Shown here in pieces: positions 1 through 64,000 of a stretch of 64,000 bases of DNA (positions are counted from its first letter, which is position 1; each line of letters opens with the position of its first letter). Made by a program: the position numbers and the translations under genes. The stretch is taken from positions 1 to 64,000 of the forward strand of contig JACCXN010000044.1 in the NCBI GenBank assembly GCA_013696965.1, read 5' to 3'. The notes beneath the pieces were generated by a model. The model ran no database searches, was not told where the DNA came from, and worked only from the letters and a program-made list of their open reading frames with translations. The stretch comes from Bacteroidota bacterium (lineage in GTDB: Bacteria; Bacteroidota; Bacteroidia; JACCXN01).

Positions 1-34
1 ACAGTGCACAAACAATAATGAATATAACATGGCG

Positions 35-50
35 TCCCGATAAATCGGGA
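35..50. repeat. Short GC-rich palindrome, possible dispersed repeat
   Basis: A 7-bp perfect inverted repeat (TCCCGAT, two-base loop, ATCGGGA) lies in otherwise very AT-rich DNA. Palindromes built on TCCCGA/TCGGGA are, from memory, common as dispersed extragenic elements in Bacteroidota genomes. I see only one copy in this window, so the repeat status is inferred. It is not followed by a T tract and so does not look like a terminator. Confidence 0.3.
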
Positions 51-212
51 TGACATTTAAAAAACAAATTATCTACATATGAAAGTAATTCGAGAAAGGA
101 TAGTAAATGGTTCTTCATTAACAATGATCTCGAACTCAATTTTCTAAGTTTTGGTCTTAAGTTTTTTAGCTTTAACAAAAATTTTATTTGATTTTTTTTT
201 GTAAATTCATAC

Positions 213-578
213 ATGAGAAAAATCACAGAAATTATACCCGTAAATAAGGTGATAGCTTTATTTACACTTGTTTTTCTTTTCTTAATTGTATTTATGTTCT
301 CTGGCAATAAGCAGAAAGAAAAGCAAAAAATACCAAATCAAATAATTTACAAAATAGAAACCTTTCAAACAGAAACAGGGTGGGGGTATAAAATTTACAA
401 TTCTGAAAAAATGCTTATTAATCAGGAAAATATTCCAACCATAACAGAATTTATATCTTTTAAATCAGAAGATGAGGCAATTTCAACGGCTAATTTAGCC
501 ATAGAGAAATTAAAAAAAGGCTTTTTCCCACCTGCAATAACACTTGAAGAACTAGATAGTTTAAAAGTATCTTATTGA
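213..578 (+). CDS. DUF4907-like single-pass membrane protein
   Basis: A 121-residue protein. Residues about 13-30 form one hydrophobic segment (VIALFTLVFLFLIVFMF), preceded by a short basic N-terminus, so it is probably an inner-membrane anchor or uncleaved signal. The remaining ~90 residues carry GWGYKIYNSEKMLINQENIP and, near the end, KLKKGFFPPAITLEEL. That layout (glycine-rich start, 'I-Q-I-P' segment, then a helix ending in K-G-x-x-P-P-x-T-x-E-E-L) matches my recollection of the Bacteroidota family DUF4907, of unknown function. It is followed by ~300 non-coding bases and then a Kelch-repeat secreted protein on the same strand. I recall such pairings in other Bacteroidota but cannot verify this here. 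The family call is from memory; the membrane segment is seen directly. Confidence 0.6.
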   Translation: MRKITEIIPVNKVIALFTLVFLFLIVFMFSGNKQKEKQKIPNQIIYKIETFQTETGWGYKIYNSEKMLINQENIPTITEFISFKSEDEAISTANLAIEKLKKGFFPPAITLEELDSLKVSY

Positions 579-879
579 TTATAAGCAATTCAATTTTCTG
601 TTTTTATCTCCAATAAACTCCCTGCTGTTCCCCGTTTTGTTTAATAAGGTTTCAAGTAGGCTAGTTTATGAATCAATTATTCCCTTAATCAGGATTTGTT
701 TTGTTTAGTTCACTCCCCAAAATGTCCTTGTTTTTCCACATATATAAGGGGCATAAATGATTCTTTTTTAAATGGAACTTGTTCCTATTATCGATAATCA
801 GGCAAAAAGATTTTAATGGCAAATTTTTTTATACTGATAATTGGCAAAATACATTTTCGAAAATTAAAATTTGAGCAAT
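579..879. other. Intergenic region with possible promoter at its end
   Basis: About 300 bases with no convincing coding frame on either strand. At its right end a TTG (841-843) is followed about 22 bases later by AAAATTTG (866-873), a one-mismatch version of the Bacteroidota -7 element, just before the ATG at 880. Nothing else recognisable. Confidence 0.3.
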
Positions 880-2562
880 ATGAAAAATCAATACTTGTTA
901 AAGTTTCTAAGAAAATTACCACTGCTTGCATTAATATTTGCATGTATTAGTGTGCCTGTTTTTGGACAGGGGGTATGGATGCAAAAAACTGATTTTGGAG
1001 GAACTAAAAGAAGTAAAGCAGTAGGATTTTCAATTCTTTCTAAAGGTTATATTGGCCTTGGCAAAACAGGTTCAAGTAATTATAAAGATGATTTTTGGGA
1101 ATACAATCCTGTTTCTGATAGCTGGGCACAAGCAGCTGTTTTTCCTGGGAACACAAGATCAAATGCAGTTAGTTTTACCATCGGTTCTTCCGCTTATGTT
1201 GGAACTGGGGCTGCTAGCAATGGGACGCCTACAAATGAACTATACCAATACAACCAGTTAACAAACTCCTGGAATAAAAAAGCTGACTTACCCTACTCAG
1301 CAGATAGTGCTACAGGTTTTGCTATTGACAATAAAGGATATATCGGAATAGGATCCGGGTCAGCCGGAGCTGTTGACGATTTTTATAAATATGATCCTGT
1401 AACTGATTCCTGGTCTGCCATTAAAAAATTCCCTTTCAATGCTTTAGGGGCTTTTGGTTTTGCAATCAATAACAAAGGGTATGTATGTACAATTGATTCT
1501 TCAAATAATTTTTGGGAATATAGCCCTGTAGAGGATACCTGGAATAAAATGGCTAATTTCCCTGGGGAAACAAATAGTAATAATACTGTTTTCGTCCTAA
1601 ATAATAAAGCCTATGCTGCTACTTCAACAAATGAATTTTGGCAATATGATCCTGTTTCTAATTCATGGTCACAAATGTCAGATTTTGATGGTGCTGCACG
1701 AAGATCTGCAGTTGGGTTTTCAATTGGAAGTACTGGGTATATTGGAACAGGTATATCCTCTTCATCTACTTACAAGAATGATTTCTGGGCCTTTGCCAGA
1801 AAAGATACCTTTAATGCTGATTTTAGTTTAACCAATTCCTGTTTCGGCATTCCTGTAATTTTTGTCGATAACTCAACTTCAACCGATAGTACCAACATTG
1901 TTAGCTGGGAATGGAATTTTGGAGATGGAAATTCTTCAATAAATCAATTTCCCAATTATGATTATCCTGTTTTTGGAAATTATATGGTAAAACTTATTAT
2001 TACCGATAATCTTCAAAACAAGGATACTATTGAAAAACCAATTGCTATACATGAAAAGCCTGCAACAGAATTTACCTTTTCCTTTATTGATAGCCTTAAA
2101 GTTAGTTTTGTGAATAATACCGTTGGTGCCGGGGAATATTACTGGCAGTTTGGTGATGGTTCTATAAGTACCAGCGTTAATGTTTTGCATTCTTATGCAA
2201 CAAAAGGAATTTATGAAGTATGCCTTTCCGGATATAATTTTAACGGATGCGAGGGGAAAATTTGTAAACTTGTCGACCTGAATACTGTTGGAATGGAAAC
2301 AATTAAAAATAAAGAATATGCATTCAATATTTATCCAAACCCTGCAACAGATCACATTTTCCTTTCAGGAGAGGTAAAGGGAAATGAAAAAACAAAAATA
2401 CAACTTATTGATGCTTTGGGGAAAATAATGTTTTCAAAAAATATTGAAAATGCGGAAAATTTCATCGAACCAATTGACATTAAAAATCTAAATGCTGGAT
2501 TTTATTTAATACAAATACAAACTGGAGATCAGTTTACAAGAAAAAAATTAATTGTTAAATAA
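880..2562 (+). CDS. Secreted Kelch-repeat/PKD protein with T9SS sorting domain
   Basis: A 560-residue secreted protein. I chose the ATG at 880 over the in-frame TTG at 871 because the TTG lies inside a promoter-like AAAATTTG. Residues 1-28 are a signal peptide ending in VFGQ. Residues about 30-310 hold roughly six Kelch-like beta-propeller blades, each with the repeat 'Y-x-x-D-x-x-x-x-x-W' (FWEYNPVSDSW, FYKYDPVTDSW, FWQYDPVSNSW). Two PKD-type Ig domains follow (WEWNFGDGNSS and YYWQFGDGS). The last ~80 residues are a type A T9SS C-terminal domain, opening with NIYPNPATDHIFLSG and ending KKLIVK. It should be exported by Sec, moved through the outer membrane by T9SS and anchored at or released from the surface. 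The ligand of the propeller cannot be told. Confidence 0.88.
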   Translation: MKNQYLLKFLRKLPLLALIFACISVPVFGQGVWMQKTDFGGTKRSKAVGFSILSKGYIGLGKTGSSNYKDDFWEYNPVSDSWAQAAVFPGNTRSNAVSFTIGSSAYVGTGAASNGTPTNELYQYNQLTNSWNKKADLPYSADSATGFAIDNKGYIGIGSGSAGAVDDFYKYDPVTDSWSAIKKFPFNALGAFGFAINNKGYVCTIDSSNNFWEYSPVEDTWNKMANFPGETNSNNTVFVLNNKAYAATSTNEFWQYDPVSNSWSQMSDFDGAARRSAVGFSIGSTGYIGTGISSSSTYKNDFWAFARKDTFNADFSLTNSCFGIPVIFVDNSTSTDSTNIVSWEWNFGDGNSSINQFPNYDYPVFGNYMVKLIITDNLQNKDTIEKPIAIHEKPATEFTFSFIDSLKVSFVNNTVGAGEYYWQFGDGSISTSVNVLHSYATKGIYEVCLSGYNFNGCEGKICKLVDLNTVGMETIKNKEYAFNIYPNPATDHIFLSGEVKGNEKTKIQLIDALGKIMFSKNIENAENFIEPIDIKNLNAGFYLIQIQTGDQFTRKKLIVK

Positions 2563-2731
2563 ACTCAGGCAAAAAGAAATGGGCGTTGAAATCAGTGGAC
2601 ATATTGTAATCCCCGGTTTGTGTTTTTAACCTGTTGAGGTTGTTATAGGAAAAATCTTCCACAAAGCCATTGGGCCCATTATTGGCGTTAGATATAAAAT
2701 AGCATAAAGCCTCGGTTTCATTGGGACTTTG
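2555..2731 (-). pseudogene. Orphan coding remnant with YD-repeat-like motif
   Basis: The minus strand holds a 58-codon open frame with no start codon. A TAA lies immediately upstream, and it ends at a TAA overlapping the end of the plus-strand Kelch gene. The composition is protein-like and slightly richer in G+C than its surroundings. It contains EDFSYNNLNRLKTQTGDYN, reminiscent of an RHS/YD repeat (Y-x-x-L-N-R-L), but one motif is too little to assign a family. I read it as the tail of a decayed gene; chance is possible. It lies 20 bases downstream of the interrupted lipoprotein gene, so the two may have decayed together. Confidence 0.35.
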
Positions 2732-2749
2732 TTATTGAAGAGTTTATTA

Positions 2750-3157
2750 TTATTTAAAGAATGTTGTATCTACTTTAAGAACAAAATCTACTTCTTTTTC
2801 TGACTTTTCTTTCCTTATCCATAAACTGTTTTCTAAAACATTTTTATTTAAGATTTGCCCCTGTTTTTTTATCTCCAATTCTTTAAAAAAATATTTCATT
2901 TCTGGTGGCTTCTCCTTGTGAAGACCAGGCAAACTTCTTAATGTAAAATATTCACATGGTGCGATATAATCTGTTATTTCAACATCAACTGGTGGATTAT
3001 TTCCTATTCTTTATTCTACAACAGAGCGGGCAATAATTTCATCATCACATAAATTTTCAATTATAAAATTGCCTTTTATTTTAGGTTCAGGTTTGCAAGA
3101 AATCAATAAAACAAAATAAGGCAAAGCGATAAATACTAAAGCTTTTATACCATTCAT
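2750..3157 (-). pseudogene. Lipoprotein gene interrupted by an in-frame stop
   Basis: From the ATG at 3157 the frame encodes a lipoprotein signal (MNGIKALVFIALPYFVLLIS, then Cys21; lipobox L-I-S-C) and runs to a TAA at 3013-3011 after 48 residues. The same frame continues without another stop for 86 more codons to 2750, with good protein-like composition (for example NNPPVDVEITDYIAPCEYF). One nonsense codon, or a sequencing error, thus splits an otherwise intact ~135-residue outer- or inner-membrane lipoprotein of unknown function. Its ATG sits one base after the stop of the upstream 84-codon ORF, suggesting translational coupling. If both halves were separate genes, the second half would have no ATG near its start and no export signal. 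Confidence 0.55.
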
Positions 3158-3158
3158 A

Positions 3159-3413
3159 TTATGGAATAAATGCATTTGTGCTATCAGGCTTTGGGTTAAA
3201 CTCTTTAAAACTATAAATTTCATTGCGTGTTTCTAATCCTGTTATCTTCCCCTTTTGCAGTCTGTATATTTTTTCACCAAATACGTAGATTTTTATGCCA
3301 TATCCTATAAAATTTAAATTAAATAGTGGTTGGAAGGAATGGAACATTTGTTTTCGTAAAATAAACTGCTCAACATTCCAAAATTTGATCGGGTATTGAT
3401 TTTTAGGAAACAA
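3159..3413 (-). CDS. Small hypothetical protein, possibly a remnant
   Basis: An 84-residue frame starting MFPKNQYPIKFWNVEQ and ending DSTNAFIP. It overlaps the end of the deaminase gene by 11 bases and stops one base before the ATG of the broken lipoprotein gene. This compact arrangement supports real translation. It has no signal peptide, membrane span or motif I recognise. A shorter form from an internal ATG at 3347 is possible. Given the broken neighbour, it may be a fragment of a larger lost gene. Confidence 0.4.
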   Translation of the reverse strand: MFPKNQYPIKFWNVEQFILRKQMFHSFQPLFNLNFIGYGIKIYVFGEKIYRLQKGKITGLETRNEIYSFKEFNPKPDSTNAFIP

Positions 3414-4350
3414 TTTTGGAGAAACCTAAATTTCCTTGTAAACCACCTGAATGAATAACAAGAATTTTATCCTCGGGTTTAAAAAAACCTTTTGCTCCCA
3501 TATCATATATTCCATACATCATTTTCCCGGTATATATGTAATCCAGTGGAATTTTTGTCCTTTCTTCAAAGGCATTAATAAAAGCAAGCAATTCAGGTTT
3601 TACTTTTGCATAGCCTCCAAAGTGGTAATCTGTAATGATTTCCCAATTTTCATCCTTTTTTACACCAGAATAAGTTTTGATATAGGATTCTAAAAATTGA
3701 TTTACATTTTCTTTTAAAAAATCACCGCCTTTAAGTGCCGAAAAGCCCAGAGCTTTTGTTTTTGGTTTTTTTGAAAGAACTATTCCTGCCATGGTTGTTC
3801 CTGTTCCCATCGCACAGCAGATATAATCATAATCCTGTTCTACTTCCGATAAAATTTCCATACAGCCCTTTACTCCGTTCAAATTCGCTCCTCCTTCAGG
3901 TATCAAGTAAAAAGGTCCAAATTTTTCTTCTAATTGCTTTATAAATTCAGCATTGTTTTTTTCTCGATATGTTCCTCTGCCAATAAAATAGAGTTGCATC
4001 CCATTTTTTCGAGCCAAATCAAGAGTAGGATTAAAGTTTTTTGGCTCTTCACCTCTAATTATACCAATGGTTTTTAATCCTGACAGGCTTCCCATTGCTG
4101 CAGTTGCAGCTATATGATTTGAATAAGCACCACCAAATGTTAATATGGTTTCAAATCCTGTCTTACTGGCTTCTAAAATATTGTATTTTAATTTCCACCA
4201 TTTATTCCCTGAGACAAGAGGGTCAATCATATCATCTCTTTTTATAAATAGCTTTGAGGTAAATTTTTTATTGTAGTCAATAATTTCCTGAATTACAGGT
4301 TTAGGATTTAGCATGGTTGGTAAAAGTATTATACCATTTTGGAAATTCAA
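3403..4350 (-). CDS. 1-aminocyclopropane-1-carboxylate deaminase/D-cysteine desulfhydrase family PLP enzyme
   Basis: A 315-residue cytoplasmic fold-type II PLP enzyme. Residues 34-57 carry the family hallmark LFIKRDDMIDPLVSGNKWWK; Lys50 in SGNK is the expected Schiff-base lysine. TFGGAYSNHIAATAA (substrate- and PLP-binding loop), the phosphate-binding region CCAMGTGTTMAGIV and the C-terminal HSGGLQGNLGF loop are also present. The length fits the family (about 300-340). Members either open the cyclopropane ring of ACC to 2-oxobutanoate and ammonia or desulfhydrate D-cysteine to pyruvate, H2S and ammonia. The sequence alone does not separate these, and in a non-plant-associated bacterium the D-cysteine activity is the safer guess. 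It is divergent from the hutU-type gene that starts about 100 bases away. Confidence 0.82.
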   Translation of the reverse strand: MNFQNGIILLPTMLNPKPVIQEIIDYNKKFTSKLFIKRDDMIDPLVSGNKWWKLKYNILEASKTGFETILTFGGAYSNHIAATAAMGSLSGLKTIGIIRGEEPKNFNPTLDLARKNGMQLYFIGRGTYREKNNAEFIKQLEEKFGPFYLIPEGGANLNGVKGCMEILSEVEQDYDYICCAMGTGTTMAGIVLSKKPKTKALGFSALKGGDFLKENVNQFLESYIKTYSGVKKDENWEIITDYHFGGYAKVKPELLAFINAFEERTKIPLDYIYTGKMMYGIYDMGAKGFFKPEDKILVIHSGGLQGNLGFSKIVS

Positions 4351-4448
4351 AATGATAAGTTGGAAATCATTTGTAATTATTTCTTAATGGATGATATTTT
4401 TTGAAAAAAATGCAAAAAACAAGGCGAATTTTGTATATTTCCCCCATT

Positions 4449-6650
4449 ATGGAAGGATTTTCAAAAAAAGATAAATTCGATCCCGATGATTTTTATCATT
4501 CACCGGAAGGATATATTGTCTTTACTGAAAAATATTTATTAAAAAGAGCATATTGCTGTAAAAATGGATGCAGGCACTGTCCCTATGGCTTTACTTTAAA
4601 AAGAACAACAATGGAAACAATAAATAATATTTCTCAAAAAGAAATTTCCAAGTCAGCTTTTAACGCTGCTGTTTTAAAGGGAATTCCTGATGAACTGCCC
4701 ACATTAAAACCTTTTGATGCTTCCCTAAATCATGCCCCTAAAAGGAAGGATATTTTATCTAAGGAAGAAAAAAAACTTGCTGTAAAAAATGCGCTGAGGT
4801 ATTTTGATGAAAAACATCACCCTGTTCTTGCACCTGAGTTTGCAAAGGAATTAAACACTTACGGACGCATTTATATGTACAGGTTCAGGCCTGATTATAA
4901 AATACACGCAAGAAGTATAAATGATTATCCACATAATTCAAAACAGGCTGCAGCAATAATGCTAATGCTAAGCAACAATCTTGATTATGCAGTAGCCCAA
5001 CATCCTCATGAATTAATTACTTATGGAGGAAATGGTTCTGTTTTTCAAAACTGGGCCCAATACCTGCTTACAATGCAATATCTTGCCCAAATGACAGATG
5101 AACAAACCCTGGTTTTGTATTCAGGGCATCCCATGGGATTGTTCCCTTCAAACATTGATGCCCCAAGAGTGGTTGTAACGAATGGTATGATGATACCCAA
5201 TTATTCAAAACCAGATGATTGGGAACGTTTTAACGCATTAGGTGTTACCCAATATGGACAAATGACTGCCGGTTCTTTTATGTATATTGGGCCTCAAGGC
5301 ATTGTTCATGGAACTACCATCACAGTTCTTAATGCAGGAAGAAGAATGAAACTAGGCAATGAAGGGCTTGCAGGAAGAATTTTTGTTTCCTCTGGTTTGG
5401 GAGGAATGTCTGGAGCTCAACCCAAGGCTGGGGTTATTGCCGGAGCTGTGTCGGTAATTGCCGAGGTAAATCCCAAAGCAACTAAAGTAAGACATGAACA
5501 GGGTTGGGTAGATGAGGTTTACCAGGATTTGGACAAGCTTATTGCAAGAATTGAAATAGCGCGTAAAGCCAAAGAGGCTGTTTCCCTGTCCTATCAAGGA
5601 AATATTGTAGATTTATGGGAGAAATTTGCCGCTGAAAAAGTTAAAATAGAATTAGGCTCTGATCAAACATCACTTCATAACCCTTATTCAGGTGGATATT
5701 ATCCTGCAGGATTGTCTTATGAACAATCAAATGAAATGATGGCCAATAATCCGGAAGAATTTAAAAAACAGGTGCAAAAATCATTAATAAGGCATGTAAA
5801 TGCAGTAAAGCAAATGGTGTCAAATGGAATGTATTTCTGGGATTATGGAAATGCTTTTCTATTGGAAGCTTCCCGTGCTGGTGCCGATGTGCTAAAATCA
5901 GATGGCACTTTTATTTATCCTTCTTATGTTCAGGATATTTTAGGCCCACTCTGTTTTGATTATGGTTTTGGTCCTTTTAGGTGGGTATGTACATCTTCCG
6001 ACCCTAAAGATTTAAAAATTACAGATAAAATAGCTGAAGAGGTAATTTTAGAAATGCTTATTACAGCCCCTGATGAAATTAAACAGCAGCTTAACGACAA
6101 TTTAATTTGGATAAGAAAGGCAGAGGAAAACAAACTGGTGGTTGGTTCCCAGGCAAGAATTTTATATGCGGATAGTGAAGGCAGGATAAAAATTGCATCG
6201 GCCTTTAATAAGGCTATTAAAGATGGAAAAATTTCTGCTCCTGTTGTTCTTGGCAGGGATCATCATGATGTTTCAGGTACAGATTCACCCTACCGCGAAA
6301 CGTCCAATATTTATGATGGTTCCCAATTTACTGCCGATATGGCTATTCACAATGTTATTGGCGATTCTTTCAGGGGCGCAACATGGGTTTCTGTTCATAA
6401 TGGCGGAGGTGTTGGATGGGGAGAGGTCATCAATGGAGGTTTTGGCCTTGTTCTTGATGGGAGCGATAATGCATTTAAGAAATTACAGTCTATGCTCTTT
6501 TGGGATGTTAACAATGGCATTTCACGCAGGAGCTGGGCCAGGAATAAAGAAGCAATGTTTGCTATTAAAAGAGCCATGCAGGCTGAACCTTTATTAAAGG
6601 TTACAATACCAAGTATCCCTGATGATGAACTTTTAAAAAACTTATTTTAA
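4449..6650 (+). CDS. hutU: Urocanate hydratase with fused N-terminal DUF5522-like domain
   Basis: A 733-residue protein from the ATG at 4449. Earlier in-frame TTG 4401 and ATG 4410 exist but add only a non-conserved tail. Residues 1-54 form a complete DUF5522-like module, with FDPDDFYHSPEGYIVFTEKY and the Cys/His cluster YCCKNGCRHCPYG. From Met55 (ATG 4611) onward the protein is a full-length long-form urocanase of ~679 residues: YGGNGSVFQNW, YSGHPMGLFPS, the NAD-binding SSGLGGMSGAQPKA, FGPFRWVCTS with the conserved Cys (Cys514 here), and GRDHHDVSGTDSPYRET. The enzyme converts urocanate to imidazolone propionate in histidine degradation, using tightly bound NAD+. No other hut genes are nearby. 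The fusion junction has no stop codon or frameshift; it may be a real fusion or two genes that lost a stop. Confidence 0.9.
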   Translation: MEGFSKKDKFDPDDFYHSPEGYIVFTEKYLLKRAYCCKNGCRHCPYGFTLKRTTMETINNISQKEISKSAFNAAVLKGIPDELPTLKPFDASLNHAPKRKDILSKEEKKLAVKNALRYFDEKHHPVLAPEFAKELNTYGRIYMYRFRPDYKIHARSINDYPHNSKQAAAIMLMLSNNLDYAVAQHPHELITYGGNGSVFQNWAQYLLTMQYLAQMTDEQTLVLYSGHPMGLFPSNIDAPRVVVTNGMMIPNYSKPDDWERFNALGVTQYGQMTAGSFMYIGPQGIVHGTTITVLNAGRRMKLGNEGLAGRIFVSSGLGGMSGAQPKAGVIAGAVSVIAEVNPKATKVRHEQGWVDEVYQDLDKLIARIEIARKAKEAVSLSYQGNIVDLWEKFAAEKVKIELGSDQTSLHNPYSGGYYPAGLSYEQSNEMMANNPEEFKKQVQKSLIRHVNAVKQMVSNGMYFWDYGNAFLLEASRAGADVLKSDGTFIYPSYVQDILGPLCFDYGFGPFRWVCTSSDPKDLKITDKIAEEVILEMLITAPDEIKQQLNDNLIWIRKAEENKLVVGSQARILYADSEGRIKIASAFNKAIKDGKISAPVVLGRDHHDVSGTDSPYRETSNIYDGSQFTADMAIHNVIGDSFRGATWVSVHNGGGVGWGEVINGGFGLVLDGSDNAFKKLQSMLFWDVNNGISRRSWARNKEAMFAIKRAMQAEPLLKVTIPSIPDDELLKNLF

Positions 6651-6662
6651 AAAATTAAAAAC

Positions 6663-7079
6663 ATGATTTTTTATAAACCCTTCCGAATTACTCTAGCCAT
6701 TTTAGCTGGTCTTTTATTCCTAACTTCATGTGAACCTGAAGGCGAGAATGTGAATTTTACAGCCGAAGAAATGGTTGGTACTTATAACTGTGCTGAAAAA
6801 AGCCAGGTTTACTCATCTTCAAATTATGAGGTGATAGTATCAAAATCAGCAGCATCTTCTAGTCAAATTACTGTAGAAAATTTTTATCAATTAGGAATAA
6901 GTGCTTCTGTTAAAGTAAACATTAATGGCAGTGACCTTATTATTCCTAAGCAAGTTGTAAACAATATTACTATTTCAGGTGATGGGGTAATAATTAGCAA
7001 AAGCAGAATGAACCTTAATTACACTGCAGATGATGGTGGAGGTGTTGTTGATGTGGTAAGTGGAGGTTTGTCAAAGTAA
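6663..7079 (+). CDS. Small hypothetical lipoprotein
   Basis: A 138-residue protein with a lipoprotein signal: basic and aromatic N-terminus, hydrophobic core LAILAGLLFLTS and Cys23 as the lipidation site (L-T-S-C). The mature part begins EPEGENVNFTAEEMVGTYNC and is rich in Ser, Val and Asn with alternating hydrophobic residues, suggesting a small beta-sandwich or barrel, like many lipocalin-sized Bacteroidota lipoproteins. No specific family recognised. It starts 12 bases after the stop of the urocanate hydratase gene, so it is probably co-transcribed, but I see no functional link. Confidence 0.7.
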   Translation: MIFYKPFRITLAILAGLLFLTSCEPEGENVNFTAEEMVGTYNCAEKSQVYSSSNYEVIVSKSAASSSQITVENFYQLGISASVKVNINGSDLIIPKQVVNNITISGDGVIISKSRMNLNYTADDGGGVVDVVSGGLSK

Positions 7080-7155
7080 AATTTATTTGCCATCTGTTCT
7101 TTTTTCTTTAGAATCAATTTGCTCAATATTTCATTTTAAAAACCTTTAATTATTT

Positions 7156-9015
7156 ATGCGTAAAATTATTTTGTTTGGAATTGCTGTCGTGTTATTCCTT
7201 CCTGTTATTGGACAATATAGAGCAAAAAAAGAGGCAAATGCAAATGACGCCAGAGACAATTTTTCCAAGGGGAATTTTAAAGGATCACTTATTGAATATA
7301 CGGAATTGTTGAAGTCAGATCCTAAAAACACCACTTTTCATTATAGAACCGCCTTGTGTTATTTAAATTTAAATACCGATAAATCAAAAGCAATTACACA
7401 TCTTGAATTTGTTATTAAACAAGCAGGATATGATAAACAAGCTCTGCTTGAACTTGGCAAAGCATACCATTATGCTTATAGATTTGACGAGGCTATTGAG
7501 ATTTTAAAAAGATATAAAGAGGAACTTGGAAAAAAAGGTGCAGCAATCATAGAAGCAGATAAATTAATTGCCTATTGTTTTAATGCAAAAGAACTAATTA
7601 AATTCCCACAAAATGTTTCCTTTGAAAATTTGGGTAAAGAAATAAACACAGAATTTCCCGACTATTATCCTTTTGTTTCTAGTGATGAAAACGATTTGAT
7701 TTTTACATCAAGACGCAAAGGAAATATTGGAGGGTTTGAAACTATTGACGGATACTTTACCTCTGATATTTATATTTCGAAAGAAAAAAATGGTAACTGG
7801 TCCAAAGCCAAGAATATGGGGGCAAATGTAAATTCAGACGGAGATGATGAAGCAGTTGGAATTGCTGATGAGGGTAAATATTTATTTATTTACTCAGAAA
7901 ATGCTTTTGAATATGGAGACATCCTGGCTTCACTAAAAAAAGGAAAAAGCTATCAAAGAAGGGAATTGTTGGATCAGAATATAAATACAAATGCACTTGA
8001 GGTTGCCGGATCTATTTCCCCAGATGGAAATATACTTTTGTTTTCCAGTGATAAAGATGGTGGACAAGGAGAGTTAGATATTTTTATGTCAAGAAAATTG
8101 CCTACCGGAAATTGGGGCGTGGCAACAAATCTGTCAAACCTGAACAGCAAATACAATGAAGATTTTCCTATGTTCTCCAGCGATGGTAAAGTAATTTATT
8201 TTTGTTCCCAAGGTCACAATAGCATGGGAGGGTTTGATCTTTTTAAATCAAACTGGGATGAACAAATACAAGAATGGATGAATCCTGTTAATTTAGGTTT
8301 TCCTATAAATACCCCCGAAGATAATATGACCATTTCATTTGCTAGGACAGGTACACATGCTTATATTTCTGCTTACCGCGAAGATAGTTTTGGAGACCTG
8401 GATATTTACAAGGTGAGCTTTAATGCTGCCGAACCTGTTGTTACAACAATAAAAGGGACAATAAAAGCCGAAATGATTATTGACGACAAAAAGTATAAAA
8501 ATTTTCATGTGTATAAAAAAGATAACATTTTAAAAGACTTTCCAGATGAATACCATCCACCAAAGGAAAGCTTATGGAAATTTGTAGAAACAAAAAAAAT
8601 GGAGGAAAAAAAAGGTTTTATATTCAAAACCATTTTGATTTTTGAAAAAAACGGAGTTGAACTTACTGTAGGTCCTGAGAAAATTCCAACCGATCCGGCT
8701 TTTAAGTTTAAAGATATTAAGAATATACTGGTTAAAATTCCTGGTTATGTTCCCTCCCCTGAGTTAATACCTACAATAGAAACAGAAATAGTTGGGGATG
8801 CATTTATTACAATTACAAATAAAAAAACGAATGAAGTTTTTGGAACTTACCTTAGTCAATCTTCAGGAAAATTTATAATTATAGCACCACCTGCAATTTA
8901 TACTATTCAAGTTGAGGCCAAAGGTTATAATTTATTTAAGGATGATTTAATAATTTTCGATAAAGCATCATTTATATCTGAATTGCAAAAAGATATTATT
9001 TTGAAGAAGGAATAA
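7156..9015 (+). CDS. Exported TPR and PD40 beta-propeller protein lacking an OmpA domain
   Basis: A 619-residue exported protein with a signal peptide (residues 1-19, ending VIGQ). Residues about 30-150 are TPR-like helical repeats (FSKGNFKGSLIEYTELLKSD, ALLELGKAYHYAYRFDEAIE). Residues about 165-420 hold PD40/WD40-like propeller blades with the recurring 'S-x-D-x-x-x-I-Y/F-F-x-S' pattern (YYPFVSSDENDLIFTSRRKG, SISPDGNILLFSSDKDGGQG, FPMFSSDGKVIYFCSQGHNS). The last part, ending APPAIYTIQVEAKGYNLFKD, resembles a carboxypeptidase-regulatory beta domain. TPR-PD40-regulatory domain is the order of the T9SS protein PorE and relatives, but the C-terminal peptidoglycan-binding OmpA domain is missing. 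It is probably periplasmic; a T9SS role is only a possibility. Confidence 0.78.
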   Translation: MRKIILFGIAVVLFLPVIGQYRAKKEANANDARDNFSKGNFKGSLIEYTELLKSDPKNTTFHYRTALCYLNLNTDKSKAITHLEFVIKQAGYDKQALLELGKAYHYAYRFDEAIEILKRYKEELGKKGAAIIEADKLIAYCFNAKELIKFPQNVSFENLGKEINTEFPDYYPFVSSDENDLIFTSRRKGNIGGFETIDGYFTSDIYISKEKNGNWSKAKNMGANVNSDGDDEAVGIADEGKYLFIYSENAFEYGDILASLKKGKSYQRRELLDQNINTNALEVAGSISPDGNILLFSSDKDGGQGELDIFMSRKLPTGNWGVATNLSNLNSKYNEDFPMFSSDGKVIYFCSQGHNSMGGFDLFKSNWDEQIQEWMNPVNLGFPINTPEDNMTISFARTGTHAYISAYREDSFGDLDIYKVSFNAAEPVVTTIKGTIKAEMIIDDKKYKNFHVYKKDNILKDFPDEYHPPKESLWKFVETKKMEEKKGFIFKTILIFEKNGVELTVGPEKIPTDPAFKFKDIKNILVKIPGYVPSPELIPTIETEIVGDAFITITNKKTNEVFGTYLSQSSGKFIIIAPPAIYTIQVEAKGYNLFKDDLIIFDKASFISELQKDIILKKE

Positions 9016-9032
9016 GGAAAATTAATCCTTAT
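9012..9032. terminator. Small hairpin between convergent genes
   Basis: ATAAGGA and TCCTTAT form a 7-bp stem with a 7-base loop, spanning the stop codon of the plus-strand TPR/PD40 gene and lying just beside the end of the minus-strand isoaspartyl peptidase gene. A short A/T-rich stretch follows on both strands. It may be a weak bidirectional terminator, but the stem is short. Confidence 0.3.
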
Positions 9033-10053
9033 AAATTTTAATGAACATTTTTCCATCCTTATCTATTACTGCCCTGAACATGCCATCAGTGTTAAAAGTC
9101 ATGGAATAATTACCCTGGCTATCAAGTGCTATTACTCCTCCATCTCCCCCTATATTGATAAGCTTTTTGTTAATTACTTCATTTGATGCTTCATCTACAG
9201 AATAACCTTTATATTCCATCATTGCTGAAATATCATGTGCCACAACTGAGCGAATAAAATACTCGCCATGGCCTGTTGATGAAACTGCACATGTTTTATT
9301 GTTGGCATATGTTCCAGCACCTATTATTGGAGAATCTCCAATCCTTCCATACTTTTTATTTGTCATTCCTCCAGTTGAAGTTCCGGCAGAAAGATTTCCA
9401 TGGCTATCAAGTGCAACAGCTCCAACGGTTCCATATTTATAGTCTTTTAATTCAAGGGGTAAAACATAACCACTGCCATCCTTTAAGCCTTTTGATTTTT
9501 GTTCCTTCTCCTGCAATTTTTTTAGCTGCTCAAGTCGCTTTTCATCTTTAAAATAAGAAGGATCAACCAAAACTAAATTTTGTTCCCTGGCAAATTTTTC
9601 TGCGCCTTTACCCACCATTAACACATGAGGAGAATTTTCCATTACACTACGCGCTGCGGTAATTGGATTTTTAATGGTAGTAACACCCGCAACAGCTCCT
9701 GCCTTTAACGTTTTTCCATCCATTATCGAGGCATCAAGTTCATTTCTTTTATCATGGGTAAAAACTGCACCTTTACCTGCATTAAACAATGGAGAATCCT
9801 CAAGTATTTTAATTGCAGATTCTATTGCATCAAGTCCTGAACCACCATTTATTAAAATTTTATATCCAAGTGTAACTGCCTCTTCCATTTTATCAGTATA
9901 TTCTTTTTCTTTTTCTGGAGTCATGTTCTTTTTTAGGATAGTACCTGCACCACCATGTATCATAAAAACAATGTTTTTATCCTGGGCACATATAGTTGAA
10001 AATGAAATTAACTGTATTCCAAGGACAAGGATTAGCCTATAATTTTTTTTCAT
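9022..10053 (-). CDS. Exported isoaspartyl peptidase/L-asparaginase (Ntn hydrolase)
   Basis: A 343-residue member of the plant-type asparaginase (Asparaginase_2) family with a signal peptide (residues 1-24, ending TICAQ), so periplasmic. The mature part starts with the conserved MIHGGAGT. It then carries LDAIESAIKILEDSPLFNAG and, at residues 207-213, the autocleavage site Y-G-T-V-G-A-V; Thr209 becomes the N-terminal nucleophile. DSPIIGAGTYANN and STGHGEYFIR form the substrate pocket. The precursor self-cleaves into alpha and beta chains that remove isoaspartyl residues from peptides and may hydrolyse asparagine. It is convergent with the upstream gene; no operon partners. Confidence 0.9.
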   Translation of the reverse strand: MKKNYRLILVLGIQLISFSTICAQDKNIVFMIHGGAGTILKKNMTPEKEKEYTDKMEEAVTLGYKILINGGSGLDAIESAIKILEDSPLFNAGKGAVFTHDKRNELDASIMDGKTLKAGAVAGVTTIKNPITAARSVMENSPHVLMVGKGAEKFAREQNLVLVDPSYFKDEKRLEQLKKLQEKEQKSKGLKDGSGYVLPLELKDYKYGTVGAVALDSHGNLSAGTSTGGMTNKKYGRIGDSPIIGAGTYANNKTCAVSSTGHGEYFIRSVVAHDISAMMEYKGYSVDEASNEVINKKLINIGGDGGVIALDSQGNYSMTFNTDGMFRAVIDKDGKMFIKIYKD

Positions 10054-10106
10054 AAAATAATGAGTTTAAAGCCAAAGGTATATTAATATCTGTTAATTTC
10101 GTCCAG

Positions 10107-10892
10107 GTGAAAAAGTTTTATATTCTAGCTAAATACATTCGGTACCTGTTTACATCCAAAAGCAGGCATGGTGTACATTCTCCCTTTGTTTATGATTTAA
10201 TAGATAAGGTTATTTACGATAAAACAATTTCTCCCCTTTTTTTTGAAATTGATAAAACAAGAAAGGCATTAAAATCAAACAACACAAAATTAATTATTGA
10301 AGATTTTGGTGCAGGTTCCTCCATTAACAATTCAAAAAGCAGAAAAATAGCAGACATAGCAAGGTATTCAGCAAAATCAAAAAAATATGCACAATTGTTA
10401 TTTCGCTTGGTAAAATATTTTAAACCCCATAACATACTTGAATTGGGTACATCATTAGGCATCACCAGCATTTATCTGGCAAAAGCAGAAAATAATTCAA
10501 TCCTTTATACTTTGGAAGGCTGTACTCAAACCTCAAAAATAGCCCTTGAAAATTTTGAAAAAGCGGGTATCAAAAACATAAAACTAATTCAAGGAAAATT
10601 TGAAGACACGCTACCTGCTTTAATCCCTGAGCTCCCTGTTTTGGATTTTGTTTTTTTTGACGGAAATCACCAAAAGGAAGCAACATTGAGCTATTTTAAT
10701 ACCTGTTTACAAAAAGTAGACAATGATTCGGTTTTTATTTTTGATGATATTCATTGGTCAGAAGGAATGGAACAAGCATGGAAAACAATTACCAGTCATC
10801 CCAAAGTAACCGTTACTGTTGATCTTTTTTTTGTGGGACTGGTGTTTTTTAGAAAAGAACAGCCACGCGAGAATTTTACAGTTAGATTTTAA
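10107..10892 (+). CDS. Class I SAM-dependent methyltransferase
   Basis: A 261-residue protein that appears to start at GTG (10107); no ATG lies suitably upstream. The first ~90 residues are a family-specific lead (YIRYLFTSKSRHGVHSPFVY). Then comes the SAM-binding Rossmann core with motif I ILELGTSLGITSIYLA, an acidic strand-2 end in LYTLEGC, and DFVFFDGNHQKEATLSYF with an FDDIHWSEGMEQAW strand. The latter resembles the O-methyltransferase/DUF-type family found widely in Bacteroidota. Its substrate is unknown. It is divergent from the peptidase gene and followed by ~200 non-coding bases before the ABC gene. Confidence 0.8.
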   Translation: MKKFYILAKYIRYLFTSKSRHGVHSPFVYDLIDKVIYDKTISPLFFEIDKTRKALKSNNTKLIIEDFGAGSSINNSKSRKIADIARYSAKSKKYAQLLFRLVKYFKPHNILELGTSLGITSIYLAKAENNSILYTLEGCTQTSKIALENFEKAGIKNIKLIQGKFEDTLPALIPELPVLDFVFFDGNHQKEATLSYFNTCLQKVDNDSVFIFDDIHWSEGMEQAWKTITSHPKVTVTVDLFFVGLVFFRKEQPRENFTVRF

Positions 10893-11100
10893 GTGGAATT
10901 TTTGCTGTTTATTAGATTTTAAAGCGTGTAAAAACAGGGTGGGGTAAAATAGTAAACCTGTTCCAATATGTATATACATTCTATCAAATACACAAAACTC
11001 CAGTATACTTAACCTTAAATTTCAACCGTTCATAAAAAAAGCTTCATTATAAAGGAAGAAAATCCGAAATTCGTAGAGCTAATTATTTAATAAACATAAA

Positions 11101-11814
11101 ATGACTTCTGTAATACAACTTCAGGAAATCAACCGGACTTATAAAGTGGGCTCTGAAATAGTTCAGGCACTGGGTTCAGTTTCCCTGGATATTTCAAAAA
11201 ACGAGTATGTTGCATTAATGGGGCCATCAGGATCTGGGAAATCTACACTCATGAATATCCTGGGTTGTCTTGACACACCCAGTAAAGGCAGATATTTGTT
11301 AAGCAACCACGATGTAAGCAGAATGAATGATAATGAATTAGCGGAAATCAGGAATAAAGAAATTGGATTTGTTTTCCAGACTTTTAACTTGCTTCCCCGA
11401 TCCACGGCATTGGAAAATGTGGCTCTTCCACTTATATACGCAGGATGGTCTAAAGCAAAAAGAGATCAGCGTGCACTTGAAGTTCTTGATCAGGTGGGAT
11501 TAGGAAACAGAGTTCATCACAAACCCAATGAACTATCAGGAGGGCAAAGACAAAGAGTGGCAGTGGCAAGAGCCCTTGTAAATAATCCTTCCATTATTCT
11601 TGCAGATGAACCTACCGGGAATCTTGATTCTAAAACATCCTACGAAATAATGGCACTTTTCCAACAAATTCATAAAAATGGAAATACCATAATCGTGGTA
11701 ACGCATGAGGAAGATATTGCAATGCATGCACATCGGATAATTCGTTTAAAAGATGGACATGTTGAATCTGACGGGATTAATCAGGAAATTAAAATTTTGG
11801 AGGAACGAATTTGA
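11101..11814 (+). CDS. ABC transporter ATP-binding protein, LolD/MacB/FtsE type
   Basis: A 237-residue ABC ATPase with every motif intact: Walker [10 protein letters not shown] at residues 41-49, Q-loop [18 protein letters not shown], signature [15 protein letters not shown], Walker [13 protein letters not shown] and the H-loop TIIVVTHE. The '[17 protein letters not shown]' Q-loop and NLDS D-loop are typical of the MacB/LolD branch, whose members pair with FtsX-like permeases for lipoprotein release or peptide/macrolide export rather than with channel-type importers. No permease gene is adjacent, so the partner is encoded elsewhere. It is 33 bases upstream of the cobalamin adenosyltransferase gene and may be transcribed with it. 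Confidence 0.88.
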
Positions 11815-11847
11815 GCTTCCAAATATTTTCAATAAACCATAAATAAC

Positions 11848-12396
11848 ATGAAAATATATACAAAAACAGGAGATAAAGGTCAAACATCTTTGCTTGGTGG
11901 AACCAGAGTACCTAAATATCATTTAAGGATTGAAGCATATGGAACCATTGATGAATTAAATTCTTTTATTGGTTTAATCAGAGATCAACAAATAGATGAG
12001 CATTCAAAACAAATGCTTATCGAAATTCAGGATAGGTTATTTACTATTGGCTCTTCTTTGGCTTCGGATCCTGAAAAATCAAAAATGAAAATTCCTGATT
12101 TAAAAGAACAGGATATATCGCTTTTGGAAACGGAAATGGATAAAATGAACGATTTGCTCCCGGAAATGCGTTCTTTCGTCCTCCCTGGAGGACACAGCAT
12201 TGTATCCTTTTGCCATATTTCACGCTGTGTGTGCAGAAGGGCAGAAAGGAATGTGATTCATCTTTCTGAAGAGAGTTTTGTTGCAGAAATGGTAATAATT
12301 TACCTAAACCGCCTTTCCGATTATCTTTTTGTTTTATCCAGAAAGCTATCACAGGATTTTAATGCAATTGAAATACCCTGGAAACCACGAATTTAG
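11848..12396 (+). CDS. Cob(I)alamin adenosyltransferase, PduO type
   Basis: A 182-residue cytoplasmic protein of the PduO/MMAB family. The N-terminal ATP-binding signature YTKTGDKGQTSLLGGTRVPK is at residues 4-23 and YGTIDELNSFIGLIRD follows. The C-terminal half has FVLPGGHS and the diagnostic CRRAERNV segment. The enzyme transfers the adenosyl group of ATP to Co(I) cobalamin, making coenzyme B12 for enzymes such as methylmalonyl-CoA mutase. The full length matches bacterial PduO-core proteins (~180-190). Neither a mutase nor corrin genes are in the window, so the cell may rely on salvaged cobalamin. Confidence 0.9.
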   Translation: MKIYTKTGDKGQTSLLGGTRVPKYHLRIEAYGTIDELNSFIGLIRDQQIDEHSKQMLIEIQDRLFTIGSSLASDPEKSKMKIPDLKEQDISLLETEMDKMNDLLPEMRSFVLPGGHSIVSFCHISRCVCRRAERNVIHLSEESFVAEMVIIYLNRLSDYLFVLSRKLSQDFNAIEIPWKPRI

Positions 12397-12478
12397 TGGA
12401 AATAGCGAGAATTTTTTTTATTCTAAGTAATATTCCCAGAACCATTGCGTTGAGTTTTTTAAAACATAAAATTTTTAC

Positions 12479-12508
12479 TTGTGTATTTGTAGAATAAATT
12501 TAATTTTG
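12479..12508 (+). promoter_or_regulatory. Consensus Bacteroidota promoter for the DUF2795 gene
   Basis: TTG (12479-12481), a 19-base spacer, then TAATTTTG (12501-12508). This is an exact match to the Bacteroidota housekeeping pattern TTG-N19-TAnnTTTG and lies 25 bases upstream of the ATG at 12534, so the leader would be short. One of the two clearest promoters in the window. Confidence 0.7.
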
Positions 12509-12533
12509 CAAAACAAAAAAAAAACTATAAGAA

Positions 12534-12755
12534 ATGTATTGGACGTTAGAATTAGCATCGTATCTTGAAGATGCGCCTTGGCCTGCCACTAAAGAAGAAT
12601 TAATTGATTTTGGAGTGAGATCAGGATCACCTATGGAAGTTATTGAAAATCTTCAGGAAATTGAAGACGAAGGTGAAATCTATGAATCCATAGAAGATAT
12701 ATGGCCTGATTATCCAACCAAAGATGATTTTTTCTTTAACGAGGACGAATATTAA
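12534..12755 (+). CDS. DUF2795 family small acidic protein
   Basis: A 73-residue, strongly acidic cytoplasmic protein (MYWTLELASYLEDAPWPATK; ends FFFNEDEY). The 'L-A-S-Y-L-E-D-A-P-W-P-A-T-K-E-E-L' start, followed by a helix-turn-helix-sized body (MEVIENLQEIEDEGEIYESI), is the DUF2795 pattern, a very conserved small Bacteroidota family of unknown function. It has its own consensus promoter just upstream and a strong terminator just downstream, so it is a monocistronic unit placed in front of secA. Confidence 0.8.
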   Translation: MYWTLELASYLEDAPWPATKEELIDFGVRSGSPMEVIENLQEIEDEGEIYESIEDIWPDYPTKDDFFFNEDEY

Positions 12756-12772
12756 AATTGGTCTGATGATGC

Positions 12773-12804
12773 AAAAAAAGGCTGTTTATTAACAGCCTTT
12801 TTTT
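12773..12804 (+). terminator. Rho-independent terminator after the DUF2795 gene
   Basis: The arms GGCTGTT and AACAGCC, extended by A7/T7 to a 14-bp stem with a TATT loop, are followed by the T run. A textbook intrinsic terminator, 18 bases after the stop codon. By symmetry it could also work on the minus strand. Confidence 0.85.
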
Positions 12805-12885
12805 GTTGCTCTTTCTTCCATAAAGAATTTAGTTTATTTTTGTGTCAAAATATACCTTAAAAAGAGGTTTAATCGTTTATAAAAG

Positions 12886-15800
12886 ATGATAGAATTAATT
12901 ACAAATATATTTAAGGTTTTTGGCACAAAATCCGACAAAGACCTTAAGGAAATGCAGCCTTTAGTTGATAAAGTGCATGTACATACCAAGTCAATTTCAT
13001 TGTTGGATAATGACCAGTTAAGAAATAGGACCCAAGAATTCCGTAAACAAATTTCCGATTATATTTCCGGTGAAAACAAACAAATTGAAGAATTAAAAAA
13101 GCTGGTGCAATCGGATTCGGCAAACGTGGATGAGTCGGAGGAGCATTATAAGAAAATTGATATCCTTGAAAAGAATATCCAGAAAAAAATCGAAGAAAAA
13201 CTTCTTGATTTGCTTCCTGAGGCCTTTGCTGTGGTAAAGGAAACTGCAAAAAGATTTAAAGAAAATAAAACTTTTGAGGTAACTGCAACCCAAATGGATC
13301 GTGATCTTGCCGCTAGAAAAGACAGTGTCTCTGTAAATGGCGATAAGGCAATTTACACCAATACCTGGACTGCTGCCGGTTCTGAAGTTACATGGGACAT
13401 GGTTCATTATGACGTTCAGTTAATTGGTGGTATAGTGCTGCATCAAGGAAAAATAGCCGAGATGGCAACAGGCGAGGGTAAAACCCTTGTGGGAACATTG
13501 CCTGTTTATTTAAACGCACTTTCAGGAAACGGTGTTCACCTGGTAACTGTTAATACATACTTGTCAAAACGTGACTCCGAATGGATGGGGCCATTATTTG
13601 AATTCCATGGACTTAGTGTGGATTGTATTGACAAATACGAACCTAATTCTGACGCCAGGAGAAAAGCATACCTTGCAGACATTACATATGGTACCAACAA
13701 TGAATTTGGTTTTGATTACCTGCGTGATAACATGGCCCGTAATCCTGAAGATCTTGTTCAACGTAAGCATAATTATGCAATTGTGGATGAGGTTGACTCC
13801 GTTTTGATTGATGATGCAAGAACACCTTTGATTATTTCAGGACCTACGCCTAAAGGAGATAAACATGAGTTTTTTCCAATGAAGCCTAAAATTGAAAAAT
13901 TGGTTGCCGCACAAAAACAATATGTTACTTCAATTCTTTCTGAGGCGAAAAAATTACTTGCCGAAAACAATGAGAAAGACGCAGGCTTGCCACTTTTAAG
14001 GGCTTACCGCGGCTTACCTAAAAACAAGGCTTTAATTAAATTTTTAAGCGAATCAGGAGCAAAGCAATTGCTTCAGAAAACTGAAAATTTTTATATGCAG
14101 GACCAGTCAAAGGAAATGCACAAGGTGGATGCTGAATTGTTTTTTGTTATTGATGAAAAACACAATTCAATTGAATTAACTGAAAAAGGCATTGAATTAA
14201 TTACAACTTCTTCTGAAGATGCCGATTTCTTTATCCTTCCAGATGTTGGTACGGCCATTGCAGACATTGAAAAATCAAAACTTGCTGATCAGGAAAAATT
14301 AGCAAAAAAAGACAGTCTGATGACTGATTATGCTATTAAAGCAGAAAGAATTCATACCATCAACCAATTGTTAAAGGCTTACACCTTATTTGAAAAAGAT
14401 GTTGATTATGTTTTGATGGACAGCAAGGTAAAAATTGTGGATGAGCAAACCGGACGTATTATGGAGGGTAGAAGATATTCCGATGGATTGCACCAGGCAA
14501 TTGAAGCAAAAGAAAATGTTAAAATTGAGGCTGCTACCCAAACATATTCTACCATTACTTTGCAGAACTATTTCAGAATGTATAATAAACTGGCCGGTAT
14601 GACTGGTACGGCTGAAACAGAAGCAGGTGAACTTTGGGATATCTACAAGTTGGATGTAATGGTAATTCCTACAAACCGTCCTATTGTTAGAAAAGATCAG
14701 GAAGATTTGGTTTATAAAACAAAGCGTGAGAAATACAATGCGGCAATTGAGGAAATTGAAAAACTAAATAAAGACGGACGTCCTGTACTTGTTGGTACTA
14801 CTTCTGTGGAAATTTCTGAATTGCTAAGCCGTATGCTTAAAATGAAAAACATAAAGCATAATGTACTGAATGCGAAATTGCACCAAAAGGAAGCAGACAT
14901 TGTTGCTGAAGCTGGTAAACCCGGAGCAGTAACAATTGCAACAAACATGGCTGGTAGGGGAACAGATATTAAGATTACTGAAGAAGTGAAAAAATCTGGT
15001 GGTCTTGCCATTGTTGGTACCGAAAGACATGAATCCAGAAGAGTAGACAGGCAGTTAAGAGGTCGCGCTGGTAGACAAGGTGATCCAGGAACTTCCCAGT
15101 TTTTTGTTTCTTTGGATGATGATCTGATGAGGTTATTTGGTTCGGGAAGAATTGCTTCGCTTATGGATCGGATGGGTTTGAAAGAAGGAGAGGTTATTCA
15201 GCATTCCATGATTACCAAATCAATTGAACGTGCTCAGAAAAAGGTGGAGGAAAACAACTTTGGTATCCGTAAAAGGTTGCTGGAATATGATGATGTAATG
15301 AATTCTCAAAGGGAAGTTATATATACCAAAAGAAGGCACGCTTTATATGGTGAGAGGCTTGAGGTAGATATAGCAAATATGATATATGACACTTGTGAGA
15401 GCATTGTAAATGTGTATCATGCTGAAAGAAATTTTGAAGCTTTTAAATTAGAGTTAATCAGAAATCTGGCAGTAAGTGTTACTATTGATGAACAACAATT
15501 CCTGAAAATGAATGCTCAGAGCCTTGTTGATCTTATTTACAATGAATCCCTTAGGAAATACTCAGATAAAAAGATTCAGATAAGTAAAACATCATTTCCT
15601 GTAATAAAAGGTGTATTTGAAAACCAGGGAAATTCATTTGAAAATATTGTAGTTCCTTTTACAGATGGAATTAAAACAATGCAGGTTGTTACCAATTTGA
15701 AAAAGGCTTACGAATCAAATGGAAAAACAGTTATAAAGTCCTTTGAAGAAGGTATTATTCTATCCATTATTGACGAAGCCTGGAAAGAGCATTTAAGAGA

Positions 15801-16173
15801 GATGGATGATTTAAAGCAATCGGTACAAAATGCCGTTTATGAGCAAAAGGATCCATTGTTGGTATACAAGTTTGAGTCTTTTGAATTATTTAAACGCATG
15901 CTTGATAAAATTAACAAGGAAATAATTTCCTTTTTAATGAAAGCAAACCTCCCCATTCAAAATCCCGATAATATTCAGCAAGCTAAAGCTCCACTTAGAA
16001 TGCCAATAAACCTTAAAGCTTCACGTACGGATCAATTGAGCACAAATGGCAACGCAGAAGAGCAGCAGGAGCGCAAATTAGAGCCGGTGAGAGTAGAACA
16101 GAAGGCGGGCAGAAATGATCCTTGTCCCTGTGGAAGCGGTAAGAAGTTTAAACAGTGCCACGGTAAAGAATAA
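12886..16173 (+). CDS. secA: Preprotein translocase ATPase SecA
   Basis: The 1095-residue motor that drives unfolded preproteins through SecYEG using ATP. Visible are the DEAD-type nucleotide site [14 protein letters not shown], the Walker [21 protein letters not shown], the preprotein cross-linking region and second helicase domain ([41 protein letters not shown]), the helical scaffold with [15 protein letters not shown], and the C-terminal zinc-binding SEC-C motif [20 protein letters not shown]. It is ~190 residues longer than E. coli SecA because of insertions in the N-terminal half (residues about 50-110 and 320-470), which is normal for Bacteroidota. Residues 1015-1070 form a variable linker. 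All signal-peptide proteins in this window depend on it. Confidence 0.97.
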
Positions 16174-16194
16174 ACAATTTAATAGATTTGCAAT

Positions 16195-16232
16195 AAAAGG
16201 GGAATCGTAGCAATACTATTCCCCCTTTTTTT
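16195..16232 (+). terminator. Rho-independent terminator of secA
   Basis: AAAAGGGGAAT and ATTCCCC pair around a 12-base loop, followed by C and a run of T (CTTTTTTTT). It lies 22 bases after the secA stop codon. Confidence 0.8.
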
Positions 16233-16259
16233 TCCTTTTTTCGATCAAATCTTTCGAAT

Positions 16260-16445
16260 TGCATCTATACCTTTTTTTCTCCCAATCCTTCTTGAACATT
16301 TACTATCCATTATCCTTTCTAACAATCATCTGTTATCCTGTCATTCTTATCAGAAAGGTCATCTTACTTTGATAATAAGAGATTTTGCTTTACCAATTCA
16401 TGAAATTTGTTTTTGTCTATAATCATCAGATTTGCCCTTAGTTCA
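16260..16445 (-). other. Degenerate frame following the 16443-16607 remnant
   Basis: Just past the stop of the adjacent remnant, the minus strand has an ATG at about 16429 opening a 20-codon peptide, MIIDKNKFHELVKQNLLLSK. It is followed in frame, after one TAA, by about 14 more protein-like codons (DDLSDKNDRITDDC) and then several stops. This looks like the decayed start of a gene rather than random AT-rich DNA, but evidence is limited to composition. Confidence 0.25.
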
Positions 16446-16607
16446 TTTTTTTTTATCCTTTACGAAGGACCAGAATAAATTAAATTGATTAATTCTTTCC
16501 CCAATTTCCTTGTATTTAATCCCAGTTTTTCTGAAAAAATCGATCAATAACTCCACATGTTGATTGGAAAAGACGAGTTTAGGGTGAAATAAATAATTGG
16601 CCAAGTT
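16443..16607 (-). pseudogene. Coding remnant in the secA downstream gap
   Basis: A 54-codon open frame on the minus strand without a start codon, preceded by TAA. It encodes a protein-like stretch including LLIDFFRKTGIKYKEIGERI and ending NLFWSFVKDKKK. The mix of charged and hydrophobic residues suggests helices and is unlike translated non-coding DNA, which here gives mostly Lys/Asn/Ile/Phe strings. I cannot name a family. It reads as the C-terminal end of a lost gene. The plus strand here has nothing. Confidence 0.35.
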
Positions 16608-16641
16608 TTAATACGTCTTTTTTTTTGAGTAAATCAATAAT

Positions 16642-18921
16642 ATGAAAACCTTTTTATTGTTCTTTTTCTTGGTCAATTCCGTTTTGTTTGTTTTTGCTCA
16701 AAATGACCCTGAAAACTATGAATGGGAATGGGCAAATAAAGAAACAGCCGGTGAAATCCATGTGGATAGTGCCGGAAATATCTTTAATGTTTTGTCTGTT
16801 CGAGAAAATCAATCCATTACGATTAGAGGCCATACATTTTTTTCAAGAAACAATCCTTTAACGATTTTAATAAAACACAATTCAAAAGGAGATTTTATAT
16901 GGGTAAGAGCAATGGAAGGAGTTGTTAATGGTGTAACTGTTGATTTTAATGGTACTATTTATACTACAGGATCTTTTGAAGATACACTTCCAATTGGAAA
17001 GGATACGCTAATAAGCAAAGGTGGATTGGATGTTTTTTTAGCTAAATATGATTCATCCGGAAATCCCTTGTTTGCAAAACAAGGAGGAGGTTCTCAGGAT
17101 GATAACTCATATTTTATTCATGTTTCAAAAACAGCAGATATTTATATTACCGGACTTTATAGAACAGCAGCAGTTTTTGAAACAAATGCCTTAACAAATA
17201 CCGACCCTAGAAATGCTTTTATTGCAAAATATGACAACAATGGCAATCTTCAAATGCTTACACAAATTAATGGAGAATCCTTTGGAAGAGAAATAAGTAC
17301 AGATAGTGACAACAATATTTATTTGCTGGCCTATTATAGTACTGCAGTATCAAAGGATGAAATACAAATTAGTGGACCTTTTGAAAGTTCTTTTGGATAC
17401 CATTTTTTAGCCCAACTTGATGCAAAAGGAAATGGGAAATGGGGTAAAGATTTAGGAAGTAATTATTATCAGCCATATCTTAACCTGAATACAGATGATT
17501 TTGGAAACAGTTATATTACTCAATGGAGAAGATACAGTGGATTTATTGTACATAAAATAGGCAATAATGGAGATAGCCAATGGATTGAACAAATATCGAA
17601 TGTTTTTGGAGATGCAACAGATGTTCTTATATCAAGGGATAATAACACAATCTACATTACAGGTTTTATTGCAAATGATATTGGAGCTTTACATTATTTT
17701 TGGAAATTTTCTCCTGATGGTAATTATGAATCATTTCCACTTGACAGTGGACAATACATTACCACCCGATCTTTAGGCTTAGATAATGATCAAAACATTT
17801 ATCTTTCTGGAAGTTTTGCTTCAGACACAACATTTTTTGGTCCAATTGTTTTAACTAAAGGGTTTAATGAAAGTAACCCTTCCTTTCTGGCTAAATTAAA
17901 ATTGGTAAAGCCTGATCCTTCTGAATTATTTGCAGTAAAGGTGGTAGGCGATAGATTTTGTTCAGGAGACAGTATAAAAGTAATTTATGAGGTTGTTACA
18001 TTTTATGATCCGGGAAATATTTTTATTGCAGAACTTTCAAATGAACAGGGAGATTTTACAAGTCCATTTTATCTTGGTGAAATTCAATCAAATGTTTCAG
18101 GAAAAATAATAGGAAAAATTCCTGATCAAATAAACCCTGGTAGAGGTTATAGAGTTAGAGTGAGGTCCACCAATCCAATTTCCTCTGCAATCAACCAGAA
18201 AAATTTAACCATCAGGAATAAGCCAATAGTTAATCTTGGAACTGATACTATAATTGAATGTGCTGCAGAACTTATTGTAGATGCTGGTAATCAGGGTGCT
18301 TATTTTATATGGAATACTTACGATACCACACAAACAATTACAATAAACTCAAAGGGTTTATTTTATGTTGATGTCTTTAATGAATATGGTTGCTATTCTT
18401 CAGATTCTATTTATGTTTTTCAGGAATCAGAAGCAATTGCAGATTATAGCTATACAATAGATGGATTAACTGTAAGTTTCTTTGATCAATCCATAGGAGC
18501 TACATCTTGGTTATGGGAATTTGACAAAGGTTCATCTTCAACAAGACAATTCCCTGTTAAAAATTTTATCATTAAAGATATTTATGATGTTTGTCTTACT
18601 ATTGAAAACAAATTGGGCTGCTTGGATAAGATTTGTAAAAAAATTGATTTTGTAAGCGTTGGATTAGCAGAAAATTCATCAGATGAATGGCTTGTATTTC
18701 CCAACCCTGCCTCAGATAAAATAATTATTACGGGTAAAATTGAAAACAACACAAAAATATCAATTAAAGATATTGTTGGTAGAACTATCCTCATGAAAAA
18801 TAGTACCACTGGAGGGAATTTAAATATGGAGATTAATGTTTCTGATTTTGATCGTGGTATTTATTTTCTAACCATTGAGAACGGATACTATAAATCTGTT
18901 AAAAAACTTATTTTAATGTAA
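16642..18921 (+). CDS. Secreted beta-propeller/Ig/PKD protein with T9SS sorting domain
   Basis: A 759-residue secreted protein. A signal peptide (1-19, ending FVFAQ) is followed by residues 25-430 made of SBBP-like propeller blades with the recurring 'F-L-A-K-Y-D-x-x-G-N' pattern (FLAKYDSSGNPLFAKQGGG, FIAKYDNNGNLQ, FLAQLDAKGNGKWGKD). Residues about 430-530 form a beta-sandwich with Cys. Then comes an Ig-like 'L-G-T-D-T-x-x-x-C' module (VNLGTDTIIEC...YGCYSSD), a PKD domain (SWLWEFDKGSSSTRQFP) and a type A T9SS C-terminal domain starting VFPNPASDKIIITG and ending KKLILM. Its architecture parallels the Kelch protein at 880-2562, and the PKD-CTD ends of the two look related ('NxxGCxxKICK-x-x-D' in both). 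Adhesion or matrix function is a guess. Confidence 0.87.
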   Translation: MKTFLLFFFLVNSVLFVFAQNDPENYEWEWANKETAGEIHVDSAGNIFNVLSVRENQSITIRGHTFFSRNNPLTILIKHNSKGDFIWVRAMEGVVNGVTVDFNGTIYTTGSFEDTLPIGKDTLISKGGLDVFLAKYDSSGNPLFAKQGGGSQDDNSYFIHVSKTADIYITGLYRTAAVFETNALTNTDPRNAFIAKYDNNGNLQMLTQINGESFGREISTDSDNNIYLLAYYSTAVSKDEIQISGPFESSFGYHFLAQLDAKGNGKWGKDLGSNYYQPYLNLNTDDFGNSYITQWRRYSGFIVHKIGNNGDSQWIEQISNVFGDATDVLISRDNNTIYITGFIANDIGALHYFWKFSPDGNYESFPLDSGQYITTRSLGLDNDQNIYLSGSFASDTTFFGPIVLTKGFNESNPSFLAKLKLVKPDPSELFAVKVVGDRFCSGDSIKVIYEVVTFYDPGNIFIAELSNEQGDFTSPFYLGEIQSNVSGKIIGKIPDQINPGRGYRVRVRSTNPISSAINQKNLTIRNKPIVNLGTDTIIECAAELIVDAGNQGAYFIWNTYDTTQTITINSKGLFYVDVFNEYGCYSSDSIYVFQESEAIADYSYTIDGLTVSFFDQSIGATSWLWEFDKGSSSTRQFPVKNFIIKDIYDVCLTIENKLGCLDKICKKIDFVSVGLAENSSDEWLVFPNPASDKIIITGKIENNTKISIKDIVGRTILMKNSTTGGNLNMEINVSDFDRGIYFLTIENGYYKSVKKLILM

Positions 18922-18936
18922 AAATAACGGATCAAA

Positions 18937-18976
18937 CGGAAAAGTTGGGGGGAAGAAAATCTCACCAACTTTTCCG
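18937..18976. terminator. 12-bp perfect hairpin between convergent units
   Basis: CGGAAAAGTTGG (18937-18948) and CCAACTTTTCCG (18965-18976) are exactly complementary with a 16-base loop. It sits 15 bases after the stop of the secreted propeller gene and 36 bases before the terminator of the oppositely oriented tRNA gene. There is no clean T tract, so it is a probable transcript-end hairpin rather than a classic terminator. Confidence 0.55.
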
Positions 18977-19011
18977 CTTAAATAAAGCCTAAACAATGGG
19001 AGGAGTGTAAA

Positions 19012-19037
19012 TAAAAAAAGGCCACCTTTCGGTGACC
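19012..19037 (-). terminator. Terminator of the tRNA-Val gene
   Basis: Read on the minus strand, GGTCACC, a GAAA tetraloop and GGTGGCC form a 7-bp stem (one G-U pair) followed by TTTTTTT. It starts four bases past the tRNA 3' end, as expected for a monocistronic tRNA. Confidence 0.8.
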
Positions 19038-19040
19038 TTG

Positions 19041-19115
19041 TGGGAGCTGAGGGATTCGAACCCCCGACCCTCTGGGTGTAAACCAGATGCTCTGAACCAA
19101 CTGAGCTAAGCTCCC
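19041..19115 (-). tRNA. tRNA-Val (anticodon TAC)
   Basis: On the minus strand the acceptor arm GGGAGCT pairs with AGCTCCC (discriminator A). The D arm GCTC-AGTTGGTTCA-GAGC, the anticodon arm TCTGG-TTTACAC-CCAGA with anticodon TAC, and the T arm GGGGG-TTCGAAT-CCCTC are all intact. The 75-base cloverleaf reads Val codons GUA (and GUN by wobble). CCA is not encoded. It is a stand-alone gene with its own terminator. Confidence 0.95.
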
Positions 19116-19213
19116 TTTTTTTTGTTCGGGCTGCAAATATATAGTAAAAAACAAGAACTTCATAAAAAAAGAAAAAATTGTTTGACTTTTTTTTAATTCA
19201 TTCTTTAGGAGGC

Positions 19214-20506
19214 TTAAACTACTTCGGCCACTACAAAAGTACTTCCTCCTATAAATATGAGATCATCTTTTTCTGCTTTTTCAGTGGCTATTTTAAATGC
19301 TTGCTTAACGGAAATAAATACAGTGCCAGTTAAACCATATTTGAGCGCTTTTTCCTGTAAATCTTGTGCTTCCATAGCACGTGGAATATCTGCTTTGCAA
19401 AAATAATAACTTGCTTTAGTAGGAAACAGCTTTAATATATTCTCAATGTCTTTATCAGCAACCACTCCTAAAATAATGTGAAGGTTTTTATAGGGTATTT
19501 GTTTTATTTGCTCAATTACAATAGCTAATCCAGCTTCATTGTGAGCAGCATCACAAATACTAAGAGGATTGGTGGAAAGTATTTGCCATCTTCCCATTAG
19601 GCCTGTATTTTCAATTACCTTTTGAATGCCTTTGTGAATTGCTTCATCTTTTATTTGAAAATGATTATCGCTTAAATGGTTTATTGCTGTTATAGCAGTA
19701 ACAAGATTTTTAGTTTGGTAATTTCCAGTAAGAGGACAGCTAATATTTTTGTAAAACTTTGGTCCAAACGATATATTTAATTTCATTACAGGTTCAATCC
19801 CGGCAATTTTTTCAATACTATGTATCTTGCCTTCATCTTCTGCATACAAAATAGGAGCCGACAACAGATTTGCCTTTTCATTAAACACATGTTTAATCTC
19901 ATTCTGGGTTTCGCCTATTATAATAGGAATTCCATGTTTTATTATCCCTGCTTTTTCTGCTGCAATTTTCTCTAAAGTGTCCCCTAATAATGCACTATGA
20001 TCATTGCTGATATTGGTAATAACAGAAAGGAGGGGAGTGATTATGTTGGTAGAATCAAGCCTTCCTCCCAGGCCGGTTTCTATTACGGCAATGTCTACAT
20101 TATTGTCTGCAAAATAGTTAAAAGCAAGTGCAACTGTCATTTCAAAAAATGAAGGATGTATTTCTTCAAATTTTATTTTATTTTGTTCAACAAACTCAAT
20201 AACATAATCTTGAGAAATTTCTTTACCATTGATTTTTATTCTCTCCCTGAAATCCTTCATATGGGGAGAAGTATATAATCCGGTTTTTAATCCAGACTCT
20301 TGTAATATAGAGGCAATAAGATGGGAGCAGGACCCTTTACCGTTTGTACCTGCAATATGGATTGTTTTAAATTCGTTTTGGGGATTCCCAAGAAAATCAC
20401 AAAGGGCAATGGTATTATCCAGGCTTCCCTTATAAGCTGCTGGACCTGTTCTTTGAAACATTGGAAGCCGACTAAAAAGGTAATCCAGAGTTTCAGTATA
20501 GTTCAT
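19214..20506 (-). CDS. folC: Bifunctional folylpolyglutamate synthase/dihydrofolate synthase
   Basis: A 430-residue Mur-ligase-type enzyme. The P-loop HIAGTNGKGSCSHLIASIL is at residues ~50-68, and GLYTSPHMKDFRERIKING, VIETGLGGRLDSTNII and SNDHSALLGDTLEKIAAEKA are family signatures. The C-terminal domain starts near NTGLMGRWQIL and has DAAHNEAGL. The enzyme adds glutamate to dihydropteroate and then glutamate tails to folates using ATP. Length is standard. The ATG directly abuts the TAA of the TonB-like gene (no spacing), so folC is the last gene of the exbB-exbD-tonB-like unit and is probably translationally coupled. There is no obvious functional tie to TonB. Confidence 0.94.
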   Translation of the reverse strand: MNYTETLDYLFSRLPMFQRTGPAAYKGSLDNTIALCDFLGNPQNEFKTIHIAGTNGKGSCSHLIASILQESGLKTGLYTSPHMKDFRERIKINGKEISQDYVIEFVEQNKIKFEEIHPSFFEMTVALAFNYFADNNVDIAVIETGLGGRLDSTNIITPLLSVITNISNDHSALLGDTLEKIAAEKAGIIKHGIPIIIGETQNEIKHVFNEKANLLSAPILYAEDEGKIHSIEKIAGIEPVMKLNISFGPKFYKNISCPLTGNYQTKNLVTAITAINHLSDNHFQIKDEAIHKGIQKVIENTGLMGRWQILSTNPLSICDAAHNEAGLAIVIEQIKQIPYKNLHIILGVVADKDIENILKLFPTKASYYFCKADIPRAMEAQDLQEKALKYGLTGTVFISVKQAFKIATEKAEKDDLIFIGGSTFVVAEVV

Positions 20507-21289
20507 TTAATTCAAAACAAAATTATAAACTATAACCCCTGTTTGAAGTTCTGGGGCATTTTCGTCAGCTTGCCATTTTGTTTTAAATGCTGCTTCCTCT
20601 GCGGTTTTAATTAAGCATTCTGCTGAATTTGTTGTTCCTCTTCCTCCTGCTTGAGCACTTACTACGTTTCCTTTTTTATCAACCTTGATAGTAACTGCTA
20701 CTTTTCCACTTTCTTGGCAATCATAGCGCGGCTTTGTTTTTACTAGTGCTTTTCTTATACCTAAATCATAACGATCTCCACCCCCTGAATAACTTCCGGT
20801 GTGATTCAATGAACTTTTGTCCCCTCCCGGATCACCCTGATCTCCTGCTTTACCTGTTTCTCCCTCACTGGATGAACTTTTGCTTGTATTGGATTTTCCT
20901 GTGTATAGTGCGCTTTTATTCACTGTTTTTTCAGGTTCTTTTATTGGCTCAGGTTCTACCTTTTTTGTTTCGGTTTTCTTATTGTTTAAACTTACAGCAT
21001 CTGTATTATCCTGGGTTACTGCTTCAGTATTTGTCTTAACAGGAGTAGGGTCAATTTGTTTTACTACTTCCTGAACCTTGTTTTGCGCCATTGGGGCTGC
21101 ATTTGCCTCTTCAGGTTGAACATTTCCTTGTCCTTGATCACTTGTCCCGAAATTAATTACTATTGTTTGTTTTGGAATAGGAACAGGCGTAGTTAATCCA
21201 TAATAAATAAAAAACAAAAGCAATAGTGCGTGAAAAATAACTGTACCAATTAACCCTAAATTGCGATTTTTATCCTCAAGTAGTTCCAT
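20507..21289 (-). CDS. TonB-like energy-transducing periplasmic protein
   Basis: A 260-residue protein from the ATG at 21289, chosen because it is four bases past the exbD stop; an upstream in-frame start at 21349 would overlap exbD. Residues about 9-30 form the single membrane anchor (LGLIGTVIFHALLLLFFIYY), with the TonB-type His (VIFHALLLL). A long Pro/Glu/Lys/Ser/Gly-rich linker follows (EPIKEPEKTVNK, SSSSEGETGKAGDQGDPGGD), and then a compact C-terminal domain (VKTKPRYDCQESGKVAVTIK; VDKKGNVVSAQAGGRGTTNS) like the TonB C-terminal fold. With ExbB/ExbD it should transmit proton-motive force to outer-membrane receptors or, in a TolA-like role, to the envelope. Gly-rich linkers and missing YP motif make it a divergent member. 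Confidence 0.83.
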   Translation of the reverse strand: MELLEDKNRNLGLIGTVIFHALLLLFFIYYGLTTPVPIPKQTIVINFGTSDQGQGNVQPEEANAAPMAQNKVQEVVKQIDPTPVKTNTEAVTQDNTDAVSLNNKKTETKKVEPEPIKEPEKTVNKSALYTGKSNTSKSSSSEGETGKAGDQGDPGGDKSSLNHTGSYSGGGDRYDLGIRKALVKTKPRYDCQESGKVAVTIKVDKKGNVVSAQAGGRGTTNSAECLIKTAEEAAFKTKWQADENAPELQTGVIVYNFVLN

Positions 21290-21293
21290 AACT

Positions 21294-21686
21294 TTATTTT
21301 GGTTTGGTTGCCAATACAATGCCGAATTTATTTCGGTTTGCAATATCAAGTATGTTTACGGTAATACCCGTGGGTACGGTTTCATCAACATGTAAAACAA
21401 TTTGTGGTTTTTCAGTTCCTGCTAGTTGAGAAACAATTATGGATTCAATACCTTCGGTATCTACTTGCTTTCCATTTAGGTAATGGATAAGATCGGGTGT
21501 AACGGTTACAGAAACGGATGCTTTCTCAGTGGATTTATTGGCACTTGTTGGTAAGGTAACATTTAGTGCATAAGGGCTTACAAGTGTTGAAACAATAATG
21601 AAAAAAATAAGCAGTAAAAATACAATGTCAGTCATGGATGCCATGCTGAATGCAACACTTACTTTATTTCTTGATTTAAGTCCCAT
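21294..21686 (-). CDS. exbD: Biopolymer transport protein ExbD/TolR
   Basis: A 130-residue protein with one N-terminal membrane helix (residues ~15-38: SMASMTDIVFLLLIFFIIVS). It contains the essential Asp in TDIVFLLL that conducts protons with ExbB, followed by a small periplasmic domain (VTVTPDLIHYLNGKQVDTEG; PQIVLHVDETVPTG). The length and layout are standard. It lies in the same operon as exbB (127-base gap) and the TonB-like gene (four-base gap). Confidence 0.92.
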   Translation of the reverse strand: MGLKSRNKVSVAFSMASMTDIVFLLLIFFIIVSTLVSPYALNVTLPTSANKSTEKASVSVTVTPDLIHYLNGKQVDTEGIESIIVSQLAGTEKPQIVLHVDETVPTGITVNILDIANRNKFGIVLATKPK

Positions 21687-21813
21687 TTTTTGTAGTGGTT
21701 TTTAACCGTTTGTATATTACTGTTTTGCTTTGGAATTTTTAGGTAAAGACTTGCTTTTTTGTAAATTAATTAATTTCAGAAAAATCAAATTTACCAACCT
21801 TGGGTTTTAAATA

Positions 21814-22509
21814 TTAAGCTGGTTCCTGCAACAAATCCATAAATTCAATGGAGGTTACTTCCAACTTATAAACTACCTTTTCAACTTTTGCAACAAGTAG
21901 GTTATAGCAGATATAAGCAACAATTCCTACCACTAATCCTGCTACGGTTGTAACCATTGCTTGCATAATACCACCGGAAAGCTGACTTATTTCTACTCCA
22001 TTTCCACTGATTTTCATTTCATGAAATGTAAATATCATACCAATTACAGTTCCAAGAAAACCTATCATTGGAGCCGCTCCTGCTACCGTAGCTAGAGTTG
22101 CAAGGCTTTTTTCCAATTTATAAATTTCTAGCTTTCCAACATTTTCAATAGCCGCACTAATATCATTCAGCGGTTTGCCAATTCTCGATACTCCTTTTTC
22201 AACCATTCTTGCAGTGGGTGCATCTGTGGCACGACATAAGGCTTTGGCAGCATCAATTTTTCCATCGTGAATAAAATCTTTGATGTTATTCATAAAGTTA
22301 CTATCCGATTTAGATGCTTTTTGAATGGCCAAATACCTTTCAATAAAAATATAAACTGCAATTACAGAAAGAATTACAAGAGGAATCATTATATATAATC
22401 CTCCACCAAGAAATAATTCAAGAATTGAAATTGTTTCCTGGGTAGGTACAACCGTTGCGGCCTCAACAAGAGCACCAGAAGTAACATTGAGTTGCTGCAA
22501 TAATATCAT
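21814..22509 (-). CDS. exbB: MotA/TolQ/ExbB proton channel family protein
   Basis: A 231-residue inner-membrane protein. A short periplasmic N-terminus precedes TM1 (residues ~33-52, LGGGLYIMIPLVILSVIAVY), then comes a cytoplasmic region with basic helices. TM2 and TM3 are in LATLATVAGAAPMIGFLGTV and AMVTTVAGLVVGIVAYICYN, with the conserved TVxGAAPMIGFLGTVIGM signature of the family. It forms the pentameric stator through which protons drive TonB-like motion. First gene of the exbB-exbD-tonB-like-folC unit. Confidence 0.92.
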   Translation of the reverse strand: MILLQQLNVTSGALVEAATVVPTQETISILELFLGGGLYIMIPLVILSVIAVYIFIERYLAIQKASKSDSNFMNNIKDFIHDGKIDAAKALCRATDAPTARMVEKGVSRIGKPLNDISAAIENVGKLEIYKLEKSLATLATVAGAAPMIGFLGTVIGMIFTFHEMKISGNGVEISQLSGGIMQAMVTTVAGLVVGIVAYICYNLLVAKVEKVVYKLEVTSIEFMDLLQEPA

Positions 22510-22653
22510 GTTTGTTGTTTTAAAATATTCAGGGTAAAATTACCACTTATCCAAAGTTAAATAGATGTGAAGTTGGTAAGTTTATAAACAGGGAATTGTT
22601 AGTTTTATTGTTTGTTTTCTTTGGCTCTTGCTTTGAAAGAAGAACAATAAAAA

Positions 22654-24018
22654 TTAACTATTGATAAACATTTGCATCAATAAAAATGTAAATGCACCTG
22701 CAAAATACCCCAGGAGTGCAAGTAAAGACATTTTTTTCATGTACCAGATAAAATCGATTTTCTCCATGCCCATAACCGCCACACCAGCAGCAGATCCTAT
22801 AATTAAGGCGCTGCCTCCGGTTCCTGCACAATAAGCAAGGAATTCCCAGAAGGGGTCATCAGTTGGAAAGTTATACATACCCATTCCTGCTGCAACTAGT
22901 GGAACGTTATCTACAATTGAGGACAAAAGGCCAATAGTAATTAAAATTACATTTTGATTTCCTATTAGTTCATCCATTGTACTTGCTAGGGTTCCCAAAA
23001 TTCCAGTAGACTGTAAGGCTCCTATTGCCACCAATATACCTAAAAAGAATAAGACACTTGGTGTATCAACTTTTCTAATAATTCCGCTAACAGTTGCTGC
23101 CTCTTTTTCTTCATCTGATTTCCCTTTATGCATGAGTTCAGTTACTATCCACAGAACTCCTAAACTCAATAACATTCCCATAAATGGAGGTAAATGGGTA
23201 AAGGTTTTAAATATAGGTACAAATAGAAGGCCTGCAACCCCCAGGATAAATACAATTTTTTTCTCTGAATCTGAAACCTTTGCGTGGTGTCCTCCTGGAA
23301 TAATTGCGTTTTCCGGACGAGTTACGTCTCCTTTTAATGTAAAGGATAAAAATACTGCTGGAACCACAATACAGACAATACTAGGGAGAATTAGCATTTT
23401 TACAATATTTATGGCCGTGATTTGCCCTCCTATCCAAAGCATTGTGGTTGTTATATCGCCAATCGGAGACCAGGCTCCTCCAGCATTAGCCGCTATAATT
23501 ACAATCCCACAGAAAAACATGCGGTCTTCCTTATGACTAATAAGTTTTCTAAGAAGCGAGACCATTACAATTGCTGTGGTGAGATTATCAAGGGCTGCGG
23601 AAAAGAAAAAAGTAACTGTACTGATAATCCAAAGAAGTTTTACCTTGTTTGTGGTAGTTATTCTATCCGTAATTACAGAAAAACCTTTATGTGCATCAAC
23701 AACTTCAACTATTGTCATTGCGCCCAATAAGAAAAACAAAATACCTGCTACCTCGCTTAAAAAATGCAACAATTGATGACCAACAAAGTGTGTTATAAGT
23801 TCACTCTCAGTAAGGACCATTTTTGATTCTTTTATTGCTTCTGTAAAAGAAGCAGGGAAATTAGCCGAACTAATGAATTCTAAAGGGAATAAAATGTAAA
23901 CGGTCCAACAAAGTACTCCAGTAATAATTGCTGAGGCTGCTTTATTTATATGCAATGGATGTTCAAATGCTATTGTAATATAACCAATAATGAAAATAGT
24001 AATGATTAAGCCGTACAT
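22654..24018 (-). CDS. nhaD: NhaD-type sodium/proton antiporter
   Basis: A ~454-residue polytopic membrane protein of the ion transporter (ArsB/NhaD) superfamily with about 11-12 hydrophobic spans. I placed the start at the ATG 24018 (MYGLIITIFIIGYITIAFEH) because the upstream start at 24072 lies inside the mscS gene. Hallmarks are FEHPLHINKAASAIITGVLCW, SAALDNLTTAIVMVSLLRKL, ANAGGAWSPIGDITTTMLW and SSIVDNVPLVAAGMGMYN; the paired 'DN' helices bind the cation. It exports Na+ (or Li+) for protons, typical of marine or salty habitats. The four-base gap after mscS indicates an operon. Confidence 0.92.
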   Translation of the reverse strand: MYGLIITIFIIGYITIAFEHPLHINKAASAIITGVLCWTVYILFPLEFISSANFPASFTEAIKESKMVLTESELITHFVGHQLLHFLSEVAGILFFLLGAMTIVEVVDAHKGFSVITDRITTTNKVKLLWIISTVTFFFSAALDNLTTAIVMVSLLRKLISHKEDRMFFCGIVIIAANAGGAWSPIGDITTTMLWIGGQITAINIVKMLILPSIVCIVVPAVFLSFTLKGDVTRPENAIIPGGHHAKVSDSEKKIVFILGVAGLLFVPIFKTFTHLPPFMGMLLSLGVLWIVTELMHKGKSDEEKEAATVSGIIRKVDTPSVLFFLGILVAIGALQSTGILGTLASTMDELIGNQNVILITIGLLSSIVDNVPLVAAGMGMYNFPTDDPFWEFLAYCAGTGGSALIIGSAAGVAVMGMEKIDFIWYMKKMSLLALLGYFAGAFTFLLMQMFINS

Positions 24019-24022
24019 AATA

Positions 24023-25138
24023 TTAAATTGAGTTTGAGGGGTGCAAATATACAGTTGTTGTTGGGTAAGCAAAATTACTTCCGTGTTTTTTTACAATTCC
24101 CATAATGTTAAAATTTATTTCCTGTTTTACTTGTAAAAACACATTCCAATCCATAGTATCAACAAAATATTGAACCAAGACATCAAGAGAACTGCTACCA
24201 AATTCTGTAAATTTCACAATGCCATCCTGATTTGTATTCGGATGTTCATCAATAAATAGCTGTATATCTCTTACAATAGCAGTAATTTGTTCCTCGGAAG
24301 TGCTATAAATTAAGCCAATACTGAATCTCGCCCTTCTGAAAGTGCGTAAAGATAAATTATCTAATTCATTATCCACCATTTTTTTATTTGGAATGGTTAA
24401 GAAGCTTTTTTCTAAAGTACGTAGTCTTGTACTTCGAAATCCTACCTTTTCCACAATTCCAATTGTACTTCCAACCTGTACCAGGTCCCCTACAACAAAT
24501 GGTTGATCAACAAATATGGTAAATGATGCCAAAAGATTTTCCAGGCTTTCTTTTGCTGCTAACGCCAGGGCTAGTCCACCAATTCCCAATCCTGCAACTA
24601 AAGTGCCTATGTCTAAATTGAATACTGCTCCTAGAATAATAAATACACCAAAAATTCCTGCTATGATTTTTGTAAATTCAGTTACAAAAGAAATAATTTG
24701 GTCATCTTGTTTTGTTTCTGTTTTAGCTGCTTTATGAAGAAGAATTATTTCGGTAAAATCAATAAGTCGAAAAACTATCCATATCAAGGATACCAATAAT
24801 AACAGTTGATGTGTTGTACGGAAAAAATTTCTAAGATTTAAACGTTCAAATACTTTATTATCCATTTCTGCCGGATACTGTATGTGAACCGTTGCAAAAT
24901 AGAAAATAATTAACAAAATCAATAAGCTTAATGGCTTGTACAGCAAATTGAATAACTTTTTTTTGTCAACCCCCTCTGAGTATCTGTCAAAAAGTTTAAA
25001 AAGTAAACTGCTCAGGTATTTTGAAATTATTTTATTGAAAATAATAGCAAGGGCCATCAAAAGTAAAAACCAAAGATAGTCCTCTATTGTATTGCTGAAA
25101 TAAACTTTATCAAGGTAGGCCTTGAATGAATTTGTCAT
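24023..25138 (-). CDS. Small-conductance mechanosensitive channel, MscS family
   Basis: A 371-residue membrane protein. Three or four N-terminal spans (DYLWFLLLMALAIIFN; LLYKPLSLLILLIIFYFATV; LLLLVSLIWIVFRLID) precede the pore-lining TM3 with glycine/alanine packing (GLGIGGLALALAAKESLENL). Then comes the beta domain signature FVDQPFVVGDLVQVGSTIG and TIPNKKMVDNELDNLS. It opens under membrane tension to release osmolytes. Its ATG overlaps the stop of the dehydrogenase gene by four bases (ATGA), and it is followed by nhaD, giving an osmotic/ion pair. Confidence 0.92.
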   Translation of the reverse strand: MTNSFKAYLDKVYFSNTIEDYLWFLLLMALAIIFNKIISKYLSSLLFKLFDRYSEGVDKKKLFNLLYKPLSLLILLIIFYFATVHIQYPAEMDNKVFERLNLRNFFRTTHQLLLLVSLIWIVFRLIDFTEIILLHKAAKTETKQDDQIISFVTEFTKIIAGIFGVFIILGAVFNLDIGTLVAGLGIGGLALALAAKESLENLLASFTIFVDQPFVVGDLVQVGSTIGIVEKVGFRSTRLRTLEKSFLTIPNKKMVDNELDNLSLRTFRRARFSIGLIYSTSEEQITAIVRDIQLFIDEHPNTNQDGIVKFTEFGSSSLDVLVQYFVDTMDWNVFLQVKQEINFNIMGIVKKHGSNFAYPTTTVYLHPSNSI

Positions 25139-26361
25139 AAAAGTTGATTCAAGGCGATTTTAAGTGCAGTTGCTGATATATTTAATTTTGAAGAATTTTC
25201 GTTCCTGGCTTTTTCCATGGCAGTTTTAATGGTGTCAGAGACATCATTGAAAATCGCTTCATCCGTAATATCTTCTTTTGTTGTCATAAGAAATGCGAAA
25301 ACCCTTGCCATTCCACAATTTGCAATAAAATCAGGAATTACGCTTAGCCTTGAATCTGCATATTCCGCAATTGGCCCCATAAATATCTCTGAATCGGCAA
25401 AAGGAACATTAGCCCCACAGGAAATTACTTCCACTCCCGAATTAATCATCCTGTCAATCTGTTCTTTTGTTATGAGTCTAGACCCAGCTCCTGGAATAAA
25501 AATATCAGCTTTTAAATCCCATATTTGATTGTTGGTTTCTTCGAAACTAATTATTTCAGGAGACTGCAGGGTATTGCCTGATTTATTTAAAAACAATGCT
25601 GTTACTTGTTCAAGATCATATCCTTCTGAATTTATTACTCCACCAGTGCGGTCTATAATTCCCACAATTTTTACACCGTAAAGGGCAAGATAAAAAGCGG
25701 AAGCTGCTGCTACATTACCCCATCCCTGTATAATTGCTCTTTTGCCTTGCAAGCTTCCATTGTATAAGTTGTAGTAATGTTTTACAGCCTCGGTTACACC
25801 ATACCCCGTAACCATATCTGCTATCATTAATTTTTCATAAAGGCTTGGAGTATATTTAGAATTTTCTATTATTTTAGAAACGCCCATACGAAGTTGTCCC
25901 AGCTTTCTTATTTTTTCACTAGGGTTGGGATTAAAATGCCCATTTACAATGCCTTCTTGGGGATGCCATAATCCATAGCCTTCTGTTATTGGAATGACCT
26001 CATGGATTTCATCTACATTCATATCTCCACCTGTTCCATAATAATTTTTCAGAATAGGATATACGGCCTTATACCATCTTTTTAAAACATCGGTTTTCCT
26101 TGGATCAAGGGGATCGAAATTTATTCCTGATTTTGCGCCTCCTATTGCGGGTCCTGAAACACTAAATTTTATTTCCATGGTTTTGGCCAGCGATTCAACT
26201 TCTCTTTTGTCTAGCCCTTTACGCATCCTAGTGCCACCACCTGCTGCTCCACCCCGTAAGGAATTTATTACTATCCATCCCTCTGCCTCAGTTTCTGAAT
26301 CTTTCCATTCAAACACTAGCTCAGGCCTTTTGTTCTCAAACTTTTCAAGTAATTCTTTCAT
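25135..26361 (-). CDS. Glu/Leu/Phe/Val dehydrogenase family protein
   Basis: A 408-residue NAD(P)-dependent amino acid dehydrogenase, start placed at the ATG 26361 (MKELLEKFENKRPELVFEWK); a start at 26382 would add seven residues. The substrate domain carries LRGGAAGGGTRMRKGLDKRE and VSGPAIGGAKSGINFDPLDP (catalytic Lys in GGAKSGI), then GTGGDMNVDE. The Rossmann domain has GWGNVAAASAFYLALYGVKI and IDRTGG. The family reversibly deaminates glutamate or branched/aromatic amino acids to 2-oxo acids. This sequence differs from classical GdhA, so substrate is open. Translationally coupled to mscS by the ATGA overlap. Confidence 0.86.
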   Translation of the reverse strand: MKELLEKFENKRPELVFEWKDSETEAEGWIVINSLRGGAAGGGTRMRKGLDKREVESLAKTMEIKFSVSGPAIGGAKSGINFDPLDPRKTDVLKRWYKAVYPILKNYYGTGGDMNVDEIHEVIPITEGYGLWHPQEGIVNGHFNPNPSEKIRKLGQLRMGVSKIIENSKYTPSLYEKLMIADMVTGYGVTEAVKHYYNLYNGSLQGKRAIIQGWGNVAAASAFYLALYGVKIVGIIDRTGGVINSEGYDLEQVTALFLNKSGNTLQSPEIISFEETNNQIWDLKADIFIPGAGSRLITKEQIDRMINSGVEVISCGANVPFADSEIFMGPIAEYADSRLSVIPDFIANCGMARVFAFLMTTKEDITDEAIFNDVSDTIKTAMEKARNENSSKLNISATALKIALNQLL

Positions 26362-26426
26362 TTCAACTTTAAATTGGCACAAATTTATAAAAACAAATCA
26401 TTCCTATGCTTGTTCATTAGATGAAA

Positions 26427-27497
26427 TTATGGTTTAGGCCAATAAACAGCACCTCCAATATTATCAAAGTCGGCTCCAGTTACTGATTTTAAACAGTTAA
26501 CTTGCTTTTCCATTCTTAAAACTCCAAGAAATCCAAAAATAATAGCCTCTTTGAATAAAATTGTTTCTTCTGATGGTATAATTAGTTTCTGCCTTGTTAA
26601 ATCTTTTAACCTTGCTATTAAAAAATTATTAAAAGCTCCTCCTCCTGTAATAAGCACTTCTCCGGGTTCCTGCTCATTTAATACCGATGCTATTTGAATG
26701 GCAATATGTTCTGTAAATGTTCTCAGTAATTCAACAGGTGAATATTTTTCCTTGAGAATCAGGGGATGAATATGTTTTAAAACCCATTCTTTTCCCAATG
26801 ATTTATAAGAAGTTGATTTGTAAAAATCGATTGCATTTAATGCGTATAACAATTCCTTGTCAATTACGCCATTTGCTGCATTTGTTCCCTTGTCATCATA
26901 TTCCAATTCTGGATTTAATAATTTTACCAAATAATTTAATACAATATTTGCAGGGCAAATATCAAAAGCTAATTTTTCATTGTTTTTACTTAAAGTAATA
27001 TTTGCAAAGCCGCCTATATTAAGGCAATAAGGATATTTGTTGAAAAGATGTGCTTCACCCGCAGGAACAAGAGGTGCACCCTGGCCATTTAAAGCAACAT
27101 CTATTGTTCTAAAATCACAAACTACCGGCAGAATGCATTCCGCTGCAATTGCTGCCCCTGACCCAATTTGTACTGTAAGATTTTTATCAGGCTGATGAAA
27201 TATGGTATGCCCATGAGATGAAATAAAATCAACTCTGGTTTTGTTTTGCGTAATAAATTCATTAGCGCATTTTCCAAGGTAATGGCCATACTGAGAATTA
27301 ATTATTGAAAAATCCAATGCTGATGAATTTTCCACCTCTGAAAGTTTTTTTTTCCATTGGTTAGTATAAGGTATGGTCTTCCCCCCTAGGAATTCAAACT
27401 CCCATTTTTCATTATTCTTAATATAATTACACAATGAAATGTCAAGGCCATCCAGGGATGTGCCTGACATTAAGCCTATTGCTGTGTATTTCACCAT
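26427..27497 (-). CDS. anmK: Anhydro-N-acetylmuramic acid kinase
   Basis: A 356-residue ASKHA-fold kinase, recognisable by GLMSGTSLDGLDISLCNY at the N-terminus, SSHGHTIFHQP, VVCDFRTIDVALNGQGAPLVP and EVLITGGGAFNNFLIARL. It converts 1,6-anhydro-MurNAc (released by lytic transglycosylases) plus ATP to MurNAc-6-phosphate in peptidoglycan recycling. Length fits the family (~350-380). It lies 65 bases upstream of the dehydrogenase gene on the same strand, and is divergent from the acyl-CoA dehydrogenase. Confidence 0.93.
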   Translation of the reverse strand: MVKYTAIGLMSGTSLDGLDISLCNYIKNNEKWEFEFLGGKTIPYTNQWKKKLSEVENSSALDFSIINSQYGHYLGKCANEFITQNKTRVDFISSHGHTIFHQPDKNLTVQIGSGAAIAAECILPVVCDFRTIDVALNGQGAPLVPAGEAHLFNKYPYCLNIGGFANITLSKNNEKLAFDICPANIVLNYLVKLLNPELEYDDKGTNAANGVIDKELLYALNAIDFYKSTSYKSLGKEWVLKHIHPLILKEKYSPVELLRTFTEHIAIQIASVLNEQEPGEVLITGGGAFNNFLIARLKDLTRQKLIIPSEETILFKEAIIFGFLGVLRMEKQVNCLKSVTGADFDNIGGAVYWPKP

Positions 27498-27598
27498 AAT
27501 TTTAATTTCTGAAGCTACAAGAGTAGTAAAATTTAATTTAAAAAATTACTTTTGCCTGATTAGAAAACATTAATTTACATTGATAAAATCAGAATAAA

Positions 27599-28741
27599 AT
27601 GGACTTTCAACTAACAGAAGAGCACTTGATGATTCAGAAGGCGGCAAGGGATTTTGCCCAGGATGTTTTAAAACCAGGGGTAATCGACCGCGATGAGGCT
27701 CAAAAGTTTCCTCATGAGGAAATTAAACAGTTAGGTGAACTTGGATTTTTAGGAATGATGGTTGATCCTAAATACGGTGGGGGAGGAATGGATACTATTT
27801 CTTATGTTTTAGCAATGGAGGAAATATCCAAGGTTGATGCTTCTGCTTCGGTTGTTATGTCTGTAAACAATTCGCTTGTATGTTGGGGAATAGAAAAATT
27901 CGGTTCAGAGGCACAAAAACAAAAATACCTTGTTCCCCTTGCAAAGGGTGAAATTATTGGTGCATTTTGTTTATCAGAACCTGAAGCCGGTTCTGATGCA
28001 ACCTCTCAAAGAACTACCGCTATTGATATGGGCGACCATTATCTGTTAAATGGTACAAAAAATTGGATTACAAATGGCAGCACTGCTTCTGTTTACCTTG
28101 TAATTGCACAATCTGATATAGAAAAAGGTCACAGAGGGATTAATGTAGTTATTGTTGAAAAAGGAATGCCGGGTTTTCAAATTGGACCAAAGGAAAACAA
28201 ATTGGGAATCAGGGGATCAGATACCCATTCATTAATGTTTACTGATGTTAAAGTGCCCAAGGAAAATAGGATAGGGGAGGATGGATTTGGTTTTAAATTT
28301 GCCATGAAAACTTTGGCCGGAGGTAGAATTGGAATAGCTTCCCAAGCATTGGGTATTGCTTCGGGAGCCTACGAATTAGCTCTTGCATATTCCAAAGAAA
28401 GAAAAGCCTTTGGTAAGGAAATTTGTCAGCACCAGATTATTCAGTTTAAACTTGCTGATATGGCCACAGAAATTGAGGCCGCAAGATTAATTTGTTTGAA
28501 AGCGGCTGTTCTTAAGGATCGTGGTGAGGATTATGGAACACAAAGTGCAATTGCCAAGGTTTTTGCCTCAAAAGTGGCAATGTGGGTAACCACAGAGGCT
28601 GTTCAAATACATGGTGGATACGGTTTTGTGAAAGAATATCACGTTGAAAGACTAATGCGAGATGCGAAAATCACGCAGATATATGAAGGAACCACTGAAG
28701 TACAAAAAATTGTTATTTCAAGATCAATTCTGAATGACTGA
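27599..28741 (+). CDS. Acyl-CoA dehydrogenase
   Basis: A 380-residue FAD flavoenzyme of the short/branched-chain acyl-CoA dehydrogenase family. Seen: GAFCLSEPEAGSDATSQRTT (FAD-binding signature), NWITNGSTASVYLVIAQSD, RKAFGKEICQHQIIQFKLAD, and the C-terminal signature GGYGFVKEYHVERLMRDAKI with YEGTTEVQKIVISR. The catalytic Glu is in the final YEGTTE block. It makes the trans-2-enoyl-CoA in fatty acid or branched amino acid oxidation, passing electrons to ETF. No ETF or beta-oxidation gene is adjacent. A TACTTTTG -7-like element lies at 27547-27554. Confidence 0.94.
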   Translation: MDFQLTEEHLMIQKAARDFAQDVLKPGVIDRDEAQKFPHEEIKQLGELGFLGMMVDPKYGGGGMDTISYVLAMEEISKVDASASVVMSVNNSLVCWGIEKFGSEAQKQKYLVPLAKGEIIGAFCLSEPEAGSDATSQRTTAIDMGDHYLLNGTKNWITNGSTASVYLVIAQSDIEKGHRGINVVIVEKGMPGFQIGPKENKLGIRGSDTHSLMFTDVKVPKENRIGEDGFGFKFAMKTLAGGRIGIASQALGIASGAYELALAYSKERKAFGKEICQHQIIQFKLADMATEIEAARLICLKAAVLKDRGEDYGTQSAIAKVFASKVAMWVTTEAVQIHGGYGFVKEYHVERLMRDAKITQIYEGTTEVQKIVISRSILND

Positions 28742-28830
28742 TTTTAGGTTTTTTAGTAATTCCATAGAAATAAAATCAGTTGCTTTCATTGGTTTTAAAT
28801 TATTGAATTAGGAATTGGATACTGCGAAAT

Positions 28831-28863
28831 GAAAAAGGTCACAAACTGCTTGTGACCTTTTTC
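28831..28863 (+). terminator. Terminator of the acyl-CoA dehydrogenase gene
   Basis: AAAAAGGTCACAA and TTGTGACCTTTTT form a perfect 13-bp stem with a 5-base loop ending in a T run. It lies 90 bases beyond the stop codon, between convergent genes, and its symmetry suggests bidirectional action, also ending murF transcripts. Confidence 0.85.
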
Positions 28864-28969
28864 ATTTAACTAAAAATGTTTTTAATTGATTTTTAAAAGT
28901 TTTTTTATTCATATTGCTTATTCCTCTTGAGAATAATAAAGGGAATATTGTTGTGCAAAAAGAATAAAC

Positions 28970-30256
28970 CTATAATGTTTCCACAGCTTTTTCAAGTTTA
29001 ATTCCCCTTGAACCTTTTATAAGAATAGTACTGTTTAATATGTTTTGAGTTTTCAAATAGTCTTTTAATTCCTCGCTGTTACTGAAAGATTCAAAAGAGT
29101 TTTTGGTGTTTGAAAAATGTTGACCAACCAAAAATACTCTGTTAGGATTCAATTTTTCCAGTAAATCGATTATGTGCTGATGTTCCCTTTCTGTATCATT
29201 GCCAAGTTCCAGCATATCTCCTAGGATATAAACTTTTTTTTCACCTTTCATAGCTGCAAAGTTTTTTATGGATTCTTCCATACTTGAAGGATTTGCATTA
29301 TATGCATCAAGAACAATGGAATTTGCCTTTGTTTCTATTAACTGTGATCGGTTATTTGTTGGGATGTAGTTTTTAATTGCATGATTTATTTTTTCTGACT
29401 GTACATCAAAAAAAACGCCAACACAAATTGCAGCTAAAATATTAGGGTAATTATATGTTCCAATCAGTGTGCTTTCCAAAATTTGATTTTCTATTCCTTT
29501 TGCCTTGCATCTCCAGTTTAATCTTACATATGGATCAGCAGCTAGAAAACTTCCAGACACATAACACGAATCAAGGGATCCATAAGTTATAGAAGCAATA
29601 TCTGCAGACATTTCAACAATAAGCCCTGTATCTGCGTTTAAAAATATTTTCCCTTTATGCTCCCTGATATATTCAAACAATTCGCCTTTTCCTTTTTTAA
29701 CTCCCTCTATTCCACCAAATCCATCTAAATGAGCTTTTCCAATGTTGGTGATAATCCCATAATCCGGTTTGGTTAAACTGCTTAAAAATTCTATTTCTCC
29801 TATATGGTTTGCTCCCATTTCTATTATGGCAATTTCAGTATCCGCTTTTACCGATAATATGGAAAGCGCAACACCAATATGATTATTTAAGTTTCCAAGG
29901 GTGGCAAAAGTTTTGAATTTTTGTTTTAGAACAGAGAAAATCAATTCTTTGGTAGTAGTCTTTCCATTACTTCCGGTAATTCCAATAAATGGGATATTAA
30001 GTTGTTTTCTATGGAATGCTGCCAGTTCTTGTAAAGCTTTTAATACATCATTCACAAGTATAAATCTTTCATCTTTTTTAAATTTCGGATCATCAATTAC
30101 AGCATAGCTACATCCTTTTTCAATTGCTTGAAAAGCAAAACTATTTCCATTGAAATTTTCTCCTTTTAGCGCAAAAAACAATGCACCAGGTTTTGCAGTG
30201 CGGGTATCAGTGCAAATAGTATTATTAGCCTTGAATATTTCATATAAATCATTCAT
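28970..30256 (-). CDS. murF: UDP-N-acetylmuramoyl-tripeptide--D-alanyl-D-alanine ligase
   Basis: A 428-residue Mur ligase. The N-terminal UDP-binding domain has ICTDTRTAKPGALFFALKGE, the ATP-binding P-loop is GITGSNGKTTTKELIFSVL, and IIEMGANHIGEIEFLSSL and VLDAYNANPSSMEESIKNFA identify MurF. The enzyme attaches D-Ala-D-Ala to the UDP-MurNAc-tripeptide in the cytoplasm, the last cytoplasmic step before lipid I. It lies downstream of gldJ, an order I recall from Flavobacterium, but a strong terminator lies only 14 bases before its ATG. Confidence 0.95.
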   Translation of the reverse strand: MNDLYEIFKANNTICTDTRTAKPGALFFALKGENFNGNSFAFQAIEKGCSYAVIDDPKFKKDERFILVNDVLKALQELAAFHRKQLNIPFIGITGSNGKTTTKELIFSVLKQKFKTFATLGNLNNHIGVALSILSVKADTEIAIIEMGANHIGEIEFLSSLTKPDYGIITNIGKAHLDGFGGIEGVKKGKGELFEYIREHKGKIFLNADTGLIVEMSADIASITYGSLDSCYVSGSFLAADPYVRLNWRCKAKGIENQILESTLIGTYNYPNILAAICVGVFFDVQSEKINHAIKNYIPTNNRSQLIETKANSIVLDAYNANPSSMEESIKNFAAMKGEKKVYILGDMLELGNDTEREHQHIIDLLEKLNPNRVFLVGQHFSNTKNSFESFSNSEELKDYLKTQNILNSTILIKGSRGIKLEKAVETL

Positions 30257-30269
30257 AACTTATTCTATC

Positions 30270-30302
30270 AAAAAAAACCCGGAGAATTTTCCGGGTTTTT
30301 TA
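30270..30302 (-). terminator. Terminator after gldJ, just upstream of murF
   Basis: On the minus strand, AAAAAACCCGG-AAAATTCT-CCGGGTTTTTTT forms a GC-rich stem (CCCGGA/TCCGGG) with flanking A/T tracts. It ends the gldJ transcript 20 bases after the gldJ stop codon and only 14 bases before the murF start, so murF needs read-through or a promoter hidden in the hairpin region. Confidence 0.85.
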
Positions 30303-30321
30303 ATTAACATTTTTTATTTTT

Positions 30322-31812
30322 TTATCTTCTTTTTGTTCCAAGCCCAACTGGACTTCCCACTCTTGTCATGGCACATCTAAAGCCAATGTAATCTGTTGAT
30401 TGTTTTTCGTCAAGGAATCGTCTTGTTCCTGGATTCATCCAATATGCCCTGTCCTTCCAGGATCCTCCCTTATAAACTCTGGCCCTGTCGCTAACCATAG
30501 AAGTTACTCCATGTTCATACATGAGTTTGTTTCCTCTTTCTGTTTCAACACCCTCTGTATAATAAATACTTGAATTTAAATCACCATCTAAAAAGTTAAT
30601 GTTATCAGCTTGTCTGTAATTTCTTCTGTCAGCAAGGTTGTCTTTTTCAAGATCTACATCTCTCCACTGTATTCTACCCAATGTGTCCTTTTCATCAATA
30701 TTACCGTCTTCATCCCTTTTTTGGGTTTGAAAAACGCTACCTCTAAAGGCTCTGAAATCTGATTTGTCCTCAGGAGAAAGCGGCCTGTAAACATCCATTA
30801 CCCATTCACTAACATTAGCAGCCATATTGTATAAGCCATAATCATTTGGCCAGTATGAATAAACAGGAGCAGTAATATCTGCGTTGTCATTCAATCTTCC
30901 TGCAACTCCCATGTTATCTCCAGCACCTCTTTTGAAATTGGCAAGAATGTCTCCCAAATATTTATCGTTGCTGTTTCTTACACCGTGTCCATTCCATGGA
31001 TATAATTTTCTTTCAACCACCATTTCTGCCATAGTGTTTCCAATAAGTCCGTATGCTGCATATTCCCATTCGGCTTCTGTTGGGAGCCTATATCTAGGAA
31101 GCAAGATACCATCTTCCATTCTAACATTTCTCGATCCTCCATCCGGACTGTAATTGGGTAAACCATCAATTGCTTTACCACTTTCATATTGACCAGCCAA
31201 ATAAGCATCTGTATTAAAATTGTCATCGGATGTTTGTCCAATATACCATTCAAATAAACCTTCTCTTATTAAGATAAATTCATTTACCCTATCAGTTCTC
31301 CAGGCTGCAAAATCTGTTGCTTGTAGCCAGTTAACACCAACTACAGGATAATCTCTATAGGAAGGGTGACGTAAATAATATTCAACGTAAGGTTCATTAA
31401 AGGCAAGTTTGTCTCTCCAAACAAGAGTGTCTGGAAGTGCTTTTTTATAAACTTCAGGATAGTCCTCACCATAAATTCTACTAAGCCAGTGAAGGTATTC
31501 AAGGTAGTTCATGTTACTTACTTCTGTTTCATCCATGTAAAAAGATGAAATGGAAACTCTTCTTGGAACAGCATTCCAATCGTAAAGAACATCTTGTTCG
31601 GTACGGCCCATAGAAAATGTACCACCTTCAATAAGGACAAGTCCCGGACCAGTCTCTTGTTCTTCATAAGGTACTTTTTCGTACCCACCATTTTTTGGAT
31701 CATTGTAGTTCCATCCAGTTGTGCCGGATCGTTCTTTACTACAAGAAAAAAATGTTAACAAAACCACCAGTAATCCAATAAGTTTTGTAGCGGTTGAAAA
31801 ATTTGTTTTCAT
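30322..31812 (-). CDS. gldJ: Gliding motility/T9SS lipoprotein GldJ
   Basis: A 496-residue outer-membrane lipoprotein. The signal peptide ends at LLTFFSC (start at ATG 31812, or two codons upstream). Residues about 55-485 form an FGE-sulfatase (SUMF1) domain: LVLIEGGTFSMGRTEQDVLY, SISSFYMDETEVSNMNYLEY, YPVVGVNWLQATDFAAWRTD, YRLPTEAEWEYAAYG, VYKGGSWKDRAYWMNPGTRR and YIGFRCAMTRVG. Formylglycine-generating activity is not expected; in gliding bacteria GldJ is a structural part of the T9SS/motility apparatus and stabilises GldK. GldJ rather than GldK is favoured by the neighbours (murF, PorP/SprF and porU/porV close by). Downstream of the PorP/SprF gene by 39 bases. Confidence 0.88.
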   Translation of the reverse strand: MKTNFSTATKLIGLLVVLLTFFSCSKERSGTTGWNYNDPKNGGYEKVPYEEQETGPGLVLIEGGTFSMGRTEQDVLYDWNAVPRRVSISSFYMDETEVSNMNYLEYLHWLSRIYGEDYPEVYKKALPDTLVWRDKLAFNEPYVEYYLRHPSYRDYPVVGVNWLQATDFAAWRTDRVNEFILIREGLFEWYIGQTSDDNFNTDAYLAGQYESGKAIDGLPNYSPDGGSRNVRMEDGILLPRYRLPTEAEWEYAAYGLIGNTMAEMVVERKLYPWNGHGVRNSNDKYLGDILANFKRGAGDNMGVAGRLNDNADITAPVYSYWPNDYGLYNMAANVSEWVMDVYRPLSPEDKSDFRAFRGSVFQTQKRDEDGNIDEKDTLGRIQWRDVDLEKDNLADRRNYRQADNINFLDGDLNSSIYYTEGVETERGNKLMYEHGVTSMVSDRARVYKGGSWKDRAYWMNPGTRRFLDEKQSTDYIGFRCAMTRVGSPVGLGTKRR

Positions 31813-31851
31813 AAGCATAGCGTTAAATCAAAAGAACTGTAAAAGGTTAAA

Positions 31852-32826
31852 CTAAAAAGATGGACAAGATATTGTACGGAATTTTTTCTTTTTTGGTTTG
31901 CAGTAAAATTGCATCCCTAAAGAGAACTCATGTGCCCCCCATGTTTTTACTCCGAGTTTGGAAACAGTAACATCATAACTATAACCAAATTTGAATATTC
32001 CCTGTTCAATTCCCAAAAGTACAATCATAGCATCTGGGTTTCTGGGAGTATGTCTGTACCAGATTCCACCAACCATAGGCCCTTTAGTTGCATATAGCCC
32101 CAATAGCATTTGTTGGAAATTCTGTTGTATCATATAAAGAATATTGGGAGAAATATTTACTTCCTCCGATGGACTTCCAGCTGGAATTACAACACCTCCA
32201 TGGAAAGTCAGTTTCCGAGGCAAAGGACTTTCTCTATTTGTTAAAGATTCGTTTGGTTCGGTAAGGTGATGAGCAGCCATTCCCACATAATATGTTTTAC
32301 TAAAGGCAAGAACACCCGCAGAAAAATCAAGGGTATTAATGCCTTGATTTATTGGCGTTTGATTTGTTTCATATATGAATCCTCTTCTTGCATCAATCAT
32401 GTCTCCAAAAGTCAATTTGCTCCAATCAATTCTTTTCTGAAGGTATGTTCCCTGGAATCCAGCCTTTATAGAAAGAGTTCTGGTTACTGGCAATTGATAG
32501 GAATAAATTGCACTAACATTGGTTGTATTAAGTGTGCCATCTCCAGCATTGTCATTCACTACAATTAACCCAATTCCTCCCGAAAGTGCATCTACATGCT
32601 GATCATATGAAGCGCTGGATGTTATAAATGTTCCACTTAAACCCGGCCATTGATTCCTATAGTTTAAATTAATGCGAGGACATTTCCCTGTGCCAGCAAA
32701 GGCAGGGTTTAAATATAAAGGATTGGCATAAAATTGCGAAAATTGCGGATCCTGCGCCTTAGCGGAATTACCCCAACCTACACCAATGCATAGCAGTAAA
32801 AACAGTCTTATTATCTTGTATGTCAT
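31852..32826 (-). CDS. PorP/SprF family T9SS membrane protein
   Basis: A 324-residue outer-membrane beta-barrel protein. Signal peptide 1-24 (ends NSAKAQ), then the family signature DPQFSQFYANPLYLNPAFAG and NYRNQWPGLSGTFITSSASY. Other typical segments are GGIGLIVVNDNAGDGTLN and AHEFSLGMQF near the end. Members include PorP (core T9SS, linked to PorK-N-M and PorE) and SprF (needed for SprB secretion). Genomes encode many, so the specific partner here is unknown. The adjacent gldJ on the same strand and divergent porU support a secretion role. Confidence 0.9.
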   Translation of the reverse strand: MTYKIIRLFLLLCIGVGWGNSAKAQDPQFSQFYANPLYLNPAFAGTGKCPRINLNYRNQWPGLSGTFITSSASYDQHVDALSGGIGLIVVNDNAGDGTLNTTNVSAIYSYQLPVTRTLSIKAGFQGTYLQKRIDWSKLTFGDMIDARRGFIYETNQTPINQGINTLDFSAGVLAFSKTYYVGMAAHHLTEPNESLTNRESPLPRKLTFHGGVVIPAGSPSEEVNISPNILYMIQQNFQQMLLGLYATKGPMVGGIWYRHTPRNPDAMIVLLGIEQGIFKFGYSYDVTVSKLGVKTWGAHEFSLGMQFYCKPKKKKFRTISCPSF

Positions 32827-33366
32827 TCTATAAAATAGTACAGGGTAATAGTTAATTGGGCAATAATACGAAATATTTTTTACAGATGTTACAGGATATT
32901 AAAATTAAGCTGCATTTTTTTTAATATCCTAATTTGTTTCCCTGTAAAAAAAATCTTGCCCTTTGTTGGGCCTTTTAAAACATAAAGATACAAACATTAT
33001 GATTAATCTGGTTGAATTTTTAAAAAAAATTAAAAATAAGGTTAATTTTTTTTACCTTATCTAAAGAAATGGCTTTCTTAATTGTTAGGATCATATAAAA
33101 TATGTAAAACATTCCATTCCGTTTTTTTATTGTTCTTTTTATTTCAATGGAAATTCATCCAAACTGATTTATTATGGGTGTGTATTAAAATTCTAATTTT
33201 GTTCCGGCAATATAATGAGTAATAATTCGTTTTTAGGTTTGATATTTTTTTCGACTTTATTGATTGTTTTGTCATTTTTTATTATTCGTAGTGCTTTTCC
33301 TGTTAATTGAGAATAGATGCATACAGTTAATTCTTAAACAGGTCTTTTTTTATAAAATTGAATGAT
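32827..33366. other. Divergent intergenic region with a perfect 12-bp inverted repeat
   Basis: About 540 AT-rich bases between divergent T9SS genes (PorP/SprF and porU). AGGATATTAAAA (32893-32904) and TTTTAATATCCT (32919-32930) form a perfect inverted repeat with a 14-base centre, 67 bases upstream of the PorP/SprF start. TAATTTTG, an exact -7 element, lies at 33194-33201 facing porU, but no TTG is at the right distance. I see no gene on either strand. Confidence 0.5.
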
Positions 33367-36300
33367 ATGAGACTGACTTTCTTTTTTATTATTTCTTTTT
33401 CTCTTTTATACGTTTGTGCATTCGCTCAAAATAAAGAAAACAAGATTGATATTGTTTGGAAACCAACAGAATTATTATTTAAAAGCGACAAGGAGACCAA
33501 AAGGTTTATGTCATTTGAAAATGCTGTTGTTGATGCCGCCTACAACTATTTACCAGCCTATCTCTATACTGAAAAAATAGCAGGAAATCCTGAAAGCATT
33601 AATGCCGAATTGGTAAATACTGTATTTGAGCCTATTAATAAGGAGGAGATAGAAAATGTAATGGGTTTAGACCAGATAAAAGGGCCTATCGTAATAAATA
33701 CATCAGTAGGATATGATAAAAAACAAGCTTTTGTTCTTGCTGGATTTGTTCCTATTCAATTTAACGAGTCAACTGGTGGTTATGAGAAGTTAATTTCAGG
33801 ACAAATAAACATCTCCCATAAAGGAAGCAGATCTTCGCGTTCAGTTAAAGTTTATTCGCCTTTTTCCGTTTTATCAACCGATGAATGGTTTAAAATTGGT
33901 GTAACAAAGGATGGAATTTATAAAATGGATTATAATTTTATAAAAAACATGGGGTTAAATCCTGATGAGATAGATCCCAGGAATTTAAAAATATATGGAA
34001 ATGGTGGAGGAATGATTCCTTTTGCCAATAATAAAGCCCGCATTGATGATATTATTCAGAACTCTATTTTTGTTAATGGAGAGTCTGATGGTAAATTTGA
34101 TTCAACGGATTACATACTCTTCTATGGTCAGGATCCAAATAGGTGGACACTTAATACTGATATTTTCGTTCATCATTTGAATTTATATAGTGATACTACT
34201 TTTTATTTTATTTCTGTTTCCCCAGGCCCAGGAAAAAGAATTCAAAACAAATCCTCATTGCAATTGCCTGCAACACATTCTGTTACAAGCTTTGATGATT
34301 ATTCCTTTCACGATAAAGAAGTTTATAATTTAATTAAGTCTGGAAGAGTTTGGTATGGAGAAAAATTTGATTATGTTACTTCTTATGATTTTTCATTTTC
34401 ATTTCCAAATATAGATCTTTCATCTCCTATTAGCATCAAGGCAGATTTTGCAGCAAGATCAGCTTCCGAAAGTAAATTCACCACAAGTGCAGCAGGTGCT
34501 TCAATGCAAACTTCCATTGCACTAACTAATTTTGCCAATTACAATGGCCCCTACGCTAATCAAGGTCAAGGCGTATTAACATTCCTTCCTCAATCCTCAA
34601 ACATAAGTGTGAATATAAATTATAACAAGCCTAATTCAAGTTCAATGGGTTGGTTGAATTATCTTCAGATTAACGCTCGCAGGGAATTGAGAATGCATGG
34701 AAATCAAATGATTTTCAGAGATAAGAAATCTTTTGGCGCTGGAAATATTGCAGAATTTAACCTGGTAAATACAAGTCCTGGAGTTAAAATATGGGATGTT
34801 ACTTATCCATATGAAGTAATGAATCAAAATTCAATTGTTACCGGACCAATGCATTCTTTTAAAGCAGCTGCCGATTCAATCAGGGAGTATATTGCATTTA
34901 ATAGTGATGAATTTTACCTGCCTTCATTTTCTGGAAAAGTAGTAAATCAAAATCTGCATGGTATAGGCCATCCCGAAATGGTAATCGTTTCACATCCTTT
35001 GTTTATTAACCAGGCCCACGATCTTGCTGTTTTTCACAAAACCAGAGGACTTAGTGTTGAAGTGGTTTCAACCGAAAGCCTGTATAACGAATTTTCCTCC
35101 GGTGCTCCAGATGTATCTGCTATTAGAGACTTCATGAAAATGATATACGACAGGGCTGCCAATCAAAATGAGTTACCAAAATATTTGTTGCTTTTTGGTG
35201 ATGGGTCTTTTGATAATAAAGGAAAAGGGTTTTCAAATACTAATTTTATACTTAGTTATCAATCATTGAATTCATTAGCTCCAACTTCTTCCTATGTTTC
35301 TGATGATTTTTTTGGGCTTCTTGATGATGATGAAGGAGATTGGTTGACATCAAATGAACTTGTTGATATAGGGATAGGACGTTTTCCTGTTAAATCAGTT
35401 GCAGAGGCGCAAAATGTTGTAAAAAAAGTGAAGTCGTATTATGAGCCTAAAACCATGCGTGATTGGAGAAATTTTCTTTGTTTTATAGCAGATGACCAAG
35501 ATAATAATCTTCATTTTAGTCAGGCAGAATTCATGGCGAATAATTCGGTGAAAAATAAAAATTACAATATTGATAAAATATTTTTAGATGCTTATCAACA
35601 GATTTCAACCCCTGGTGGAAAAAGGTTTCCTGATGTAAATGAAGCAATAAATAGAAGATTTGAAAAAGGTGCATTAATAATTAATTATACTGGACATGGT
35701 GGTGAAATTGGGCTAGCAGAAGAGAGAATTATTAGCATTCCACAAATAAACAGTTGGAAAAATTCTGAAAATCTTCCTCTTTTTGTTACAGCAACATGTG
35801 AATTTACCAGATTTGATGATCCTTCACTTACATCAGCAGGTGAACATGTTTTTTTAAATCCAAATGGTGGAGCAATTGCTTTATTTACTACAGTTAGGCT
35901 AGTTTATGCTGGTCCTAATTTTGATTTGAACAAACATTTATATAATTATGCCTTTGAAAAAATTGATGGAAGAAAGCCAACTTTAGGGGATTTATTCAGG
36001 CTCACAAAAATGGCAAGTGCAATTCCCGGAGGTATTAATAACCGAAATTTCACTTTTATTGGTGATCCTTCTGTTGAACTGGCCTATCCAAAACATAAAG
36101 TAATAACATCCACCATTAATGGCAATGCCGTTTCAACTGTTATCGACACGATAAAAGCGCTACAAAAAGTCACTATAACAGGTTTTGTTAGTGATGATAA
36201 TGGTCAGAAATTAACTGGGTTTAATGGAATTGTCTACCCCACGGTTTTTGATAAACCAAGTACAATTAAAACCCTTGGCAACGATTCAGAAAGTCCTGTT

Positions 36301-37173
36301 ACTGAATTTAAACTTCAAAAAAATGTAGTTTATAAAGGAAAAGTAAGTGTTAAAAATGGAGATTTTTCATTTACTTTCATTGTTCCCAAAGACATTGGAT
36401 ATAATTTCGGAAAAGGCCGCATCAGTTATTATGCAGAAAACACAATAGAGGATGCCCAAGGTTATTTTGATGAGTTTTATATTGGGGGAACTGAGGAGAA
36501 TGCTGCTTTGGATGCCACAGGCCCAGAGGTTGATCTGTATTTGAACAATGATAAATTCGTTTTTGGTGGGGTTACCGATGAAAAACCAAAACTCCTTGCT
36601 TATGTTAAAGACGAAAGCGGAATAAATACCGTTGGTAATGGTATTGGTCATGATCTTGTGGCAGTTTTAGATGAAAATACGGATAGAGCAATTGTGTTAA
36701 ACGACTATTATGAAGCAGAACTCGATAGTTATCAAAAAGGGGTTATTTCTTACCCTTTCTCTAAACTTGAGGAAGGCAACCATACATTGAGGTTAAAGGT
36801 TTGGGATGTATATAACAATTCAAATGAAGCTTTTACTGAATTTGTTGTTGCAAATTCTGCTGAACTTGCCTTAAAACACGTGTTAAATTACCCAAACCCA
36901 TTTACTACCTATACCGAGTTTAATTTTGAACACAATCAACCGGGTATGTGGCTTGATGTTCAGGTTCAAATATTCACTGTGTCAGGTAAATTAATCAAAA
37001 CTCTTAATACAAGCACAAGATCTGATGGTTTTAGAGCTGAGCCAATCCCTTGGAATGGTATGGATGATTTTGGTGATAAAATTGGTAGAGGTGTTTATAT
37101 TTACAGATTAAAAGTAAGGGCAAACGATGGTTCAGTTGCTGAGAAAATAGAAAAACTAGTAATCTTGAATTAA
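33367..37173 (+). CDS. porU: T9SS signal peptidase/sortase PorU
   Basis: A 1268-residue gingipain-like (C25) protease; ATG 33367 is preferred over the in-frame TTG 33358. Signal peptide 1-21 (ending CAFAQ). A long N-terminal region is followed by the C25 catalytic domain from about residue 540. His777 is in NYTGHGGEIGLAEE and Cys811 in FVTATCEFTRFDDP, a 34-residue spacing as in gingipains. Ig-like domains follow, and the protein ends in its own C-terminal domain (LNYPNPFTTYTEFNF... IGRGVYIYRLKVRA). PorU cleaves the sorting domains of T9SS cargo at the outer membrane and attaches A-LPS. It should act on the four PNP-tailed proteins in this window. porV follows by 44 bases. Confidence 0.95.
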   Translation: MRLTFFFIISFSLLYVCAFAQNKENKIDIVWKPTELLFKSDKETKRFMSFENAVVDAAYNYLPAYLYTEKIAGNPESINAELVNTVFEPINKEEIENVMGLDQIKGPIVINTSVGYDKKQAFVLAGFVPIQFNESTGGYEKLISGQINISHKGSRSSRSVKVYSPFSVLSTDEWFKIGVTKDGIYKMDYNFIKNMGLNPDEIDPRNLKIYGNGGGMIPFANNKARIDDIIQNSIFVNGESDGKFDSTDYILFYGQDPNRWTLNTDIFVHHLNLYSDTTFYFISVSPGPGKRIQNKSSLQLPATHSVTSFDDYSFHDKEVYNLIKSGRVWYGEKFDYVTSYDFSFSFPNIDLSSPISIKADFAARSASESKFTTSAAGASMQTSIALTNFANYNGPYANQGQGVLTFLPQSSNISVNINYNKPNSSSMGWLNYLQINARRELRMHGNQMIFRDKKSFGAGNIAEFNLVNTSPGVKIWDVTYPYEVMNQNSIVTGPMHSFKAAADSIREYIAFNSDEFYLPSFSGKVVNQNLHGIGHPEMVIVSHPLFINQAHDLAVFHKTRGLSVEVVSTESLYNEFSSGAPDVSAIRDFMKMIYDRAANQNELPKYLLLFGDGSFDNKGKGFSNTNFILSYQSLNSLAPTSSYVSDDFFGLLDDDEGDWLTSNELVDIGIGRFPVKSVAEAQNVVKKVKSYYEPKTMRDWRNFLCFIADDQDNNLHFSQAEFMANNSVKNKNYNIDKIFLDAYQQISTPGGKRFPDVNEAINRRFEKGALIINYTGHGGEIGLAEERIISIPQINSWKNSENLPLFVTATCEFTRFDDPSLTSAGEHVFLNPNGGAIALFTTVRLVYAGPNFDLNKHLYNYAFEKIDGRKPTLGDLFRLTKMASAIPGGINNRNFTFIGDPSVELAYPKHKVITSTINGNAVSTVIDTIKALQKVTITGFVSDDNGQKLTGFNGIVYPTVFDKPSTIKTLGNDSESPVTEFKLQKNVVYKGKVSVKNGDFSFTFIVPKDIGYNFGKGRISYYAENTIEDAQGYFDEFYIGGTEENAALDATGPEVDLYLNNDKFVFGGVTDEKPKLLAYVKDESGINTVGNGIGHDLVAVLDENTDRAIVLNDYYEAELDSYQKGVISYPFSKLEEGNHTLRLKVWDVYNNSNEAFTEFVVANSAELALKHVLNYPNPFTTYTEFNFEHNQPGMWLDVQVQIFTVSGKLIKTLNTSTRSDGFRAEPIPWNGMDDFGDKIGRGVYIYRLKVRANDGSVAEKIEKLVILN

Positions 37174-37194
37174 AAAAATAATATTCTATCTTTG
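37165..37194 (+). promoter_or_regulatory. Consensus Bacteroidota promoter for porV
   Basis: TTG (37165-37167, inside the third-last codon region of porU), 19-base spacer, TATCTTTG (37187-37194). An exact TTG-N19-TAnnTTTG match located 24 bases upstream of the porV ATG. It would let porV be expressed apart from porU, fitting a need for more PorV than PorU. Confidence 0.65.
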
Positions 37195-37217
37195 AATTCT
37201 TAAATAATAGTGATTTT

Positions 37218-38468
37218 ATGTACAAAAATAGCAGGTTAATAAAAATTTTTTCAACTTTATTTTTTCTGATTGGGGGAAAAATTTATGCACAACAGGAATT
37301 AAATGCCATTACAACCGCAGTTCCTTTTTTATTAATTGCTCCTGATTCCAGAGCTGGTGGAATGGGTGATGCCGGAGTTGCTGCTTCCCCCGATGGAAAT
37401 TCCATTCATTGGAATCCTTCAAAGCTTGCTTTTATTAAGGAAGATATGGGTTTTTCACTCTCCTATATTCCTTGGTTAAGGAGTCTTGTTCCTGATATCA
37501 ATCTTTCTTATTTGTCGGGATACAAAAGGCTGGATAACAACCAAACTATCGCTGCATCCTTATTTTATTCATCCTTAGGAGATATAACTTTTACCGACCA
37601 ATCAGGGATGACTATTGGTAATTACAGGCCAAATGAATTTGCTTTTGATTTGGCTTATGCAAGAAAATTATCACCTAATTTTTCAGGAGGAATGGCCCTT
37701 AGGTATATTTATTCAAATCTTACAATGGGCCAAGTGGTTGGTGGTGCTGATACTCGTCCTGGAATGTCTGTTGCCGCTGACATTTCTGGATATTATGTGA
37801 ATCCGGACGCTCAATTGGGTAATATTCCAGCAACTGTTGCCTTTGGTTTAAATATTTCAAATATAGGATCCAAAATGTCTTATTCTGGTACTGGGCGAAG
37901 AGATTTTATTCCTATTAATATGCGTTTAGGTCCATCAATTACATTAAAACCGGATGATTACAACAGTATAACATTTGTTTTTGATGCTGTAAAGTTATTG
38001 GTTCCTACTCCTCCTATAACCGATCCTTTGGATAACAATAGAATAATTGCCGGGAGTGATCCGGATGTTGGAATTGCAGCGGGTATGTTTGGTTCATTTA
38101 GTGATGCTCCAGGAGTTCCAGTAAAAGACGAAGATGGAAATAGGGTATTTATGGATGATGGAACCCTTCAGATTGAAAAAGGAAGTGTTTTCAAGGAAGA
38201 ATTAAGGGAAATTAATATGTCTTTAGGCATGGAGTACTGGTATGATAAGCAATTCGCATTGCGTGTTGGCTATTTTCATGAGCATTCCTCCAAAGGAAAC
38301 AGGAAATTTGTTACTTTCGGAGCTGGATTAAAGTACAATGTATTTGGGCTTGATTTGGCTTATATTGTTCCAACGGTTCAAAGACATCCCCTTGCAAATA
38401 CATTAAGATTTACCCTCACTATGAATTTTGCTGCTGTAAAATCAGATAAAGGATCGGGAAATTTGTAA
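37218..38468 (+). CDS. porV: T9SS outer-membrane protein PorV (LptO)
   Basis: A 416-residue beta-barrel protein of the FadL-like PorV family. After the signal peptide (1-24, ends KIYAQ) comes the signature FLLIAPDSRAGGMGDAGVAA and the 'N-S-I-H-W-N-P-S-K-L-A-F' stretch, then many amphipathic beta-strands ending LDLAYIVPTVQRHPLANTLR. PorV shuttles folded cargo from the Sov translocon to the PorU-containing attachment complex and is needed for CTD cleavage. The porU-porV order is that known from Flavobacterium and relatives. Confidence 0.95.
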   Translation: MYKNSRLIKIFSTLFFLIGGKIYAQQELNAITTAVPFLLIAPDSRAGGMGDAGVAASPDGNSIHWNPSKLAFIKEDMGFSLSYIPWLRSLVPDINLSYLSGYKRLDNNQTIAASLFYSSLGDITFTDQSGMTIGNYRPNEFAFDLAYARKLSPNFSGGMALRYIYSNLTMGQVVGGADTRPGMSVAADISGYYVNPDAQLGNIPATVAFGLNISNIGSKMSYSGTGRRDFIPINMRLGPSITLKPDDYNSITFVFDAVKLLVPTPPITDPLDNNRIIAGSDPDVGIAAGMFGSFSDAPGVPVKDEDGNRVFMDDGTLQIEKGSVFKEELREINMSLGMEYWYDKQFALRVGYFHEHSSKGNRKFVTFGAGLKYNVFGLDLAYIVPTVQRHPLANTLRFTLTMNFAAVKSDKGSGNL

Positions 38469-38515
38469 CAGTATATTAAATATTCGCTTTTTTGGTATAC
38501 TTGTCATGTTCATAG

Positions 38516-38549
38516 TAAGTATGCTCATATAATAAGTATGCTCATATAA
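38516..38549 (+). repeat. Tandem duplication of a 17-base unit upstream of ispF
   Basis: TAAGTATGCTCATATAA occurs twice head to tail (38516-38532 and 38533-38549) with no mismatch, seven bases before the ispF ATG at 38557. It occupies the region where the promoter or leader of ispF would be. It may be replication slippage, but its position suggests an effect on expression. Confidence 0.9.
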
Positions 38550-38556
38550 AAAGACA

Positions 38557-39039
38557 ATGAAGATTAGAATTGGTTTTGGTTTTGATGTTCATCAACTTGA
38601 AAATGGTAAGGACTTTTGGTTAGGGGGAATAAATATACCGCATACAAAAGGTGCTGTTGGGCATTCTGATGCTGATGTTTTAATTCATGCAATATGTGAT
38701 GCACTCCTTGGTGCTGCAAATATGCGTGATATTGGTTTTCATTTCCCAAATACTGATCCTAAATACAAAGGGATTGATTCAAAGGAATTGCTTAAAGAAG
38801 TAATGCGAATTATTCAATTAAAGGGATATAATATTGGAAATATTGATGCAACGCTTACCCTTGAAAATCCCAAAATAAATCCTTATATCCCTGAAATGAT
38901 AAGTGTTTTGTGTGATGTAATGGGAATAGATGCCGAATGCTTATCGATAAAGGCAACTACCAATGAAACCCTGGGTTATGTAGGTAGGGAGCAAGGTGTA
39001 AATGCTTATGCCGTAGCTTTAATAGAAAAAAACGAATGA
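38557..39039 (+). CDS. ispF: 2-C-methyl-D-erythritol 2,4-cyclodiphosphate synthase
   Basis: A 160-residue trimeric enzyme of the MEP isoprenoid pathway. Signatures: FGFDVHQLENGKDFWLGG with the zinc-binding Asp/His (D-V-H), SDADVLIHAICDALLGAAN, GFHFPNTDPKYKGIDSKELL and IKATTNETLGYVGREQG. It closes CDP-ME-2-phosphate to MEcPP with release of CMP. Length is normal. The stop overlaps the cdd start (ATGA), so the two form an operon. Confidence 0.96.
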   Translation: MKIRIGFGFDVHQLENGKDFWLGGINIPHTKGAVGHSDADVLIHAICDALLGAANMRDIGFHFPNTDPKYKGIDSKELLKEVMRIIQLKGYNIGNIDATLTLENPKINPYIPEMISVLCDVMGIDAECLSIKATTNETLGYVGREQGVNAYAVALIEKNE

Positions 39040-39527
39040 AAAAACAAATAGAAATACGTTTTCAATTAAACGCATTTGATACAATTTCGGAATTAGATAT
39101 CCCGGACCAAATTCTTTTGGAAAGAGCTGTTGATGCTGCAAAACATGCATATGCCCCTTATTCTGGATTTAATGTAGGTGCTGCGGTTTTATTGGAAGGT
39201 GGAATGATAGTGATTGGCAGCAATCAGGAAAATGCTGCTTATCCATCCGGTCTTTGTGCAGAAAGAGTTGCTATTTTTGCTGCAGGGGCACAGTTTCCTG
39301 GCATTTCCATAAAATCTATTGCCATTACTGCAAATTCTAAGAATGTTGCTATTTTATCTCCTGTGGCTCCTTGTGGGGCTTGTCGGCAAGTTCTTGTTGA
39401 ATATGAGAAAAAAAATGGAAACCCCATTAAATTGATCCTCAAAGGGGAGCATGGCAAAGTGTTTTCTATTGATTCAGTTGTTGATTTGCTTCCTTTGGTT
39501 TTTGATAGTAGCAACTTAGGTATATAA
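39036..39527 (+). CDS. cdd: Cytidine deaminase
   Basis: A 163-residue zinc-dependent cytidine deaminase. The catalytic zinc site is SGLCAERVAIF (C-A-E) with the PCGACRQVLVEY (P-C-x-x-C) motif. The substrate loop YAPYSGFNVGAAVLL and NQENAAYPSG are also present. It deaminates cytidine and deoxycytidine to uridine and deoxyuridine in pyrimidine salvage. A ~25-residue N-terminal lead (IEIRFQLNAFDTISELDIPD) is common in Bacteroidota. Four-base overlap with ispF. Confidence 0.95.
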   Translation: MKKQIEIRFQLNAFDTISELDIPDQILLERAVDAAKHAYAPYSGFNVGAAVLLEGGMIVIGSNQENAAYPSGLCAERVAIFAAGAQFPGISIKSIAITANSKNVAILSPVAPCGACRQVLVEYEKKNGNPIKLILKGEHGKVFSIDSVVDLLPLVFDSSNLGI

Positions 39528-39575
39528 TTATTTAAATAACTATTTCCTTTATTTTAATGTTTTCAATTAAAGCTA

Positions 39576-39926
39576 TTGAAGCGATCATTATTAAAAATTC
39601 CTTTTAAGGCCCTTGTTCTGTTTTTGGCTTTCCTCGATAGGCAAACACCTTTTAAGACAAAAATTTTATTATGCATTTCTTTTCTTTATCTTATAATCCC
39701 ATTTGATTTTATTCCTGATTTTATTCCTCTTGCTGGCTGGGTGGATGATTTGATTGTAGTTCCTTCTCTTTTGGCCTTTGCTGCTAATGAATTACCCCCG
39801 TTCGTAATTGAGAAAGCAAAGGCAAAGGCTTCTAAATATAGAATTTTAATTGTGTTGGTTGCTTTGTTATTATTACTTGGTTTTTTCTTATTACTAGGTT
39901 TAATTGTTTGGTTGATTTTTTTTTAA
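39576..39926 (+). CDS. YkvA/DUF1232 family membrane protein
   Basis: A 116-residue protein that seems to start at TTG (39576); no in-frame ATG lies upstream. The core TPFKTKILLCISFLYLIIPF, then DFIPDFIPLAGWVDDLIVVP, is the DUF1232/YkvA signature ('Y-x-x-x-P-x-D-x-I-P-D-x-I-P-x-x-G-x-x-D-D'). A hydrophobic C-terminal helix (LIVLVALLLLLGFFLLLGLI) anchors it in the inner membrane. The function is unknown. It follows cdd by 48 bases and may be in the same transcript. The TTG start is uncertain. Confidence 0.75.
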   Translation: MKRSLLKIPFKALVLFLAFLDRQTPFKTKILLCISFLYLIIPFDFIPDFIPLAGWVDDLIVVPSLLAFAANELPPFVIEKAKAKASKYRILIVLVALLLLLGFFLLLGLIVWLIFF

Positions 39927-40093
39927 ATATCTCACCACAGGTATTCAAACCTTTTGACTTCATGACATTTGATTGTTTTGTAATTGTAATCATTTCTCTT
40001 GATTTCAATGATTTTTTCAGCCTTAATACACACCTATTTTGAGATATAAAAACTTAAACTTTTAAAGTTTCTGATTTTCTAACTTAAAAGTTT

Positions 40094-40101
40094 TATTTTT
40101 G
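40094..40101 (+). promoter_or_regulatory. -7 promoter element of pdhA (partial match)
   Basis: TATTTTTG at 40094-40101 matches TAnnTTTG exactly, and CTG (one mismatch to TTG) lies 20 bases upstream at 40071-40073. It is 33 bases before the pdhA ATG. The half-palindromic AACTTTTAAAGTT just upstream may be chance in AT-rich DNA. Confidence 0.45.
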
Positions 40102-40134
40102 TCGCCAACATAATTAATACCTACATTGTTAGTA

Positions 40135-41169
40135 ATGGCAAAAACAACTACAAAAACGACATCTAAAAACGAATTGACTAAAGCGTTTTCAAAAGAAACA
40201 TATCTGCAATGGTATGAATCCATGTTGCTGATGAGGCGATTTGAAGAGAAAGCTGGTCAATTATACATTCAACAAAAATTCCAAGGTTTTTGTCATCTTT
40301 ATATAGGACAAGAAGCATTGGTTGCTGGTGCAATTTCAGCCACCCGGGAAGATGATAATATGATTACTGCATACAGAAACCATGTTCACCCAATAGGAAA
40401 AGGAATGCATCCAAAATATGTAATGGCAGAATTATTTGGAAGAATTACCGGTTGCTCAAAAGGCAAAGGGGGATCAATGCATATGTTTGATAAAAAACTT
40501 CGTTTTTTTGGTGGACATGGAATTGTGGGTGCTCAGATTCCTTTAGGCGCTGGTATTGCCTTTGCGGATAAATACAGCGGAAATGACAGGGTAACCCTTT
40601 GTTATATGGGTGACGGGGCTGTAAGGCAAGGGGCTTTTCACGAAGCATTAAATATGGCTATGACCTGGAAATTGCCCGTTATATTCATCATTGAAAATAA
40701 TTATTATGCAATGGGGACTTCGGTTGAGCGAACATCTAATGTAAAAGAGTTACATAAATTAGGAAGTGCATACGAAATGCCTTCCTACCCAATTGACGGT
40801 ATGGATTGCGAGAAGGTTCATGAAGCCGTATTTAATGCAGCTCAACGAGCTAGAAATGGGGAAGGTCCAACACTTTTAGAAATGCTTACTTACAGATATA
40901 AAGGTCATTCTATGTCTGATCCTGCAAAATACCGTACAAAAGAAGAATTGGCACAGTATAAAGCAAAAGACCCAATTGAGCAGGTTTTAGGTGTAATTGA
41001 AAAGAACAAATGGGCCTCAGAAAAAGACTTGGAAAAAATAAACAATCGAATTAAGAACCTTATTGAAGAATCGGTAAAATTTGCTGATGAATCCCCTTTT
41101 CCAGATCCAGATGAATTATATAAAGATGTATATATGCAACAGGATTACCCTTATATTATCGAAGATTAA
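40135..41169 (+). CDS. pdhA: Pyruvate dehydrogenase E1 component, alpha subunit
   Basis: A 344-residue thiamine diphosphate enzyme subunit, start at the ATG 40135. Signatures are MLLMRRFEEKAGQLYIQQKF, GFCHLYIGQEALVAGAISA, AYRNHVHPIGKG, KGKGGSMHMF, FGGHGIVGAQIPLGAGIAFA, and the TPP motif GDGAVRQGAFHEALNMAM...NNYYAMGT (G-D-G...N-N). The phosphorylation-loop-like YRYKGHSMSDPAKYRTKEE is also present. With E1 beta it decarboxylates pyruvate and passes the acetyl group to E2. No E1 beta gene lies beside it; it must be elsewhere. 28 bases upstream of pdhC. Confidence 0.95.
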   Translation: MAKTTTKTTSKNELTKAFSKETYLQWYESMLLMRRFEEKAGQLYIQQKFQGFCHLYIGQEALVAGAISATREDDNMITAYRNHVHPIGKGMHPKYVMAELFGRITGCSKGKGGSMHMFDKKLRFFGGHGIVGAQIPLGAGIAFADKYSGNDRVTLCYMGDGAVRQGAFHEALNMAMTWKLPVIFIIENNYYAMGTSVERTSNVKELHKLGSAYEMPSYPIDGMDCEKVHEAVFNAAQRARNGEGPTLLEMLTYRYKGHSMSDPAKYRTKEELAQYKAKDPIEQVLGVIEKNKWASEKDLEKINNRIKNLIEESVKFADESPFPDPDELYKDVYMQQDYPYIIED

Positions 41170-41197
41170 TTTAACATAAAAGTAAAATAGATAAACT

Positions 41198-42475
41198 ATG
41201 GCTGAAATAGTCAGAATGCCAAAATTAAGTGATACCATGACAGAAGGTGTGGTTGCAGCCTGGCATAAAAAAGTTGGCGATAAAGTGTCCTCAGGAGATT
41301 TGCTTGCTGAAATTGAAACAGACAAGGCCACAATGGAATTTGAATCTTTTCAGGAGGGATTTTTATTGCATCAAGGTATTGAAACGGGTAAAAGTGCTCC
41401 CGTTGATTCTATTTTAGCTATTCTGGGAGAAAAAAATGAAGATATTTCCCAAATTTTAAAAGAAGAAAAATCAAAACAAGGGCCTGCTAAAGAAGAAAAA
41501 CTTCCTGAAAAAAAGCAAGTTCCTGAGAAAAAGGAACAAAAGCAGCCCGAGAAAGAACCAGAAATCAAAGAAGTTGCTCAAAAAGATAAATCTCAAGGAA
41601 TCATTCCTGTTCGTGAACATGATTCTTCTGATGGACGTTTAAAAACATCTCCCCTTGCCCGTAAACTCGCTGAAGATAAAGGAATAGATATTTCAAATAT
41701 TAGAGGCAGTGGAGATGGAGGAAGGATTGTAAGGCGAGATATTGAAAACTATATTCCAGGTGCATCTTTTGCTGGCTCTGCATCCAGACAAGAAAATTTC
41801 CGAGAAGAACCTGTTTCCCAGATGCGTAAAACCATTGCGCGAAGGCTTGCTGAAAGCAAATTTTCAGCCCCACATTTTTATCTTACAATGGAAATTAATA
41901 TGGACAAGGCAATTGATGCAAGAACTGCTATTAATGAAATGTCCTCAGTTAAAATTTCTTTTAATGATTTAGTTGTGAAAGCTGCGGCAATCGCACTGCG
42001 AAAACATCCAAAAGTGAATTCATCATGGCTGGGAGACAAAATCAGGTTTAATGATCATGTTCATATTGGGGTTGCAATTGCCGTGGAGGAAGGCTTGTTG
42101 GTTCCTGTTGTTCGATTTGCAGATACCAAGCCATTAGCAGGTATTGCTGAAGAAGTTAAGTCTTTTTCTCAAAAAGCAAAAAATAAGAAACTTCAACCAC
42201 AGGATTGGGAGGGTAATACTTTTACCATTTCTAATTTAGGAATGTTTGGTATAGAAGAATTTACAGCAATAATAAATCCACCTGATGCATGTATTATGGC
42301 TGTTGGGGGAATTAAACAAACACCAGTGGTAATAGATGGGTTGATAAAGATAGGAAACATAATGAAAGTTACTCTTTCCTGTGATCACAGGGTTGTTGAT
42401 GGCGTTACTGGTTCGGAATTCCTCATCAGCTTTAAAAAAATTCTTGAGAATCCTTTTTTAATGGCTGTTATATAA
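41198..42475 (+). CDS. pdhC: Pyruvate dehydrogenase dihydrolipoyl acetyltransferase (E2)
   Basis: A 425-residue E2 enzyme with its domains in order. There is one lipoyl domain (residues 1-75; lipoylated Lys in IETDKATMEFES). A Lys/Glu/Pro-rich flexible linker (~80-140) follows, then a peripheral subunit-binding domain (TSPLARKLAEDKGIDISNIR) and the catalytic CAT domain (~195-425). In the CAT domain are FNDLVVKAAAIALRKHPKVN and the active-site DHRVVDGVTGSEFL with its His. It transfers acetyl groups to CoA in the core of the pyruvate dehydrogenase complex. The single lipoyl domain is usual in this phylum. Confidence 0.95.
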   Translation: MAEIVRMPKLSDTMTEGVVAAWHKKVGDKVSSGDLLAEIETDKATMEFESFQEGFLLHQGIETGKSAPVDSILAILGEKNEDISQILKEEKSKQGPAKEEKLPEKKQVPEKKEQKQPEKEPEIKEVAQKDKSQGIIPVREHDSSDGRLKTSPLARKLAEDKGIDISNIRGSGDGGRIVRRDIENYIPGASFAGSASRQENFREEPVSQMRKTIARRLAESKFSAPHFYLTMEINMDKAIDARTAINEMSSVKISFNDLVVKAAAIALRKHPKVNSSWLGDKIRFNDHVHIGVAIAVEEGLLVPVVRFADTKPLAGIAEEVKSFSQKAKNKKLQPQDWEGNTFTISNLGMFGIEEFTAIINPPDACIMAVGGIKQTPVVIDGLIKIGNIMKVTLSCDHRVVDGVTGSEFLISFKKILENPFLMAVI

Positions 42476-42788
42476 TTTGAAATTTATATAATTAACGCGT
42501 AGATTAAATAAAAAAAGGCAGTAAGACATAGGTTTTACTGCCTTTTTTTATTTTATTCCCTCCCGATATTAAGCTATTGTTTGTTTTTAAGTCATTTGAT
42601 TTAATTTAACAGTGAAATTTTATTCACAGTTTCAATATATAATTGTTTTTTGAATTTTATTAAGTTCCTGCATCCCCCGTAAGCTTAGGCTAGAATCAAG
42701 ATTTTGCAAAAAAAAAAGAGAGTTTATTAAACTGGTTGAGTTTTTTTTTATAAATTTAACCCGATTTTAAACTTTTTAACAGAAACAT
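42476..42788. other. Intergenic region after pdhC
   Basis: Apart from the terminator at 42510-42549, this stretch has no readable coding frame. It holds long A and T runs near 42705-42750 and a TTG (42736-42738) without a properly spaced -7 element. The promoter of the M43 protease must be here, but I cannot place it. Confidence 0.3.
42510..42549 (+). terminator. Terminator of the pdhA-pdhC unit
   Basis: GGCAGTAA and TTACTGCC pair around a short loop and are flanked by A7 and T7 tracts. It lies 34 bases after the pdhC stop codon. Confidence 0.85.
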
Positions 42789-45479
42789 ATGAAACAATTT
42801 ACAATTCTAAAAAAATTAATATCCTTTTTTGGAGTGCTTTTCTTTATTTTCAGTCCTTCATTGGCTAGTGCTCAGGGCTTTTGCGGAACTAATCAAGCTA
42901 TGCAAGATTTGTATGAAAAATATCCTGGTTTAAAAGAAGAACAAAAAAAATTAGTAGAAAGCAGTAAGCAATTTGTAATTGAAAATAATGGTCGTTCACG
43001 TTCTGTTGTTTATACAATTCCTGTTGTATTTCATATATTGCATGAATACGGGTCTGAAAATCTGCATGATACTATAATTAAGGCTCAGATTGCAAGGTTA
43101 AATAAGGATTTCAGAAAGTTAAATGAAGATACAGCTAATGTTGTTCCCGAATTTAAAGGACTGATTGCTGATTCAAGAGTTGAATTTAAACTAGCAACCA
43201 AGGATTATCAAGGTAACTGTACCAATGGTATAGAACGTATATTTACACATGAAACCCAAATTGGAGATGACTTTTCCAAACTGAATCCCTGGCCAAGAGA
43301 AAAATATTTAAATATTTGGGTGTCGGCAAATATTAGCAGACCAGGAGTTGCCGGTTATGCCACTTTTCCCTCAGGTGCTGTAGGTGGATATATGTATTTT
43401 CTTGATGGAATAATGGTAACCAAAGATTATGTAGGAGAATCTCATCGTGTACTTACTCATGAGGTAGGACATTATCTTGGACTATCGCATCCATGGGGAG
43501 ATGGAGAAATAGGTACAGGTTGCGGAAATGATGGTATTTTAGATACTCCTCCTACCAAAGGTTGGAGTTTTTGTTCGTTGAATGATGCCACTAGTTGTCC
43601 TGCTGTTAATATTGCCAAGGCTTATTCTTTTTCTAGTGTTACAACCGGTTCTGGAGTAACCGATCCAACTCCTGTTGTTGCTGATAGCGGTATTGTTTTC
43701 AGTAGCTTTTCAGCTTCTGGTGTATCCAATAATTCATTTGTTGATACAAGTTTTTCTTTTACAAACTGGGAAACAGGATCAACTGATGGAGAAACAGACT
43801 ATAACTTATTAACAGGAAGTTTAAATACATCAAAATACTATGAAATAACTATAACTCCTAAGTTAGGTTACAATATGAGTATTTCAAAAATTGATTTTAA
43901 TTTTTATCGTACTCAAACAGGAGTAAGAACTTTTGCAGTGCGTTCAAGTGTTGATAATTTTGCCGATAATCTTGCTGCGTCAGCCGATACAAGTAAATAT
44001 ACTATTGTTTCACCAAATATATTTTTCATTAAAAATGACACCTCTTATATGGATAAGAGCACGATAAACCTTGACGGGGTTACAAATTATGTAAAAAGAA
44101 CTTCCCCAATTAAGTTTCGGTTTTATGGATGGAATGCTGAAGATGTTTTGGGAACTTTTGGTATTGATAATGTTACTATAACTTTAGGAAACGGAAAAGT
44201 AGAAAACATCCAAAACTACATGGAATATGCTTACTGCTCAAAAATGTTTACTATTGGACAGGCTGAGGCAATGGAAGCTACTTTGAACAATAGTACAGCA
44301 AGCAGAGACAATTTATCCAAAGCAACTAATCTTGCTCAAACTGGTACTGATGTTACAACAATGCCTGTGTGTATTCCTGTTGCCGATTTTAACGTAAGCA
44401 ATAAATTTATTTGCGCAGGATCTGCAATTACTTTTAATAATGCAACATGGAGAGCAGAGGGAACTTATTCCTGGACATTTACCGATGGAACTCCTGCTAC
44501 TTCAACCGAAGCAAATCCAACAGTTACTTTTAACACACATGGCTGGAAAACAGTTTCCCTTACTGCCACAAACGCAGCAGGTTCTCATACAACAACAATG
44601 GAAAATTTCATATATGTATCAGGAGCATGGACTGAATTTCAGGGTACACATGTAGATAATTTTCAATCAGAAAATTGGTGGCTAGTTGACAATATTGGAA
44701 AAGATCAGGTGCAATGGGAGTTAGTAAACATTGGTGTTTCAGGTGCTAGCAAAGCATACGGACTTAGAAATGCGATTGCAAACGCTCCTCAGTTTGGATA
44801 TTATGAAAGAGTAGGTGGAAAAAGAGATGCTCTTATTTCCCCTTCTTATGATCTTTCTCTTATGACAAGCGGAAATCTATCTTTTACTTATTCTGCTGCA
44901 ACAAGGTCGCCATCTGCTGCTGGAATTACAGAAAGACTCGTTGTTTATTTTTCAACAGATTGTGGGAAAACATGGGGTGCTCCTAGAAGAACCATTACAG
45001 GTGTAGAATTAATTAGTGCGGGTGTGGTTGATGGGCCTTATGTTCCAACACAGGCCAACCAATGGAGAACAGCAACGGTAAGTATTCCTGCATTTTTTCA
45101 TCAAGGTAATGTTAGGTTTAAATTTGAATATACTGCAAGTGATGGTTCAAATAATATATACATAAATAATTTTACAATTGATGGTGTAGTTGGTATTGAA
45201 GAAAAAATGAAAAATGAATATTTTTCTTTGAACATTTTCCCAAATCCTTCAAGAGATGATCAGAATTTAAATGTTTCCTATTTAAGCAAAGGAAATGAGG
45301 TTAAATTATCTATTACTGATTTAGTTGGAAAGCTTGTTTATTCAATAAATGAAAATAATGGACCTGGTGAAAATACAACCATCGTTAATATGTCAGAAAC
45401 GAATATGAAAGCGGGTGTTTATTTTTTAAATATTTCTGATGGAGTTTACAACCAAACAAAGAAGGTTGTGGTTTATTAA
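42789..45479 (+). CDS. Secreted M43 (cytophagalysin-like) metalloprotease with inserted domain, PKD and T9SS sorting domain
   Basis: An 896-residue secreted zinc protease. Signal peptide 1-29 (ends LASAQ); then a pro/N-terminal region with VVFHILHEYGSEN; then the M43 site HEVGHYLGLSH at residues 224-234 and DTPPTKGWSFCS. The Met-turn NIQNYMEYAYCSKMFTIGQ appears only at ~475-493. Residues ~272-472 are an inserted beta-sandwich (SYFSFSSVT-like start; YYEITITPKLGYNMSISKI; FGIDNVTITLG). After the catalytic domain come a PKD domain (YSWTFTDGTPATSTEANPTV) and a jelly-roll/concanavalin-like domain with STDCGKTWG, and a C-terminal domain opening NIFPNPSRDDQNLNVS. Cargo of the T9SS; substrates unknown. 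Confidence 0.9.
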   Translation: MKQFTILKKLISFFGVLFFIFSPSLASAQGFCGTNQAMQDLYEKYPGLKEEQKKLVESSKQFVIENNGRSRSVVYTIPVVFHILHEYGSENLHDTIIKAQIARLNKDFRKLNEDTANVVPEFKGLIADSRVEFKLATKDYQGNCTNGIERIFTHETQIGDDFSKLNPWPREKYLNIWVSANISRPGVAGYATFPSGAVGGYMYFLDGIMVTKDYVGESHRVLTHEVGHYLGLSHPWGDGEIGTGCGNDGILDTPPTKGWSFCSLNDATSCPAVNIAKAYSFSSVTTGSGVTDPTPVVADSGIVFSSFSASGVSNNSFVDTSFSFTNWETGSTDGETDYNLLTGSLNTSKYYEITITPKLGYNMSISKIDFNFYRTQTGVRTFAVRSSVDNFADNLAASADTSKYTIVSPNIFFIKNDTSYMDKSTINLDGVTNYVKRTSPIKFRFYGWNAEDVLGTFGIDNVTITLGNGKVENIQNYMEYAYCSKMFTIGQAEAMEATLNNSTASRDNLSKATNLAQTGTDVTTMPVCIPVADFNVSNKFICAGSAITFNNATWRAEGTYSWTFTDGTPATSTEANPTVTFNTHGWKTVSLTATNAAGSHTTTMENFIYVSGAWTEFQGTHVDNFQSENWWLVDNIGKDQVQWELVNIGVSGASKAYGLRNAIANAPQFGYYERVGGKRDALISPSYDLSLMTSGNLSFTYSAATRSPSAAGITERLVVYFSTDCGKTWGAPRRTITGVELISAGVVDGPYVPTQANQWRTATVSIPAFFHQGNVRFKFEYTASDGSNNIYINNFTIDGVVGIEEKMKNEYFSLNIFPNPSRDDQNLNVSYLSKGNEVKLSITDLVGKLVYSINENNGPGENTTIVNMSETNMKAGVYFLNISDGVYNQTKKVVVY

Positions 45480-45499
45480 ATTAGCAATAAATTTCTTTT

Positions 45500-45537
45500 A
45501 AAGAAAGGCGTTTCAATTGAAACGCCTTTCTTTTTTT
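45500..45537 (+). terminator. Terminator of the M43 protease gene
   Basis: AAAGAAAGGCGTTTC and GAAACGCCTTTCTTT form a 15-bp stem around a short AATT loop, followed by T4-T7. A very strong intrinsic terminator 22 bases beyond the stop codon. Confidence 0.88.
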
Positions 45538-45678
45538 AGCCAAAGGCTTGATCTTTTTTACAAGGTAAAAACCAATGAATTTGGATTTTGAATATTCATT
45601 AAAGTAAAAATATTATTTACCCTCAATTCGTTGTTGATATTTACTTTAGAATATTTACCCTATATCTTTCAATCCTAA

Positions 45679-45686
45679 TAACTTTG
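45679..45686 (+). promoter_or_regulatory. -7 promoter element of recG
   Basis: TAACTTTG matches TAnnTTTG exactly, 15 bases upstream of the recG ATG at 45702, implying a very short leader. No TTG lies at the usual distance (TTTACC instead), so only half of the promoter is supported. Confidence 0.35.
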
Positions 45687-45701
45687 TTTTACTGAAGAGT
45701 T

Positions 45702-47825
45702 ATGAAACCAATGTCATTAGATACTCCCATTGAATATGTAAAAGGTATAGGGCCTTTGCGGGGCGAACTGCTTAAAAAAGAGCTGGGTGTTTTTACCCTT
45801 TCGGATTTATTTTCACATTATCCCTTTCGTTATGAAGACCGAACAAAATTCTATAAGATAATAGAAGTAAATGATGATTTGCCTTATGTTCAATTAAGAG
45901 GTCGGATAATTCAAATGCAAACAATTGGAACGGCTCGTCAAAAACGATTTGTAGCTATGTTTAAAGACGATTCAGGCATCATTGAATTGGTTTGGTTTCA
46001 AGGCGTGAGATGGATTGCAGCTGCCCTTAAAATCAATGTAGAATATGTTGTTTTTGGAAAAGCAAATCGTTTTAATAGCAAATTCAATATAGTTCATCCT
46101 GAAATAGAGCCTGTAACTGAAGAAAACACAACATTTGCAAGTTCATTGCAACCTGTATACCATACTTCGGAAAAATTAAAAGCAAAAGGCCTTGACACAA
46201 AAAGTATTGCCCGAATAATAAAAAACACGCTTCTTTCTTTTTCTCCAGGAGCAGAATATTCACAGCTGTTTCCAGAAACATTGTCAAATGAAATTATAGA
46301 GAAACAAAAACTAATTTCCAGGGCAGAAGCTTTAAGGAATTTGCATTTTCCGGAAAATTCTATTTTGCTTCAGAAGGCACAGTTTAGAATGAAATTCGAG
46401 GAATTGTTTTTTGTGCAGCTTCGTATTTTAAAATTAAAAGTAAACAGGAATACTGAAATTAAAGGATTGGTTTTCTCATCCATTGGAAAACTTTTTAATA
46501 ATTTTTATCATGATCATTTGCCATTTGAATTAACCAACGCCCAAAAAAGAGTTCTTCGTGAAATTCGAATTGATATGGGTTCCGGGAAACAGATGAATAG
46601 ACTTTTGCAGGGAGATGTTGGAAGTGGGAAGACTATGGTGGCGCTTTTGTCTGCATTAATGGCAATTGACAATTCTTTTCAAGCATGCTTAATGGCTCCA
46701 ACAGAGATTTTGGCCAGGCAACACTTCGAATCAATTTCTGAATCACTTTTAAAAATGGATATTAATGTTGGAATTTTAACCGGTTCAACAAAGGCTTCTG
46801 AAAGAAAAGCTTTGCATAATGGTTTGCAAAATGGAGAGATTCATCTTCTTATTGGTACTCATGCATTAATTGAAGATCAGGTGCAATTTAAAAACCTTGG
46901 ACTGGTAATTATTGATGAGCAACACCGTTTTGGTGTTGAGCAGAGGGCCAGAATGTGGAAAAAAAACAGTTCTCCCCCTCATGTACTTGTTATGACCGCT
47001 ACCCCAATACCAAGAACCTTGGCAATGACACTTTATGGAGATCTTGATGTTTCGGTAATTGATGAATTACCTCCTGGACGAAAGCCAATTCAGACAATTC
47101 ATAAATTTGATTCGGGAAGACTTGTTGTTTTCGATTTTATGCGCAAACAAATTGCAGAAGGCAGACAAATTTATATTGTTTACCCTTTGATACAGGAATC
47201 TGAAAAAATGGATTACAAGGATTTAGAAGATGGATTTGAAAGCATAGAAAGGGCATTCCCTCCTCCGGATTTTCGCATAAGTATTGTTCATGGTAAAATG
47301 AAAGCAAGTGCCAAGGATCAGGAGATGCAGCGGTTTATAAAAAAGGAAACACAGATAATGGTTGCCACAACGGTGATAGAAGTGGGTGTAAATGTACCCA
47401 ATGCAAGTGTTATGGTAATTGAAAGTGCAGAAAGGTTTGGTCTTTCTCAATTGCATCAGTTAAGAGGGCGAGTTGGCAGAGGGGCTGATCAATCTTATTG
47501 TATATTAATGACTTCCTTTAAACTTAGTTCAGACGCAAAAGTAAGGGTAGAGACAATGGTTCGGACAAATGATGGTTTTGAAATTGCAGATGTGGACATG
47601 CGCTTAAGGGGGCCAGGTGATTTAGAGGGGACTCAGCAAAGTGGAATAATGGATTTGAAATTAGCTGATCTAAGGCGTGATGTGCAAATATTGCAATTGT
47701 CTAGAGATATAGCCTCCTCTATTCTTAAAATTGATCCGGATCTAACATTGCTACAACACCAGCGAATTAAACATCACTTACAGGTGCTTAAATCCAATAA
47801 ACAAAACTGGAGCAGAATCAGTTAA
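45702..47825 (+). CDS. recG: ATP-dependent DNA helicase RecG
   Basis: A 707-residue superfamily 2 helicase. The N-terminal wedge/OB region (LDTPIEYVKGIGPLRGELLK; YVQLRGRIIQMQTIGTARQK) is followed by Walker A MNRLLQGDVGSGKTMVALLS, DEQH box LVIIDEQHRFGVEQRARMWK, motif III TATPIPRTLAMTLYGDLD, motif V ATTVIEVGVNVPNAS and motif VI GLSQLHQLRGRVGRGADQSY. It remodels stalled forks and branch-migrates Holliday junctions. Length fits (~700). pheT follows on the same strand after 115 bases, with its own promoter. Confidence 0.96.
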   Translation: MKPMSLDTPIEYVKGIGPLRGELLKKELGVFTLSDLFSHYPFRYEDRTKFYKIIEVNDDLPYVQLRGRIIQMQTIGTARQKRFVAMFKDDSGIIELVWFQGVRWIAAALKINVEYVVFGKANRFNSKFNIVHPEIEPVTEENTTFASSLQPVYHTSEKLKAKGLDTKSIARIIKNTLLSFSPGAEYSQLFPETLSNEIIEKQKLISRAEALRNLHFPENSILLQKAQFRMKFEELFFVQLRILKLKVNRNTEIKGLVFSSIGKLFNNFYHDHLPFELTNAQKRVLREIRIDMGSGKQMNRLLQGDVGSGKTMVALLSALMAIDNSFQACLMAPTEILARQHFESISESLLKMDINVGILTGSTKASERKALHNGLQNGEIHLLIGTHALIEDQVQFKNLGLVIIDEQHRFGVEQRARMWKKNSSPPHVLVMTATPIPRTLAMTLYGDLDVSVIDELPPGRKPIQTIHKFDSGRLVVFDFMRKQIAEGRQIYIVYPLIQESEKMDYKDLEDGFESIERAFPPPDFRISIVHGKMKASAKDQEMQRFIKKETQIMVATTVIEVGVNVPNASVMVIESAERFGLSQLHQLRGRVGRGADQSYCILMTSFKLSSDAKVRVETMVRTNDGFEIADVDMRLRGPGDLEGTQQSGIMDLKLADLRRDVQILQLSRDIASSILKIDPDLTLLQHQRIKHHLQVLKSNKQNWSRIS

Positions 47826-47885
47826 TACTGCTTGCTATAATCGGTTAGCTTTCATTTTTTAGTCCTTTGCTTCTGATTTACTATG

Positions 47886-47915
47886 TTCTGTTATAAGTTA
47901 TTATTATTAATTTTG
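47886..47915 (+). promoter_or_regulatory. Near-consensus promoter of pheT
   Basis: TTC (47886-47888, one mismatch to TTG), a 19-base spacer and TAATTTTG (47908-47915), 25 bases before the pheT ATG. The -7 element is exact and the spacing ideal. Confidence 0.5.
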
Positions 47916-47940
47916 CACCCTAAATTTTTTATATTTAATA

Positions 47941-50373
47941 ATGAAGATATCATTTAACTGGTTAAAGAATTATATTGAAACAGGGCTTTCTGCTCAGGAA
48001 GTTGCTGATTTATTAACTAGCTCTGGACTAGAAGTAGAATCAGTTGAAAAATTTCAACCGGTAAAAGGTGGTTTGGAAGGCCTGATTATTGGAAAGATAT
48101 TAACAAAGGAAAAACATCCAGATGCAGATAGATTAAACCTTACTACTGTTGATGTTGGACAGGGGGATCCTTTGCATATTGTATGCGGAGCATCAAATGT
48201 TGATACCGGCCAAAAGGTTGTAGTAGCCACGGTTGGAACAACTTTATATCCAAGCTCTTGTGAGCCTTTTCAAATAAAAAAATCCAAAATTAGAGGAGCC
48301 GTTTCAGAAGGAATGATTTGTGCTGAAGATGAAATTGGACTAGGAAATTCTCATGAGGGTATTATGGTACTTGCTTCAGATGCAAAAGAAGGTACTTTGG
48401 TATCTGATTATTTTAAAATAGAAAATGATTTTGTATTTGAAATTGGCCTTACCCCAAACAGGGCAGATGCTACCTCTCATATAGGTGTAGCCAGGGACTT
48501 GGCAGCAATTTTATCAATTAGTGAAAATCGAGATATTTTTGTGAAATTACCTGATGTAATTGATTTTAAAATTGATAATCAAGATTTTAAAATTTCTGTT
48601 GAAATTGAAGATAAAATGGCTTGTCCACGCTATTCAGGAATAACGATTACAGGAATAAAGGTTGAACAATCACCTAAGTGGTTGCAGCAAAAATTAAAAG
48701 CTATTGGACTTAAACCAATAAATAACATTGTTGATATTACGAATTTTGTTTTACATGAAACCGGTCAACCTTTGCATGCTTTTGACGCTACACAAATTAA
48801 AGGAAATAAAATCATTGTTAAAAAAGTAGCAGCAGGCACTAAATTCAAAACTCTTGATGATGTAGAAAGGCAAATCAATGCACAGGATTTAATGATTTGT
48901 GATTCGCAAGGGCCATTGGCCATTGCTGGTGTTTTTGGTGGAAAAGATTCTGGTGTAAGCGAATTAACTACAAATGTTTTTTTGGAAAGTGCTTATTTTA
49001 ACGCTGTTTCCATTCGAAAGACCGCAAGAGTTCATGGGCTTAAAACCGATGCTTCATTCCGGTATGAAAGAGGTACAGATCCCAATATTACCGTATTTGC
49101 ACTTAAGCGCGCAGCACTTTTAATAAAACAGATTGCAGGTGGACAAATTTCATCGGAAGTTGTGGATGTGTATCCTGAAAAAATAGAAAATTTTAAAATT
49201 CAATTATCGTATAAAACCACCGATAGTTTGATTGGTAAAACAATCGACAGGGAAATAATAAAGCGAATCATAAGGGTTTTGGGCATTGAAATCCATGCAG
49301 AATTTTCTGATGGGCTTTCTCTTTCTGTTCCTCCTTTTAAGGTTGATGTTACACGAGAAGTTGACCTTATTGAAGAAGTATTGCGCATTTACGGATACAA
49401 TAACATAGAAATCCCCCAACAGGTAAGAGCTTCACTCACTTTTTCACAAAAACCTGATAAGGATAAAGCAAAAAACATTGTTTCTGATTTATTGAGTAAT
49501 AAAGGCTTTAATGAGATCATGAGCAATTCCCTTACTAAGATAAATTATGTAGGTCTATTAAGTGATTTGGATGAAAAAGAGAATGTAAATATTCTTAATC
49601 CCTTAAGCAGTGATCTTGGTGTTATGCGAAGAACCTTGATTTTTGGTGGTCTTGAAGCATTAGCTTACAATATAAACCGAAAAAATGCAAACCTTAAATT
49701 CTATGAATTCGGGAAAACATACAAAAGAAAACAAGATCACTCAGGCTATGATGAAAAGCAAATGTTAGCTCTTTTTTTAACTGGAAGTAAAAACCCCGAA
49801 AGCTGGAATATAAAAGAGGAACCAGTAGATTTTTATTACTTAAAAGGTTTTATTCAAAGTGTTTTTGAACGTTTGGGCCTAGAGTACTTAAGTGGAGAAA
49901 GCGAAAACACTGCATTTTCATACGGCTTGAGGCTTTTCTCAAAAAAAGAAACGATATGTGAATATGGTGAATTGAACAAAAAAGTCCTAAAGGCTTTGGA
50001 TATTAATCAACCTGTTTTTTATGCTGAAGTTAATTGGGACCTAATTGTTTCATTGCTTGAAAAAATAAAAACAAATTTTACAGGAATTCCAAAATTTCCT
50101 TTTGTTAGAAGAGATCTTGCCCTGTTAATTGACAAAAATGTTAAGTTTCAAGACATTGAAAAAATCTCCTTTCAAAGTGGCAGGCAACTGCTAAAAGAGG
50201 TGAATTTGTTTGATGTTTATGAGGGGGAAAAACTTGAACCAGGCAAAAAATCTTATGCAGTCAGTTTTATTTTGCAAGATCCTGAAAAAACCCTTACAGA
50301 TGTCCAGATTGACAAGTTTATGGATAAACTGCAGAAAGATTTTCAGGAAAACCTTGGTGCAACTCTAAGATAA
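47941..50373 (+). CDS. pheT: Phenylalanyl-tRNA synthetase beta subunit
   Basis: An 810-residue subunit. Residues ~40-155 form the tRNA-binding OB (B2/TRBD) domain (GLIIGKILTKEKHPDADRLN; IVCGASNVDTGQKVVVATVG). B3/B4 carry the editing and substrate regions (GLTPNRADATSHIGVARDLA; KPINNIVDITNFVLHETGQP). B5 has the class II-like fold segment VDVTREVDLIEEVLRIYGYN, and the C-terminal anticodon-binding FDX-ACB domain is FPFVRRDLALLIDKNVKFQD to the end. It pairs with PheS (encoded elsewhere) to charge tRNA-Phe. Length and order are canonical. Confidence 0.96.
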   Translation: MKISFNWLKNYIETGLSAQEVADLLTSSGLEVESVEKFQPVKGGLEGLIIGKILTKEKHPDADRLNLTTVDVGQGDPLHIVCGASNVDTGQKVVVATVGTTLYPSSCEPFQIKKSKIRGAVSEGMICAEDEIGLGNSHEGIMVLASDAKEGTLVSDYFKIENDFVFEIGLTPNRADATSHIGVARDLAAILSISENRDIFVKLPDVIDFKIDNQDFKISVEIEDKMACPRYSGITITGIKVEQSPKWLQQKLKAIGLKPINNIVDITNFVLHETGQPLHAFDATQIKGNKIIVKKVAAGTKFKTLDDVERQINAQDLMICDSQGPLAIAGVFGGKDSGVSELTTNVFLESAYFNAVSIRKTARVHGLKTDASFRYERGTDPNITVFALKRAALLIKQIAGGQISSEVVDVYPEKIENFKIQLSYKTTDSLIGKTIDREIIKRIIRVLGIEIHAEFSDGLSLSVPPFKVDVTREVDLIEEVLRIYGYNNIEIPQQVRASLTFSQKPDKDKAKNIVSDLLSNKGFNEIMSNSLTKINYVGLLSDLDEKENVNILNPLSSDLGVMRRTLIFGGLEALAYNINRKNANLKFYEFGKTYKRKQDHSGYDEKQMLALFLTGSKNPESWNIKEEPVDFYYLKGFIQSVFERLGLEYLSGESENTAFSYGLRLFSKKETICEYGELNKKVLKALDINQPVFYAEVNWDLIVSLLEKIKTNFTGIPKFPFVRRDLALLIDKNVKFQDIEKISFQSGRQLLKEVNLFDVYEGEKLEPGKKSYAVSFILQDPEKTLTDVQIDKFMDKLQKDFQENLGATLR

Positions 50374-50466
50374 AAATTTAATAATTTTTATACATCCTTT
50401 GATTTAAGTATAATTTCCCAAAAGATTCCTCTCGATTCAATTTTTTGAACTCAGCTAAATATTTAA

Positions 50467-50562
50467 ATGCTTTCTGAAGAAGTAATGGATAGAAAACCTG
50501 TGATGAAAACAAAAAGAGTGTGCCCGGAATGTAAAATATTTCAACAAGAACAAAGAGTTTAA
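50467..50562 (+). CDS. Very short ORF with one CxxC pair
   Basis: A 31-residue frame (MLSEEVMDRKPVMKTKRVCP, ending QQEQRV) between pheT and the collagen-like gene, with one C-P-E-C pair that would suit a zinc knuckle. Too short to assign, and no promoter is evident. It may be a fragment of a zinc-ribbon gene or a chance frame. Confidence 0.2.
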   Translation: MLSEEVMDRKPVMKTKRVCPECKIFQQEQRV

Positions 50563-50637
50563 TTTAAGAAGAAATTTTTTAAATATTCTTTTTGCTGTTT
50601 ATTTTGATGTAAATTTACTTTCTTAAAAAATTAATTT

Positions 50638-52941
50638 ATGTTTAAAAACTTACTTTTATTAATTGGCTTTTCCTTGAGCTTCTTGACTTTATTCGCTCAA
50701 AATAATGTAGGGATTGGCACCAATACTCCTCATCCTACAGCAATTTTAGACTTACTTTCCTCTGACAAAGGTTTATTGGTTCCTCGAATTTCAGCCGTTA
50801 ATCGTTTGGCTATATCTTCTCCAGCAAATGGTTTGTTGGTTTTTGATACAGATTCAGCATGCTTCTTTTATTTTAATAGTACTGTTCCTACTTGGGTCTC
50901 TTTATGTCAGGCTGGAGCAGTTGGTGCTACGGGACCACAGGGTGCACAGGGAGCAACAGGATCTACGGGAACTCAAGGTGCATCGGGAGTAAACGGAGCA
51001 ACAGGTATTCAAGGTCCCACAGGAACTACAGGTATGCAAGGGCCAACAGGAGCTACAGGAAGTGCCGGTGTTGCAGGGCCTCAAGGTCTAACAGGAACAG
51101 CAGGAGCTACAGGGGCTCAGGGCGTAGCTGGAATTAACGGTGCTACAGGAGCTCAAGGAACTACAGGAAGTGCCGGTGTAGCTGGGCCTCAAGGTCCAAC
51201 AGGAAGTGCTGGAACAACAGGAGCTACTGGGGCTCAGGGCCTAGCAGGAATTAACGGTGCTACAGGAGCTCAAGGAACTACAGGAGCACTTGGATCGACA
51301 GGTTCAACTGGTACCACAGGCCCAACCTGGACCCTAGCTACCTTGGAATACAACGCAAATGGAAATATAGTATTGAATGGAACTACAGGTTCTGGAGGCC
51401 CTATTACATCAACAAATGCTGCATGGACAATCTTAGGTAATGCTGGTACAAATCCATCAACTAACTTTCTAGGTACATCAGATAATGTTGACTTGGTTTT
51501 TCGCACTGGAAACAACGATAGGATGAGAATTAAATATAATTTAACTTATCCTGTAATAGGCATAGGAACTAATTTTCCGATTACTAATCTTATTCCAGGT
51601 GCAAACTCATCCGTTTTACATTTACATGATATGGGAACTTCCACTTTCTCTCAATTTATATTAAGTACTCATGGCACTGCAAATGGATTAAGGGCGGGGG
51701 TAATAAATTTTGCTGCAACTCAAGCAGTTAATGATAGAAGATCTGCATCAATTGAAAGTTTTTTAACTGCCTCATCAGTAACTAATGTAACAGGAGATAT
51801 TCGTTTTTTTACAAATAACAATAATTCATTTACAGAAAAAATGAGAATTCTGTCAACAGGAAATGTTTCCATTAATCAGAATGTTCCGGTACTAAATGAT
51901 GTTTTTTCAGTTTATGCCTCAGGGGCAGCTGGAGCAACAAATACTGTTGGAATTTATGCAATAAATGGATATAGTATTACAACTGGAATTGGAATTTATG
52001 GGGAAAATACAGGTACTGGCACAGGCGTTTATGGCGCTAATTCTGGTGCATCTGGAATTGGAGTCCGTGGATTCTCATCAGGAACTACAGCTATAGGTAT
52101 CTACGGTACGAATAATTCCACAGGAACAGGTGTCTATGGCTTAAGTACTTTAGCAGCAGGAACAGGAGTAGTAGGTCTTGCCAATGGAGGAGGTGATGGA
52201 ATATTTGGAAGCACTACTTCAGCTAGCGCAATGGGTCTGTGGGCAAGAAATAGCCATGCAAATGGAACAGCTATGCTAGCAGCTGGAAATAATGTAACAT
52301 CGTTTTTTTTAAATTCTGGTTCAGGAATAGCAGCTAATGGGAAAGATTTTGGAGTATATGGTTTTGCCCAAGGAAGTACTGCTGCAACTTCTGCTGGAGG
52401 ATATTTCAGGGATAGTTTAAATGCTGCAAATATGACCCATTCATGGGTAGCTGCATATAGTGCAGGCACAGCCTATAAAGTGCTAGGCCCGGGAGCAGCA
52501 TCAACAATTGTTAAGGATTTAAGCAATAACAATGTAGTTATGTTTTGTCCAGAGGCCCCAGAAGTGTTGTTTGAAGATTATGGTTTTTCAGAAATTATTG
52601 GAGGGAAAGCAACAGTTCATTTAGATCCATTATTTACCAAAAATGTTGTTATTAACCAAAATCATCCTTTAAGAGTATTTATACAATTAGAGGGTGAATG
52701 CAATGGTGTATTTGTAACAAATAAAACTGCCTCTAGTTTTGATGTAGTAGAGTTAAATAGTGGCAATTCTAGTGTAAAATTCACGTATAAAGTGGTAGCT
52801 AATAGAGCAGATGCATATGAAAATGGTGTTTTGTCATCGAAATTTGAAAATTTAAGATTTCCTGCTGCACCAGAAAAAGCACAAACGAATTCTTACACAA
52901 AACCATTTCCCGAAATTCCTAATTCTCAACTAAAAGAATAA
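50638..52941 (+). CDS. Exported collagen-like Gly-X-Y repeat protein
   Basis: A 767-residue protein. A signal peptide (1-20, ending TLFAQ) is followed by NNVGIGTNTPHPTAILDLLS and NGLLVFDTDSACFFYFN, a start often seen on Bacteroidota exported 'tail-fibre-like' proteins. Residues 93-230 are 46 uninterrupted Gly-X-Y triplets dominated by GAT, GAQ, GPT, GTT and GIN, with almost no charged residue. A Gly/Thr/Ser-rich beta region (~230-600; many 'G-I-Y-G-x-N' turns) precedes a C-terminal domain with SEIIGGKATVHLDPLFTKNV. Unlike its secreted neighbours it has no PNP-type sorting domain, so the export route beyond Sec is open. The triple helix is an inference from the repeat. Confidence 0.85.
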   Translation: MFKNLLLLIGFSLSFLTLFAQNNVGIGTNTPHPTAILDLLSSDKGLLVPRISAVNRLAISSPANGLLVFDTDSACFFYFNSTVPTWVSLCQAGAVGATGPQGAQGATGSTGTQGASGVNGATGIQGPTGTTGMQGPTGATGSAGVAGPQGLTGTAGATGAQGVAGINGATGAQGTTGSAGVAGPQGPTGSAGTTGATGAQGLAGINGATGAQGTTGALGSTGSTGTTGPTWTLATLEYNANGNIVLNGTTGSGGPITSTNAAWTILGNAGTNPSTNFLGTSDNVDLVFRTGNNDRMRIKYNLTYPVIGIGTNFPITNLIPGANSSVLHLHDMGTSTFSQFILSTHGTANGLRAGVINFAATQAVNDRRSASIESFLTASSVTNVTGDIRFFTNNNNSFTEKMRILSTGNVSINQNVPVLNDVFSVYASGAAGATNTVGIYAINGYSITTGIGIYGENTGTGTGVYGANSGASGIGVRGFSSGTTAIGIYGTNNSTGTGVYGLSTLAAGTGVVGLANGGGDGIFGSTTSASAMGLWARNSHANGTAMLAAGNNVTSFFLNSGSGIAANGKDFGVYGFAQGSTAATSAGGYFRDSLNAANMTHSWVAAYSAGTAYKVLGPGAASTIVKDLSNNNVVMFCPEAPEVLFEDYGFSEIIGGKATVHLDPLFTKNVVINQNHPLRVFIQLEGECNGVFVTNKTASSFDVVELNSGNSSVKFTYKVVANRADAYENGVLSSKFENLRFPAAPEKAQTNSYTKPFPEIPNSQLKE
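51058..51282 (+). repeat. Direct internal repeat in the collagen-like region
   Basis: Triplets 17-28 (51058-51165) and 29-41 (51166-51282) are near copies: both start GSAGVAGPQG and end GINGATGAQGTT, the second with one extra triplet. DNA identity is high, indicating recent unit duplication and likely length variation between strains. Confidence 0.85.
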
Positions 52942-53196
52942 TTAAGGTATTGAATGCAAAAAGATCTTATCGAATAGAAATTTTTCTTTTTCTTCTGGAT
53001 TAAATATAGCATTTTTTAGAATGATGTAAAGGTAATTTACCTTTGTAAATTATTGAATACCATTTTAAGTTCAAAGAATGTACTCAACATTTTATCATTT
53101 CCGATTTTATTTCTTGAAACAAAAACCTGCCGAGATAGTGTAATTTTATAATTACAGGATTTTTTGATAAATTTAATAGGAAAGAATTCTTGTTAA
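52942..53196. other. Intergenic region with two palindromes
   Basis: AAAGGTAA-T-TTACCTTT (53028-53044) is a perfect 8-bp palindrome overlapping a TACCTTTG -7-like element (53038-53045). TGTAATT-TTAT-AATTACA (53139-53156) is a 7-bp hairpin 40 bases before the xylanase ATG. Either could be an operator for the xylanase gene or, for the second, part of a weak terminator. No gene seen. Confidence 0.4.
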
Positions 53197-54237
53197 ATGA
53201 AATTAAAACTGTTGCTTTTGGTGTCTTTTATTGTACTGTTTTCGAGCTGTAAAAAGGACATTCAAAAACTAATTGATTGCAATGAGAAGAGTTTGTATAA
53301 ACTAACAACATTTAATGTTGGGGTTGCTGTTAGCTATGATAAAATCATAAACAATGAAAGATACAAAGAGATAGTTAAATCCCAGTTTAATAGTATTACT
53401 CCTGAATATGCAATGAAAGCAGAATTTATTCATCCTGAAGAAAATGTTTTTAATTGGGATGAAGCAGATCAACTTGTTGATTTTAGTATTAAAGAAAACA
53501 AAAGCTTTCATGGGCATGCCCTAATCTGGCACAATCATTTGCCGCATTGGATGGAAAACTATACCGCAGATTGGAACATTATGTTCAGAAATCACATTAT
53601 TGCCTTGGTAAGTAGATATAAAGGAAAAATTAAAGCATGGGATGTTGTAAATGAGGCATTTGAAGATGATGGAAGCTTAAGGAACACAATTTGGAAACAA
53701 CATATTGGAGAGCATTATATAACCCTTGCATTCCAATATGCAAGCCAGGCAGACCCTGATGCCCTTCTTTTTTATAATGATTACAATCTTGAATCAAAGC
53801 CACGTAAAATGGAAGCCGTATTAAAAATGGCAAAAGAATTAAAGTCATTGGGAATTCAAATACATGGAATAGGAATGCAAATGCATGTTTCATTTGAATA
53901 TCCAACAGATAGACAAATTCAAAACGCAATTAAATCTTTTGAGCAAACAAATTTAAAAGTTCATATTTCTGAACTTGATGTTGTTGTAAATTCAAATACC
54001 AAGGTAGAGGATCCAACTTTCCATTTAATGAAAGAGCAAAAAAAAAAGGTCAAGATTATTGTTGAAGCCTTTAATAAATTACCATCTGAAAATAAATACG
54101 GAATTAGCATATGGGGTGTTTCTGATGCAGATACATGGGTTAGAAAGGAATTTGGACGAAAGGAATGGCCTTTGTTGTATGATGAGAATTATTCAATTAA
54201 ACCATCTTACTGTGGTTTTGTTGAAGGGTTAGAATAA
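53197..54237 (+). CDS. Endo-1,4-beta-xylanase, GH10 lipoprotein
   Basis: A 346-residue glycoside hydrolase family 10 enzyme exported as a lipoprotein (signal MKLKLLLLVSFIVLFSSC; lipidated Cys18). The TIM-barrel signatures are NSITPEYAMKAEFIHPEENV, FHGHALIWHNHLPHWM, the acid/base Glu153 in WDVVNEAF and the nucleophile Glu259 in HISELDVVV. GISIWGVSDADTWV forms the last strand with the aglycone-side Trp. It cleaves beta-1,4-xylan at the outer membrane or periplasm. There are no SusC/SusD or other CAZyme genes nearby, so it is not in a typical polysaccharide utilisation locus. Confidence 0.95.
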   Translation: MKLKLLLLVSFIVLFSSCKKDIQKLIDCNEKSLYKLTTFNVGVAVSYDKIINNERYKEIVKSQFNSITPEYAMKAEFIHPEENVFNWDEADQLVDFSIKENKSFHGHALIWHNHLPHWMENYTADWNIMFRNHIIALVSRYKGKIKAWDVVNEAFEDDGSLRNTIWKQHIGEHYITLAFQYASQADPDALLFYNDYNLESKPRKMEAVLKMAKELKSLGIQIHGIGMQMHVSFEYPTDRQIQNAIKSFEQTNLKVHISELDVVVNSNTKVEDPTFHLMKEQKKKVKIIVEAFNKLPSENKYGISIWGVSDADTWVRKEFGRKEWPLLYDENYSIKPSYCGFVEGLE

Positions 54238-54372
54238 TAACTCAAAAGGAATCCTCAAAATTAATGAAATTCTTTTATCAATTCTTGGTTTGTTTAATAA
54301 TTAATAAAAACATACATATAGAAACCTTTGTTTAACCATTTTTACCCTGGAAAATCTATTGTAGAATATTCT

Positions 54373-54380
54373 TAACTTTG
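54373..54380 (+). promoter_or_regulatory. -7 promoter element immediately before the matrixin-like gene
   Basis: TAACTTTG matches TAnnTTTG exactly and ends four bases before the ATG at 54385. The transcript would be nearly leaderless if this is used. No proper TTG lies at 19 bases. Confidence 0.35.
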
Positions 54381-54384
54381 CACT

Positions 54385-56151
54385 ATGAGGATTATAGTCA
54401 ATATGTTTTTTTTTCTTTTGCTTTTACCAGGCATGGGAATATATGCTCAATGTTCCCTTTATGAAGTTCCTCTATCCCGAAGAGTAAACTCCGCATCATT
54501 GATTATTGAAGGTAAAGTTGAAGAAAAAAAATCTTTTTGGAATCCTGAGACTAAGAGGATATATACCTTAAATAAAATTGAAGTATTTAAAGTATTTAAA
54601 GGAAGCAATTCTTCAGCCTTTATTCAAATATTAACAGAGGGAGGCGTGCTAGAGAATGAAATGCTTTTTGTTTCTGATTTTTTATCATTAGATATAGGCA
54701 ATGTTGGAGTTTTTGTATTGACATCATCAAAATTGCCAGGGGTAATTAATTATTATTCAGATCAAATTTTTGAATCCGTGGCTTCAAAACAGGGTTTTAT
54801 TAAATATAATCCAGAAGATATAAGTGCTACGGATGTTTTTAATAAATATACCAATGTAGAAAAAAAGCTTTATCCCTTGCTTTCATTAAAAAATCAATAT
54901 AAAATAATAAAAGCATTTAATATTGCAGAGTTAAGGGATGATCAAAATAATTCATCCCGTATGATTCCATTAATTACTGGTTTCTTACCAATGGGTGTTT
55001 CTGCAGGAACAAAAGAATTGTTAACAATTCAGGGAAGTGGGTTTGGAAGTAGCAAGGGAAGCGGAACTGTAGGATTTAGAAATGCAGATGATGGTGGAGC
55101 TAGTTTTGTTGAACCTTTGCCACATCAATATATAAAGTGGACGAACACTGAAATAGTAGTTGAAGTGCCAGAAGATGCAGGAACAGGGAGAATTAGGGTA
55201 ACGCAACAAACTACAGCTACAAGCCAGGTCACTTTGGTTGTTTTATTTTCCCGAATTAATTTGATAGATAACGATAAAGCTTATCCTGCTAATATGGTTA
55301 GTAATAATCCAACCGGAGGATATGTTTGGCAAATGACAGAATTATTCGATCTTAGCAAGGCTGCAGGAGCTGCTTTTAAAAGGGCTTTTAACACATGGAA
55401 ATGCAATACTGGCATAAATTGGCTTATTGGGGATGTAGCAAAAGTTGATGTAACAAAAAGAGATGATATTAACATTATTCGTTTTGCTGCTTTCAATGAA
55501 CTTCCTGAAGGTGTACTTGGTACAGCTTTTAGTTATTATTCCTCCTGCCAGGAAGGAAGGTGGTATTTAAGTGAAATGGACATCGTGTTTGCTCCAGGAG
55601 TAAACTGGCATTATGGAACTGAAATGCCCGGGCCTTTTCAAATAGACATGCAAACAATTGCCTTGCATGAACTTGGACATGCGCACCAACTGGGCCATGT
55701 GATTGATCCAAGTGATATTATGCACTTTTCCTACAATCAGGGAACACAAAACCTGGTTTTGAATGAAAGAAATATTGAGGCCGGAAATCTTGTAATGAAT
55801 GAGAGTACAACAATGAAGATTTGTAGTTTTGAGCCTATGGAAAAAATCCCTTTGGGAATATGTGAAATTTCAGAACTTTCCCAATTAAATTTCAAAGGTT
55901 TGGCAATAGCTCCAAATCCTGTAAGAAGTATGTTTAAAATAAAATATACTTTGGCTGAAAAAGCTGCTGTAAGTATTGAGATCTTAAATAATCTTGGGCA
56001 AAAAGTACATGTTGTTTTTTCTGAGAATCAAACAATCGGAATTTATGAATATGAAGTAAATTTGGATGGATTAAATATGGCAAATGGCATCTATTATTTG
56101 AGGGTTTACCTTAATGATGTTAAATTTAATTATAAGATTGTTAGGATTTAG
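54385..56151 (+). CDS. Secreted matrixin-like zinc metalloprotease with IPT domain and T9SS sorting domain
   Basis: A 588-residue protein. Signal peptide 1-21 (ends IYAQ). Residues ~25-190 are an uncharacterised N-terminal region. Residues ~190-290 are an IPT/TIG Ig domain (ITGFLPMGVSAGTKELLTIQ, GSGFGSSKGSGTVGF). Then a metzincin domain has the active site TIALHELGHAHQLGHV, with zinc ligands His428, His432 and His438, and the Met-turn DIMHFSYNQG. The C-terminal domain opens IAPNPVRSMFKIKYTLAEKA and ends FNYKIVRI. The HExGHxxGLGH-like spacing H-E-x-x-H-x-x-x-x-x-H fits matrixin/M10-type. Substrates are unknown. T9SS cargo. Confidence 0.88.
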   Translation: MRIIVNMFFFLLLLPGMGIYAQCSLYEVPLSRRVNSASLIIEGKVEEKKSFWNPETKRIYTLNKIEVFKVFKGSNSSAFIQILTEGGVLENEMLFVSDFLSLDIGNVGVFVLTSSKLPGVINYYSDQIFESVASKQGFIKYNPEDISATDVFNKYTNVEKKLYPLLSLKNQYKIIKAFNIAELRDDQNNSSRMIPLITGFLPMGVSAGTKELLTIQGSGFGSSKGSGTVGFRNADDGGASFVEPLPHQYIKWTNTEIVVEVPEDAGTGRIRVTQQTTATSQVTLVVLFSRINLIDNDKAYPANMVSNNPTGGYVWQMTELFDLSKAAGAAFKRAFNTWKCNTGINWLIGDVAKVDVTKRDDINIIRFAAFNELPEGVLGTAFSYYSSCQEGRWYLSEMDIVFAPGVNWHYGTEMPGPFQIDMQTIALHELGHAHQLGHVIDPSDIMHFSYNQGTQNLVLNERNIEAGNLVMNESTTMKICSFEPMEKIPLGICEISELSQLNFKGLAIAPNPVRSMFKIKYTLAEKAAVSIEILNNLGQKVHVVFSENQTIGIYEYEVNLDGLNMANGIYYLRVYLNDVKFNYKIVRI

Positions 56152-56186
56152 CCGGAAAACAAATTTAATTGTTTTTAATCCTTCAC

Positions 56187-57725
56187 CTATCCGGCCCAGT
56201 TTTGCCTATCCAGGCTCCTGAATTGTATTGCCTCTGCCAGATGCTGATTCTGGATACTTTCACTTTTTTCTAAATCAGCAATGGTTCTGGCTACTTTTAA
56301 TATTCTGTCATAAGCCCTTGCTGATAGGCCAAGCCTTTCCATGGCAATTTTTAATAGTTGCTGTCCTGCTGCATCTATTTTGCAAATTTCTTTTAATAAC
56401 TTTGAGGTCATTTGGGCATTGCAATGGATACCATGGGCATTTATGTATCTTTTTTCCTGGATTTCACGCGCCAATATCACTCTTTCCCGTATAGTTTCAC
56501 TTTTTTCAGGAATTCTTTGATCAGTTAATTCATTAAAAGATACAGGGGTAACTTCAATATGTATATCAATTCGATCTAAAAGTGGGCCTGAAATTTTATT
56601 CAAATACCTTTGGACCACACCTGCAGCACAAACACACTCTTTTTCAGGATGGTTGTAATAACCGCAAGGACAAGGGTTCATGGAAGAAACAAGCATGAAG
56701 CTTGCGGGATATTCTACAGAAAATTTTGCCCTTGAAATTGTGATTAATCTCTCTTCTAATGGCTGGCGCATTACTTCCAGTACTGTTCTTTTAAATTCGG
56801 GTAATTCATCCAGAAACAGCACTCCATTATGAGCAAGGGAAATTTCACCAGGTTGAGGATAGCTACCCCCTCCAACAAGTGCCACATCCGAAATTGTATG
56901 GTGTGGAGAACGAAAAGGACGTGCAGTTATAAGAGAGGATCCTTTGCTCATTTTTCCTGCCACAGAATGTATTTTTGTTGTTTCTAATGATTCCTGTAAA
57001 TTTAAAGGAGGAAGAATAGTTGGAAGTCTTTTAGCAAGCATGGTTTTTCCTGCTCCTGGAGGGCCTATTAAAATAACATTATGTCCACCTGCTGCCGCAA
57101 TTTCCAATGCTCTTTTTATGTTTTCCTGGCCTTTTACATCTGAAAAATCAAATTCAATGGTGTTTAAGCTGGAATAAAACTCATCCTTAATATTTATGAT
57201 GGTTTTTTCCAATTCAAGGTCTCCATTGAAAAAATCTATTACTTCTTTAATGTTTTCAACTCCCAATACTTCCAGGTTGTCTACAACTGCTGCCTCACCT
57301 GCATTTTGTTTGGGAAGAATAATTCCTGTAAAACCTTCATTACGGGCATTAATGGCAATTGGCAAAACTCCTTTAATGGATTGCAATCCTCCATCCAGGG
57401 AAAGCTCCCCCATGATCATATATTTATGCACATTTTCTGCTTTTATTTGTTCTGAAGCTGCCAGAATACCAATTGCAAGGGTTAAATCATAAGCAGAACC
57501 TTCCTTTCTTATATCTGCCGGAGCCATATTTATGACAATGCTTCTTCCCGGGATTTTGTAGCCATTGTTTTTCAAAGCGGCATCAATTCTTTGCTGGCTT
57601 TCTTTTACTGCACTGTCAGGCAATCCCACCATTAAAAAATTTACTCCCTGCCCAATATTTACTTCTATTGTAATTGTTGTTGCATTTACCCCAAAAACGG
57701 CACTTCCATATGTTTTAACCAGCAT
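56187..57725 (-). CDS. comM: YifB/ComM family Mg-chelatase-like AAA+ ATPase
   Basis: A 512-residue protein. The N-terminal ChlI/Lon-like domain ([40 protein letters not shown]) is followed by the AAA+ core: Walker [21 protein letters not shown], Walker [20 protein letters not shown], and [17 protein letters not shown], a Cys-rich loop conserved in the family. The lid ends [15 protein letters not shown]. In naturally transformable bacteria ComM promotes branch migration during recombination of incoming DNA; in others the role is unclear. The gene is present in most Bacteroidota. Confidence 0.93.
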
Positions 57726-57893
57726 TTTTTTTCGTATTTAAAAAAATATTTTCCAAAATGATTTACTCCTTTATAAAAATAACATATTAAAATCAATAAG
57801 TGAATTTTACTTAAATTTTAGATAATCAATTATGAAAAGAACCGAACAATCATTAAATTAGCCAACTTGAATGAATTTAAAACTGAAAATTTC

Positions 57894-58328
57894 ATGAAAA
57901 AACTTTTACTAGCAGCCCTATTGTTTACCTCATTTTCTTCCTTTGCTCAAAAGGACATTGAGGTTAATTGTTATCAGAAATATGCAAAAGTTTTTGAAGA
58001 AAGAGGTGCTGAAAATATTCCTGATGGATGGTATGAAGATGTTATTATTTCTATTCGCTATGGTAGCAATGCCGATTGTTATCTTGGGAAAGTAAATGTT
58101 GTTGAGGGAAGGGTAGTAGTAAAAGAAATGCAGATAAAATTTCAGGATGGTTCCTATGAGTTTGTCAAAAGAAATTACAAACATGATTTTCCTGTTTCAA
58201 TTGTAGCAGGTATTTCTAAAACCCTTGTTACACTTGAAGATGAATTGATTAATATAATGTTTGTAAAGCATGTAAAGCCAAAGAAAAAAGCCTACGAAAG
58301 AGCACCCGAGCCTACGTTTGACTTTTAA
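57894..58328 (+). CDS. Small exported protein of unknown function
   Basis: A 144-residue protein; I chose the ATG 57894 because it begins a good signal peptide (MKKLLLAALLFTSFSSFAQ); an upstream TTG at 57867 would only add a hydrophilic tail. The mature protein (KDIEVNCYQKYAKVFEERGA... EVNVVEGRVVVKEMQIKFQD) is basic and beta/alpha mixed, with ~124 residues. It ends APEPTFDF. No family recognised. Two bases before the K+ channel start, so co-transcribed. Confidence 0.75.
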   Translation: MKKLLLAALLFTSFSSFAQKDIEVNCYQKYAKVFEERGAENIPDGWYEDVIISIRYGSNADCYLGKVNVVEGRVVVKEMQIKFQDGSYEFVKRNYKHDFPVSIVAGISKTLVTLEDELINIMFVKHVKPKKKAYERAPEPTFDF

Positions 58329-58330
58329 AT

Positions 58331-59171
58331 ATGAACAAATTCCAATTAGCCCCCTGGCAAAAAAAAATTCATGAAATAATTTATGAAGCCGATACGCCTG
58401 CTGGTAAATTTTTTGATGTAGCACTGCTCATCCTGATTTTCATCAGTGTGCTTACCATTGTTCTTGAAAGCGTTGAGTCGGTTAGAATAAAATACGGTGA
58501 AATCCTTTTCGTAATTGAATGGTGCATTACTATAATTTTTACCATTGAATATTTTTTAAGACTGATAAGTGTTGGCAAGCCTTTTAATTATGTTTTCAGT
58601 TTTTTTGGCTTAGTTGATCTTGTAGCCTTTCTTCCTGTTTATATTGCAATAATTTGGGCTGAAACCCATTATCTTGGAGTTGTTAGAATTTTGCGAATGT
58701 TAAGAATATTCAGGATTTTTCAAACTCTCTAAGTATACTTGGGCATCAAAGGTATTGATGTTATCATTGAGGCAGAATAGAGCGAAGATTACTATTTTTT
58801 TTATAACAGTTTTTACAATAGTTACCATTATGGGGGCTTTGCTATACGTAATAGAAGGGCCTGAACATGGTTTTGTAAGCATACCTACAGGGATTTATTG
58901 GGCTATTATTACTCTTACTACAGTGGGATATGGTGATATAGTTCCAGTTACTCCAATTGGAAAATTGATAGCATCTGCAATTATGATAATGGGTTATTCT
59001 ATTATTGCTGTTCCAACTGGCCTTGTATCTATGGGTATTGCAAATATTGACAAAAAAGAAATCAGTAGGCAAGCTTGTTGGCAATGTTCAAAGGAGGGAC
59101 ATGACATTGATGCAATGCATTGTAAATATTGTGGCGCAGTTTTAAATCCCCTGGATGATAATAAATTCTAA
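58331..59171 (+). pseudogene. Voltage-gated K+ channel (Kch/Kv type) broken by a frameshift
   Basis: The first part (58331-58732) has S1-S3 (VALLILIFISVLTIVLESVE, IEWCITIIFTIEYFLRLISV, FFGLVDLVAFLPVYIAIIWA) and begins the S4 arginine ladder RILRMLRIFRIF before a premature TAA. The second part, in another frame (open to 59171), continues exactly where the first is cut with LSKYTWASKVLMLSLRQNRA, S5, the pore helix and the K+ filter TTVGYGD, S6 and a cytoplasmic zinc ribbon (CWQCSKEG... CKYCGAVL). Removing one T from the T5 run at 58716-58720 joins RIF to KLSKY in a continuous ~280-residue channel. Either a real frameshift in the S4 region or a homopolymer sequencing error. Confidence 0.88.
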
Positions 59172-61246
59172 GAAAGAGGTGATTTAATAAGTACTTTTTT
59201 TTCTTTCCTTCGCGTAAATTCAGCTTTGCCACTATCTAAAAAAGCAATGTATTTTTCGATATCCGTGTCATATGCAGTAGGCTCATTTAATAATTGTTCA
59301 TTGTTATCAAGAAGAACATAAAGTGGCTGAGAGTTGGTTTTAAAACGGGTAGTTTGTAAATCACTCCATTTATTGCCAATAGTTTTTATTTTCTTACCGG
59401 TAACAGGTGAAATATAAATTTCTTCCTGGGGGAGTTTAGTTTTATCATCCACGTAAAGGGATACCAAAACATAATCATTTTTGAGTCTTGTTAAAACCCT
59501 TGGATCGACCCAAACCTGTTCCTCCATTTTGCGGCAGTTAACGCAGGACCATCCAGTAAAATCAACCATAAGCGGTTTGCCCTGGCTTTGGGCATATGCA
59601 AGGGCCAAATCATAATCCTTAAAACAAGGAAGGTTTAAAGGGCATTTGCTTTTGTCGATACCTTCAACAATAGCCTGGTTTTCATCCTGGGAAGAAGATG
59701 AACCATTAATATTCCAGCCCTCGGAGTAAAAGGAGGGAGGAGGAAAACCACTGATTATTTTTAATGGAGCTCCCCACATTCCCGGAATCAGATAAACTAC
59801 AAAGGAAAAAGTGAGTATAGACAAAAATAAACGGGGAATGCTTACATGTTTTATATCACTATCGTGTGAAAACTTAATTTTTCCTAAAAGATAGAAACCA
59901 AGTACAATGAAAATAATTATCCACAAAGCAATGAAAACTTCACGTGTTATAATTCCCCAATGCGAAACCATATCTGCATTAGAAAGGAATTTAATGGCAA
60001 GGGCTAACTCCAATAAACCCAGTACAACTTTAACGGAATTCAGCCAGCCTCCCGATTTTGGTAATGAATTAAGCCATCCTGGAAAAGCTGCAAAAAGTCC
60101 GAATGGAAGTGCAAGTGCAGTTGAAAAGCCAGCCATTCCAACCAATGGCCCAAGATTATTGCCTCCTACAGATGCCTCAACCAAAAGGGTTCCAATTATT
60201 GGGCCAGTACAGGAAAACGAAACCAGGGAAAGAGTAAATGCCATGAAGAATATTCCAATAAAGCCACCCCTGTCTGATGCAGAGTCGGCTTTGTTTATCC
60301 AGGAAGCTGGCAGGGTAATTTCAAATGCGCCCAGAAAAGAAATTGCAAATACAATAAAAATCACAAAAAACAGTAAATTCATCCAAACATTACTGGCAAA
60401 GGAATTCATTGCATCAGGGCCTAGAATCTTAGTTATAATAAATCCTAAGGCTACATAAATAACAATAATGGAGGCTCCATAAATTAATGCATTACCAATT
60501 CCCTGCATCCTTGTTTTACTTTTTTTAGTAAAAAAACTTACGGTAAGTGGTATCATAGGGAAAACACAAGGTGTTAAAAGCGCGAGAAAACCCCCAAGGA
60601 AACCTGCAATAAAGATTCCCCAAAAGGATTTTGCCCCTAAAGTATTTGGCTGGGTTCCCAGGTCTGAATTTTTTATTGTTGGTAAGGGATCTTTTCCTTG
60701 TTCAATTTCAACCACCTGAATTGTATCCACTTTAACCTGAGGTTCAACATCAGCAACTTCTGAATTGTTAGCTAGAGTAAAGCCATCTACAGCAAAACTA
60801 AATTCAATTTCTTCTGGAGGAAGACATTTTTCATTATCACATACCATAAATTCAAGCACTCCCGATATTTTGAATTTTTCAGTTGAAATTGCTTTTATCT
60901 TTTGAGTAAATACTGCTTTGTTCTTGAAATATTTTAATTCAATTCCAAAATTAGAATCAAATTCATTAATGGACTTCCCCTCTAATACTTTGCCATTAAG
61001 TTTAAATGAGGGAGATTTTTCAATATGAAAGGATGTAGGAATTGGTCCGTCTTCATATTCCTGTTGAGAGTAGAGATGCCAACCGTGATTAATTGTTGCA
61101 GTGAAAATTAATTCTCTTTCTGATTCATTTATGTTTTTAACAGAAAAGTCCCATTTTACGGGAGCATACATTTGGGCTGAAGCAAATTTTGCAGTAAAAA
61201 GGATTGAAATAAAAACGAATAAATTAATTAAGTATCTTCTCCTCAT
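59168..61246 (-). CDS. dsbD: Thiol:disulfide interchange protein DsbD
   Basis: A 692-residue three-domain protein. Signal peptide 1-24 (ends KFASAQ). The N-terminal periplasmic alpha domain has MVCDNEKCLPPEEIEFSFA (redox Cys pair). Then comes an eight-helix membrane domain with LTPCVFPMIPLTVSFFTKKS and SFSCTGPIIGTLL. The C-terminal thioredoxin domain contains VDFTGWSCVNCRKMEEQVW (C-V-N-C). It moves electrons from cytoplasmic thioredoxin to periplasmic partners, here for disulfide isomerisation and cytochrome maturation. Its stop overlaps that of the convergent K+ channel gene by four bases. Confidence 0.93.
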   Translation of the reverse strand: MRRRYLINLFVFISILFTAKFASAQMYAPVKWDFSVKNINESERELIFTATINHGWHLYSQQEYEDGPIPTSFHIEKSPSFKLNGKVLEGKSINEFDSNFGIELKYFKNKAVFTQKIKAISTEKFKISGVLEFMVCDNEKCLPPEEIEFSFAVDGFTLANNSEVADVEPQVKVDTIQVVEIEQGKDPLPTIKNSDLGTQPNTLGAKSFWGIFIAGFLGGFLALLTPCVFPMIPLTVSFFTKKSKTRMQGIGNALIYGASIIVIYVALGFIITKILGPDAMNSFASNVWMNLLFFVIFIVFAISFLGAFEITLPASWINKADSASDRGGFIGIFFMAFTLSLVSFSCTGPIIGTLLVEASVGGNNLGPLVGMAGFSTALALPFGLFAAFPGWLNSLPKSGGWLNSVKVVLGLLELALAIKFLSNADMVSHWGIITREVFIALWIIIFIVLGFYLLGKIKFSHDSDIKHVSIPRLFLSILTFSFVVYLIPGMWGAPLKIISGFPPPSFYSEGWNINGSSSSQDENQAIVEGIDKSKCPLNLPCFKDYDLALAYAQSQGKPLMVDFTGWSCVNCRKMEEQVWVDPRVLTRLKNDYVLVSLYVDDKTKLPQEEIYISPVTGKKIKTIGNKWSDLQTTRFKTNSQPLYVLLDNNEQLLNEPTAYDTDIEKYIAFLDSGKAEFTRRKEKKVLIKSPLS

Positions 61247-61337
61247 TGTGTTTTAATCTTTTTTTAGGCCAAAAATAACAAATTCTAACCAGTAAAAAAC
61301 CCAAAAATGTGCATTAATATTGCATTGCCATTGTTTA

Positions 61338-62039
61338 TTAAATACTAATTTCCTCCCCTGGCTTAAGATTGAACCTTTTTCTAAAATAATGTGTAAGAAT
61401 ATAAAAAACAGGAGTGTCCAACAAGGCCACCAAAACTTTAAATAAAAAACCATTAATAAGTAAATCAGTAAATTTTTCCCAGGCAATTACCTTTGCAAAG
61501 GATAAAAGAAGCAGAACTGTTGCAGTGTCCACCAATTGGGAAACAATTGTAGAGCCGTTATTTCTTAACCACAGATGTTTTCCTTTTGTAAGCTTTTTCC
61601 AGAAATGAAAAAGCCTTATATCGATAAGTTGTGCAAGCAAATAGGCCATCATGGATGATCCTACTGCAATTATAGTTAAACCAAAAACCTTACTGAATTC
61701 AACATTGTTTAATGGAGACCATGCAACTGCATCTGCTTCATTGGCAATGTACACCACCAGAAGTACGAATAAACTGGAAAACAAACCAGCAATAACAACT
61801 TCATTTGCTTTTTTTCTTCCATAAATTTCTGATATAAGATCTGTAATTAAAAAAGTGATGGGATAAGGCAGGATTCCTACTGATAATTGAAAATCATAAA
61901 TTCCAAAAGGATTCCAGGAGAAAAATTTTTGAAATATTAAGTTGCTTAGTATAAGTGAGGCGATAAAAACACCAGATAATATAAGATACATTCGGTTGGC
62001 AAATACCGTATTGTTTTGGCTGAATGTGATTGTTTGCAT
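61338..62039 (-). CDS. Queuosine precursor transporter (YhhQ family)
   Basis: A 233-residue inner-membrane protein with six hydrophobic spans (MYLILSGVFIASLILSNLIF at residues 17-36, YPITFLITDLISEIYGRKKA, FSSLFVLLVVYIANEADAVA). The 'F-x-x-x-D-x-x-x-E-x-Y-G-R' motif and WLRNNGSTIVSQLVDTATVL are typical of the QPTR/YhhQ family (former DUF165), which imports preQ0/preQ1 or queuine for the queuosine tRNA modification. There are no que genes nearby. Length is typical. Confidence 0.88.
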   Translation of the reverse strand: MQTITFSQNNTVFANRMYLILSGVFIASLILSNLIFQKFFSWNPFGIYDFQLSVGILPYPITFLITDLISEIYGRKKANEVVIAGLFSSLFVLLVVYIANEADAVAWSPLNNVEFSKVFGLTIIAVGSSMMAYLLAQLIDIRLFHFWKKLTKGKHLWLRNNGSTIVSQLVDTATVLLLLSFAKVIAWEKFTDLLINGFLFKVLVALLDTPVFYILTHYFRKRFNLKPGEEISI

Positions 62040-62066
62040 TTTTTAACAACGTGAAAATTAATAAAA

Positions 62067-62105
62067 ACAGAAAAGGCAATGTTACTTAAACATTGCCTTT
62101 TCTGT
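62067..62105 (-). terminator. Strong terminator between the small conserved gene and yhhQ
   Basis: ACAGAAAAGGCAATGT (62067-62082) and ACATTGCCTTTTCTGT (62090-62105) form a perfect 16-bp stem with a 7-base loop. On the minus strand a TTTTTATTAA tail follows; on the plus strand TTTTTATTTG follows. It lies 18 bases after the stop of the small minus-strand gene and 28 bases before the yhhQ start, so yhhQ needs its own promoter right after it. Confidence 0.85.
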
Positions 62106-62122
62106 TTTTATTTGAAATTTTT

Positions 62123-62419
62123 TTAATAGATGTTTATCTGGTGAATTCTATGAATAGGAATAAAAACTCCACCTTTTAAAATTATATTTTTTTCGGTGGT
62201 TGCCCAAATGGTTGTTTCAACCTTTTTAATACCTTCCTTATCTTCAAAAATAATTTTTATTTTTCCCCTTTCTGCGTTTCCAAGCTTGGTTGCTCGTTCC
62301 AAATCGCTCCTTCTTATTTTAATATCATCGCCAGAGCTTAAAACCTCTTTGGCAGGGAAAAGCAGGTTTGAAATATCTTCTTTTTGAACCAATACGGGTG
62401 AATTTGTAACGTTTTCCAT
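62123..62419 (-). CDS. Conserved small cytoplasmic protein
   Basis: A 98-residue basic protein (ENVTNSPVLVQKEDISNLLF; KIKIIFEDKEGIKKVETTIW; FIPIHRIHQINIY at the end). The layout, a start helix plus five or six beta-strands, looks like a small RNA-binding or Sm-type/PilZ-like fold, and I recall near-identical hypothetical proteins across Bacteroidota without a known function. It ends in a strong terminator and is about 100 bases downstream of tilS on the same strand. Confidence 0.72.
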   Translation of the reverse strand: MENVTNSPVLVQKEDISNLLFPAKEVLSSGDDIKIRRSDLERATKLGNAERGKIKIIFEDKEGIKKVETTIWATTEKNIILKGGVFIPIHRIHQINIY

Positions 62420-62520
62420 AAGCCAGGGGGGTGTTTAATTATTAATCAATTTAAATACTTTAACGGGGGATTTCTATTTCAGTTACACAAGAATTAATGC
62501 TATTTGCAGAACAGTTGTTA

Positions 62521-63861
62521 TTAGTGAGTTTTTTTTACTTCTGCTTGATATACCTGTTCTGTTTCTTTTGAAATTTTAAACCTATTGTCAAGTCTGTGGC
62601 CTATAATCCAAGCAATGTCATTTCCTGATTGCAATACATAAACCTGTTCTTTATCAATTACTGATATTTTCAAATCAATTAAAAAATCACTGATTTTTTT
62701 ATACCCAGTCATCCCCAAAGGTATAAATTTATCTCCAAGTTTCCATTTTCTTATTTGCAATGGAAACTCAATTTTAGCCAAATCAAGAAAGGCAATTTCA
62801 GGTTTAGCAATGATTTTGAAAGCATCGTTTTTTTTAATTTTTATAAATTCAATATTAAAAGGGGAATCAATCTTTTGTGTATGCTCCTCAATTAAAGTTG
62901 CTTCAACTGGTTTTATCTGAGGAATTGGGGAAATAATTAGAAATTCCCTATCCTTTACAATACGGTGGCTGGAGGAAAAAAATTGTTTGCCAGAAATTGA
63001 ATCGAAAGCAGAAATTATTTCATTTACTGATTCTATATTAAAATTAAATGGGGATAGAAATTCATACAACCAGGTTTGTAGGGGATCTAATTTTTTCAAT
63101 TCATCAATAGCTAAAGAATAGGAAGCATCAGTGGCTGATTTAAATAGCAGTTTTCTTTTTTTTTCTTCAATAGCCTGCATGAAAATTTGATTGGCCTGTT
63201 TTAACCTGTAAATTTCATCCTTTACGGTTTTTGTTATAGAAGGATTTATTTGCTTCATAAGGGGAATCAGGTTATGCCTAACTTTATTTCTAATGTATTT
63301 TGAAGATGAATTGCTGCTATCCTCTCTGTAAATTAAATTTCCTGAATGTATGAATTGTTCAATTTCATTTCTTGAAGCAAACAATAAGGGCCTTACCAAA
63401 TATCCTCTTTTGGGATTAATTCCTGCAAGTCCTGCAAGTCCTGTTCCCCTTAATAAATTAATGAAAAATGTTTCCACATCATCATCACTATGATGGGCAA
63501 CTGCAACATGTGAATATTTATGTTCCATCCTTATTTTTTCAAACCAATCATAGCGTAACTTGCGTGCTGCCATTTGGGTTGATACTTTAGAAGATGCTGC
63601 TACTTTAGACGTTTGGAACTGGATGCAAAAAAAAGGCACATTGTATTTCAATGCAAGTTGTTTTACAAATTTCTCATCTTCTGCAGATTCTTCAGCCCTT
63701 AATTGAAAATTGCAGTGGGCAATTCCAAAATCAAATCCGGCAATGAAGAAAAGCTCACACATTGCAACAGAATCCATGCCTCCGCTTACACCGAGCAAAA
63801 TTTTATCCTTTTTTGAAAAAAGCTTATGTTGATGAATATAATTTATGAATTTTTCCTTCAT
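62521..63861 (-). CDS. tilS: tRNA(Ile)-lysidine synthase
   Basis: A 446-residue N-type ATP pyrophosphatase. The PP-loop signature is LLGVSGGMDSVAMCELF at residues ~22-38. VAVAHHSDDDVETFFINLLR and GTGLAGLAGINPKRGYLVRP form the active site, and REDSSNSSSKYIRNKVRHNL is the tRNA-recognition segment. The C-terminal domains (RKWKLGDKFIPLGMTGYKKI; SDFLIDLKI) are typical. It converts C34 of tRNA-Ile(CAU) to lysidine so AUA codons are read as Ile. An essential gene; the start ATG 63861 has a T-rich upstream region. Confidence 0.95.
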   Translation of the reverse strand: MKEKFINYIHQHKLFSKKDKILLGVSGGMDSVAMCELFFIAGFDFGIAHCNFQLRAEESAEDEKFVKQLALKYNVPFFCIQFQTSKVAASSKVSTQMAARKLRYDWFEKIRMEHKYSHVAVAHHSDDDVETFFINLLRGTGLAGLAGINPKRGYLVRPLLFASRNEIEQFIHSGNLIYREDSSNSSSKYIRNKVRHNLIPLMKQINPSITKTVKDEIYRLKQANQIFMQAIEEKKRKLLFKSATDASYSLAIDELKKLDPLQTWLYEFLSPFNFNIESVNEIISAFDSISGKQFFSSSHRIVKDREFLIISPIPQIKPVEATLIEEHTQKIDSPFNIEFIKIKKNDAFKIIAKPEIAFLDLAKIEFPLQIRKWKLGDKFIPLGMTGYKKISDFLIDLKISVIDKEQVYVLQSGNDIAWIIGHRLDNRFKISKETEQVYQAEVKKTH

Positions 63862-64000
63862 TAATTTCTTTAAAAAGATACTAATTTACTGATAATACAA
63901 TAAACGAGATAAATAATTTATTATTAGATAAAACAATTGCCCTTTTGGATGAAAAATTAGTTCAGGCTTTATATTTTTTTAAACTTTTTCTGTATAATTT
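63862..64000. other. Window end, non-coding
   Basis: The last 139 bases, upstream of tilS, are AT-rich with no coding frame or motif that I can support; the tilS promoter presumably lies here. Confidence 0.3.

Follow-up and report, generated by a model that had tools for sequence, protein, structure and literature searches.

Gene and domain organization

On the forward strand of the window (the whole 64,000-nucleotide stretch of contig JACCXN010000044.1 analysed here), one open reading frame encodes a protein that, by sequence and structural model, is a protease of family M43 (the pappalysins), presumably zinc-dependent, carrying an additional domain inside its catalytic core. The features of this gene are:

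42789..45479, + strand: open reading frame of 896 amino acids; M43 (pappalysin-type) metalloprotease with inserted domain, PKD domain and T9SS tail
42789..42872, + strand: probable signal peptide, residues 1-28, from a reading of the sequence only
42882..42887, + strand: Cys32-Gly33, candidate Cys-Gly cysteine-switch motif of the prosegment, located in the sequence (motif known from mirolysin; PMC6949598, available part)
43008..43598, + strand: first part of the M43 catalytic domain, residues 74-270 (Pfam, PDB sequence match and structural alignment)
43458..43490, + strand: zinc motif HEVGHYLGLSH, residues 224-234 (sequence)
43521..43523, + strand: Cys245, expected partner of Cys270 by analogy with Cys243-Cys271 of mirolysin (sequence)
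43572..43574, + strand: Cys262, expected partner of Cys483 (sequence)
43596..43598, + strand: Cys270, the final protease residue ahead of the insert (sequence comparison)
43599..44198, + strand: inserted jelly-roll domain, residues 271-470 (comparison with homologues and predicted structure)
44214..44237, + strand: Met-turn NYMEYAYC, residues 476-483, with Cys483 at 44235-44237 (sequence)
44238..44363, + strand: end of the catalytic domain, C-terminal helices, residues 484-525 (predicted structure)
44376..44600, + strand: PKD domain PF18911, residues 530-604 (Pfam)
44850..45176, + strand: C-terminal beta region, residues 688-796 (weak Reelin_subrepeat-B match, 24.6 bits, under the cut-off of 27)
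45234..45473, + strand: T9SS type A sorting tail, residues 816-895 (PF18962, TIGR04183)

The Pfam profile Peptidase_M43 (PF05572) matched two stretches of the protein (60.2 bits against a cut-off of 23), with the best match at residues 162-273; the extended motif HExxHxxGxxH is present at residues 224-234, as is the Tyr two positions after the Met of the Met-turn (NYMEY, residues 476-480). In a search of the protein's own genome, the M43 profile matched this reading frame twice (profile positions 5-123, above the cut-off, and 118-151, which narrowly missed it with 22 bits) and matched seven other M43 genes once each, all with 42-47 residues between zinc motif and Met-turn. Three M43 genes of normal spacing stand in tandem on contig C91 of the same genome (approximately 153600-160200). 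By sequence, the best relatives in the PDB were mirolysin and ulilysin, with a top alignment spanning residues 32-260 and, in three alignments, a second, individually non-significant piece near the Met-turn (residues 474-509 or 467-503). The NCBIfam model TIGR03952 (metzin_BF0631) scored far below its curated cut-off (42.2 versus 208.1 bits), and a Pfam scan of the protein found no LNR family at E ≤ 1. Both models of the sorting tail exceeded their cut-offs (PF18962, 42.5 versus 27 bits; TIGR04183, 40.5 versus 23 bits), from which we infer that the protease is probably secreted in a T9SS-dependent manner.

Two spacing classes among M43 proteases

A preliminary description of this DNA had placed the end of HExxHxxGxxH at residue 234 and the Met-turn at residues 476-483, and had proposed that the extra residues between them (272-472) are a separate domain and not a spacing shared by all M43 homologues. 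The positions were borne out, with 241 residues separating the two motifs, and so was the proposal. Among 115 distinct M43 genes from the fetched loci (reading frames of at least 200 amino acids with an intact zinc motif), the 77 without an insert have 42-68 residues in this interval (76 of them 42-63) and 34 with an insert have 241-741, with none between the classes and four genes in which the Met-turn was unreadable by pattern; because the loci were gathered by similarity searches with the protein and its insert, the comparison establishes the two classes and not their frequency. The short loop that is usual for M43 (42-68 residues), although not a formal defining feature of the family, is absent here.

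Comparison with relatives lacking the insert puts its limits at approximately residues 271-470, within a few residues of those first proposed. The insert starts directly after the Cys270-like residue in all 36 insert-bearing proteins, and ends just ahead of (V/I)EN.(Q/E)NYM(E/D)Y or a similar motif (VENIQNYMEY in this protein) in all 34 in which the end is readable; two others (L088 and L116) stop ahead of the Met-turn, which leaves the end of their inserts unreadable.

An AlphaFold2 model of residues 29-525, built with 39 sequences, has a closed M43 fold (pLDDT 90.6, pTM 0.85). It aligned to proulilysin (8cdb) with a Z score of 33.5 and an r.m.s.d. of 2.3 over 277 of 306 residues, spanning positions 1..484 of the model and leaving out the insert, and to PAPP-A and PAPP-A2 entries with Z scores of 17.8-19.4. 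Modelled alone, the insert folds with high confidence (pLDDT 92.1, pTM 0.90), its first strand occupying residues 3-9 and its last residues 187-199 of 200. That the extra residues form part of the M43 fold is ruled out by the predicted structure and by the 8cdb alignment that omits them; the separate beta domain foreseen in the preliminary description is thus what the models predict, and a domain inserted in the M43 core is a confirmed observation.

An unnamed jelly-roll family

The structural neighbours of the insert in VIA-align (Z 8-9.4) were CBM15, a mannanase CBM, CBM27, BcsB, CBM22, CBM4 and the cleaved adhesins of Kgp. A Foldseek search with the insert model gave no match at E ≤ 0.001, and because VIA-align re-examines Foldseek hits only, the absence of a family from its results proves nothing, for the insert and for the protease model alike. 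The best Z score for a CBM-like fold (9.4) is equalled by other jelly-rolls, and the resemblance may reflect no more than a widespread arrangement. We regard the insert, on the model, as a jelly-roll of an ordinary type; Z scores up to 9.4 do not imply carbohydrate binding. CBM15, CBM27, CBM4/22, the Kgp cleaved-adhesin domains and MAM resemble the insert in this arrangement (Z 8-9.4), but the insert has no credible match to a sequence family. Pfam and NCBIfam contained no credible family for the approximately 200 residues (best E 0.0094, for one of 31 domain members) and no CBM family for any of the 31 members at E ≤ 0.1, the PDB searched by sequence yielded no credible relative (best E 0.85), and no donor copy was found in the protein's own genome, where an insert-profile search returned this copy only.

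The domain occurs in 72 distinct reading frames, 36 with it inside an M43 protease and 36 without an M43 part (25 of the latter 308-350 amino acids long). Those stand-alone proteins whose ends were read have termini that resemble signal peptides and sorting tails, and in the two scanned whole the Pfam T9SS tail is above its cut-off. These figures fit the early remark that domains of this type are often seen alone in T9SS proteins, and indicate that the domain has a use outside the protease. The insert profile derives from nine inserted copies, which leaves remote stand-alone relatives under-sampled in these counts.

In a sample of the class, 90 of 395 genomes had an insert-profile match at E ≤ 0.001 and at least 24 of 395 carry inserted M43 genes, a lower bound given that up to eight candidates per genome were scored; every listed place at E ≤ 1e-15 was classified except one at a contig edge (G121). 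Duplicates were merged (L010 is the copy of G022, and the G223 copy was joined to L015). With a threshold of E ≤ 1e-15, a phylum-wide search matched five genomes out of 395, this genome included, and among the loci examined gave no further inserted M43 case.

The neighbours of the stand-alone genes are mainly housekeeping, regulatory or thioredoxin-like and give no hint of function. In f21 genomes, a stand-alone gene lies between the genes for peptidyl-tRNA hydrolase and uvrC (L106 and L108, by Pfam), and four loci (L097, L101, L104 and L105) show gene lengths similar to this neighbourhood. At four f41 loci (L113, L117, L119 and L121), the stand-alone gene adjoins a double thioredoxin-like gene.

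Origin, possible loss and growth of the insertion

In a tree of 69 domains (pieces shorter than 150 amino acids, namely L020, L021 and two reading frames of L126, were left out), all 35 inserted copies fall on one side of a single branch (support 99/84; recovered in 99% of 200 bootstrap trees), which shows that the inserted copies share a common ancestry. The tree of 89 M43 N-terminal halves (35 of the 36 insert proteins, the truncated L021 being left out, and 54 proteins without an insert after score and length limits) requires 10 changes of the insert label, four of them forced by well-supported branches, and a single clade of insert-bearing N-terminal halves was rejected (AU test, P = 0.000573). 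A quick search of the C-terminal halves without bootstrapping (73 rows, 33 with an insert) gave seven changes, three forced. The bootstraps of the N-half and domain trees had not settled. The most parsimonious account is a single capture, after which the loop was repeatedly lost or replaced; it is also possible that the domain spread among M43 genes by recombination.

Both states can be viewed at close range in G245 (L129), in which one of two adjacent paralogous M43 genes (3443-6166 and 6261-8351) has the insert and the other does not. The two are 61% identical before the slot and 70% after it, and the loop of the gene without the insert is 51% identical to that of its neighbour, within the 41-60% of other relatives without an insert; this state is as compatible with local gene conversion as with deletion.

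The slot has also grown. One M43 gene (L109:3388-6837) has the domain twice in tandem. In L020 and L021, the domain itself breaks off near profile position 130 and continues about 480 residues further on, Ig-like repeats (identified by eye) filling the gap. The resulting reading frames are nested at three levels, protease, jelly-roll and array (the repeats again by eye):

L020:957-5216: nested M43 reading frame of 1420 amino acids
L021:1-3828: nested M43 reading frame

The closely similar L020 and L021 genes are recorded under Chryseobacterium gleum and Candidatus Planktophila lacus, and one or both of these metagenome-assembled genomes are probably mis-binned or mislabelled. In L115 and L116, the last strand alone is separated from the rest of the domain and seems to follow some 450 residues downstream, a weak match (conditional E 0.015 and 0.0066, respectively) in the expected place, just before the Met-turn in L115 and just before the contig end in L116; by eye, the intervening residues include a PKD-like stretch. 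In L088 (reading frame from 649), an in-frame TGA directly follows the inserted domain and the Met-turn continues in the same frame, possibly through an assembly error, a broken gene or readthrough.

Whether the slot is a general hotspot for unrelated domains was considered with 18 M43 genes at 12 further loci, taken from the M43 places listed and chosen mostly for long frames. None contained another insert: 16 have 45-63 residues by pattern and two have NYMSY inside 95 residues of sequence, so that all 18 are short-looped and the hotspot is unsupported among these places; rare inserts of other kinds may occur in the slot. One reading frame of normal spacing (L142 in G122, 1153 amino acids) has its zinc motif at residue 690 and accordingly a long N-terminal extension.

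Constraint on the insert and the surrounding enzyme

Pairwise comparisons indicate that the insert is constrained, less so than the enzyme around it. Its dN/dS ratio was below 1 in eight of nine pairs and undefined in one, ranging from approximately 0.08 to 0.64; it exceeded that of the catalytic part in all seven pairs with both ratios defined, and mean pairwise identity among 31 proteins was lower for the insert (43%) than for the catalytic part (50%), the two being correlated (rho 0.37). The sole unsaturated pair is the close pair L012/L013, with an insert ratio of about 0.08 (dN and dS, respectively: catalytic 0.0035/0.108, insert 0.0086/0.105, C-terminal part 0.0088/0.059); for the other pairs, including two f9 pairs with insert ratios of 0.61 and 0.64, dS was 0.6 to 4.5 or undefined, at or near saturation, which makes the ratios rough. 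Four residues, W327, R374, R385 and E451, do not vary among 35 inserted copies.

Mirolysin has the disulfides Cys243-Cys271 and Cys262-Cys291 (PMC6949598, in the part of the paper available), and the four corresponding cysteines, Cys245, Cys262, Cys270 and Cys483, are present in this protein. By analogy, Cys245-Cys270 and Cys262-Cys483 pairs are expected, the second of which would span the insertion slot. Among the 34 readable insert proteins, 32 have both the Cys262-like and the Cys483-like residue, two (L011 and L091) have neither and none has one alone, a pattern of joint retention and loss that is consistent with a functional disulfide bridging the insert. Together with dN/dS ratios below 1, it argues for a working enzyme.

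Possible roles of the inserted domain

For the role of the insert, PAPP-A offers a comparison. According to the available part of the PAPP-A study, a 63-residue loop between zinc motif and Met-turn (the ZnM loop) extends the cleft on its lower side, cleavage of IGFBP-4 depends on several residues of this loop, and a C612-C643 disulfide may hold a specificity residue in position (PMC9579167). Because the insert lies in the loop that serves cleavage in PAPP-A, we propose that it could be an exosite beside the active-site cleft, a docking arm for substrates comparable to the ZnM loop, a reading that we put slightly above an even chance. Under this proposal, the complete, independently folding jelly-roll that interrupts the ZnM loop would capture a polymer, a glycan or a protein on the cell surface and thereby bring bound substrate to the cleft. 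The repeated absence of the domain in relatives indicates that the protease can manage without it.

That same absence, with the lower constraint on the domain than on the catalytic part and a loop that takes 200 to approximately 700 extra residues (tandem and nested arrays included), would also be expected if the slot were a tolerant surface loop whose contents are passive spacer or baggage with no catalytic role. We consider this rather unlikely, given the dN/dS ratios of the insert, its invariant Trp, Arg and Glu residues and the finding of a single domain family in the slot, the further M43 genes examined having the usual loop. A regulatory role, in which a ligand on the jelly-roll would shift the ZnM loop and, via Cys262-Cys483, the segment after the Met-turn as an on/off switch, would make sense of a slot lying between expected core disulfides and of two cysteines that are retained or lost jointly; PAPP-A lacking C612-C643 (taken as equivalent by position) autolyses at other sites, according to the available text (PMC9579167). 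However, relatives without the insert have the same loop cysteines in their sequences and the prosegment Cys-Gly motif already supplies a latency mechanism, which makes such a switch decidedly improbable. More speculative still, and a long shot in our estimation, is a ligand-gated metzincin, in which a CBM-like domain captured once in the ZnM loop would sense a surface polymer and relay the signal, through a loop stapled by disulfides, to the Met-turn and S1' region, the slot having since become a site of domain accretion (tandem copies, nested beta arrays).

The domain might instead retain the protease at the cell surface or extracellular matrix without presenting substrate, as its carbohydrate-binding type of jelly-roll and the short proteins in which its family otherwise often occurs, with a T9SS tail in the two scanned, would allow; but a chain end would serve equally for anchoring, a PKD domain and others are already there, and a location within the core points to a requirement for proximity to the cleft, so that we find this reading very unlikely. 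A fusion of two genes by chimeric assembly or frameshift, a concern in that many relatives are, by their record titles, from metagenome-assembled genomes, has negligible probability, since the gene is a single unbroken reading frame and chimeric assembly is refuted by independent copies, 36 distinct reading frames from many genomes sharing the junction.

Relation to known proteases and significance

Mirolysin, ulilysin and cytophagalysin share with this protein the zinc motif, the Met-turn, the prosegment cysteine, the four loop cysteines and the overall fold, but the aligned structures have no domain in the ZnM loop, and the accessible part of a study of cytophagalysin, a bacterial pappalysin, describes no such domain (PMC11674741). 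As far as the available texts describe them, PAPP-A and PAPP-A2 resemble this protein in pappalysin fold, in a 63-residue ZnM loop that contributes to cleavage and in modules inserted in the catalytic domain; these modules, however, are small LNRs positioned over the cleft and, judging from residue numbers, N-terminal to the zinc motif, whereas here a jelly-roll of about 200 residues follows the zinc motif inside the ZnM loop. MMP-9 belongs to a different metzincin family and has a different inserted domain, fibronectin-like, which lies before the zinc motif, as in MMP-2; IgAse belongs to family M64. The MMP-9 insert serves gelatin binding (PMC2886829, available portion), and IgAse, in the portion of its description available, likewise has a characteristic stretch (S553-E605) running from its third zinc ligand towards the Met-turn, but one of 53 residues without a separate domain (PMC12237041). 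Among the open-access papers listed, judged by title and opening of the abstract or by the text examined, and with subscription papers outside the scope of the search, we found no description of a domain in the ZnM-loop slot of any M43 enzyme.

Together, these results establish a real and well-defined variant of M43 carrying an unnamed inserted domain family, with a role that is inferred. The family, at about 200 amino acids and without a credible match in Pfam or NCBIfam, could be curated. The coexistence of relatives with and without the domain, in G245 as neighbouring genes, makes the effect of an inserted exosite testable by domain removal, and the 241-741 residues between third zinc ligand and Met-turn indicate how far the metzincin scaffold tolerates interruption.
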